From: a virus
Reading direction: 5' to 3' (one strand)
Length of the DNA stretch: 34,686 nucleotides
Virus record (IMG/VR): IMGVR_UViG_3300042521_000852
Location: 1-34,686 of that record
Each line of letters starts with the position of its first letter. The first letter of the stretch is position 1. The translations under genes were made by a program, and so were the position numbers. Below the pieces are notes generated by a model. It saw nothing but the letters and a program-made list of their open reading frames with translations, did no database searches and was not told where the DNA came from. This document shows positions 1-34,686 of the stretch, piece by piece.

Positions 1-407
1 AGATGGTGCTCAACACCCTCGGCGCGCAGTTCTTGACGGGCTTGAACGGTAACGTTGCGATCCCGCGCAAGACCTCGGCTTCTTCGGCCTACTGGGTCGC
101 CGAGAACAGCGCACCGACGGAGAGCACCAACGCTCCGGCTTTTGATCAGATCACTATGTCGCCGAAGACCCTCGGTGCGTATGTGGACATTAGCCGTCGC
201 TTGGTTCTGCAGTCCTCGCTCGATATCGAAAACCTCGTCCGCAATGACTTGGCGACTTCGATTGCCGTTGCGATGGACGGCGCTGCGATTGCTGGCTCTG
301 GCACGAACAAGCCGACTGGTGTGTTGAACACCTCCGGTATTGGTTCGGTCACGCTCGGCACGAACGGTGCGGCTCCGACGTGGGCAATGGTTGTGAACTT
401 GCTGCGT
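1..407. repeat. Terminal redundancy, left copy
   Basis: This stretch matches 34280-34686 at 402 of 407 positions. The differences are at 128, 227, 230, 257 and 281. All are third codon positions in the capsid frame and all are silent (Thr, Ile, Glu, Thr, Gly codons). The repeat lies inside the major capsid gene, so it marks where a circular or circularly permuted genome was opened by assembly and is not a physical phage end. The unit length is 34,279 bp. Confidence 0.95.
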
Positions 408-803
408 GAAGTCGAGATCGATAACGCGCTGACGGGTTCCGCTGCGTTCCTCACGAACGGTCAGGTCAAGGCGAAATTGTCAACGACTTCGAAGCAGACT
501 TCGGGTGTCGAGGGCAACTTTATCCTCGGACCGGACATGAACAACCTCTACGGCTATCCGATTGTGGTGTCGCAGCAGGTTCCGAGCAATCTGTCGAAGG
601 GTTCGGGTTCGAACTTGTCGGCGATGTTGTTTGGCGTGTGGAGCGATCTGTTGATCGGTCAGTGGTCGGGTATCGATATCCTCGTCGATCAGTACACGGG
701 CAGCAACGCCGGTACGGTTCGCGTCGTGGCCTTCCACGACTGCGACTTCGCGGTTCGTCACCCAGAGTCGTTTGCCGAGTGCAACGAGATCGTCACGACC
801 TGA
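1..803 (+). CDS. Major capsid protein, C-terminal part (continues from the window end)
   Basis: C-terminal 266 residues, counted from the Met at position 3, of an HK97-fold major capsid protein. Its N-terminal part and a fused prohead protease are encoded at 32659-34281 in the same frame once the terminal repeat is overlaid, giving 807 residues in all. Family signs are the phage capsid pattern of a loop rich in Ala/Ser/Pro/Thr (AYWVAENSAPTES), then SPKTLGAYVDISRRL near residues 50-65, then SLDIENLVRNDLA, an axial-domain stretch, and an ending typical of the family (VRVVAFHDCDFAVRHPESF). The ATG at position 3 is not the true start, because the frame is open upstream in the second copy. The stop TGA is at 801-803, and a possible start of the next gene overlaps the end. 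Confidence 0.93.
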   Translation, partial: MVLNTLGAQFLTGLNGNVAIPRKTSASSAYWVAENSAPTESTNAPAFDQITMSPKTLGAYVDISRRLVLQSSLDIENLVRNDLATSIAVAMDGAAIAGSGTNKPTGVLNTSGIGSVTLGTNGAAPTWAMVVNLLREVEIDNALTGSAAFLTNGQVKAKLSTTSKQTSGVEGNFILGPDMNNLYGYPIVVSQQVPSNLSKGSGSNLSAMLFGVWSDLLIGQWSGIDILVDQYTGSNAGTVRVVAFHDCDFAVRHPESFAECNEIVTT

Positions 804-1326
804 TCTAGTGATTGATCTAGTCGCATATCAGGGTCGCCATCGAGGGCAGCGTTGTGCCGTCCTCGGTGGTGGCCCCTCTTTGATAGACGATATCAAAGCG
901 GTGCGACCTCTGCTATCGCAGGGGGGCATGAAGATTGGCGTCAATCAACATGCTCTCCTGCTCTCTCTGGATTACATCGTTTATCAGGATCGGGAACTTT
1001 TCCCCATCCTCACAGGTCATGCGCCAGTGATTTCGCACCATAAAGATGCGTGTGATATTTGGTCAGGCATCTGCCCTGATTTTGGATTCTCTGGCGGCAC
1101 AGCGGTATGGATTGCCGAGTATCTTGGCTTTGAAGAAATCTATATTTGCGGCTGTGATAATTACATGACCAATCGCCGGTACTGGCACAGCAAATTAGGC
1201 GACCTTCGCGTTGAGGATGGTATCTCTAATATCCAAGCGTGGGTCAAGGTTCGGGATTACATGAAAGAGCCCGAAAAAGTCAAAGTCGCTTCTGGTTGTC
1301 TCACACAGGTATTCAAAGGCTTATGA
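772..1326 (+). CDS. MptE-like (DUF115-type) Rossmann protein
   Basis: Up to 184 residues. A glycine-rich strand-loop (CAVLGGGPSL) is followed by KIGVN, and later by GFSGGTAVWIAEYLGFEEI and IYICGCDNY. This matches the layout of the MptE-like/DUF115 family: a nucleotide- or sugar-phosphate-binding Rossmann fold found in pterin pyrophosphokinases and in flagellin-modification factors. The start is uncertain: TTG at 772 overlaps the capsid gene by 32 bases, while GTG at 808 lies 4 bases after its stop. Neither has a strong ribosome site, so translational coupling to the capsid gene is likely. The next gene overlaps by ATGA. A role in modifying a virion or cell-surface sugar is inference only. The family assignment rests on motifs read by eye. 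Confidence 0.65.
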   Translation: MPSATRSSRPDLVIDLVAYQGRHRGQRCAVLGGGPSLIDDIKAVRPLLSQGGMKIGVNQHALLLSLDYIVYQDRELFPILTGHAPVISHHKDACDIWSGICPDFGFSGGTAVWIAEYLGFEEIYICGCDNYMTNRRYWHSKLGDLRVEDGISNIQAWVKVRDYMKEPEKVKVASGCLTQVFKGL

Positions 1327-1508
1327 AAGTCGAGATGATTCGCTCCCGTCTTTACAACGGGCAAACGCTCGAGCGCGGTCGCGTCGTTGACGTAGACCCG
1401 ACCTTCGGCAGATGGTTAGTCAGTCGCGGCATGGCGGCAGAGTATCATCGCCCGTCTTTCTTCCAACCGGAGCCGCCAAAACGTGGACGACCGCGCAAAG
1501 GAGATTGA
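1323..1508 (+). CDS. Small protein with a basic C-terminus
   Basis: 61 residues from the ATG in an ATGA overlap with the preceding stop (1324-1326). The N-terminal half is compact (VEMIRSRLYNGQTLERGRVV). The C-terminus, PPKRGRPRKGD, is a classic AT-hook-like GRPRKG tail that could bind DNA, although the length and position also fit a small virion protein. A longer in-frame start at 1239 would bury the N-terminus inside the previous gene and is not preferred. The 3' end overlaps the methyltransferase start by 26 bases. I do not recognise a family. Confidence 0.6.
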   Translation: MKVEMIRSRLYNGQTLERGRVVDVDPTFGRWLVSRGMAAEYHRPSFFQPEPPKRGRPRKGD

Positions 1509-2028
1509 GAAATACCGAGGCGTCTACGGTCGCTATCCTGACTACCGGATGCACCAAGACCGCCTCGACCCCGTACGAAACGCATTGAGAGGGCTTACAG
1601 GGTCATTTCTCGATGTGTCTTGCGGTAGGGGTGAGTTGATGCAAGCAGCCGCTGATATGGGCTTTGCGCCTGTTAGAGGCACAGAGGCGGTTCCCGAACT
1701 CTGTGGCTTCGGGATAGATGAGGCGGTCATTACCGATCTGCCCTTTGCCGATAAGACGTTTGACGTGGTGACTTGCATCGACGTTATCGAGCACATCCTA
1801 GAGCCTGATATCGTTCCTGGCCTCAAGGAACTTCAGCGAGTCTGCAAGGGAACGATCATCATAGCCGCTGCGGATTACCCGACCTATTGGGACGGGGTAA
1901 ATCTGCACCCATCGGCTAGACCCTATTCGGAATGGGAGCGATTATTCCGAGAGACCTTTTCGGGCAAGGTCAAACACATCGGGGCGACCTCGACGAGCGA
2001 AATGTGGAGCGTAACTTATGCCGGTTGA
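1483..2028 (+). CDS. Class I SAM-dependent methyltransferase
   Basis: 181 residues from GTG at 1483. Motif I reads FLDVSCGRGELM (about residues 42-53), and the acidic motif IV region is FDVVTCIDVIEHI, with DVIEH typical of the UbiE/Methyltransf_11 type. AAADYP follows at the motif V-VI strand. The enzyme should bind S-adenosylmethionine. The substrate cannot be read from sequence, and there is no NPPY or DPPY signature of an amino-group DNA methylase. It is tightly coupled: it overlaps the upstream gene by 26 bases and the neck gene by 11. Its place between the capsid and neck genes, beside the MptE-like gene, suggests modification of a virion component or a host-surface sugar (inference). 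Confidence 0.85.
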   Translation: MDDRAKEIEKYRGVYGRYPDYRMHQDRLDPVRNALRGLTGSFLDVSCGRGELMQAAADMGFAPVRGTEAVPELCGFGIDEAVITDLPFADKTFDVVTCIDVIEHILEPDIVPGLKELQRVCKGTIIIAAADYPTYWDGVNLHPSARPYSEWERLFRETFSGKVKHIGATSTSEMWSVTYAG

Positions 2029-2329
2029 AAGCATATCTGATCGAGTCTCTATGTGCGCTGCTACCGATTGGGGCGTAGGAGCGATTTATAAAAGCGCCAA
2101 TAAGCGATATTCGGTGCAAGGTATTTTCGACTCTGACTATCAGGGCGTGAACATTGCTGACGTTGAGTTCGCCAGCACAGAGCCGGTTTTCCATTTCCCT
2201 ACCTCCTCGCTTCCTTGTCGCGCTGCGATAGGCGATCTGCTCTATATAGCCGAGGATGTATATACGGTTCGTAATATTGAGAATGACGGAACCGGCATGA
2301 CCCGACTGCGACTAGAGGCGACGGTGTAA
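2018..2329 (+). CDS. Head-tail joining protein, lambda gpFII-like
   Basis: 103 residues from ATG 2018, with GGAG eight bases upstream. The protein has the short beta-barrel pattern of head-tail attachment proteins: VQGIFDSDY, then GVNIADVEFASTEPVF, then a loop, then IGDLLYIAEDVYTVRNIENDGTGMT and a final LRLEATV strand. In lambda, gpFII sits under the head and binds the tail terminator. Position supports this: the capsid lies upstream and a gpU-like tail terminator immediately downstream, sharing a TAATG junction (stop at 2327-2329, ATG at 2329). The assignment is by pattern and order, not by a database hit. Confidence 0.75.
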   Translation: MPVESISDRVSMCAATDWGVGAIYKSANKRYSVQGIFDSDYQGVNIADVEFASTEPVFHFPTSSLPCRAAIGDLLYIAEDVYTVRNIENDGTGMTRLRLEATV

Positions 2330-2772
2330 TGGCACACGCAAGAGAGCAAGTTCGAAACGCGGTAGTCACTACTCTAACCAATGCTGCAGTTGCCACAACG
2401 ATTTCTAAATCTCGCGTGTGGCCTATTGCGGCAAAGAGCGATTCTGTTGTCCTGATCTATACGAATACGGAATCTATACCGCAAACGACTCTGACCTATC
2501 CTCGCAAGTTTGAGCGAGAGATGAATCTGGTTATCGAGTGCCTTGCGCGCGACGTAAGCACTCTGGATGATCGACTCGACGATCTCTGTGAGGCCGTCGA
2601 AGATGCCATCGGAGCAGATAACACGCTCGGTGGCATCGTAAAGGATTGCGTGTTGCAGGACACGCAGATAACGCTGGACTCGAGCGGCGATGCGCCTATC
2701 GGGTCAGCAAGGTTGCAGTTCCGCGTGTCATACCGGACTGCGGAGACAGACGCAGGAACTATCATTTCGTAA
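2329..2772 (+). CDS. Tail terminator, lambda gpU-like
   Basis: 147 residues beginning at the A of the preceding stop. The N-terminus AHAREQVRNAVVTTLTNA is the usual opening helix of the gpU/tail completion family. RKFEREMNLVIECLAR and a closing RLQFRVSYRTAE strand also fit: gpU proteins have a mixed alpha/beta core of about 130-150 residues. This protein caps the tail tube at the head-proximal end and stops polymerisation at the length set by the tape measure. The major tail protein follows 10 bases downstream. Confidence 0.75.
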   Translation: MAHAREQVRNAVVTTLTNAAVATTISKSRVWPIAAKSDSVVLIYTNTESIPQTTLTYPRKFEREMNLVIECLARDVSTLDDRLDDLCEAVEDAIGADNTLGGIVKDCVLQDTQITLDSSGDAPIGSARLQFRVSYRTAETDAGTIIS

Positions 2773-2782
2773 GGAGTAAAAC

Positions 2783-3175
2783 ATGGCAAACCATCACGGT
2801 ACGGAAGGGCTTGTTAAGGTTGGCGCGAATACGGTTGCAGAGGTGACGGGTTTTTCTTTTACCGTTACCGCTGAATATGCCGAGGATACGACGCTGGCTG
2901 ATACGGCTAAGACCTACAACACGACGGCGATCACATCTTGGAACGGTTCTGTGACCGCTTTCTGGGACGAGACCGACACTACAGGTCAGAATGCTTTGAC
3001 TACTGGATCGAACGTGGCTCTCGTTCTCGCCCCAGAAGGAACGGATAGCGGCGATACCCGTTACAGCGGAAATGCTTTGATCACGGAAATCACGCGCAAT
3101 GTGCAGCGTGGTGCGATCACTGAGATCACTTTCAACTTTATCGGCAACGGCGCTTTGACCTCTGCCACTTCTTGA
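2783..3175 (+). CDS. Major tail tube protein
   Basis: 130 residues from ATG 2783 behind a strong AAGGAG site, as expected for a highly expressed structural gene. The opening (NHHGTEGLVKVGANTVAEV) and the alternating beta-strand pattern ending in RGAITEITFNFIGNG match phage tail tube proteins of the gpV/TP901-1 kind. These form hexameric rings stacked along a non-contractile tail. It sits between the tail terminator and the tail chaperones, the standard position. No C-terminal Ig domain is present, so it is shorter than lambda gpV. Confidence 0.85.
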   Translation: MANHHGTEGLVKVGANTVAEVTGFSFTVTAEYAEDTTLADTAKTYNTTAITSWNGSVTAFWDETDTTGQNALTTGSNVALVLAPEGTDSGDTRYSGNALITEITRNVQRGAITEITFNFIGNGALTSATS

Positions 3176-3189
3176 TATAGCGAGGACTT

Positions 3190-3546
3190 ATGAACTGGAA
3201 AGAACAGGCGAAATCGCAATTCGCTGAACGGCGCAAGCCGGAGACGCTCGTTGCGATACCTGTCGCGGCTTGGAATACCACCGTGTATTTCTGGCCGGAC
3301 ATGACGCTCGCCGAGCGTCGTGAAATCTTTATGCTGGCAAAGCAAAAAGGAGACGAGACCGTCCTAGACCTAGAGGCGATGGCGATCACCTTGATCGTTC
3401 GCGCTAGGGATAAGGAAGGCAAGCGACTTTTTAGCAAAGCCGAACGCATGGAGTTGATGAACGAATACGATCCCGAGGTGATAGCCGAGATCGTTTCTGC
3501 CATGAACTCGCCAGTTCCTAGTATCGAGGACGCAGAAAAAAACTAA
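3190..3546 (+). CDS. Tail assembly chaperone, gpG-like (zero-frame product)
   Basis: 118 residues from ATG 3190 (GAGGA seven bases upstream). MNWKEQAKSQFAERRKPETL followed by a strand-rich segment and WPDMTLAERREIFMLAKQK is typical of tail chaperones such as lambda gpG and the TAC_10-like families, which bind the tape measure protein. The gene ends at TAA 3544-3546 directly after the run GAA AAA AAC, where a -1 shift gives the longer gpGT form. Most ribosomes would stop here, so this is probably the abundant product. Confidence 0.85.
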   Translation: MNWKEQAKSQFAERRKPETLVAIPVAAWNTTVYFWPDMTLAERREIFMLAKQKGDETVLDLEAMAITLIVRARDKEGKRLFSKAERMELMNEYDPEVIAEIVSAMNSPVPSIEDAEKN

Positions 3547-3707
3547 TTGAGGACGGGCATCTCCGGGCGATTTATGCTCTCGCGCTACGGCTGCACGTCC
3601 TCCCCGAGCAAGTTTTTGATATGACAGAGAGCGACTTCTACCATCTTCTAGCCGCTTGTAAGTTAGAGGCAGAAGATCAGGAGAAATCATGGCGCAAGCA
3701 CAAGTAG
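3190..3707 (+). CDS. Tail assembly chaperone gpGT, made by -1 frameshift
   Basis: This is a join of 3190-3543 with the -1 frame 3543-3707 (stop TAG 3705-3707). It gives about 172 residues: 118 from gpG plus 54 of gpT-like sequence. The extension starts LIEDGHLRAIYALAL and continues RLHVLPEQVFDMTESDFYHL, then a charged tail. The helix with a DMTESDFYHLLA pattern is common in gpT-like chaperone extensions. The 3' end overlaps the tape measure start (ATG 3689). In lambda, the T domain recruits tail tube protein while G binds the tape measure. The extension has no good start of its own, which supports expression only by frameshifting. Confidence 0.85.
3537..3543 (+). promoter_or_regulatory. Programmed -1 ribosomal frameshift site (A AAA AAC)
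   Basis: The heptamer A AAA AAC fits X XXY YYZ exactly in the gpG frame (codons GAA AAA AAC) and is followed at once by the zero-frame stop TAA. It sits at the end of a tail chaperone gene just upstream of the tape measure gene, the conserved place for G/GT frameshifting in long-tailed phages. The -1 frame after the slip is open for 54 codons. Confidence 0.9.
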
Positions 3708-5044
3708 TCCTAACAGCAGTTGATCGTACACAGGTTGCGATCAACTCTGCTGTTCGGGGAATGAAAAGCCTAGAACGAACCGCTAAGGTCACAGCCAAGG
3801 CAGTTAATATGGCATTTGGGTTTTTTACTGGCGGCGTGATTATTGGCGCATTTGGTAAGATTATTGAGGCAGCAAAAAAAACAGAGGAAGGTGCTAAATC
3901 TGTAGAAAATCTAAAAAAGACTCTGCAAGATCCTGTTCTTTTATCTGCGGCAAATGCTGTATCTAAAACATTGGTTGATGGCTTTGTTGTCGCAGCGGGT
4001 GGTGTCGCTGCATTTGCAAGGTTAGTAAAACAAGAACTGGTTGCTCTTGGCGCAGTAGAGGCATCAACGACAGAAGACATAGTTGCAAACTTAAAACGTG
4101 AACTAGCAAAGTTAAAATCAACTGCTCCAACTGGAATTTCTGCTGCTGCTGGCGCCGGATTTGCCACTCAAGTTGAAGGCTATGCTTCTGCTGAAACAGC
4201 AACAAGAATTGCGGAAATTGAAGCAGCCTTAAAAGCAATAGAAAAAAATGCTGCAATGCGTGCTATCTATGCTGGCGGCTCTATGAGTGGCAGGCCGGGG
4301 GGCACTAGATTATCAATACAACGTGGGTTTTTAGAGGCTCAGGCTATCGCAGAAAAAAATGCTGCTGATGCTGCGGCAAAATCATTAAAGAAATTAAACG
4401 AAGAGCAAGCGGCATTTACTGCTAGATATAGACAAATGAAGGATCAATTGGAAGATCCTGATTTATTTGAAAATGCTTTTGAAGCAACTGATGTGCAGAT
4501 AGCGAATAGCGTTCAATCAATGTTAGATAATATGAACGCTGCTGATAAACTCATGGAAGAATTTGCAAAAACTGCTGCACAAAATATTCAATCTGCTTTT
4601 GCCGACTTCTTGTTTGATCCTTTTGAGAATGGCTTGAAAGGAATGCTCTCTGGATTCTTAAACGTCATCCGTCGCATGATCGCAGAGGCCGCGGCTTCGG
4701 CTATTCTGAAGTCGGTTTTCGGAGCCTATCAGGGCAAGAGCGGGTTTATGGGCGCTGTTGCCAATGCACTATTTACTCGCGCATCTGGCGGCCCTGTATC
4801 TCCAGGCACTCCGTACCTAGTCGGTGAGCGTGGGCCAGAGTTATTCGTTCCGGGTACTTCTGGCGGCATCATGCCGAATAATCGCCTTGGAAATATGGGG
4901 AGTGGCGTAACAGTTGCCCCTGTTTACAATATCGACGCTCGCGGCGCGACGGCTGATCTGCAAAATGCCCTGCCGGGAATTCTTGCAGAAAACAATCGAC
5001 GCATCTTTGATGAACTTGACCGACGCTATGGGATAGGCCGATGA
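3689..5044 (+). CDS. Tail tape measure protein
   Basis: 451 residues from ATG 3689 with AGGAG upstream. A hydrophobic segment lies at about residues 40-62 (NMAFGFFTGGVIIGAFGKII). A long Ala/Glu/Lys-rich helical middle follows. The C-terminus carries ASGGPVSPGTPYLVGERGPE (about residues 368-387), a motif common at the ends of short tape measure proteins. By the rule of about 0.15 nm per residue, the tail would be near 65-70 nm. The middle (about 3880-4620) is clearly more A/T-rich than its neighbours: sampled 60-base rows have 35-37% GC against about 58% in the next gene. It shares an ATGA junction with the following tail gene. Confidence 0.88.
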   Translation: MAQAQVVLTAVDRTQVAINSAVRGMKSLERTAKVTAKAVNMAFGFFTGGVIIGAFGKIIEAAKKTEEGAKSVENLKKTLQDPVLLSAANAVSKTLVDGFVVAAGGVAAFARLVKQELVALGAVEASTTEDIVANLKRELAKLKSTAPTGISAAAGAGFATQVEGYASAETATRIAEIEAALKAIEKNAAMRAIYAGGSMSGRPGGTRLSIQRGFLEAQAIAEKNAADAAAKSLKKLNEEQAAFTARYRQMKDQLEDPDLFENAFEATDVQIANSVQSMLDNMNAADKLMEEFAKTAAQNIQSAFADFLFDPFENGLKGMLSGFLNVIRRMIAEAAASAILKSVFGAYQGKSGFMGAVANALFTRASGGPVSPGTPYLVGERGPELFVPGTSGGIMPNNRLGNMGSGVTVAPVYNIDARGATADLQNALPGILAENNRRIFDELDRRYGIGR

Positions 5045-6048
5045 CAGACTACGTTTTACCTCCCGACCTCGTTGCGTCGGATATAGAGTGGAGCCTGTTC
5101 GATAATACGGCTGTCTTTGCATCGCCCCTTTCTGGTGCGGTGCGTACCGTTTCGCGTCCCGGCACTCGATGGGGCGTTCGCATGACTTTTCGTGCGGTCT
5201 CGAGTCAGGATCGACGACGGCTTATGGCTTTGATCGCTACCTTGCGCGGAAGAACTAACCGCCTATGGGTGACTGATCCTGCCTATACAATCGCTGGATC
5301 TATGCCGTCTCCCGAGTTGATTACGAACTCCTCGGCAGTGGTCAATACGACGGGCTGGACTTCAAGCGGTGCGGAACTTGTATTGAGTTCCGATTCTGCC
5401 TTCGGCCTTCGCTTAACGCGAACCGGAGTGACTGCGGCACAAAACGCGAATCAGGGCGCTGTAACTTTAGTCAATAGTGCCCCCTATGCTGTGCAATTCC
5501 ATGCCGCGCAAGGCAAAGGAAATATCCGATTCAGTATGCGCTGCGGATCTACTTCTGGCGGCTCAGAGATGCTCTCAGGAATCACTTACACAGCGTCAGC
5601 ACGATATGTCGCAGGATTTACCTCAACCGCAACGACTGGTTATTTCAACATCCGTGACTTTACGCTTAACCGTAACGCAGGTGATTTTCAGTTCTTCCCA
5701 TGGGTATCTGCTGCTCGTTGTGCATTTGTAAATGGCGCAAGTCAAACAGGCTCTAGCCTATTACTCAAATCACTTCCGACTTCTACGAACGGGCTGCTTC
5801 GCGCAGGAGATTGGATCGAAGTCAATAGCGAATTAAAAAGATTGATCGCTGATCTTGACTCTGATTCCTCCGGCGGCGGTACGGTTCTATTTGAGCCGGC
5901 TTTGAGAGCCTCTCCTGCTGATAACACTCCGGTTGTGTTTCGCAATCCGATGGGCAAGTTCTTACTTGCCGAGGAATCAGTTTCGTACGGAACTCGTCCC
6001 GGCATCCTTTCCGACATTGAACTTTCACTGATCGAGGACGTTACATGA
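5041..6048 (+). CDS. Minor/distal tail protein with an inserted beta-sandwich-like domain
   Basis: 335 residues, started by ATGA overlap with the tape measure gene. The first 80 residues (IEWSLFDNTAVFASPLSG and a MTFRAVSSQDRRRLMALIA segment) and the last 80 (DWIEVNSELKRLIADLD, then a beta-rich ending) resemble distal tail or minor tail proteins that ring the tube tip. Between them, about residues 90-240, is an insert opening PELITNSSAVVNTTGWTSS. This resembles the start of carbohydrate-binding jelly-roll modules and may contact the cell surface. Exact family not recognised; the role is inferred from gene order after the tape measure. Confidence 0.65.
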   Translation: MTDYVLPPDLVASDIEWSLFDNTAVFASPLSGAVRTVSRPGTRWGVRMTFRAVSSQDRRRLMALIATLRGRTNRLWVTDPAYTIAGSMPSPELITNSSAVVNTTGWTSSGAELVLSSDSAFGLRLTRTGVTAAQNANQGAVTLVNSAPYAVQFHAAQGKGNIRFSMRCGSTSGGSEMLSGITYTASARYVAGFTSTATTGYFNIRDFTLNRNAGDFQFFPWVSAARCAFVNGASQTGSSLLLKSLPTSTNGLLRAGDWIEVNSELKRLIADLDSDSSGGGTVLFEPALRASPADNTPVVFRNPMGKFLLAEESVSYGTRPGILSDIELSLIEDVT

Positions 6049-6665
6049 GCCGAATAGTCTCGGCTACTAATGCAACCGAGGCCGATAAACTTTCTATCGT
6101 TGCGGTTGTGATGGCTGACCTCGATTTTGTCTCTGGCATGGTCAGAGTTCACGATGGCTCCGGCTCTTTATCGTTTGGTGGGAATACCTATTCGGGAGTC
6201 GGTCAGTTTGGCGGCATAGATGTAATTGACGAAAACATTGACATTGTTGCTAGAGGTATCAAGTTGACACTCTCTGGCGTTGATTCTGTTTTTGTCACTC
6301 CTACGATGACCGAGGTTTATCAGAATCGAGATGTGACGCTCTATCTAGGATTTGTGAATCAAGCGACAGGAGCATTACTAGATACCCCGGAGACGATCTG
6401 GGAAGGTCGCATGAATCAAATGTCGTTCCGTATTGATAAGGGTGTTGCGAGTATTGAATTGACTTGCGAGCATCGTTTACGACGAGAGCCTCGCATTGCT
6501 CGATACAGTGACGAAGATCAACGAGTTCTATTTGCCGGCGATAGGTTTTTTGACCTGATGTTTGCGATTCAAGGCTTTGTCGGTAAGTGGGGCGCGCGCG
6601 ATTCCTACTATGGCGGTGGTGGCCGACCATACATTCCCGGCGAAGAGCGGAGGCAAGAAGATTGA
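6045..6665 (+). CDS. Tail tip/baseplate hub protein, gpL- or DUF2163-like
   Basis: 206 residues, ATGA-coupled to the gene before. Strand-rich sequence includes DLDFVSGMVRVHDGSGSLSF, GGNTYSGVGQFGGID and later TIWEGRMNQMSFRIDKGVAS and LTCEHRLRREPRIARYSD. The EGRM...LTCEHRL pattern is familiar from minor tail proteins encoded between the distal tail protein and the NlpC/P60 gene in phages and gene transfer agents. The product should be part of the tail-tip hub. Family placement is by pattern and by the order tape measure, distal tail, this gene, peptidase-like gene, gpJ. Confidence 0.6.
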   Translation: MSRIVSATNATEADKLSIVAVVMADLDFVSGMVRVHDGSGSLSFGGNTYSGVGQFGGIDVIDENIDIVARGIKLTLSGVDSVFVTPTMTEVYQNRDVTLYLGFVNQATGALLDTPETIWEGRMNQMSFRIDKGVASIELTCEHRLRREPRIARYSDEDQRVLFAGDRFFDLMFAIQGFVGKWGARDSYYGGGGRPYIPGEERRQED

Positions 6666-7063
6666 ACAGGCGATACGATTGGGCTTCGCAAATGTATAGC
6701 GTGATTGATGCGCACATTGACTCGCCTTTTGAATGGGGCTTAAACGATTGCTGCCTATTTGCCGCTCGAGTAGTCGATGCTATGTGCGGAACCGCGCATG
6801 AGGTTGAACTAACAAAACACTACAGCGACGAGGCCTCTGCTCTGCAATATATCGAGAACTCTGGCGGTATTGAAAAAGCCGTTGCGAGTTATCTCGGCGA
6901 ATCTCAATTTGAAGGCAGACCAGTTCGAGGTGATGTTTGTTTAATTCAGCACAACGATAGAGAGGCTCTCGGAATTTGCATTGGAAAAGAAATAGCAGTG
7001 CAAACTACCGAGGGTATTAGTTACGTTGATCGTTCTGCAGTTCTGAAATTCTGGGGAATTTAA
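6662..7063 (+). CDS. NlpC/P60-like tail tip protein (DUF6950-type)
   Basis: 133 residues if started at TTG 6662, which overlaps the preceding stop as TTGA and has GGAGG about nine bases upstream. An earlier in-frame start at 6587 would read through the neighbour in an arginine/tryptophan-rich stretch and is unlikely. FEWGLNDCCLFAARVVDAM carries the Asn-Asp-Cys pattern of the NlpC/P60-like superfamily catalytic cysteine. RGDVCLIQHNDREALGICIG could supply the following strands, although the usual catalytic His is not obvious. Homologues at this position, like lambda gpK, help the tail tip cross the cell wall. Whether this copy is enzymatically active is uncertain. Confidence 0.75.
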   Translation: MNRRYDWASQMYSVIDAHIDSPFEWGLNDCCLFAARVVDAMCGTAHEVELTKHYSDEASALQYIENSGGIEKAVASYLGESQFEGRPVRGDVCLIQHNDREALGICIGKEIAVQTTEGISYVDRSAVLKFWGI

Positions 7064-9481
7064 GTGGCAGACATAGGAACAATCATCAAAGGATTGCAAC
7101 TGGCTTTTAGTTCGTTTGCAAAAACGGCTATCGGAAAGATTGCTATTACAGTAGCCACAACTGTCGCTGTAAATAAAGTGACAGAGGCTCTAGCCGGCAA
7201 GCCTAGAATTGCAAAACAAGCCGCTGATGTGGAATACACCGGAACCGTAGAGCCTCGTCGAATTATCTACGGCGAGATTCTTGCCTCCGGCATCAACATC
7301 ATACCGCCGCTTACGTCAGGCTCGACTAACGAATTTTTGAATCAGGTTCTAGCGGTAGCCGGCCACGAATGTAATCAACTCGGCACCGTTTACTTTAATC
7401 GAGCGGCAATCGGCACGATCTCGTCAGTTACGGGAACCGATAACGACGGCAAAGTAACCACAGGCGTATATAACGAAAAGGCTTGGGTTCGTCGATATAC
7501 AGGAACCGATACGCAATCGGTTGACTACAAACTAGCGACTGCGTTCCCGTCTCAATGGACTGCCGCTCATGCAGGGAAAGGCGTTGCCTATATTGCGCTG
7601 ACTTTTAAGTACGACGAAGAAGTTTATAAGACAGGCAAGCCAGAAATCACTTGTTTAGTTCAAGGCAAAAAGGTCTATGACCCTCGCCTAGATTCTACGC
7701 GTACAGGTGGCAGCGGATCGCAGCGTGTAACCGATCCGTCGACCTATACCTATTCATCTAATCCTGCCCTTTGCCTTGCAGACTATTTGATTTCTAATCG
7801 CCTCGGGCTCGGTGAAGATCCAACTAGAGTTGATTGGGCTCTGGTCATGGATGCGGCTGATATTTGCGACGAGTTGGTTAATCTTCCTGGATCAACTACC
7901 CAGAAACGATATACATGCAACGTTGCTCTGACGGCGACCGATCGCTTTGAGGATAACATCCAGACTCTCGCACAAGCGATGGCCGGCGTTTGCTATTACT
8001 CAGGTGGCTTGTGGCGCATATATGCCGGAGCATGGTCAACATCGGCTTTCACAATTACCGATGACGATTTAGTTGAGGGAGGCATCGATGTAGCGACAGC
8101 CTTCCCGTACAATCAACGCTATAACTCCGTTCGTGGTCAGTTCGTCAATAAGGATCGCAACTGGCAACCGATGGAATATCAGCCAGTCATCAATACGTCC
8201 TACGTTACGGCTGACGGCGAACAGATATGGCTTGAGACAGACTTTGCCGCTTGCACTAACGAGTACGAGGCGCAACGTCATGCGATTTTGCTCTCGCGTC
8301 GTAGTCGCAACGGCCAGGTTGCTACGCTGCGCTGCGGCATGAGTGCCTTTAAGATTCGCCCGTTTGAAACCGGAACCGTTACGCTTTCGGAGATCGGATG
8401 GACTAATAAGACAGTTCGTTGCGAGGGCTGGAAGTTTGACCCGAGCGGCGCGATTGATTTGATTCTTCGAGAAGAAGCCTCGTCAGATTGGAATGATCCG
8501 CTGACGACGGATTACCTTACACCTACCAGTGTTAGCACCCCGAGCCCGACGATTTATGAGCCTTTGCCGCCAACTAATCTCGCGGTGACTACCTTGCAGA
8601 GCGGCTTCGCTTTAACGTGGTCTGCGCCTGCTGTTGTTCCTGTTGGCGCATTTTATGACGTTTACGAATACACCTCATCAACTCCTTTCTCGTCTGCCTC
8701 TATTGTATGGCGCGGCATCTCAACGAATGTTTTCATTCCAAAGGTAGATACAACGACTCGCTACTATTGGGTAGTTTTGAAAACCCCAGATGGCGCAGAG
8801 TCCGACCCGGAGCCGCCTGTTACGGGAGTTGCTGCAGGAGCAGCCTCGTTGCCGACTACGTTACTGGCAACTGTGAATCCGTCATCGGTCAGCAAGACCG
8901 ACCCTGCTGCATCGATTACAACAGCCGGTGTGACCGTTACGGCTACAGGCGGCACGTCACCCTATACCTATGCCTGGACACGGCAAAGTGGATCTACAAA
9001 TATCGCAGCGGATAGCGCATCTGCCGCGACGACCACTTTTACCGGAACGAGCCTCGTCAGCGGAACGACTTACAATGCTGTCTTTCGCTGCACCGTTACT
9101 GATAATGCTGCTGCAACGGCAACCGTTGACGTATCAGTGACCATTGTTCGCGGCGATTTCAGCGCATCGGCAAGTCCAGACTATCTTTACAAGTCAACGT
9201 CAACTTCCAGCGCGACAACCTCGAGCACTACAGTAACTCCGACAGGGGGTGTTTCGCCTTACACCTACTCTTGGGCGTTATACGAAGGAGACACCCTAAC
9301 CGTAACGAGCCCGACCTCTGCAAGCACTACATTTAGTTTGACAGGTATCAGCGAAGGCGAGACGTATTATTCAACTTATCGCTGCACTGTTACGGATAGC
9401 ACTTCGGGTACTCCGCTGACGGCAACTGCCGATGTGCTGATTACGATTGAGCGACCAGATAGCGGTGGGATTCCACCATGA
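7064..9481 (+). CDS. Tail tip/host specificity protein, gpJ-like
   Basis: 805 residues from GTG 7064, directly after the preceding stop. The N-terminal part (hydrophobic start, then VEPRRIIYGEILASGINIIPP and a Rossmann-free beta hub) follows the gpJ/central tail fibre pattern. NRLGLGEDPTRVDWALVMDA and CNVALTATDRFEDNIQTLAQ lie in the middle. A fibronectin III-like domain starts near residue 500 (PLPPTNLAVTTLQSGFALTW). Two tandem Ig/PKD-like repeats follow, marked by TATGGTSPYTYAWTRQSG (about residue 625) and TPTGGVSPYTYSWALYEG (about residue 725). It should form the trimeric tip that recognises the host. The Ig-like repeats probably add surface or glycan binding. Near the 3' end, a GGTGG-GATT-CCACC hairpin occurs at 9464-9477. 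Confidence 0.88.
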   Translation: MADIGTIIKGLQLAFSSFAKTAIGKIAITVATTVAVNKVTEALAGKPRIAKQAADVEYTGTVEPRRIIYGEILASGINIIPPLTSGSTNEFLNQVLAVAGHECNQLGTVYFNRAAIGTISSVTGTDNDGKVTTGVYNEKAWVRRYTGTDTQSVDYKLATAFPSQWTAAHAGKGVAYIALTFKYDEEVYKTGKPEITCLVQGKKVYDPRLDSTRTGGSGSQRVTDPSTYTYSSNPALCLADYLISNRLGLGEDPTRVDWALVMDAADICDELVNLPGSTTQKRYTCNVALTATDRFEDNIQTLAQAMAGVCYYSGGLWRIYAGAWSTSAFTITDDDLVEGGIDVATAFPYNQRYNSVRGQFVNKDRNWQPMEYQPVINTSYVTADGEQIWLETDFAACTNEYEAQRHAILLSRRSRNGQVATLRCGMSAFKIRPFETGTVTLSEIGWTNKTVRCEGWKFDPSGAIDLILREEASSDWNDPLTTDYLTPTSVSTPSPTIYEPLPPTNLAVTTLQSGFALTWSAPAVVPVGAFYDVYEYTSSTPFSSASIVWRGISTNVFIPKVDTTTRYYWVVLKTPDGAESDPEPPVTGVAAGAASLPTTLLATVNPSSVSKTDPAASITTAGVTVTATGGTSPYTYAWTRQSGSTNIAADSASAATTTFTGTSLVSGTTYNAVFRCTVTDNAAATATVDVSVTIVRGDFSASASPDYLYKSTSTSSATTSSTTVTPTGGVSPYTYSWALYEGDTLTVTSPTSASTTFSLTGISEGETYYSTYRCTVTDSTSGTPLTATADVLITIERPDSGGIPP

Positions 9482-9494
9482 TTAGGAGACAGCC

Positions 9495-9755
9495 ATGATT
9501 GATCTATCAAAGTTCAAAGTTCCGACGGGTTCTCTGTTAGTTGATGGCGGTCTCGTGGTCGCCCTGATTATTTGGGGAACGCAGATGACTTCTAAACTTG
9601 ATGCGATCAGTCAACGTCTTGAAAAGGTTGAGCAAGTCAGTATTCAGCCGGAAGCCGATCGCCGCATCGCCGTCATCGAGGCCAGATTATCGGATACGAA
9701 CTCGCGTCTGCAGTCGATCGAGGGTAAATTAGATCGCGTCCTCGAGCGACGTTAG
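9495..9755 (+). CDS. Small membrane protein with coiled coil, lysis-region
   Basis: 86 residues from ATG 9495 (TAGGAGA site). One transmembrane segment lies near residues 14-29 (LLVDGGLVVALIIWGT), followed by an amphipathic coiled coil with heptads (LDAISQRLEKVEQV, IAVIEARLSDTNSRLQSIE). The topology would suit an inner-membrane spanin-like or accessory holin protein, and it stands first in the lysis block. No partner lipoprotein was found, so calling it a spanin is not justified. Confidence 0.7.
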   Translation: MIDLSKFKVPTGSLLVDGGLVVALIIWGTQMTSKLDAISQRLEKVEQVSIQPEADRRIAVIEARLSDTNSRLQSIEGKLDRVLERR

Positions 9756-9757
9756 CC

Positions 9758-9910
9758 GTGGAACTCTTTGAGATTTTTACCCGAGCATGGCCTGTCATCC
9801 TTGCTCTGATTACGCTCATCATTGTGCTCTCGAAGTTAGACCTTCGCGTCGCAGTGCTTGAGGACAAAATCAAAACGCTGTTTGATCTGATAAATAAACG
9901 GGACAAATGA
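9758..9910 (+). CDS. 50-residue membrane protein, putative accessory holin
   Basis: GTG 9758 lies two bases after the previous stop, and the frame is open to TGA 9908-9910. A single hydrophobic helix (PVILALITLIIVL, about residues 12-24) is followed by an amphipathic charged helix (LRVAVLEDKIKTLFDLINKR). The size, one helix and position between a membrane protein and a 3-TM holin suit a lysis regulator or antiholin. It has no strong ribosome site of its own and is probably translated by coupling. Confidence 0.6.
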   Translation: MELFEIFTRAWPVILALITLIIVLSKLDLRVAVLEDKIKTLFDLINKRDK

Positions 9911-9920
9911 GGCCGCTATT

Positions 9921-10406
9921 ATGATGACAATGCTTTCTACCTTTCTTTCGTTTCTTGCTGGTGGCCTTCCGAAGATTCTGCAAATTTTTCAAGATCGACA
10001 GGATAAAAAGCATGAACTGGCTCTCGTTGCTGCGCAGAAAGAGCGCGAACTTGCCCTCGCCGAACGAGGCTTTATCGCGCAAGCCAAAGTTGAAGAAATC
10101 AAGACCGAGCAGATCGCTATGCAGACTTCTGCGGAGGAGCGAGTTGCCCTCTATCAGCACGACATGGAAATCGGTAAGGGTGCCTCGCAGTGGATGATCA
10201 ATCTGCGCGCATCGGTGCGTCCGGTCGTGACCTATATCTTCGTGCTCGAATTAGTAGCGATCAACATTGCTGGCGTTTGGTACGCCTACACGACAGGCAT
10301 CCCGTTTGCTGAGGCGATGGCTGAAGTATTCTCTGACGATGAGATGCTAATTCTGTCCTCGATCATTGCCTTCTGGTTCGGAAGTCAAGCATTCGGGAAA
10401 AAATGA
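9921..10406 (+). CDS. Holin of the 3-TM type
   Basis: 161 residues. A short hydrophobic N-terminus (FLSFLAGGLPKILQIF) is followed by a charged helix (DRQDKKHELALVAAQKEREL), then WMINLRASVRPVVTYIF and two further hydrophobic stretches (LVAINIAGVWYAYTT and ILSSIIAFWFGSQAFG). The basic ASVRPV motif before the second helix and the overall order match the 3TM holin family (PF11351-type) known from phages and gene transfer agents. It would form inner-membrane lesions that release the lysozyme. ATGA overlap with the lysozyme gene supports coupled expression. Confidence 0.88.
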   Translation: MMTMLSTFLSFLAGGLPKILQIFQDRQDKKHELALVAAQKERELALAERGFIAQAKVEEIKTEQIAMQTSAEERVALYQHDMEIGKGASQWMINLRASVRPVVTYIFVLELVAINIAGVWYAYTTGIPFAEAMAEVFSDDEMLILSSIIAFWFGSQAFGKK

Positions 10407-10894
10407 AAGTCAGCCTAGAAACTCTGACTCTGATAAAACATCATGAGGGCGTAAGGATGCGCCCTTACCTGTGTCCGGCTTCGCTATGGACGGTCGGAGT
10501 CGGGCACGTCCTGTATCCGCAACAGGCTCGGTTGCCTGTATCCGAACGATTACAGTTCTCGTTGAGGATAGAAGATGATCGGCTCTGGTCTCGCTCTGAA
10601 GTGGACGATCTGCTTGCTAAAGACCTTGCGCGATTTGAGCGCGGCGTGGCCCGATATTGCCCTTCTGCTGTTAATCGTCAAGGCCAGTTCGATGCCTTGG
10701 TTTCATTCAGTTTCAATGTTGGGCTCGGCAATCTGCAGCGTTCTAGTCTGCGAATGAAACACAACCGTGGAGAGTTTGACGCTGCTTCCGATGAGTTTAT
10801 GAAGTGGACGAAAGGCGGCGGTCGCGTGTTGCCTGGACTTGTTAAGCGCAGACTCGATGAGCAGCGACTATATCTGCGAGGTTCGCATGGCTAA
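10403..10894 (+). CDS. Endolysin, GH24 lysozyme
   Basis: 163 residues from the ATG in ATGA with the holin stop. The catalytic pattern E-x8-C-x5-T is clear: Glu15 in KHHEG, Cys24 in LCPAS, Thr30 in WTVGVGH. This is the Glu-Cys-Thr form seen in P1 and P21-type lysozymes rather than the T4 Glu-Asp-Thr form. LVSFSFNVGLGNLQRSSL and LPGLVKRRLDEQRLY are typical C-terminal lobe motifs. No signal peptide or signal-anchor segment is visible at the N-terminus, so export should need the holin. It cleaves peptidoglycan glycan strands. Confidence 0.95.
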   Translation: MKVSLETLTLIKHHEGVRMRPYLCPASLWTVGVGHVLYPQQARLPVSERLQFSLRIEDDRLWSRSEVDDLLAKDLARFERGVARYCPSAVNRQGQFDALVSFSFNVGLGNLQRSSLRMKHNRGEFDAASDEFMKWTKGGGRVLPGLVKRRLDEQRLYLRGSHG

Positions 10895-11117
10895 AAAAAT
10901 ACCTGTCGTGCAAATGTATGACGGGGTTTGGTATCGCGTGAAGGGTTACACCTTTACCGAGTGCTGCGATTGCGCCTTGACTCATAAGGAGCAGTTTCGG
11001 CTAGTGGATGGGCAGTTAGAGTGGAGTGCTGTCCGAGATGATAAACGCACCGATGAACGCCGAAAGGGACTCGGCATCACGGTAAAAAGGAAAACCAAAC
11101 GTGCAAAAGGTAACTGA
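10887..11117 (+). CDS. Conserved-looking small protein with a Cys cluster
   Basis: 76 residues from ATG 10887 (GAGG upstream), overlapping the lysozyme end by 8 bases. An upstream start at 10839 lies inside the lysozyme gene and is not preferred. FTECCDCALTHKEQF has three closely spaced cysteines and a His that could hold a metal. The C-terminus is strongly basic (VKRKTKRAKGN). It overlaps the metallophosphoesterase start by 17 bases. Function unknown. Confidence 0.75.
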   Translation: MAKKIPVVQMYDGVWYRVKGYTFTECCDCALTHKEQFRLVDGQLEWSAVRDDKRTDERRKGLGITVKRKTKRAKGN

Positions 11118-12159
11118 CGATCAGATCATTAACGCTTTGCAGCAGACGAACGGCATACGATCCGATGCGGCAAAGAAACTAGGAATTGGCGAACGTGCCT
11201 TGTTAATGAGGCTGAAGAAGATTCAGCAGAAAGGCGGCATAGTTCCTAAGTCAAGTTACGATCCTGCTAGAAACGCAGCCGATGAAAAAGGCTTTGAGTT
11301 TACTCCGCTGCCAGATGACGATGTTTCAATCGAAGAACTGATCGAGCAGCGCAAGCGTAAGTTTGCTCATAAGCGAGAGCACGAAGAAGCCTCTAAACTT
11401 ATCCCGATTCGCGTCAAGATTCCTGGCGCGATTGGTCTCCTTCACTTCGGCGATCCGCACGTTGACGATGACGGCTGCGATATCGAGGCCATCGAGCGAC
11501 ATACGGCTCTGGTCAATGCAACCGAGGGTCTATTCGCTTGCAACGTAGGCGATACCACGAACAACTGGTGCGGACGTTTAGCAAGGCTTTACGCCGATCA
11601 GAGCACCTCGGCTGCACAGGCTTGGAAAATTGCCGAGTGGTTCGTCAATCGCTGCAACTGGCTTTATATGATCGGCGGCAACCATGATCTTTGGTCAGGC
11701 TCTGGCGACCCGCTCAAATGGATTGCAAAGCAGCAGAACGCGCTCTACAAATCCTCGGAGGCTCGTATCGCTCTGCGATTCCCTAACGGAGCAGAGGTGC
11801 GGGTCAATGCTCGGCACGATCACAGCGGCTCCTCGATCTGGAATCCTGCCCACGGCCCGATGAAGGCGGCTCTGATGGGAACGCGAGACCATATCTACGT
11901 CGCTGGTCACAAGCATGAGAGCGCCTATAGCGTCCTGAAGGATGCGATCTCGGGTATTACCATGCACGCGATTAAGGTCGCCTCATACAAGGTGTTCGAC
12001 CGATATGCTAAGGATCGAGGGTTCCGCGATAACGCGCTCTCGCCTTGTGCTGTAACGGTTATTGACCCCGACTTGCCGCCTGACCATCCCGATATGGTCA
12101 AGGTATTCTGGGAGCCCGAGGTCGGTGCTGACTATCTGCGGTGGCTGCGATCCAGATGA
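11101..12159 (+). CDS. Metallophosphoesterase with N-terminal helix-turn-helix
   Basis: 352 residues from GTG 11101. Residues 4-40 form a Fis-like helix-turn-helix (NGIRSDAAKKLGIGERALLM). After a linker the calcineurin-like core begins: GDPH (Asp118, His120), GDTTNN (Asp151), GGNHD (Asn194-His195-Asp196), RHDHSG near residue 240, and GHKH (His270, His272). All five metal-site motifs are present, so the enzyme is probably active on a phosphoester such as nucleic acid or nucleotide. Proteins with this architecture recur in phages. The HTH could aim it at DNA, as in SbcD/Mre11-like nucleases, but no SbcC partner is seen. It is the first gene after lysis, on the late strand. Confidence 0.88.
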   Translation: MQKVTDDQIINALQQTNGIRSDAAKKLGIGERALLMRLKKIQQKGGIVPKSSYDPARNAADEKGFEFTPLPDDDVSIEELIEQRKRKFAHKREHEEASKLIPIRVKIPGAIGLLHFGDPHVDDDGCDIEAIERHTALVNATEGLFACNVGDTTNNWCGRLARLYADQSTSAAQAWKIAEWFVNRCNWLYMIGGNHDLWSGSGDPLKWIAKQQNALYKSSEARIALRFPNGAEVRVNARHDHSGSSIWNPAHGPMKAALMGTRDHIYVAGHKHESAYSVLKDAISGITMHAIKVASYKVFDRYAKDRGFRDNALSPCAVTVIDPDLPPDHPDMVKVFWEPEVGADYLRWLRSR

Positions 12160-12368
12160 GACTCGAGGATGACGCGCTAGAGGAGATGGCGTGGGCAGAG
12201 CCCGATGCCTGTCAGAACTGCGTTTTCTTTTGCCCTTGGAACGGCGTCGGTTGGGGTTGCTCCCATCCGACCGTTCGAGGGCTGTTGGGCGGCATCTGCC
12301 GATGCGATGGAGAACACTTCAAACAGATGCGCCCGTTCAGCATTAAGGGAACTATCGTCGCTCCCTGA
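12156..12368 (+). CDS. Small Cys-rich protein
   Basis: 70 residues from the ATG in ATGA with the phosphoesterase stop. Cysteines in ACQNCVFF, CPWNGVGWGCSHP and GICRCDGEHF give a possible one- or two-site zinc or iron-sulphur cluster. It is the last gene of the rightward late unit, and its TGA (12366-12368) abuts the stop of the convergent minus-strand gene. Function unknown. Confidence 0.7.
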   Translation: MRLEDDALEEMAWAEPDACQNCVFFCPWNGVGWGCSHPTVRGLLGGICRCDGEHFKQMRPFSIKGTIVAP

Positions 12369-12536
12369 TTATTTTTTTGTCAGGATTTCCCACTCATCGG
12401 CTAACCACTTGGCCTCTCTATGTAGGCCTCTCCTCTGCAGTTGCGCGATGATGAACCATATATCCATCGGCTGACCGTATCCCCACGGAGCCGCTAGAAG
12501 TTCTTGCTCGAAAGCGTCATCTTCATCCTTCACCAT
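12369..12536 (-). CDS. Small hypothetical protein, end of the leftward operon
   Basis: 55 residues if started at the ATG at 12536-12534, which has GGAGGG about eight bases upstream. The frame extends to 12590 but without a better site. Sequence features are an acidic start (VKDEDDAFEQELLAAPWGYG) and a helix RRGLHREAKWLADEWEIL. The pattern recurs in phage early operons, but I cannot name a family. It is the last leftward gene, with its stop directly against that of the rightward unit and no intergenic space. Confidence 0.6.
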   Translation of the reverse strand: MVKDEDDAFEQELLAAPWGYGQPMDIWFIIAQLQRRGLHREAKWLADEWEILTKK

Positions 12537-12590
12537 ATATCCATCCCTCCTCTCTTTGCTCTCCACTCGGGGTTTGGCACTCGCCTCCAC

Positions 12591-12794
12591 TCATCCTGCC
12601 TTATCTGGTGAAGGGTTCGATACCACCGCCTTAATATGAGTGCGCTTGCGAGCAGCACGAGCGTCAGACAAATAATAAATGCGAGCATTTCCACGTTTGA
12701 CCTCCTCTCCTGTTCCGTTGCAATAAAGACACCGAAACCAATCCCCGCTGTGATCCTCTATCCATAGCCGACCGAAGCAGCAGGGACAGTTCAA
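12591..12794 (-). CDS. Zinc-ribbon-like small protein
   Basis: 67 residues from TTG at 12794, which overlaps the upstream stop as TTGA. CPCC at residues 3-6 and CLYC near residue 22 form two Cys-x2-Cys pairs, with GTGEEV after the second as in DnaJ-type zinc fingers. A likely nucleic-acid or protein-binding zinc ribbon; the role is unknown. The TTGA coupling and strand place it in the early recombination operon. Confidence 0.7.
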   Translation of the reverse strand: MNCPCCFGRLWIEDHSGDWFRCLYCNGTGEEVKRGNARIYYLSDARAARKRTHIKAVVSNPSPDKAG

Positions 12795-12988
12795 GGCTGC
12801 ACCATCGAATAACGCGCATACGCTTTACCGTTTCGCGTTTCCTTTTCTGTATTGATGTGCAATCCCTCTTTTCGTAGTTCATCTATCCGAGCAGCGAGTC
12901 GGAAACATCCGTATTCGCTTAACGCATCAAGCGGCGTGATGCTCTTACCCTCGAGCAAGTGGGCGCGGATCATTTCTGTCTGTGTCAT
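12791..12988 (-). CDS. Helix-turn-helix protein (HTH_39-like)
   Basis: 65 residues from the ATG at 12988, with GAGGTGG just upstream. An in-frame ATG at 13078 would add 30 residues of unrelated-looking sequence and has only a weak site. TQTEMIRAHLLEGKSITPLD, then DALSEYGCFRLAARIDELRK, then GKAYARYSM closely follow the pattern of the HTH_39 family (winged-helix-like DNA-binding proteins of phage early regions). It may bind DNA in regulation or replication. The 123 bases upstream hold only a small CCGCC-AATC-GGCGG inverted repeat at 13032-13045. Confidence 0.8.
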   Translation of the reverse strand: MTQTEMIRAHLLEGKSITPLDALSEYGCFRLAARIDELRKEGLHINTEKETRNGKAYARYSMVQP

Positions 12989-13111
12989 GTTCCACCTCAT
13001 CAGTTCCAGGTTCGTAGATAAAAGTATTGCACCGCCAATCGGCGGCTCCTTCCCAAAGGCTGCACCATAGTTGGCCATCTTTGTGAATCGAGTATCGGCA
13101 CGATAGGCAAG

Positions 13112-13396
13112 TCATGCCTTACCCTCGCGCCGCAAAACGGTGATCGTTCGGATAACACCTTCGAGGTGCGCTAACCGAACGAAGTCTCTATCGAGGTCGG
13201 TATGCTGTCGCCGGTCGATAGCATCGTGGCACGATGAGCAAGCCCACGAGCCTAGCAGATCGTCGGCCTTTAAGCCCATCCCGCTAATCCCTGCCATGCG
13301 AACGTGAGCAAGCACAGTCGTTTCTGGGTTGTGGTTACAGATGCCAACGAGCCTTACCATGCAGTCGCGGCCTCGAGCCTCTTTACGCAGTTTCAT
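13112..13396 (-). CDS. YbcO/DUF1364-type HNH-like nuclease
   Basis: 94 residues from ATG at 13396, overlapping the NinB-like gene by 14 bases. KLRKEARGRDCMVRLVGICN, then NPETTVLAHVRMAG, then DLLGSWACSSCHDAIDRR closely match the YbcO family found in lambdoid prophages. The Cys/His set (C..C, H in LAH, CSSCHD) is the zinc and catalytic site of the HNH-like fold. It is thought to act in phage DNA recombination or processing. Neighbours NinB-like, SSB-like and ERF strengthen that reading. Confidence 0.9.
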   Translation of the reverse strand: MKLRKEARGRDCMVRLVGICNHNPETTVLAHVRMAGISGMGLKADDLLGSWACSSCHDAIDRRQHTDLDRDFVRLAHLEGVIRTITVLRREGKA

Positions 13397-13787
13397 AAGT
13401 AGGCTCCGGTATGACGATGCCGAGATTCGCGCACCGCTGACTGATCTGCTCTAGGTAATCTATAAACTCCGAGCGAGTCATCCGAGAGGATCGCTTAACG
13501 GGCTTCATTCGCTTGCGTCCCATGCCTTCGAGCATCTCCCACCCGTATATCTCTCCCAAGAAATACTCGTGCAGATCGTCGGCTTGCCATCCTCGTAGCG
13601 TCTCGCCTCCCGCCTCTAGAATGGTCGGATAGACCACACCCCAAAGGTATGCGTTCTGCTGATTTGTGCGAGGCTTCTTGAACGGCTCTACGGTAATCTG
13701 CCAAGCGATATCCGTGTCGCGGATCAGGAGAACCACCGCTTGCGCGATGGCCTCCTTGCTTGTCCCTCTTGGAAATATGCGACGCAT
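13383..13787 (-). CDS. NinB/Orf-type recombination mediator
   Basis: 134 residues, start at 13787. WQITVEPFKKPRTNQQNAYL has the hallmark R-T/S-x2-QN-x2-LW pattern of NinB (lambda Orf). GWQADDLHEYFLGEIYG, then KRSSRMTRSEFIDYLEQISQ and a PEP ending follow the family. Lambda Orf binds single-stranded DNA and SSB and replaces RecFOR in loading recombinase. The start codon shares its first base with the final base of the SSB-like gene stop codon (13787). I use the family name in the call only. Confidence 0.9.
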   Translation of the reverse strand: MRRIFPRGTSKEAIAQAVVLLIRDTDIAWQITVEPFKKPRTNQQNAYLWGVVYPTILEAGGETLRGWQADDLHEYFLGEIYGWEMLEGMGRKRMKPVKRSSRMTRSEFIDYLEQISQRCANLGIVIPEPTYETA

Positions 13788-14038
13788 TAAAACGGAATAT
13801 CGTCGTTGAACTCAGGATCAGCCGCTTGTGCTTTCGGCTTCGGCGGTGCGTCCTTCTTCGGCTCGACGGAGATGCTCAAGAACTTGCTGCCGTCTTTTTT
13901 GCTCTCCTTAACCCATGCCGAGATATTGAAATCCTGTCCTGCTACGTTCAGCGATCCTCGGTACTGCGGTCGCTTCGGATTGCCGCCTTGGTCGTTCTTG
14001 AACAGGACGCCTCGGTTGGTGTTGTCATACTCGCTCAT
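13787..14038 (-). CDS. Single-stranded DNA-binding-like protein (DUF736-like) with DDIPF tail
   Basis: 83 residues from ATG at 14038. YDNTNRGVLFKN, then RPQYRGSLNVAGQDFNISAW, then KKDGSKFLSISVEPKK give a small OB-like beta pattern known from phage proteins of the DUF736 type. A low-complexity Pro/Ala linker leads to FNDDIPF, matching the acidic C-terminal tip of bacterial SSB proteins that recruits partner enzymes. It probably coats ssDNA during annealing or docks host SSB partners. It is ATGA-coupled to the ERF gene. Confidence 0.8.
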   Translation of the reverse strand: MSEYDNTNRGVLFKNDQGGNPKRPQYRGSLNVAGQDFNISAWVKESKKDGSKFLSISVEPKKDAPPKPKAQAADPEFNDDIPF

Positions 14039-14700
14039 CGTTGCTCCTTTGCAATTCTCAAATAGGCTTTAATCGCTGACCTCTCCTTTGCCGTCATCGA
14101 ATCCGAGACGGCTATGTAGAGATCATGATCGTGGGTGATCCGCTCATGGACAGCGCGAACGGCTTGCGCGATCTCTTTTTCCTCTGCGTCGAGATCAAAC
14201 GCTTTTCTAAAATCCTCCAAGAACTCTGCTTTCTTTTTCTCGTCTACGTTCTTCCCTAGATCGCCTCGGGGGTCTACCGTAAATCCGCGACCGTGTGCAG
14301 CCTCGGCATCATCATCGGTCTGATATACGCCGACGATAGCGGCGAGGGCATAACGCCTCGCGTAACTAATGCCAGAGCCTTGAGCCTGTGCGGTGACCTC
14401 TTTCACTTCTCCTGCTTTGCCTTGGGTTGCCAAGATCGGCATATAGCCTCTGATCCACTCCCCGCTGCTATGCGCGAGAGTCGTTACAAGCATCAGACCT
14501 CGTTTTGTCGGCAAGGTTGTCTGCACTACCGACAACCCGTTGCTCGTTAGCGGCTTACGGCAAGCAGACCATACCGATTCAAGGTCGGCGTACTTGCTTT
14601 TGAAATATGGGTTGGCCGAGTCTTTAACGGCTCCCGTTATATCGGCTTGTGCCTTAGCGAGTGCCGCCGCTAATGCGCCGATGGTTGGACTAGTATTCAC
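14035..14700 (-). CDS. ERF-family single-strand annealing protein
   Basis: 221 residues from GTG at 14700 (GTGA overlap with the upstream stop). The conserved ERF core is present: ALAKAQADITGAVKDSANPY, FKSKYADLESVWSACRKPL, NGLSVVQT, and GSGISYARRYALAAIVGVY followed by TDDDAEAA. The last two are diagnostic of the ERF superfamily (P22 Erf-like). It anneals complementary single strands in phage recombination and possibly genome circularisation. The C-terminal third (from about residue 150) is charged and helical. It is the core of the recombination operon. Confidence 0.95.
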   Translation of the reverse strand: MNTSPTIGALAAALAKAQADITGAVKDSANPYFKSKYADLESVWSACRKPLTSNGLSVVQTTLPTKRGLMLVTTLAHSSGEWIRGYMPILATQGKAGEVKEVTAQAQGSGISYARRYALAAIVGVYQTDDDAEAAHGRGFTVDPRGDLGKNVDEKKKAEFLEDFRKAFDLDAEEKEIAQAVRAVHERITHDHDLYIAVSDSMTAKERSAIKAYLRIAKEQR

Positions 14701-14909
14701 TGCAAATCACCTCTCTGGTTGACTTTATTTAAAACGATATCAATCTCACGTAAACAGGCTTGCAGGGCATCCGATAGAGCCTTATTCGCTTTCGCTTCGG
14801 CCTCCATTACCTCTGCGACTGACGATTTAAAGTTCTGCATACGCATCTCGAACTCGTACATCTGTTGCTTGTGCTCTTGCACCTGTCTCCAAAAATCATC
14901 GTTCTGCAT
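14697..14909 (-). CDS. Coiled-coil protein upstream of ERF
   Basis: 70 residues from ATG at 14909 (MQNDDFWRQVQEHKQQMYEF), with GGAGAG about 11 bases upstream. The frame runs on to 14951 with no better site. It is nearly all helix with heptads (MRMQNFKSSVAEVMEAEAKA) and ends just at the ERF start. Such short coiled-coil proteins commonly precede recombinase genes, but the role is not known. Confidence 0.7.
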   Translation of the reverse strand: MQNDDFWRQVQEHKQQMYEFEMRMQNFKSSVAEVMEAEAKANKALSDALQACLREIDIVLNKVNQRGDLQ

Positions 14910-15021
14910 GAGCGGCTCTCTCCTCTGCTGCGGTGCATCCACCGTCGCCACATGGGTCGTTGATGGCTGCGATCACAAATAGAATTGCGATCAGGATCAG
15001 TTGCAGTTTGCCGTTACTCAT
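14896..15021 (-). CDS. 41-residue membrane protein
   Basis: ATG at 15021 with GGAGAG upstream, inside the 3' end of the previous gene (overlap 8 bases). SNGKLQLILIAILFVIAAIN is one transmembrane helix. It is followed by a short Cys-containing tail (DPCGDGGCTAAEERA). It overlaps the coiled-coil gene by 14 bases. Size and topology resemble small early phage membrane peptides; function unknown. Confidence 0.65.
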   Translation of the reverse strand: MSNGKLQLILIAILFVIAAINDPCGDGGCTAAEERAAHAER

Positions 15022-15328
15022 GTTCTTTGCTCTCCTTCCAACGGTCCAACGCGAGGTAGTGGAAATAGTCGGCCTCGGCTTGCTGTAGTTCCCAAGCGTG
15101 TTCGCTGATATAGCCGTCGATGCTTGCGTGGATCTGTTCGCTGATCGCTCCTTTGATATCAACTTCGTCGAGGATGACGCTAACCTTCTGTCCGTGAAAC
15201 TCGGTCATCTCCATGTCCTCGATCTCGTAGGTAAAATCGTCCTCGCCGATCTCGGCTTTGACTACGACGTGCATGACGCACTCGTAGCCGTCGGCGGTCT
15301 GAAAATGAATGTCTTGTTCTATTCGCAT
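15014..15328 (-). CDS. Hypothetical early protein
   Basis: 104 residues from ATG at 15328, behind GAGGAGGG. It is acidic, with alternating strands in the first half (YECVMHVVVKAEIGEDDF, EDMEMTEFHGQKVSVIL) and helices in the second (ISEQIHASIDGYISEHAWEL, ALDRWKESKEHE). No family recognised. It is the second gene from the leftward promoter, so probably early. Confidence 0.75.
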   Translation of the reverse strand: MRIEQDIHFQTADGYECVMHVVVKAEIGEDDFTYEIEDMEMTEFHGQKVSVILDEVDIKGAISEQIHASIDGYISEHAWELQQAEADYFHYLALDRWKESKEHE

Positions 15329-15347
15329 AGACCCTCCTCGGGGCGGC

Positions 15348-15668
15348 TTATGCCGCCATCCCTTGAGATTTAGCGATACGAGCGGCGTATCGAGCCTTGG
15401 CTTCTTCGAGGTTTTGCTGCGCTCTGGCGTAGGCGACTGAGTGCATCGGATGATCGACCCCGATAACTACCCGACCGCGCTCAAAGTAGTCGGTCATGGC
15501 ATCAGTGTCGTTTTGATAAAGATCACCAAAGACTTTGTAAAGATCGTGTGAGTAGTCTTTCGAATATAGCGTGACGGCTTTGCTGCCATCGACTCGGTTA
15601 TCGACCGAGTACCACACCTTGGCTTTGTGAGTACCGTTTGATACGAAGTACTTTTGAAATTTGATCAC
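15348..15668 (-). CDS. First gene of the leftward early operon, hypothetical
   Basis: 106 residues from GTG at 15668, with AGGAG eight bases upstream. The open frame continues to 15737 but would run through the promoter. The body reads QKYFVSNGTHKAKVWYSVDN, then VTLYSKDYSHDLYKVFGDLY, and ends in an Ala/Arg/Lys-rich helix (NLEEAKARYAARIAKSQG). Function unknown. About 40 bases separate the -10 element and the start codon, leaving a short leader. Confidence 0.75.
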   Translation of the reverse strand: MIKFQKYFVSNGTHKAKVWYSVDNRVDGSKAVTLYSKDYSHDLYKVFGDLYQNDTDAMTDYFERGRVVIGVDHPMHSVAYARAQQNLEEAKARYAARIAKSQGMAA

Positions 15669-15693
15669 TTGTCTATCTCCTATCTGTGGAACG

Positions 15694-15722
15694 TTGTATC
15701 TATCAACGGGGTTTACTATACT
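15694..15722 (+). promoter_or_regulatory. Rightward early promoter
   Basis: TTGTAT (15694-15699) and TATACT (15717-15722) with a 17-base spacer. The -10 overlaps the leftward -10 on the other strand, so the two promoters cannot easily fire together. It would transcribe the Cro-like gene, whose TAGGAG site begins at 15751. Confidence 0.65.
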
Positions 15723-15748
15723 CCCTCCCCGAAACAAATGTAAACCCC
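15708..15748. promoter_or_regulatory. Operator: inverted repeat GGGGTTTAC / GTAAACCCC
   Basis: A perfect 9-base inverted repeat, with arms at 15708-15716 and 15740-15748 and a 23-base spacer, brackets both divergent promoters. Arm centres are 32 bases apart, about three helical turns, which suits two dimers or a looped complex. The most likely ligand is the Cro-like protein encoded next door. A third copy of GGGGTTTAC lies at 16164-16172. Confidence 0.7.
15715..15744 (-). promoter_or_regulatory. Leftward early promoter
   Basis: On the minus strand, TTTACA (15744-15739) and TATAGT (15720-15715) are separated by 18 bases, close to the sigma-70 consensus. Both elements touch the two arms of an inverted repeat, so a bound repressor would block the promoter. 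It drives the recombination operon 15668-12369. Confidence 0.75.
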
Positions 15749-15762
15749 CCTAGGAGAAAAAA

Positions 15763-15972
15763 GTGACCCCCGCAGAAGCAATGCAGTTTTTCGGCTCCCA
15801 GAACAAGATGGCGGCGGCTTTCGGCGTTACCCCCCCAGCCGTCCTCCGCTGGCGACGATCTGGCAAGTTTCCGCCCCGTCGGGAGTACGAACTGCCGGTA
15901 GCCATCGAGAGGCATAGAACTCGGCTAGAAGCCCTCCAGAAGCCCTCAGAGGCGGCCAATGAGCAGGGCTGA
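15763..15972 (+). CDS. Cro-like repressor
   Basis: 69 residues from GTG 15763, with TAGGAG nearby. TPAEAMQFFGSQNKMAAAFG, then VTPPAVLRWRRSGKFPPRRE and YELPVAIER match the Cro/YdaS helix-turn-helix pattern (FGs...kmAaafGV...AVlrWr..g.fP). It lies immediately right of the divergent promoter region and is transcribed away from the recombination operon, the layout of a lambdoid switch. It probably represses one or both early promoters through the GGGGTTTAC sites. No matching CI gene is visible. The C-terminal tail is disordered (KPSEAANEQG). Confidence 0.88.
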   Translation: MTPAEAMQFFGSQNKMAAAFGVTPPAVLRWRRSGKFPPRREYELPVAIERHRTRLEALQKPSEAANEQG

Positions 15973-16129
15973 ATATCACAGGGCTTATTACTGGCAGAAC
16001 GTCCAGAGCCGCAGGGCGACGGCTAGACGGCTACGGGCTCGAGGGCGGCTAGTTAGCAGCCTGATCAGGCTAGTATCCGAGGCGGTAGACGAGGCCAGGA
16101 CAGAGCGCCCGAGGCCTTTCTGGGTGTAG
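15959..16129 (+). CDS. Arginine-rich 56-residue protein
   Basis: ATG 15959 overlaps the end of the Cro-like gene by 14 bases and has AGAGG six bases upstream. The stop TAG is at 16127-16129, just before a terminator hairpin. The sequence is extremely basic in its middle (RRATARRLRARGRLV) and helical (SLIRLVSEAVDEARTE). It could bind nucleic acid. Arg-rich small proteins near early terminators can be N-type antiterminators, but that is only a possibility. Confidence 0.6.
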   Translation: MSRAEYHRAYYWQNVQSRRATARRLRARGRLVSSLIRLVSEAVDEARTERPRPFWV

Positions 16130-16135
16130 AAATGA

Positions 16136-16170
16136 AAACCCCCGACGGGTAGGTTTTCCGTCAGGGGTTT
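16136..16170 (+). terminator. Terminator hairpin, possibly bidirectional
   Basis: Stem AAACCCC-c-GACGG (16136-16148), loop of 9, then CCGTC-a-GGGGTTT (16158-16170), with one internal mismatch. An A-rich stretch precedes it and a short T run ends it; on the minus strand the T-rich tail is better (GGGGTTTTCATTT). It stands 6 bases after the Arg-rich gene stop. Its right arm holds a copy of the operator motif GGGGTTTAC. Confidence 0.65.
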
Positions 16171-16174
16171 ACAC

Positions 16175-16190
16175 CCCGCTTGGGAGCGGG
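16175..16190 (+). other. Second small hairpin next to the terminator
   Basis: CCCGCT (16175-16180), a 4-base loop TGGG and AGCGGG (16185-16190) form a six-pair GC-rich stem. It follows the terminator hairpin by 4 bases with no T run. It may be part of the same termination or antitermination element. Confidence 0.5.
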
Positions 16191-16348
16191 TATCCTTGCT
16201 CTAGGGATGAAAAGGATTGAAGGTAGTTTAGCATCGTCTTTACTTCCGTCAATCCCTATCTCCCTCGGCATATCTGGTCGGGGAAACCACGCGCAGATAT
16301 CGCTTAAATCTAGTCCGGGGCAGCGGGCCACTAGACGCGCAGCACATC

Positions 16349-16480
16349 GTGAGGAAGCGCGAACCGCAAACGGGAAACCGTTAAAAGTCGCTCACAACAG
16401 GATGGCTCCGAAGGTCATATCTGTGTGATGAGGACTAGGCGTAATCCGTCCTCACCACACAGAATCCACCAAAGGTCATA
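16349..16480 (+). ncRNA. Candidate structured RNA or replication origin element
   Basis: Three elements lie together. First, GTGAG (16349-16353) can pair with CTCAC (16391-16395), enclosing AACGG-GAAA-CCGTT (16369-16382), a stem closed by a GNRA tetraloop. Second, a 14-of-15-pair hairpin sits at 16421-16462. Third, direct repeats AAGGTCATA at 16411-16419 and 16472-16480 flank that hairpin. It stands just upstream of the replication-type genes. It could be a leader RNA controlling them, an attenuator or antitermination site, or the origin. I do not recognise a known RNA family. Confidence 0.45.
16421..16462 (+). repeat. Long inverted repeat (15-base arms, one mismatch)
   Basis: The left arm CTGTGTGATGAGGAC (16421-16435) pairs with GTCCTCACCACACAG (16448-16462) at 14 of 15 positions. 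The 12-base loop is TAGGCGTAATCC. There is no T run after it, so it is not a simple intrinsic terminator. It is flanked by the AAGGTCATA direct repeats. Confidence 0.85.
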
Positions 16481-16498
16481 GAGTATTTAGGAGGTTAT

Positions 16499-16672
16499 AT
16501 GGATACTCAGATCACACATTTAGAAGCCGCATTCAAGATCGCTTTAATGCTCGCAATCACCGCGCCTACAGCGAAGCAATCTCACGAAGCAGTAGAACTA
16601 GCCGAGACCTTTGCGCGAGACCTATCACCGGAAACGGTCGAGCGGATCAAGCGCGAACTGGAGGCAGCATGA
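16499..16672 (+). CDS. 57-residue hypothetical protein
   Basis: ATG 16499 behind an excellent TAGGAGG site, stop TGA 16670-16672, ATGA-coupled to the next gene. It is helical throughout: DTQITHLEAAFKIALMLAIT, then QSHEAVELAETFARDLSPE, then RIKRELEAA. Function unknown. Tight coupling suggests it works with the replication-type protein downstream. Confidence 0.75.
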   Translation: MDTQITHLEAAFKIALMLAITAPTAKQSHEAVELAETFARDLSPETVERIKRELEAA

Positions 16673-17226
16673 GCGACGTTTCCAACATTCAGGGATTAGA
16701 CCTAGCCGCATGGGAACGATGGGTCAGTTATCGCAAAGCAATCAAGAAACCGCTTAAAGATGTTTCGATGCACGCTGCTGCGATGAAACTTGCTAAGTAC
16801 GGAGATGATCAAGCAGCGGTAGTTGATCAGTCAGTCTCGCAGCAGTGGCAAGGTCTCTTTGATCTAAAAAAATCGAAACCCGCTCCGGGCGAAAAAGTCG
16901 AGAAAACCGATAAGCAAAAAGCCGCCGACCTCGCCCAACTCGAGCAGTTGCAAGCGCGCAACGTCAAATTCTGGAACAGCGTAATAGACGACCCAATCAT
17001 GCGGCTACGTCTCTGCGATGCCTTGCTTGCTCGCTATACGATCCGAGCCGACGATATGGATGTTCCCGATCGCATCGAGGAGTTGAAAAGCAAGGTCGCA
17101 GAGTTTATCCGAGTTGCCGATCCTGCAAAGGTATTAGGCGACCCGCACGTTAAGTCAATGGTGTGGAAATTCTTTGGCGACCGCGGCATCAATCGGTTAA
17201 AGTCGATGGTCAATGGAACCACCTAA
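16669..17226 (+). CDS. Putative replication protein, C-terminal-domain type
   Basis: 185 residues. LDLAAWERWVSYRKAIKKPL, followed by AAMKLAKYGDDQAAVVDQSV and QQWQGLFDLKK, is the pattern often found at the C-terminus of phage replication initiators and DnaT/gpO-like proteins (W..yR....k....s...a.klA.yG..Q..vvdqSi..gW.Glf). The N-terminal winged helix of those proteins is absent. The second half (RNVKFWNSVIDDPIMRLRLC, then VPDRIEELKSKVAEFIRV) is not familiar. A role in loading a host helicase is plausible but unproven. No helicase or polymerase gene is seen, so the phage would rely on host enzymes. Confidence 0.6.
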   Translation: MSDVSNIQGLDLAAWERWVSYRKAIKKPLKDVSMHAAAMKLAKYGDDQAAVVDQSVSQQWQGLFDLKKSKPAPGEKVEKTDKQKAADLAQLEQLQARNVKFWNSVIDDPIMRLRLCDALLARYTIRADDMDVPDRIEELKSKVAEFIRVADPAKVLGDPHVKSMVWKFFGDRGINRLKSMVNGTT

Positions 17227-17482
17227 ACTAAAAAAAGCCAATCGGATGTGGTGGCAAATCTGGTTGGGACGATTGATCAATACAGCGCGACACGATCCGT
17301 TGCCTGTCCAACCGTTCCCAGAGTGGCTACTTGAGAGAGCAATAGCAAGACAGAGAGAGAGGTTGACCCTTGAATACAGACATAAGCGCAATTCGCTCAA
17401 TGTGGGCGGCAGTCATACTCGGCGCGTTCGTAGAAATGAACAAAAAAGAATCAAACAAAAGGGCGGGCCAGTGGATATTTAG
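17213..17482 (+). CDS. Hypothetical basic protein
   Basis: 89 residues from ATG 17213, overlapping the previous gene by 14 bases, with no clear ribosome site. The first 55 residues look protein-like (KKANRMWWQIWLGRLINTAR, VQPFPEWLLERAIARQRERL). The last 35 are strongly basic and overlap the next gene by 113 bases in another frame, so the true end or the frame may differ. Function unknown. Confidence 0.5.
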   Translation: MEPPKLKKANRMWWQIWLGRLINTARHDPLPVQPFPEWLLERAIARQRERLTLEYRHKRNSLNVGGSHTRRVRRNEQKRIKQKGGPVDI

Positions 17483-17603
17483 CCACTCGAGTAAGGTCGG
17501 TTCGATGCGGTGGATTTGCGATATGTGCGGCTTTGACTATCACAAACTCTGCCATCTAGCGATGACGCGCGAGGGTAGACGCCGAGTGATCCACGGTCGA
17601 TGA
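17370..17603 (+). CDS. Small protein with a possible zinc finger
   Basis: 77 residues from TTG 17370 (GAGG seven bases upstream); ATG 17400 is an alternative without a site. MRWICDMCGFDYHKLCHL offers a Cys-x2-Cys and a later His/Cys-His set suitable for zinc. The C-terminus is basic (TREGRRRVIHGR). It overlaps 17213-17482 heavily and is ATGA-coupled to the next small membrane gene. It is the more convincing of the two overlapping frames beyond 17370. Confidence 0.55.
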   Translation: MNTDISAIRSMWAAVILGAFVEMNKKESNKRAGQWIFSHSSKVGSMRWICDMCGFDYHKLCHLAMTREGRRRVIHGR

Positions 17604-17725
17604 ACGTCCTGCTCTCGCTCGCCCTCCTTGCGATCTGCTATCTGATCTCGATGTGGACGGGCGGTGAGATCATTCACGCGATCCTGCTCTATATGCTCCT
17701 GCGGATAAACGATCGCTTGCCATGA
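17600..17725 (+). CDS. 41-residue membrane protein with two hydrophobic segments
   Basis: ATG 17600 overlaps the preceding TGA and its own stop overlaps the methyltransferase ATG (both ATGA). The sequence is almost wholly hydrophobic: VLLSLALLAICYLISMW, then a GGE turn, then IIHAILLYMLL and a charged end. The double coupling makes it very likely to be translated. Function unknown. Confidence 0.65.
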   Translation: MNVLLSLALLAICYLISMWTGGEIIHAILLYMLLRINDRLP

Positions 17726-18690
17726 ATGTTTTAGATTTGTTCAGCGGCATCGGAGGCTTTAGCCTTGGGCTAGAGCGAGCAGGGATGAAAACTGTAGCGT
17801 TTTGCGAGATTGATAAATTCTGTCGCAAAGTTTTAACGCATCATTGGCCGACAGTACCAATCTACGAAGATATTAAATCGTTAACTGCTCAAAAACTGAA
17901 AGAAGACAACATAATCGTTGACGTTATTTGCGGTGGTTTCCCATGCCAGGACATATCAACGGCAGGAAAAGGGGAGGGATTAAAAGGTGAGCGATCAGGA
18001 TTGTGGCGAGAATATGCTCGACTTATTGGCGAGATACGACCCAGATACGTTATCGTGGAAAACGTCGCAGCGTTGCTTTTTCGAGGATTACCAGACGTTC
18101 TCGGAGACTTGGCCTCGCTCGGGTACGATGCGGAATGGCATTGCATACCGGCTTCCTACATTGGCGCACCTCACCGTCGAGATAGAATCTGGATTTTGGC
18201 CTACCCCAACAGCAATGGACAAAATAGACCCGAAAACCCCAAAAGCGATCGTAAAAGAAATGAACGAGCAGCGCCCTGGCAGAACATATCTAGCGAATTT
18301 GAGGGATCAAGTTGTATGGGGGAGGACTTTCAGCGAAGTCAAAACGAAGTTATTTGCAACCCCGACAACCAAGGCGAATCAATTGGCTCCTTCGATGATG
18401 AAGCATCCAGGGTGCAGAGCAATGCTTCCAACTCCGACAGCGAGAGATTACAAAGGGGCGAGGAAGCCGGAGACGATGGAAAAAACTGGGCGCAATCGAG
18501 AAACCAACTCATTACCGGATGCCGTGGAGTTTCAAGATCAGCCTGGGAGATTGAACCCAACGTGGGTCGAGTGGCTAATGGGGTTCCCGCTCGGATGGAC
18601 AGACTTAAATCGTTAGGTAATGCAGTCGTTCCACAAATTCCAGAAATCCTCGGCAAAGCGATAATGAGTCATGCGCTACGCAATGCGTAA
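17722..18690 (+). CDS. C5 cytosine DNA methyltransferase
   Basis: 322 residues from the ATG in ATGA. All key motifs are visible: I DLFSGIGG (residues 5-12), IV GGFPCQD with catalytic Cys75, the GKGEGLKGERSGLW loop, VI ENV (Glu113), VIII HRRDRIWILA (151-160), and IX-X VGRVANGVPARMDRLKSLGN followed by AVVPQ. It methylates cytosine in a target that the sequence does not reveal, probably to shield phage DNA from restriction. The target recognition region (about residues 165-270) is low in hydrophobics and overlaps a second gene in the +1 frame. The downstream nuclease frame overlaps by 20 bases. Confidence 0.93.
   Translation: MNVLDLFSGIGGFSLGLERAGMKTVAFCEIDKFCRKVLTHHWPTVPIYEDIKSLTAQKLKEDNIIVDVICGGFPCQDISTAGKGEGLKGERSGLWREYARLIGEIRPRYVIVENVAALLFRGLPDVLGDLASLGYDAEWHCIPASYIGAPHRRDRIWILAYPNSNGQNRPENPKSDRKRNERAAPWQNISSEFEGSSCMGEDFQRSQNEVICNPDNQGESIGSFDDEASRVQSNASNSDSERLQRGEEAGDDGKNWAQSRNQLITGCRGVSRSAWEIEPNVGRVANGVPARMDRLKSLGNAVVPQIPEILGKAIMSHALRNA
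17987..18616 (+). CDS. Embedded gene inside the methyltransferase gene, +1 frame
   Basis: 209 residues from GTG 17987, wholly within the C5 methyltransferase gene. GGGGAGGG at 17971-17978 is an ideal ribosome site eight bases upstream; those bases also encode the conserved GEG of the methylase. The protein looks real: SWKTSQRCFFEDYQTFSETW, PRSGTMRNGIAYRLPTLA, ESGFWPTPTAMD, AMLPTPTARDYKGARKPE, and RLNPTWVEWLMGFPLGWTDL. I recall PTPTA.D and LNP.WVEWLMGFP.GWTDL as recurrent motifs of phage proteins encoded beside or fused to such methylases. Function is not known to me; it may complement target recognition or be an independent protein. Confidence 0.75.
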   Translation: MSDQDCGENMLDLLARYDPDTLSWKTSQRCFFEDYQTFSETWPRSGTMRNGIAYRLPTLAHLTVEIESGFWPTPTAMDKIDPKTPKAIVKEMNEQRPGRTYLANLRDQVVWGRTFSEVKTKLFATPTTKANQLAPSMMKHPGCRAMLPTPTARDYKGARKPETMEKTGRNRETNSLPDAVEFQDQPGRLNPTWVEWLMGFPLGWTDLNR

Positions 18691-19012
18691 AGACCTTAAC
18701 GATTCGGAGATCACCGAAGCGGTTAAGGCGGCAGGATTCAGCGTAATCGACTATACGAAAGCCGGTCTCGGTATCCCTGACAAACTCGCATTGAAACTGC
18801 TGCCGCAGTCCAACGACGACGGAACAGAGATTCACTTTATCTGTTGGCTAGAGATCAAGAGCAAGAACGGGAAACTCTCCGAGATACAGCAGAACGCTAG
18901 ACAGGTCTGGGAGCCCCGAGGGGAATGGATAGAGGCAAGGACGCCCGAGCAGACGGTTAAGGATTTACACGAAAGGTACAATGCCAAGATCAAACAGGAG
19001 TGCGCTCGATGA
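18671..19012 (+). CDS. VRR-NUC-type endonuclease
   Basis: 113 residues from ATG 18671 (ATG 18683 is an alternative). KAGLGIPDKLAL supplies the G-I/V-P-D active-site Asp. CWLEIKSKNGKLSEIQQ is the E-x-K motif with the downstream Gln of the VRR-NUC branch of the PD-(D/E)XK superfamily, which acts on branched DNA or as a resolvase. RKDLNDSEITEAVKAAGFSV is the usual N-terminal helix. It overlaps the methylase end by 20 bases. It probably processes replication or recombination intermediates before packaging. Confidence 0.88.
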   Translation: MRYAMRKDLNDSEITEAVKAAGFSVIDYTKAGLGIPDKLALKLLPQSNDDGTEIHFICWLEIKSKNGKLSEIQQNARQVWEPRGEWIEARTPEQTVKDLHERYNAKIKQECAR

Positions 19013-19356
19013 TCGAGTGGACGCGAGTACGGCTAGGACAATGGGGTAAGTGGTGTCGAGGGCGACCTGTCTCGGGCTATCCTTCTGCCTCGGCTTTCGT
19101 ATTCGCTAACTCGGGAGCGAGAGCCGCCGATGACTTATCCGGTACGCCTGACGATATAGCCGAGATCGACGCAGCGGTGGCTAAACTCTCCGCACCGTTA
19201 AGGCAAGTTCTAGTGATGTATTACTGCACCACTGCACCGCTTTGGTTTAAGGCGGCTAGGCTTTACATCAGCCGCCGAACTCTCATGCGTAGGCTACGGA
19301 CGGCAGAGGAAAAGGTACATTTCTATTTGATTATTGCAGACGCCCCGAAAGTATGA
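19009..19356 (+). CDS. Antiterminator Q-like / sigma-region-4-like regulator
   Basis: 115 residues from ATG 19009, with AGGAG eight bases upstream and ATGA coupling to the nuclease. AEIDAAVAKLSAPLRQVLVM followed by YYCTTAPLWFKAARLYISRR and TLMRRLRTAEEKV is a helix-turn-helix resembling sigma-70 region 4 and the lambdoid Q/ArpU/RinA-type late regulators. RVRLGQWGKWCRGRPVSGYP is a common opening in Q-like proteins. Its place as the last early gene, immediately before the late block, supports control of late transcription. Confidence 0.8.
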   Translation: MIEWTRVRLGQWGKWCRGRPVSGYPSASAFVFANSGARAADDLSGTPDDIAEIDAAVAKLSAPLRQVLVMYYCTTAPLWFKAARLYISRRTLMRRLRTAEEKVHFYLIIADAPKV

Positions 19357-19357
19357 T
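19327..19357 (+). promoter_or_regulatory. Possible late promoter
   Basis: TTGATT (19327-19332) and TATGAT (19352-19357) are separated by 19 bases, a longer than ideal spacer. It is placed at the end of the Q-like gene and ahead of the late genes, where lambdoid late promoters lie. About 100 bases of non-coding sequence follow (19358-19460). The support is position plus weak consensus only. Confidence 0.35.
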
Positions 19358-19460
19358 ACAAGCGCGCATAATTGGGGTTTCTGTTCCCCGTACGGTCTCG
19401 CCTCGACCGGCACACATCCACATGACTACTTGATTGCTTGAGCCGACCACCGAGGCACTT

Positions 19461-20108
19461 ATGCAAATCGACGTTAGAGTTAACATCGAGGAAGCCGTCC
19501 GACGTATCGGATGGCAACTAAAAGACGAGATAAACAAGGCTGTCCCGACTACCCTTAATCGCGTTGCGACTTCGGCTAGAGTGACTGCCGTTGGCGAGAT
19601 CAACAAGATCACAGGACTGAAGCGAACAGCGATTCGCAAACGACTGCCGATCAGCAGGGCAACGAGAGCAGTTCCAGAAGCCAAGATCACCGCCCTGCCT
19701 TACGCGCCGAACCTCCGCAATTTCGACGCATATGAAGTCAAGGAAGGCGTAAGCGCAAAGGCATGGAATGTCCGCAAGGTTTACCGTGGCGCGTTCATCG
19801 GCAACAAGGATCGCACAGTCTTCACTCGCGTTGACTACCGGCCACCATCAGGCCAGAAGCGGCGGCTCGGACAACATACCCGCAAGGCGCATAACCGCAC
19901 ACGCAACGGTAAGACGTTCAACGTAGCGCAGCACACGGTCGGGAGCGGTGCTCGTAAGCCTAGATCAGATATCCGACCATTGTTCGGCCCATCTGTGCCG
20001 CGCACGTTCATACAAGACACCGTGAATCGTTCCATTAGGAAGACAATCGATCAGAAGTGGCCGATAGAGTTTGAACGACAGATCGCTTTCAGACTGTCGA
20101 AGATATGA
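19461..20108 (+). CDS. Tail completion protein, lambda gpZ-like
   Basis: 215 residues from ATG 19461 with GAGG upstream. An in-frame TTG at 19434 is less likely. AVPTTLNRVATSARVTAVGE, then INKITGLKRTAIRKRLPI, then a beta region with GAFIGNKDRTVFTR, and finally RPLFGPSVPRTFIQDTV follow the minor tail protein Z pattern (basic helical start, GaFi....vf.R, l.GPS). In lambda, gpZ sits between FII and U. Here it stands alone ahead of the HNH and terminase genes, far from the other neck genes in transcription order. Very basic overall. Confidence 0.8.
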   Translation: MQIDVRVNIEEAVRRIGWQLKDEINKAVPTTLNRVATSARVTAVGEINKITGLKRTAIRKRLPISRATRAVPEAKITALPYAPNLRNFDAYEVKEGVSAKAWNVRKVYRGAFIGNKDRTVFTRVDYRPPSGQKRRLGQHTRKAHNRTRNGKTFNVAQHTVGSGARKPRSDIRPLFGPSVPRTFIQDTVNRSIRKTIDQKWPIEFERQIAFRLSKI

Positions 20109-20115
20109 CCGAAAG

Positions 20116-21060
20116 ATGGTCAATCACAACATATCAACAGACTTATCAACAGACTTGAGCAGTTATGCACAGGATTATGTGAGTTATTCACAGGATACCC
20201 ACGGGTCCTCCCATGGGGTCTTAGCCTCGCGGGTTACGCGGCCGCGAAAATTGGCTAGAGCCAGCACGTCTATAGTTCCTTCCGTGAAACAGTGCGCTGA
20301 TTGTCAGGAAAGTTTTTCTGGCGATATTCGGGCGATTCGGTGTGAGCCTTGCAAAGAAACTCACGGGGAAAAAAGGAAAAAAGAAAAGGCAGCGCGTAAT
20401 TACACAAAGCATCGAGAGCAGCGGATCGCTAAACAGAAAGAGCGAATGACGCGTCTTGAGGCTCTTGGTGTTGCTAAGGAAGTAAAACGTAAATACAGAA
20501 AGGCGCAGCGGCTCCGGTATGTATCTGCCGGTCTCACTATTAAAGGAACCGAGCGAAAAGTTAATTTAGAAGAAACGAAAGAAAAGAAATTTAAGTTAAG
20601 GCTAAGGAAGTGGCGCAGGGAATGGTTAAGTTCCAGTGCTCCCGATCCTTGCGTAGCAGCATGGTATCGAGCGACAGACAAGCCGTGGAACAACCCTCGG
20701 ATAACGGCTGGTGAGAAGTTTAGAGTTCGATACGAATGTGATCATGTTTTCAGAGCAAGAGAAATTCTTAAAACACAGGTTCGCAAAAAGGCGCGTGCCA
20801 GAAGGATTGAATCGCAGTCGGATGGAACTCTGACCGCACAATCGCTCGGCGCGTTATTCGCAGATGCTAAATTCTGCGCTTACTGCATGGAGTCATTTGA
20901 GAACTCAAGAGAAAAGACGCTAGATCACGTTGAGCCGTTGTATCTTGGCGGGCAGCACTCGCTAGACAATGCGGTTATCGCTTGCGTGTCGTGTAATTCT
21001 TCAAAAGGGAAAAAGAGTCTAGTCAGATGGCTAATCGCGGCGCAGCAGAAGTTGAACTGA
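20116..21060 (+). CDS. HNH endonuclease with zinc fingers
   Basis: Up to 314 residues from ATG 20116. That start has only a weak site, and the first 55 residues are low-complexity and overlie the DnaA-like boxes, so translation may begin later (TTG 20251 or GTG 20284). Near the N-terminus CADCQ...CEPCK is a zinc finger. A long basic helical region follows (EKRKKEKAARNYTKHREQ onward). The HNH core is CAYCMESF, then TLDHVEPLYLGGQHSLDN and ACVSCNSSKGKK, with all Cys, His and Asn ligands present. HNH proteins next to terminase genes assist DNA cleavage in packaging (HK97 gp74). A homing nuclease is the alternative. Confidence 0.88.
   Translation: MVNHNISTDLSTDLSSYAQDYVSYSQDTHGSSHGVLASRVTRPRKLARASTSIVPSVKQCADCQESFSGDIRAIRCEPCKETHGEKRKKEKAARNYTKHREQRIAKQKERMTRLEALGVAKEVKRKYRKAQRLRYVSAGLTIKGTERKVNLEETKEKKFKLRLRKWRREWLSSSAPDPCVAAWYRATDKPWNNPRITAGEKFRVRYECDHVFRAREILKTQVRKKARARRIESQSDGTLTAQSLGALFADAKFCAYCMESFENSREKTLDHVEPLYLGGQHSLDNAVIACVSCNSSKGKKSLVRWLIAAQQKLN
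20131..20192 (+). other. DnaA-box-like array
   Basis: ATATCAACA (20131-20139), TTATCAACA (20143-20151), TTATGCACA (20163-20171) and TTATTCACA (20184-20192). The last two match the DnaA consensus TTATNCACA exactly and the second differs at one position. The three best boxes start 20 and 21 bases apart, two helical turns, all in the same direction. The first two form a 12-base direct repeat. The array lies in the first codons of the HNH reading frame. It may be an origin or a DnaA-controlled site. Confidence 0.65.
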
Positions 21061-21563
21061 CGAAATTAAATCAACAGCAAATTGCGTTTATCTGCGGGGT
21101 TACATCACGCAGCATCCGTGATTGGGCAGATGCTCCGCGCAATTCGGATGGAACTTACAACGCGCAAGAGTTCATCGCGTGGTTTTTGCAGCGATCAAGC
21201 GGCGGTAACGGCGAGAAAGAATTTAATAACCAGCGCGAAAGGCTCGCGGCTGCACAGGCTGAAAAAGTCGAAACAGAAAATCGAATTCGTCGAGGAGAGT
21301 TAGCCGACACGAAAGAAATGGTCGAGATGTGGTCGGGAGTTCTTGCGGCGGTTCGTGCGAAGTTGCTCTCATTGCCTACCAAGTTAGGGCCACAACTTGT
21401 CAACACAGCAGATCCAGCAGTTATCGTCGGACGAATCAGAACAGAAGTCTATTCAGCCCTCGATGAACTTGCAGGAGATTCGACAGAAGTTAGTGTCGAT
21501 TCTCAAGCCGCCACCGAGATTGACGGTGAGTCAATGGGCAGATCGATACAGGAGACTATCTAG
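21027..21563 (+). CDS. Terminase small subunit, Nu1-like
   Basis: 178 residues from ATG 21027, overlapping the HNH gene by 34 bases. KLNQQQIAFICGVTSRSIRD followed by WADAPRNSDGTYNAQEFIAW is the winged-helix DNA-binding domain of the Nu1 family. RERLAAAQAEKVETENRIRR, then GELADTKEMVEMWSGVLAAV, is the standard linker helix. It binds phage DNA and directs the large subunit. The 3' end overlaps the large subunit gene by about 100 bases. Confidence 0.88.
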   Translation: MANRGAAEVELTKLNQQQIAFICGVTSRSIRDWADAPRNSDGTYNAQEFIAWFLQRSSGGNGEKEFNNQRERLAAAQAEKVETENRIRRGELADTKEMVEMWSGVLAAVRAKLLSLPTKLGPQLVNTADPAVIVGRIRTEVYSALDELAGDSTEVSVDSQAATEIDGESMGRSIQETI

Positions 21564-23292
21564 CGAGGCATCGGCAGAGCCGGGCGTTTGGCGAACTTCT
21601 CGCGCGCCTTTTCAGCGCGGCATCATGGATGCGGTTACTGATGAGACGATCAGAGAAGTGTGGATTCAAAAATCTGCACAGGTAGGATGGACCGAAATCC
21701 TCAATAACGTAATTGCGTATCACGTTCATCAAGACCCCGCGCCGATGCTGCTAGTTCAGCCGACGCTCGAGATGGCCGAGTCGTGGAGCAAAGACCGATT
21801 TGCTCCGATGATTCGAGACACGACGGTTCTCGCAGAACGGATTGCTGACCCGAAGGCGAGAGACAGCGGCAATACGCTGCTCCATAAAAAGTTTACGGGT
21901 GGGCACTTAACTGTAGCCGGTGCGAATAGCCCATCGGGACTAGCATCGCGCCCGATTAGAATTGTGCTATTCGACGAGGTGGATAGATACCCCTCGAGTG
22001 CAGGAACGGAAGGAGATCCGATCTCGCTCGGTCGTAAGCGAACGGCCACCTTTTGGAGTCGCAAAGTTTTGGCAGGATCGACGCCGACGATTAAAGGATC
22101 GAGCCGAGTAGAGGCTGGATTTGAGTCAGGCGACCAACGGTTTTATTTTGTTCCCTGCATACATTGTGGCGAGTTCCAGAGATTAGTTTGGGCACAGGTT
22201 AAGTGGCCTGAAGGTCAGCCGGAGTTAGCCGAATACGTCTGCGTGGCGTGTGGCGCTATGCTCAACGAGGCCGACAAAGCCGAGATGCTGCAGGCTGGAG
22301 AATGGCGAGGAACGAAGCCCTTTAACGGTATCGCATCTTTCCATATCAGCGAACTATATTCGCCTTGGTCTACTTGGGCAGATATGGCGGTCGCTTTCGT
22401 ACAGGCGAAGAAGTTTCCAGAGACGCTACAGACTTGGATCAATACCTCACTCGGGGAGACCTTCGAGGAACGAGGCGAACAGGTCGAGACGGTTGGCCTA
22501 GCACAGCGTCGAGAGCCGTATACGGCACAGTCGATACCGCAACAGGTATTGATGCTGACGGCTGGCGTAGACGTACAGGATGATCGGCTCGAGGTGACCG
22601 TTGTCGGTTACGGACGCGATGAAGAGATGTGGGTTATAGATCACGCAGTCTTGCGTGGCGATCCTGGCTCCGATTCGCTCTGGAACGACCTAGACGGCTA
22701 TCTAGCGAGAAAGCGTGAGACCGAAGACGGTAGACCGCTGCTCATCGAAGCGGCTGCTATCGACTCTGGCGGTCACTTCACGCAACAGGTTTATGCTCAT
22801 TGCGCTAAACGAAAAGCGCGACGAGTTTGGGCAATTAAGGGAGCGGGTGGCTTCGGTCGGTTGATCTGGCCGAAGTCAGCAGGACGGGCAGGGAAAACCT
22901 CGGCGCAGGTTTTTATAGTTGGCGTGGATACCGCGAAGGATGTTCTATTCGGACGCCTCAAGCGGATACACCAACCGGGAGCGGGATACATTCACTTTCC
23001 CGTTTCGGTCGATGAGGTCTACTTTGACCAATTGACCGCCGAGACGTTGATTTATCGAATGGTGCAGGGACGGCGGGTCAGGTCATATAAGCCGCGCTCA
23101 TCGGGCAGTAGAACGGAAGCCCTCGACTGTCTCGTCTACGCTTATGCGGCCTTTATAGGGCGCAACGGCCCGATGGTACTGCCGAACCGGAAAGTGGAAC
23201 CAGTTGCAGAGCAGCAAGTCACACCGCAACAGCAGAAGCCGATGCGGAGACCCGCACCGGTGCGTAGCGGTTGGATGAACGGGTGGAGATAA
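21463..23292 (+). CDS. Terminase large subunit, GpA family
   Basis: 609 residues from ATG 21463; the frame is open back to TTG 21397 and neither start has a clear ribosome site. ATPase part: Walker A-like QKSAQVGWT (residues 69-77) and Walker B IVLFDEVD (167-174). A zinc pair follows, CIHC (232-235) and CVAC (260-263). The nuclease part starts at AGVDVQDDRLEV (Asp370), then AIDSGGH and a final EALDCLVYAYAA. This is the lambda gpA type, which often cuts at cos sites, although GpA-like enzymes also occur in other packaging modes. The protein pumps DNA into the prohead. A Gln/Pro-rich tail ends the gene. Confidence 0.95.
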   Translation: MNLQEIRQKLVSILKPPPRLTVSQWADRYRRLSSEASAEPGVWRTSRAPFQRGIMDAVTDETIREVWIQKSAQVGWTEILNNVIAYHVHQDPAPMLLVQPTLEMAESWSKDRFAPMIRDTTVLAERIADPKARDSGNTLLHKKFTGGHLTVAGANSPSGLASRPIRIVLFDEVDRYPSSAGTEGDPISLGRKRTATFWSRKVLAGSTPTIKGSSRVEAGFESGDQRFYFVPCIHCGEFQRLVWAQVKWPEGQPELAEYVCVACGAMLNEADKAEMLQAGEWRGTKPFNGIASFHISELYSPWSTWADMAVAFVQAKKFPETLQTWINTSLGETFEERGEQVETVGLAQRREPYTAQSIPQQVLMLTAGVDVQDDRLEVTVVGYGRDEEMWVIDHAVLRGDPGSDSLWNDLDGYLARKRETEDGRPLLIEAAAIDSGGHFTQQVYAHCAKRKARRVWAIKGAGGFGRLIWPKSAGRAGKTSAQVFIVGVDTAKDVLFGRLKRIHQPGAGYIHFPVSVDEVYFDQLTAETLIYRMVQGRRVRSYKPRSSGSRTEALDCLVYAYAAFIGRNGPMVLPNRKVEPVAEQQVTPQQQKPMRRPAPVRSGWMNGWR

Positions 23293-23293
23293 G

Positions 23294-23563
23294 ATGAATT
23301 CAGTTCTATTGATTATCTACGTCATATTGCAAGCCGCCGATATCCAAACGACGGTGATCGGATTGTCCGAAGGCAAGACGGAAGCGAATCCGTTTCTCGC
23401 TAAACTGTTTGAGTTCATCGAGCCGGCCGCGGCGATGATTATCGTCAAGATCGCTGGCATCTTCGCTTTATGGTGGATTGATGTTTGGCAGATCACCGCG
23501 ATTGCTTGTGCGGTCTATGCGTGGGTCGTTGCGAATAACATTAAAGTGATTTCGGGGAAATGA
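23294..23563 (+). CDS. Membrane protein, DUF5658-like
   Basis: 89 residues from ATG 23294, one base after the terminase stop, with GGTGGAGA upstream. Three hydrophobic segments: VLLIIYVILQAADIQTTV, AAAMIIVKIAGIFALWWI and ITAIACAVYAWVVANNI. The DIQTTVIGLSEGKTEANPF motif is typical of DUF5658 proteins. Function unknown. An unusual companion for terminase and portal genes; it may act in superinfection exclusion or as a membrane accessory. Confidence 0.8.
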   Translation: MNSVLLIIYVILQAADIQTTVIGLSEGKTEANPFLAKLFEFIEPAAAMIIVKIAGIFALWWIDVWQITAIACAVYAWVVANNIKVISGK

Positions 23564-23581
23564 CCCGAGGCAGGAGTGCCT

Positions 23582-24169
23582 ATGGCTAACCTTTTTGATT
23601 CTGCAAACTACCCGACTCGCGAACCGGATTCGCTGCAAGCGGGTGATCTGTGGGCATGGAAGCGCACCGATTTAGTTACCGACTACCCGTTTTCGGCCTA
23701 CTCGCTTTCTTATGTAGCGCGCCGCGAGATTACCGGAGAGCGCATCGCTATCTCTGCGACTGGCTCGACGGAGGCCTATACGGTAGCCGTGAGTTCGGCA
23801 ACGACCGCTGACTATCAAGCCGGACGCTATCACTGGGTGGCATATATTACGCGTACCTCGGATTCGGCAAGAATAGAAGTCGATAAAGGCGTCTTTGAGG
23901 TCGTACCGAACCGCTCAACTTCTTCGGATGACCCGCGGTCATTCGCGCAGATTGCTCTCGATAACATTGAGACCTATCTGAAAGACCCGACTAATATCTC
24001 TGCGGCATCCTACTCGATTGCCGGCAGATCGCTTTCTCGGTGGAATCGCGCTGATCTTTTAGTGGAGCGCGAGCGGCTAAAAGGCGAGGTGACTCGAGAG
24101 CGTCGTGCGGAACAAATCGCGCGAGGGCTTGGGACTAACGCCACAATTCGCGTGAGGTTCACGGCATGA
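23582..24169 (+). CDS. Head-tail connector, gpW-like C-terminus with N-terminal beta domain
   Basis: 195 residues from ATG 23582 (AGGAG six bases upstream); GTG 23576 is the only alternative. Residues about 10-110 form a beta-rich domain (YSLSYVARREITGERIAISA, GRYHWVAYITRTSDSARIEV). The C-terminal 75 residues, DNIETYLKDPTNISAASYSI followed by AGRSLSRWNRADLLVERERL, resemble the gpW/head-tail joining region that follows terminase in lambda-like phages. Gene order A-W-B supports this. ATGA coupling links it to the portal gene. Confidence 0.65.
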   Translation: MANLFDSANYPTREPDSLQAGDLWAWKRTDLVTDYPFSAYSLSYVARREITGERIAISATGSTEAYTVAVSSATTADYQAGRYHWVAYITRTSDSARIEVDKGVFEVVPNRSTSSDDPRSFAQIALDNIETYLKDPTNISAASYSIAGRSLSRWNRADLLVERERLKGEVTRERRAEQIARGLGTNATIRVRFTA

Positions 24170-25599
24170 GTCTATTAGATTATTTCAAACGACAAACGCC
24201 AAAGCCTCGTAAGCGATCTTTCGAGGCGGCAAATACTGGCCGACTATTTTCGGATTGGTTAGTTCAAACTAAAACCGCCGACAGCGATATTCGCTATGCG
24301 CTCAAGGCGATGCGCGCACGTTCGCGCGATCTTTGCCAGAACAATGATTATGCGCGACGCTATCTCGACCTCGTTGCGACTAACGTCGTTGGGCCGAAAG
24401 GCATCACGCTACAGGTGCGTGCTCGAGAGCCGAACGGAATTCTCGATCAGGTAGCGAACCAGCAACTTGAAGCGGCTTTCTACGCATGGGCGCAGCCGGG
24501 AGTTTGCACCGTTGATGGCCGCCTCTCTTGGGTTGATGCACAGCGAGTATTTATCGAGAGCGTTGCGCGAGACGGCGAATGCTTTGTGCTTTTCGTTGAG
24601 GATAATGCGAACCCGTTCCGCTTCCGTATTCAATTTATCGACGCAGACCTGATCGACCAAGACAAAAACGAGATTCTGGCTAACGGCGGTCAGATTCGCA
24701 TGGGTATCGAGGTCGATGCCTCTGGCCGCCCTGTTGCTTATCACGTTCGCGTACGACCGCCTGACGATTATCAGATCGGCAACACTAGCCCGAAAACAGA
24801 GCGTATCCCTGCCGATAGAATGATTCATGCTTTCCGCGTTGATCGCATCGGGCAGAATCGCGGAACTCCATGGACAGCCACCTCGATGACTCGCTTGAAG
24901 ATGCTTGGCGGTTACGAAGAGGCTGAATTAGTTGCCGCTCGAGTCTCGGCCTCTAAGATGGGATTCTTCGTCTCGGAATCTGGCGACGAATATCAAGGCG
25001 ACGGCACAAATCAGGATGGCACGTTGAACATGGACGTGCAGCCTGGACAGTTCTCACAACTGCCGGCCGGTGTAGATTTCAAAGCATACGATCCGCAGCA
25101 TCCTTCAACTGCTTTCCGTGACTTCGAAAAGGCGATGCTTCGCGGTATCGCTTCTGGTCTCGGCGTTTCGTATACCTCGCTCGCTAACGATCTTGAAGCG
25201 GTATCGTATTCTTCGATTCGTCAGGGCTTGCTCGAGGAGCGCGATCACTGGCGAACGGTGCAGCACTGGGTGATCGAGCACTTCTGCCAGCCGGTCTATT
25301 TGCGATGGCTGCGTCAAACGCTTGACTCTGGCGTTGTCAATTTGCCGGCGAATAAGTTTTTCAAATTCAGCAGCACCACTTGGGTTCCCCGCGGTTGGCA
25401 GTGGGTCGATCCTCGCAATGAGGCCGAGGCGCAGATTCTTGCTATCAACAACGGCTTGATGACTAGAACGCAAGCCCTAGCCGAACGCGGCCTTGATATT
25501 GAAGACGTGATGCGTGAGCGACAAGCCGAGGATGAAATCATTGCCTCCTACGGTGTGAATATCGCCTCTGCTCCGCAAGCGCCAGTGCAGGAGGTCTAA
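24166..25599 (+). CDS. Portal protein, lambda gpB family
   Basis: 477 residues. RSRDLCQNNDYARRYLDLVA, then NVVGPKGITLQVRA, then DGECFVLFVED, IQFIDADLIDQ and IHAFRVDRIGQNRGTPW are family landmarks. So are MLRGIASGLGVSYTSLAND, SYSSIRQGLLEERDHWRTVQ and FSSTTWVPRGWQWVDPRNEA. The protein forms the dodecameric ring at the capsid vertex through which DNA passes. Length is close to the usual 500-530. Next in lambda would be the prohead protease, but here an adhesin cassette intervenes. Confidence 0.95.
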   Translation: MSLLDYFKRQTPKPRKRSFEAANTGRLFSDWLVQTKTADSDIRYALKAMRARSRDLCQNNDYARRYLDLVATNVVGPKGITLQVRAREPNGILDQVANQQLEAAFYAWAQPGVCTVDGRLSWVDAQRVFIESVARDGECFVLFVEDNANPFRFRIQFIDADLIDQDKNEILANGGQIRMGIEVDASGRPVAYHVRVRPPDDYQIGNTSPKTERIPADRMIHAFRVDRIGQNRGTPWTATSMTRLKMLGGYEEAELVAARVSASKMGFFVSESGDEYQGDGTNQDGTLNMDVQPGQFSQLPAGVDFKAYDPQHPSTAFRDFEKAMLRGIASGLGVSYTSLANDLEAVSYSSIRQGLLEERDHWRTVQHWVIEHFCQPVYLRWLRQTLDSGVVNLPANKFFKFSSTTWVPRGWQWVDPRNEAEAQILAINNGLMTRTQALAERGLDIEDVMRERQAEDEIIASYGVNIASAPQAPVQEV

Positions 25600-25601
25600 T
25601 C

Positions 25602-25946
25602 ATGGCCGGAACACATGACATTGTTTGCGATCAGGGTGCGACTTTCTCGCGCGTTTTTACTTGGCAGGATTCAACGGGCGTTCCGGTCAATATCTCCGGC
25701 TACACGGCGCGCATGCAAGTTCGCGCGACGATTTCTTCGGCTTCTACCCTGCTTACGTTTACGACCGAGAACGGCGGCATTACGCTCGGCGGTTCTGCCG
25801 GTACGATTACGGTAACGGCTACTGCAGCAACAACCGCAGCAGTCACAGCGGGTTGCTATGTCTATGATTTGGAATTGATCAACGGCGCAACGGTTTATCG
25901 TTTAGTGCAGGGTCAATTTACGGTTGATGGAGAGGTCACGCGATGA
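25602..25946 (+). CDS. Ig-like beta-sandwich virion protein
   Basis: 114 residues from ATG 25602 with GGAGG upstream. [20 protein letters not shown], then [28 protein letters not shown], and [18 protein letters not shown] with [11 protein letters not shown] is a pattern common in phages just upstream of fibre genes. It probably links a fibre to the particle. ATGA coupling to the collagen-like gene supports a joint assembly. Confidence 0.75.
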
Positions 25947-27595
25947 CGCAATACACCGTTATCGTAGATGAGACAATCAATAACATCGTTGTTGACGAAA
26001 CTACGCAAAACGTCATCGTGCGTGGTCCCGGTCCACAGGGTGCGGTAGGCCCGACAGGGCCGACAGGCGGCGGCGGCACATTAGGGTATTACGGTGCGTT
26101 CTACGATACGACCGATCAGCCGTTGATCAATACGGCTTCAGCACAACCGATCTCTTTCAACGGCACATCGGAAGCCTCTGGCGTTTCGATTCAACTCAAT
26201 GATCGAATCGTGTTCACCTATGCTGGAACGTACTCGATCACTTTTTCAGTGCAGTTGCTCAACACGAATCAGACTGCCCACTATGCTGATATTTGGTTAC
26301 GATTAAATGGCTCAGACGTTGCCGATTCTTCATCTCGTTTTGATGTTCCTGCTCGCAAATCGCAAAATGTTTACGGTCATTTAGTCGGCACAGTCAATTA
26401 TGTTCTGACGGTAACTGCCGGCCAATACATTCAACTGTATTGGAATTCCGACTCAACTGAGGTTTCTATTGAAACACTAGCCGCCGGAACTGCGCCGACC
26501 ACTCCGCGCACTCCGTCTATTATTTTGACGGCGACTCAGGTGATGTATAACCAAGTCGGCCCAACGGGTCCGACGGGGGCAGGACCAACGGGTCCAACGG
26601 GTGATATCGGAGCGACAGGATCGACCGGCGCACAAGGCATTCAGGGTATTGCAGGGCCAACAGGTCCGACCGGATCGACCGGAGCGACGGGTGCTACAGG
26701 CCCAACCGGAGCCACTGGTGATACAGGAGCCATTGGCCCAACGGGTCCGACCGGCGCACAGGGGATTCAGGGCGTTACTGGCCCGACCGGTGCGCAGGGT
26801 ATCCAAGGCGATATTGGCCCCACAGGACCGACAGGAGCCGCCTCGACCGTTGCTGGCCCGACAGGGCCGACCGGAGCGCAAGGCATTCAAGGTGAGACTG
26901 GTCCTACCGGCCCGACGGGTGCTGCCTCTACGGTCGCAGGGCCGACAGGCCCGACGGGTGCGCAAGGTGAAACAGGAGCCACCGGCGCAACGGGCGTCGC
27001 TGGGCCTACTGGTCCAACAGGCGCACAGGGCTTACAGGGCGACGTAGGCCCAACCGGACCAACGGGTGCGGCCTCTACCGTAGCCGGCCCTACGGGGCCG
27101 ACAGGTGCTCAGGGAGAAACTGGCACAACGGGCGCGGCTGGCCCAACGGGTCCGACGGGTTCAACGGGTGCTGCAGGCGCGGATGGTCCTACGGGTCCGA
27201 CCGGAGCGACTGGCGATCCGTCAACTGTGCCCGGACCGACTGGCCCGACAGGGGCTACAGGTGTCGCAGGAGCGGCAGGACCGACCGGACCTACAGGAGC
27301 CACTGGTGATAACGGAGCGGCCGGTCCTACGGGGCCGACAGGTGCATCCGGTGATGCAGGAATTGCTGGTCCTACTGGCCCTACAGGGGCGGCTTCAACC
27401 GTTGCCGGTCCTACAGGTCCTACGGGGGCTACAGGAGCGTCGGGTACTGTTGGGCCTATCGTTGAGTCAGAAATTACGATTGGTCAAAATTACACAATCA
27501 CAAGCGACAAAAACGGATTAAGTGTCGGACCTGTAACTGTTGAAACTGGCTATGCCGTTACCGTTCCGTCCGGTCAAAGGTGGGTGGTTATATGA
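25943..27595 (+). CDS. Collagen-like fibre protein
   Basis: 550 residues. The N-terminus (residues 1-35, [20 protein letters not shown]) resembles a virion-attachment strand repeat and is followed by a short GPTGPTG stretch. A C1q/TNF-like globular domain spans about residues 48-195 ([39 protein letters not shown]). About 300 residues of uninterrupted Gly-X-Y follow, dominated by GPTGPTG with GATG, GAQGIQG and GAASTVA interruptions. The C-terminus ([18 protein letters not shown]) is a short beta cap. The product should be a trimeric collagen triple-helix fibre. Position inside the head module leaves open whether it is on the capsid or the tail. Confidence 0.93.
26558..27460 (+). repeat. Gly-Pro-Thr coding repeat
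   Basis: About 900 bases built on GGN-CCN-ACN units encoding Gly-Pro-Thr. Codon choice varies between copies (GGC/GGT/GGG, CCG/CCA/CCT, ACA/ACG/ACC), which limits DNA-level slippage and suggests selection on the protein. Blocks such as [14 protein letters not shown] recur at least five times. Confidence 0.9.
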
Positions 27596-28617
27596 GTACG
27601 ATTAACGCAGGAACCACACTAACAACCGCATTTACAGTCACAAGCGACACAACCGGCGCATTAGATTTGGCGACCGGCGGAACTGTTCGCATGACGCTGA
27701 CTTCTGACGGCAACTTAAACTTTGCAGGCACCGCCCAGCGCATCACGGGCGACATGAGCAATGCGACGATTGGCAATAGACTGGCGTTTCAAACCAATGT
27801 CGCCAATTCTGCAACAACATTGCTTGTGTTGCCGAATGGGTCATCCACTCAAACACAATTAAACCTTGAGTCTGATTCAAGCCTAACTAATGGAGTTGTT
27901 GGGCAGTTAATAACTCTTTCAAGTGATATTCGCCTTGCTGCGGGAATTCGCGGTACTGGTTCCTATGTTCCTTTGACTTTTTATACCGGAGGCAGCGAGA
28001 GGGTCAGGATAGATACGTCGGGCAACGTCGGTATTGGGACAACTGCGCCGAGTGGCAACTTCCAAGTTTCGGCGGCGAATGTAAGAGTTCGATTCAGCAA
28101 TACGTCTGCGACCGCCTCCACTTTTGCTTTTGGTGCTGATAGTAGTCTTGTTTGGTTAGGATCAGAAACAAACGCTGACTTTTATTTCATAACAAATAAC
28201 ACCGAAAAAATGCGTATTAAGGCTGGCGGTGAAGTTTATATCGCTGGCACCGGTGATCAAGGGCCATATAATTTACAGGTAAATGGAACCGGTATCTGGG
28301 CTGCGGGCGCATATACCAACGGTTCTGACGAACGATTGAAAGACGACATTACGACGCTTAACGATGGGCTGAATGTGGTATCGCAACTTCGTCCTGTTAC
28401 GTTTAAATACAAGCCTGACTATTCTAGAGATCAAAACGTGCAGACAGGCTTTATCGCGCAAGAACTGCAGGCTGCGTTAGAAGGAAAAAATTATCTTGAA
28501 GGAATAGTACATGCCGGCCCAGAATATCTTAACGTTGCGTATCAGAATATCATCCCTATTTTAGTCAAGGCTATTCAAGAACTCGAGGCAAAAGTAGCCG
28601 CATTGGAGGCGAAATAA
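27592..28617 (+). CDS. Spike/fibre with C-terminal S74 chaperone domain
   Basis: 341 residues from ATG 27592 (ATGA overlap). A beta-repetitive stalk ([56 protein letters not shown]) leads to the intramolecular chaperone domain, which starts near residue 236: [43 protein letters not shown]. The Ser245-Asp246 pair is the expected self-cleavage site of peptidase S74 domains, which trimerise the fibre and are then released. A coiled coil ends the protein ([19 protein letters not shown]). The stalk motif matches many tail spikes. Confidence 0.93.
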
Positions 28618-29085
28618 ATGGCTAGCACTATCAACGCGACTACTGGCGGCATTGTCAATACTGGCAGCGGTACGGCAGCATTAAATATCCAGACGGGCGG
28701 CACGACTGCTATTGCAATCGACGCTAGTCAAAACGTCACTGTTTCGGCAGGGTTATCGGACGCGAATGGAAGTCTTAGAAAAATTCCATTATCCGGTAGC
28801 GCAAAAACGGGCAGTTATAGCCTAGCCACTACCGACGTAGGTGAGTATATCGAGGTTGGATCAGGTGGCAGCATTACGATTCCAAATTCGACATTTTCAG
28901 CCGGAGATGTTATTTCAATATTTAACAACACGGCATCAAATATTACTATCACTTGCACTATTTCCACGGCGTATATTGCCGGAGTTGATGTTGATAAAGC
29001 GACTGTGAGTTTATCAACTAGAGGCGTCGCAACCATTCTTTTTATTAGTGGTACAGTTTGCGTTATCAGCGGAAACGTGAGTTAA
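28618..29085 (+). CDS. Small fibre-associated beta protein
   Basis: 155 residues; ATG directly follows the preceding TAA. The N-terminus ASTINATTGGIVNTGSGTAA resembles that of the S74 spike, hinting at a shared attachment or trimer-start segment. The rest (SYSLATTDVGEYIEVGSGGS, ISIFNNTASNITITCT) is a beta-sandwich or beta-helix-like tip seen in phage fibres. It may be a second fibre sharing the same socket. Confidence 0.7.
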   Translation: MASTINATTGGIVNTGSGTAALNIQTGGTTAIAIDASQNVTVSAGLSDANGSLRKIPLSGSAKTGSYSLATTDVGEYIEVGSGGSITIPNSTFSAGDVISIFNNTASNITITCTISTAYIAGVDVDKATVSLSTRGVATILFISGTVCVISGNVS

Positions 29086-29088
29086 GAA

Positions 29089-31137
29089 ATGAGCGGTTTA
29101 CAGCAACTTTTGTTAGCACAAGGACAGCCCTCGTCTGACCTTAATTTCGAATATACAACTTTGCTGTTATCAGGTAACGGAACGAACGGGGCGCAGAATA
29201 ATACGTTCCTAGATTCGTCTACCAACAACTTCACGATTACCCGCAACGGCAACACGACGCAGGGCACGTTCTCGCCGTTTTCGCAAACGGAGTGGGGTAA
29301 CTTTTTTGACGGCACAGATGATTATTTGACTACGCCAAATAACGCTGCGGTAAATTTTAGCAACTCAAACTTTACGATTGAAGGTTGGTATTACGTTAAC
29401 AACAATGACCAGATGGGTTGTGTTGAGCGAAGAAGCCAAACATTCATTGCTGGAGATTGGGGCGTATATGTAATTAACGGTGGCGTAGACTTTTTTGCAC
29501 GCGATATCATATTGGCAGGAAGCAACGTACTTTCGAGTGGGTCTCGAACTACAAACCAATGGGTTCATTTTGCTATCGTTAGAAACGGAAGCACATTTAC
29601 GCTTTACATGAATGGAACTTCTGTATCTACATACACATCTTCTAATTCTTTCAACGATAATAGTCTAGGAATTACGATTGGTCGAGATAACGGAACCGGC
29701 AGTTCTGCTGGAAGATATTTCTTTAATGGTTACATCTCAAATCTTCGTATCGTTAAAGGAACCGCGGTCTATACGTCTGATTTCACGGTTCCAACTTCGC
29801 CTCTTACCAACATCACAAACACATCTTTGCTAACTTGTCAAAGCAATCGCTTCGTTGACAACAGCAGCAACGCCTTTGCCATCACGCGCAACGGTGATGT
29901 GTCTGTCCAAGCCTTCAGTCCGTTCAACCCAACTGCGGCATGGACTGCTGGCAATAACGGCGGCAGCGGCTACTTTGATGGGAGCGGGGATTATTTAATT
30001 GCTCCAGACAATACTGCGCTTGAGATGGGCAGCAGTAACTTCACGATTGAGTGTTGGTTCTATCCGTTATCTTTCCCAGCAGACGCTTCAATTATAAGTT
30101 TTGGAAACGCAAACCCAAATCAAAGTTTGATTCCTTTTTATTTTGTAGGTGCAGCCCCGCGTTATTACATTTCAAGCAATGGAACTGCATGGGATATAGT
30201 AAATGGAACCACATTTGGCACAAGTTTAACGACCGGGCAATGGTACCATCTTGCTTTAGTTCGCAACGGCAACACCTTTACCCCATATATCAACGGCGTT
30301 GCTGGAAACACTGCCACTAGTTCGTCTGCGATTTATAATAGTGCAACTAATAAATCTATTGGTGCGGTAACTGACGGAACCATCCCAATAAACGGGTATT
30401 TGTCAGGCCTTCGCGTAGTAAAGGGAACTGCGGTCTATACCGCAAACTTTACCCCGCCAACTGCGCCGCTTACCGCCATTACTAATACGTCGCTTCTGCT
30501 CAATTACACTAACGCAGGCATCTACGACGCTACGTCTAAGAACGACCTTGAGACGGTGGGCAACGCGCAGATCAGCACGACGCAGAGCAAGTTTGGCGGC
30601 TCTTCAATGTATTTTGATGGAACTGGCGATTACCTTTTATCTCAAAGCAATGTCAATCTGCGAATGGGAACTGGCGACTTTACGATTGAGGCATGGGTTT
30701 ATGTAGCGTCTGCGCCGGGCGCAGGAACAAGAGCACGTGTTTATTCGTTCCAAAACCATTCTGCTTCGCAAGTTGGGTTGGTTTTGGCTGTTATAAATAC
30801 AGGCGGCACTTTGTACGGCGATGCAATCCTTCGTTCCTCAAATGGAACGGGAATAACTGTTTATACTGGAACAACCGCAATACCGTTAAATACTTGGACG
30901 CACCTTGCACTCACCAGAAGCGGGACAACGGGGCGCCTTTTTGTAAATGGCAATTTAGAGGACACAGAGACGTCGCAATCTCAAGATTTGTCCCAGGCAC
31001 TTCCGGCTGCCGTTGGAGCCGCTTCTAACAATACGGAGCCATTTACTGGTTACATCCAAGACCTTCGCGTAACCAAGGGCGTGGCCCGTTATACCGCGGC
31101 ATTCACTCCTCCGGCTTTTGCATTTCCTGTTAAGTGA
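29089..31137 (+). CDS. Triple LamG-domain (concanavalin-like) surface protein
   Basis: 682 residues from ATG 29089. Three LamG/concanavalin-like repeats are visible, each with FDGxxDYL, then a FTIExW strand, a WVHFAIVRNG/WYHLALVRNG/WTHLALTRSG strand, and an ending LRxVKGTAVYT or LRVTKGVARYT. They span about 29270-29810, 29965-30475 and 30600-31125. Such domains bind carbohydrates or glycosaminoglycan-like polymers and probably attach the virion to host or environmental glycans. The DNA is more A/T-rich than the head genes. Spacers repeat TNTSLLTCQSN and TNTSLLLNYTN, showing tandem duplication of a domain-plus-linker unit. Confidence 0.9.
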   Translation: MSGLQQLLLAQGQPSSDLNFEYTTLLLSGNGTNGAQNNTFLDSSTNNFTITRNGNTTQGTFSPFSQTEWGNFFDGTDDYLTTPNNAAVNFSNSNFTIEGWYYVNNNDQMGCVERRSQTFIAGDWGVYVINGGVDFFARDIILAGSNVLSSGSRTTNQWVHFAIVRNGSTFTLYMNGTSVSTYTSSNSFNDNSLGITIGRDNGTGSSAGRYFFNGYISNLRIVKGTAVYTSDFTVPTSPLTNITNTSLLTCQSNRFVDNSSNAFAITRNGDVSVQAFSPFNPTAAWTAGNNGGSGYFDGSGDYLIAPDNTALEMGSSNFTIECWFYPLSFPADASIISFGNANPNQSLIPFYFVGAAPRYYISSNGTAWDIVNGTTFGTSLTTGQWYHLALVRNGNTFTPYINGVAGNTATSSSAIYNSATNKSIGAVTDGTIPINGYLSGLRVVKGTAVYTANFTPPTAPLTAITNTSLLLNYTNAGIYDATSKNDLETVGNAQISTTQSKFGGSSMYFDGTGDYLLSQSNVNLRMGTGDFTIEAWVYVASAPGAGTRARVYSFQNHSASQVGLVLAVINTGGTLYGDAILRSSNGTGITVYTGTTAIPLNTWTHLALTRSGTTGRLFVNGNLEDTETSQSQDLSQALPAAVGAASNNTEPFTGYIQDLRVTKGVARYTAAFTPPAFAFPVK

Positions 31138-31145
31138 GGTAGCCA

Positions 31146-31547
31146 ATGACACTTTATAGTTTCAAAGGCCACTACCCCGTTGAGCAAACCGACAACAACA
31201 AAGGCTGGTATGAAGTCTCTGCCAAACCAGAAGCGCCAGAAGGCAAACAAGTCGCGTGGCTAAACGGCGAATGGATTGTGCGTGATGCCAAACCCGAGGA
31301 TCGTCCCGGTTGGCAATGGAACTGGAATCACAACGAGATGGTGTGGACAGAGTGCCGACACGATGCCAGCGCAACAGACGGTATGGCATGGGTCAGCGTT
31401 GTTGACCCAGAAACGGGAATGTCTATTGGTGGTGATTGGCAAGTTATTGAGCAACCCGACGATGGTAAAATTTATCAATGGCATAAAGAAACGCAGTCTT
31501 GGGTTGAGGTTTTAGAAATTGGAGAAGTTCAAGAAATTTTCCCATAA
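31146..31547 (+). CDS. Hypothetical Trp-rich protein after the adhesins
   Basis: 133 residues from ATG 31146 with GAGGTAG upstream. Rich in Trp (QVAWLNGEWIVRDAKPEDRP, GWQWNWNHNEMVW) and in two WxxE-type repeats (WQVIEQPDDGKIYQWHKETQ, SWVEVLEI). This may be a fibre-assembly or cap protein. I do not recognise a named family. Confidence 0.65.
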   Translation: MTLYSFKGHYPVEQTDNNKGWYEVSAKPEAPEGKQVAWLNGEWIVRDAKPEDRPGWQWNWNHNEMVWTECRHDASATDGMAWVSVVDPETGMSIGGDWQVIEQPDDGKIYQWHKETQSWVEVLEIGEVQEIFP

Positions 31548-31604
31548 TGACAATCTGCTAGTAACAAGCCACTAGACGGTGATCAAATCTAATTGGAGTT
31601 ATTT

Positions 31605-32684
31605 GTGCGAATTGCCGTATATGCAATCAGTAAAAATGAAGCACATTTTGTTAAGCGATTTTGTGAATCGGCAAAGGATGCTGATTTAATACTGATAGCC
31701 GATACCGGCAGCACAGACGGAACAGCAGAAGTAGCCGCAGAGTGCGGTGCGATTGTTCACGATATTTGCATCACGCCTTGGCGATTTGATACGGCAAGAA
31801 ACGCAGCGTTGGCTTTAGTGCCACGCGATATTGATATTTGCATTGCGCTAGATCTTGACGAGGTGATGGAATCAGGCTGGCGCGAGGAGATCGAGCGAGT
31901 CTGGACGGATAGCACGACGCGGCTCCGATACTATTTTGATTGGGGCTGCGGCATTAAGTTCTTATACGAGAAGATTCACGCGCGACACGGTTATTTGTGG
32001 CATCACCCTTGTCACGAGTACCCAGTGCCGGATGGTCGGATAACAGAGATTTGGGCACAGACCGATAAGTTACTGGTCAGCCATCATCCAGACCCGACAA
32101 AGAGCCGAGGCCAGTACCTTGACCTTTTAGCGGTCTCGGTCAAGGAAGATCCGAGATGCCCTCGCAATGCGTTCTATTACGCGCGCGAGTTGACCTTCTA
32201 TCAGAAGTGGCACGAAGGCATCGAGGCGCTGAACAAATATCTAGCAATGCCAGAGGCAACATGGCCTAACGAGCGTTGCTATGCCTATCGGCTGCTTGGC
32301 AAGTGTTATTCGGAATTGGGGCAGAGCGCACAGGCCGAGAGTTATTGGCTCAAGGCATGCTCGGAGGCTCCGAATACTCGAGAGCCTTGGTGCGAATTAG
32401 CGATGCTCTACTACCGACAGAATCGGTGGGCAGAGTGCTATGCCGCCTCGATGCGCGCGCTATCTATTAAGGATCGCGCACTGGTTTATACGTGCGACCC
32501 TGCCGTCTGGGGGCATTGGCCGCATGACCTAGCGGCTATCTCGGCATGGCATCTAGGATTAAAAGAGACTGCGATAGAGCAGGGTGAATTGGCCGTCGTT
32601 GCATCGCCTGACGATCAACGGTTAACAGATAACCTGAAATGGTATCGGGGAGAAAACGATGGCAGTAGATACGAAGCCGACTGA
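31605..32684 (+). CDS. GT2 glycosyltransferase with TPR-like C-terminal half
   Basis: 359 residues from GTG 31605 (GGAG seven bases upstream); TTG 31593 is less likely. RIAVYAISKNEAHFVKRFCE, then IADTGSTDGTAE (Asp33) and CIALDLDEV (Asp83-x-Asp85, the metal/UDP-sugar motif) define a GT-A family 2 domain. The second half has helical repeats (RCYAYRLLGKCYSELGQSAQ, WCELAMLYYRQNRWAECYAA) of TPR type. It would transfer a sugar from a nucleotide-sugar, with the TPR part holding a protein substrate. It sits between the collagen-like/adhesin genes and the capsid gene, so a virion fibre is a likely target (inference). It overlaps the next gene by 26 bases. Confidence 0.88.
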   Translation: MRIAVYAISKNEAHFVKRFCESAKDADLILIADTGSTDGTAEVAAECGAIVHDICITPWRFDTARNAALALVPRDIDICIALDLDEVMESGWREEIERVWTDSTTRLRYYFDWGCGIKFLYEKIHARHGYLWHHPCHEYPVPDGRITEIWAQTDKLLVSHHPDPTKSRGQYLDLLAVSVKEDPRCPRNAFYYARELTFYQKWHEGIEALNKYLAMPEATWPNERCYAYRLLGKCYSELGQSAQAESYWLKACSEAPNTREPWCELAMLYYRQNRWAECYAASMRALSIKDRALVYTCDPAVWGHWPHDLAAISAWHLGLKETAIEQGELAVVASPDDQRLTDNLKWYRGENDGSRYEAD

Positions 32685-34686
32685 AGCAATGGCAGCAGAA
32701 GCCACTCGCGGATTAGAGTGGCGCGAAGAGTTCGGACGCGGCGGCACAGAGGTCGGCGTCGCTCGGGCTCGGGATATTAAGAATCGCGCGAATCTCTCGC
32801 CCGAAACAATCCGAAGGATGGTGAGTTACTTTGCAAGACACGAAGTTGATAAAGAAGCCGAGGGCTTCCGTCCGGGCGAAGAAGGCTATCCAAGTGCAGG
32901 GCGCATCGCGTGGGCACTCTGGGGAGGCGACGCCGGCCAAAGTTGGGCTAACCGCAAGAGTGCGGAACTGGATCGAGAAGATGAGGAGAGAACTATGGAC
33001 AAGGTAAGCACGCGGCACGTTGTCGCAGTCGTAGAGGACGAGGCTACGGTCACCGTGACTTTTGCCAAGTCCGAGTATGATATGGATGAGTCCGAAGAGT
33101 CTGACGAAATCATTGACGATTTCGAGGAGACCGCAGAGGAACTCGCGGAGATGGCGATGGAAGATGGCGAAGAGATGTTCGTCGAGGGTGAGCGGCCTCT
33201 CGATGCTTCTGGCAAGGAGCCGTGGGAAGAAGGCTATGCTGGCCCCGCTAAACGAAAAGGTCCGACAGAGCGAGTATTCCGCTCGGCTATCTTCGAACGC
33301 GCATCCATCATGGAAGATCAGCGTCGCGCGACGTTGGCCTTCTCGAGCGAGATGGCAGTCGACCGAGGATGGGGTATGGAAATCCTCGATCACTCGCCGG
33401 GCTCAATTGACATGGAATTTATCGGCAGCGGTCGTGCACCGCTGTTGGTGGATCACGAAATGGCCGATCAGGTCGGAGTAGTGGAACAGATCAGCCTCGG
33501 AACGGATCGCGTAGCACGCGCCGTCGTTCGCTTTGGAAAAAGCGCGCGAGCCGAGGAAATCTGGCAAGACGTAAAAGACGGGATTCGGTCAAACGTGTCT
33601 GTCGGCTACGTTATCAGCGAGATGGTTTCTGACGGAAAGCAAGGTGATCGGGAGATTTACCGCGCGACTCGTTGGATGCCGCTCGAAATTTCGATAGTTA
33701 GCATTCCGGCTGATACAAGCGTCGGCGTTGGTCGTGCGATCAACTCTGCGCCTGTGGCCGAACCCAAAATCATTGTTAAGGAGACTAATATGTCCGACGA
33801 TATCAATAGCGTCCGTGAGGATGCTGCAAAGGCCGAGCGCACTCGCGTTTCGGCGATTATGGATCTCGCCTCTCGTCACGGTCAGCGTGAGTTCGGCGAG
33901 TCTGCCATCCGCGACGGAGCCTCTATCGAGCAGTTCCGTGGCGCGTTGCTCGACAAAGTGGCCTCCAAGCCGCTGAACGTCGATCACGAAGTTGGCCTGT
34001 CCGATAAGGAAGTCCGTTCGTTCTCGTTCGTTCGTGCGATCAAGGCTCTCTCTAACCCGCAAGACCGTCGCGCTCAAGAAGAGGCGGCGTTTGAGTTTGA
34101 GGTGTCCGAGGCTGCTGCGAAGAAGGAAGGCCGCACGTCGCGTGGCCTGTTGGTTCCAGTTGACGTTCTCTACGGGAAGCGTGATCTGACGACCTCGACC
34201 GCTTCGGGCACGTCAAAGGCCGGCAACCTCGTTGCGACCGACCTCCTTGCCGCCTCGTTCATCGATGTGCTGCGTAACAAGATGGTGCTCAACACCCTCG
34301 GCGCGCAGTTCTTGACGGGCTTGAACGGTAACGTTGCGATCCCGCGCAAGACCTCGGCTTCTTCGGCCTACTGGGTCGCCGAGAACAGCGCACCGACGGA
34401 GAGCACTAACGCTCCGGCTTTTGATCAGATCACTATGTCGCCGAAGACCCTCGGTGCGTATGTGGACATTAGCCGTCGCTTGGTTCTGCAGTCCTCGCTC
34501 GATATTGAGAACCTCGTCCGCAATGACTTGGCGACCTCGATTGCCGTTGCGATGGACGGTGCTGCGATTGCTGGCTCTGGCACGAACAAGCCGACTGGTG
34601 TGTTGAACACCTCCGGTATTGGTTCGGTCACGCTCGGCACGAACGGTGCGGCTCCGACGTGGGCAATGGTTGTGAACTTGCTGCGT
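32659..34686 (+). CDS. Prohead protease fused to major capsid protein (partial, runs off the end; completed by 1-803)
   Basis: One open frame from ATG 32659 (GGGGAGA upstream) to the window end, 676 codons here and 807 residues when joined to 3-803. Domains: residues about 20-90 form a helical module (EVGVARARDIKNRANLSPET, GYPSAGRIAWALWGGDAG) that I recall from other phage head genes. An acidic low-complexity stretch with EESDEIIDDFEE follows. The S78 (HK97-type) prohead protease covers about 205-365, with LLVDHE (His266), NVSVGY (Ser314) and EISIVSIPAD (Glu343). The capsid N-terminus begins near Met378 (SDDINSVREDAAKAERTR), where the scaffold-like delta region starts. Protease and shell are usually separate genes. 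The fusion does not depend on the assembly junction, because the whole protease and the first 298 codons from Met378 are contiguous here. Confidence 0.93.
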   Translation, partial: MAVDTKPTEAMAAEATRGLEWREEFGRGGTEVGVARARDIKNRANLSPETIRRMVSYFARHEVDKEAEGFRPGEEGYPSAGRIAWALWGGDAGQSWANRKSAELDREDEERTMDKVSTRHVVAVVEDEATVTVTFAKSEYDMDESEESDEIIDDFEETAEELAEMAMEDGEEMFVEGERPLDASGKEPWEEGYAGPAKRKGPTERVFRSAIFERASIMEDQRRATLAFSSEMAVDRGWGMEILDHSPGSIDMEFIGSGRAPLLVDHEMADQVGVVEQISLGTDRVARAVVRFGKSARAEEIWQDVKDGIRSNVSVGYVISEMVSDGKQGDREIYRATRWMPLEISIVSIPADTSVGVGRAINSAPVAEPKIIVKETNMSDDINSVREDAAKAERTRVSAIMDLASRHGQREFGESAIRDGASIEQFRGALLDKVASKPLNVDHEVGLSDKEVRSFSFVRAIKALSNPQDRRAQEEAAFEFEVSEAAAKKEGRTSRGLLVPVDVLYGKRDLTTSTASGTSKAGNLVATDLLAASFIDVLRNKMVLNTLGAQFLTGLNGNVAIPRKTSASSAYWVAENSAPTESTNAPAFDQITMSPKTLGAYVDISRRLVLQSSLDIENLVRNDLATSIAVAMDGAAIAGSGTNKPTGVLNTSGIGSVTLGTNGAAPTWAMVVNLLR
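34280..34686. repeat. Terminal redundancy, right copy
   Basis: Second copy of 1-407, offset 34,279, with five silent differences (see the left copy). Overlaying the two closes the map into a circle and restores the full capsid frame. Confidence 0.95.

Follow-up and report, generated by a model that had tools for sequence, protein, structure and literature searches.

A phage C5-cytosine DNA methyltransferase probably encoded as two subunits in two reading frames of the same DNA

Long genes that lie entirely within another gene, with selection acting on both frames, usually count as rarities, and annotation rules discourage them. Does a methylase gene with a second open reading frame inside it encode two proteins, and do the two then form one enzyme? 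This question was raised by a C5-cytosine DNA methyltransferase gene (alpha) in a virus record of IMG/VR, the 34,686 bases of which were analyzed as a whole (the window). The window contained genes for a phage capsid protein, a lambda-type portal, a GpA-type terminase, Erf-like recombination, and O-like replication. An inner ORF of 209 amino acids with a GTG start (beta) lay fully inside the alpha ORF, one base ahead of it (relative frame +1). The first-pass annotation had described this 209-codon ORF, running from GTG 17987 to 18616 and nested in the methylase; its coordinates and quoted strings were right, and the match with phrog_1008 pointed to a conserved gene. In a tblastn search of phage genomes with the beta protein, E-values went down to 2e-24. 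Neither Pfam nor NCBIfam contained a family for beta; a Fucose_iso_N1 match (E 0.036) was rejected as noise. Directly after alpha, and overlapping its end by 20 bases, the gene at 18671-19012 showed a weak VRR-NUC nuclease match under the cut-off (E 0.0055). Elsewhere in the window, a collagen-repeat protein adjoining the portal (25943-27595) and another protein, for which three matches were LamG-like (concanavalin-like) (29089-31137), are probably virion surface or tail proteins.

Table 1. Features of the alpha/beta locus in the window, with the basis of each assignment
Feature	Position	Strand	Basis
alpha, C5-cytosine DNA methyltransferase catalytic subunit	17722..18690	+	322 aa, ATG; PF00145 E 2.5e-48
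alpha motif content: I-VIII and X, with IX absent	17722..18690	+	profile versus M.HhaI
alpha motif IV GGFPCQDIS, catalytic Cys75	17932..17958	+	invariant P74 C75 Q76 in alignment A2
Shine-Dalgarno-like site for beta (predicted), GGGGAGGG	17971..17978	+	sequence; GGAGG core 17973-17977
beta, putative target-recognition region and motif IX	17987..18616	+	phrog_1008 E 1.4e-26; +1 frame in 168/170 and 79/80 loci; shuffle test
Dual-constrained zone, beta N-part SWKTSQRC...TFSETWPRSGTMRNGIAYRLP over alpha motifs VI-VIII	18053..18157	+	codon-position divergence
alpha motif VIII HRRDRIWIL	18172..18198	+	aligns to M.HhaI
beta PTP module 1 (WPTPTAMDKIDPKTPKAIV...)	18197..18352	+	
alpha passenger linker between VIII and X, apparently disordered	18202..18552	+	AlphaFold pLDDT; inverted divergence
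beta PTP module 2 (FATPTTKANQLAPSMMKHPGCRAM)	18353..18424	+	common to L047/L048, L038, L083, L014
beta PTP module 3 (LPTPTARDYKGARKPETM...)	18425..18547	+	
Motif IX, beta frame, RLNPTWVEWLMGFPLGWTDL	18548..18607	+	L150 homologous string in register with M.HhaI; invariant columns in A1
alpha motif X LGNAVVPQIPEILGKAI	18613..18663	+	aligned to M.HhaI 297-318; alpha-only constraint.056/.019/.297

Start of the nested gene and its occurrence in relatives

The inner frame has a TAA at 17981-17983, which leaves no beta start earlier than GTG 17987; beta starts at this codon or possibly at ATG 18014. The near-perfect ribosome site that had been noted for the inner GTG was found as described, with the last base of the GGAGG core (17973-17977) 9 bases ahead of the GTG. 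The GGAGG bases double as the GEG codons of the alpha stretch AGKGEGLKGERSG (17962-18000), and the coding bases of a methylase motif contain an internal ribosome-site-like sequence with a predicted role. Translation of beta from the internal GTG, as predicted here, is the simplest reading. Among the relatives, Shine-Dalgarno-like sites stood ahead of candidate beta starts in 21% of loci compared with 6% in synonymous shuffles. An obvious site of this kind was absent in most relatives, and for that reason coupling or another mode of initiation is likely in those loci.

Relatives were collected from records of phages and plasmids, from IMG/VR, and from bacterial genomes at one per species. Of 170 loci, found mostly with the beta protein, 168 had the beta family in the methylase's +1 frame. 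When the query consisted only of the 88 alpha residues ahead of the overlap (the non-overlapping N-terminus), the beta family was in the +1 frame in 79/80 loci, the sole exception running off the end of its contig; in a second subfamily this was the case in 70/70, the loci sharing ancestry, so that none of these counts is a series of independent trials. The loci came from phages of Microcystis, Synechococcus, Acinetobacter, Paenibacillus, Lacticaseibacillus, Arthrobacter, and Mycobacterium, from Rickettsiales plasmids, and from genomes of many bacterial phyla. These searches indicated that hundreds of diverse phages and prophages share the layout. The earlier view that overprinting of a whole gene is rare did not hold for this layout among phages. 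Many records mark alpha only, and some phage annotators marked both genes, namely in Paenibacillus phage Diva (gp50, 'g49 internal gene') and in Mycobacterium phage Zaka (gp90/gp91). Diva gp50 and Zaka gp90 belong to the beta family, under labels that do not mention a two-frame enzyme; phrog_1008, labelled 'DNA methyltransferase', is likewise the protein family to which beta belongs.

Distant relatives in Escherichia phage Golestan, a Salmonella phage-plasmid, and a Kosakonia phage (L171, L172, and L173) had an N-terminally extended alpha, and their +1 frame also held TPTAxD-like units and an LNPxxSRWLMG motif. The class is therefore wider than the counted loci. For the Salmonella phage-plasmid form, our search found no close relatives in E. 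coli. With the Acinetobacter form as the query, a distant search gave four E. coli prophage copies, and in the one copy inspected (L337, E. coli PCP07014 prophage) the methylase was annotated as a pseudogene with an internal stop.

Two arrangements differed from that of the window in the place of beta. In locus L146 (1302-3366), one beta was nested in alpha and a second (beta2) came after it as a gene of its own; beta2 is a stand-alone relative of the inner protein of the kind that the first-pass annotation had proposed to search for. The N-part, PTP units, and motif IX of beta2 were intact, and the methylase-frame remnant across it had a decayed motif X (GNA changed to GDA, and the following VPQ gone); one catalytic subunit possibly serves two recognition subunits in this locus. 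In the second subfamily (L002, L004, and L257-L336; Acinetobacter and other phages), beta was approximately 280-300 amino acids long, began with MSWLFS, and had its ATG four bases past that of alpha (ATGAATG), so that nearly the whole methylase was dual-coded.

Stop codons in the +1 frame of 209 loci numbered 7, 1, and 0 in alpha codons 100-120, 120-140, and 140-160, compared with 224, 121, and 79 expected; homologous methylases do not, then, carry frequent stops in the inner frame. Stops were scarce from approximately alpha codon 60 onward and not before codon 40, which agrees with an internal beta start. A translated N-terminal extension of beta in the subfamily of the window was rejected, since +1 stops were not depleted before approximately alpha codon 40-60. 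These data also bear on programmed +1 frameshifting, which would join the N-terminal half of alpha to the beta frame and yield a long chain with motifs I-VIII, the recognition region, and IX beside ordinary alpha. Such frameshifting would be in keeping with a relative frame that is always +1 and with the absence of a clear Shine-Dalgarno site for beta in many relatives. However, the stop depletion spans a long stretch, the constraint on beta begins well ahead of motif VIII, and the product would lose motifs VI-VIII of alpha. Further, the window has a stop just upstream of a GTG with a GGAGG, beta2 of L146 is a separate gene, and a whole subfamily has the ATG of beta beside the alpha start. We consider frameshifting quite improbable and prefer a separately initiated beta.

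Division of the methyltransferase motifs between the two chains

The alpha chain, which matched PF00145, held motifs I, IV (PCQ), VI (ENV), VIII, and X. Its profile aligned with M.HhaI over 1-167 (I-VIII) and then again at motif X (M.HhaI 297-318), with no alignment to M.HhaI at motif IX, and neither motif IX nor a recognition region was present in its own chain. In the AlphaFold model of alpha, residues 1-166 and the motif X helix were confident and pLDDT was below 50 over most of residues 168-290. Foldseek with the folded part retrieved M.HaeIII (3.4e-17) and M.HhaI.

The C-terminal end of beta was RLNPTWVEWLMGFPLGWTDL, and G187, L189, V194, E195, W196, M198, and G199 were invariant across 91 beta sequences (alignment A1). 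The same string, of the form LNPxWVEWLMGFP, occurred in the methylase's own frame, directly ahead of motif X, in L010, L150, and L157. The L150 string gave a gapless alignment to motif IX of M.HhaI that ran on into X; the stretch alone scores 3 bits, and the argument is one of position and register. Because the same string aligns in register with M.HhaI in L150, the inner-frame string is identified as motif IX (LNPTWVEWLMGFP), carried by beta. Both motif pairs that the first-pass annotation had read on shared bases were present: frame-1 EPNVGRVANGVPARMDRL (18553-18606) overlies frame-2 LNPTWVEWLMGFPLGWTDL, and RIWILAYPNS (frame 1) overlies FWPTPTAMD (frame 2). Its assignment of C5 motif IX to the frame-1 string was wrong, since the register of L150 with M.HhaI places this motif in the frame-2 string. 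At EPNVGRVANGVPARMDRL, changes that alter alpha and are silent in beta amounted to.255 per site versus.089 for the reverse, approximately a threefold difference, and we regard this alpha string as mostly a by-product (shadow) of motif IX of beta.

The frame that carries motifs IX and X was not the same in all lineages. In L174 (Zaka), the methylase frame ended after motif VIII, and recognition, IX, and X were all in the +1 frame; in L010, L150, and L157, the +1 frame held the recognition units and the methylase frame held IX and X. Motifs IX and X also switch frame in L008, L009, and L253, and the PTP units stay in the +1 frame throughout. This variation fits a split enzyme. Two further loci were set aside: an in-frame fusion in L106 (Paenibacillus macquariensis) was rejected as a single-chain form, since its frames looked scrambled and no motif X was present in the same ORF, and L124 was likewise probably frameshifted.

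Structure prediction gave little on beta itself. The AlphaFold model of beta alone was of low confidence (pLDDT 63, pTM 0.31), Foldseek with this model found no fold match, and the beta profile found no match among PDB sequences; the poor model fits a chain that needs a partner and proves nothing. Since its fold was not predicted and Pfam has no family for it, beta might be a real, overprinted protein that does something unrelated (anti-restriction or regulation, for example), with alpha working alone. Against this, alpha has neither motif IX nor any constrained recognition region and beta carries IX, alpha co-occurred with beta in all but one of the 80 loci found through the alpha N-terminus, and the same IX, or IX and X, lies in the other frame in some lineages, as expected for the parts of one enzyme. 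We judge an unrelated job very improbable, and take beta as a part of the methyltransferase.

Selection on the two frames along the gene

Divergence was calculated by alpha codon positions 1/2/3 in 26 disjoint pairs of related loci, with the region borders set from motif patterns. Ahead of the overlap, it was.139/.108/.445, as in ordinary methylase coding, and from the early overlap to motif VIII it was.173/.082/.246, indicating constraint on both frames. Between motifs VIII and IX, the pattern was inverted (.373/.173/.131), with beta as the coding frame; position 3 exceeded position 1 in 0/19 pairs (p = 4e-6), the sign tests being based on disjoint pairs that still share ancestry. The window itself followed this pattern: in 8/8 comparisons of its middle zone, divergence was highest at inner codon position 3. 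Divergence was.176/.054/.071 at motif IX and.056/.019/.297 at motif X, beyond the end of beta, where the constraint was on alpha only. The second subfamily showed the same inversion (position 3 above position 1 in 0/25), and its position-3 change was lowered (.249) already from the N-terminus. The earlier claim that both frames are constrained over the same bases therefore stood for the early overlap up to motif VIII and fell for the mid-overlap, where only beta was constrained and alpha was a passenger linker. The disordered frame of the AlphaFold model and the frame constrained by codon-position divergence were complementary. These patterns indicated that selection passes along the gene from alpha to both frames, then to beta, and back to alpha.

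The inner frame was also compared with shuffles in which synonymous codons were permuted with the methylase protein and codon usage fixed. In the window, the longest +1 run was 210 codons, compared with a mean of 96 and a maximum of 186 in 200 shuffles. Over 159 loci, the +1 frame was open for 255 codons (mean) versus 126 expected, and the +2 frame, as a control, for 66 versus 69. The similarity of the +1 frame to beta of the window was above all 40 shuffles in 158/158 loci; because shuffles never reached this similarity, the conserved look of beta is not a shadow of the methylase motifs. The shuffle and codon-position tests together showed that purifying selection acts on the inner frame over and above that on the outer one. 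That the inner ORF is a chance open frame that looks conserved through such shadowing has a negligible probability: conserved motifs of one frame do cast a shadow on the adjacent frame, and strong alpha motifs fall in the first part of the overlap, but the fixed-protein shuffles and the inverted codon-position pattern reject this explanation, and the N-part of beta is also kept in beta2 of L146, where alpha does not overlap. We conclude from these comparisons that beta is a real, selected protein.

Recognition modules, the proposed enzyme, and known systems

The middle of beta consists of units, mostly some 20-55 residues long, each starting with a hydrophobic residue followed by xTP; beta of the window has three of these PTP units. 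Three pairs of loci (L081/L201, L068/L090, and L023/L201) had approximately 94-96% identical DNA up to motif VIII, followed by dissimilar middles of unequal length, with similarity returning at motif IX. From 288 beta proteins, 739 units were cut, and 449 unit pairs with at least 60% identity joined loci with methylase N-termini less than 55% identical, related loci being counted repeatedly. Module 2 of the window and that of L047 showed 95.7% amino acid identity and 45/66 in nucleotides, with the differences distributed 4/1/16 over the beta codon positions. Sequence analysis as a whole showed that beta carries motif IX, that alpha does not, and that the middle of beta is swapped modularly. 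The middle behaves as a target-recognition region exchanged in modules, and with respect to the choice of target we infer this role. The suggestion that the inner protein adds a target-recognition or partner function fits best. Tentatively, and with a little less than an even chance in our estimate, beta would be a tandem array of exchangeable PTP modules that phages trade as in-phase cassettes with both frames open; one alpha could then be re-aimed or become multi-site through changes to the overprinted gene only, and the locus would represent a large, previously undescribed class of dual-frame, module-programmable methyltransferases.

We consider it highly probable that the two frames of this DNA encode the two subunits of a single m5C DNA methyltransferase. 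Alpha (322 amino acids) would provide AdoMet binding and catalysis with motifs I-VIII and X, joined by an apparently disordered linker of approximately 120 residues between VIII and X. Beta (209 amino acids), probably translated from the internal GTG with its GGAGG, would supply the small domain, consisting of the conserved N-part, three exchangeable PTP modules, and motif IX. The two chains would assemble into the working heterodimer and methylate phage DNA at one or more sequences, and such marking, in its most plausible role, would let the phage escape host restriction. Protection from host restriction is likely because no restriction enzyme gene was recognized among the window genes scanned, a subset of the ORFs.

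A methyltransferase split into two polypeptides is already known. In PMC3404938, M.EcoHK31I (YGGCCR; Lee, Kam and Shaw 1995 as cited there) is described as two polypeptides, the larger with motifs I-VIII and X and the smaller with IX, and its recognition domain is reported on the larger chain. The present enzyme is likened to it by this motif layout, with I-VIII and X on the first polypeptide and IX on the second; it differs in that recognition would lie in the nested smaller chain. M.EcoHK31I is in addition a restriction-modification enzyme, unlike the locus described here, where the scanned genes included no recognized restriction enzyme. In M.EcoHK31I, the gene of the small subunit lies within that of the large one in a different frame, and the two chains, of approximately 38 and 23 kDa, are close in size to those here. 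In M.AquI (CYCGRG), motifs I-VIII are on one chain and IX and X on the smaller (PMC3404938). The catalytic motifs I-VIII and motif IX are on separate chains here too, whereas X is on the small chain in M.AquI and in the alpha frame in the window; the M.AquI-like form among the relatives is that of Zaka, with IX and X both off the methylase frame.

In the multispecific m5C methyltransferases of the Bacillus phages SPR, phi3T, and H2, exchangeable recognition units stand in tandem from motif VIII to motif IX. They resemble the present enzyme in being phage enzymes with tandem, swappable modules; they are, however, single chains in a single frame, and the assignment of modules to targets is known for them. 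References to these enzymes are listed in PMC8936443 and PMC4081073. Out-of-frame HNH elements of the ShiLan type in mycobacteriophage methylases are mobile insertions encoding a homing nuclease (PMC11855218). They share with beta a second frame with a GTG start inside a phage methylase gene, whereas beta is a domain of the enzyme itself and had no HNH match in profile searches. Our literature search for the class retrieved only M.EcoHK31I, M.AquI, and the unrelated ShiLan element, and no paper describing the class. The surprise lies in the wide spread and the strict conservation of the dual coding.

For a whole class of phage methylases this arrangement is the usual one, and it persists even where the hosts are very distant from one another. 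The clean hand-over of selection along the gene makes it a good test case for the origin and persistence of overlapping genes. If beta is required, an enzyme cloned as alpha alone would be inactive or mis-specified, and it would not be possible to assign the m5C motifs of many phages and prophages. The swappable modules may offer a route to target specificity from sequence.
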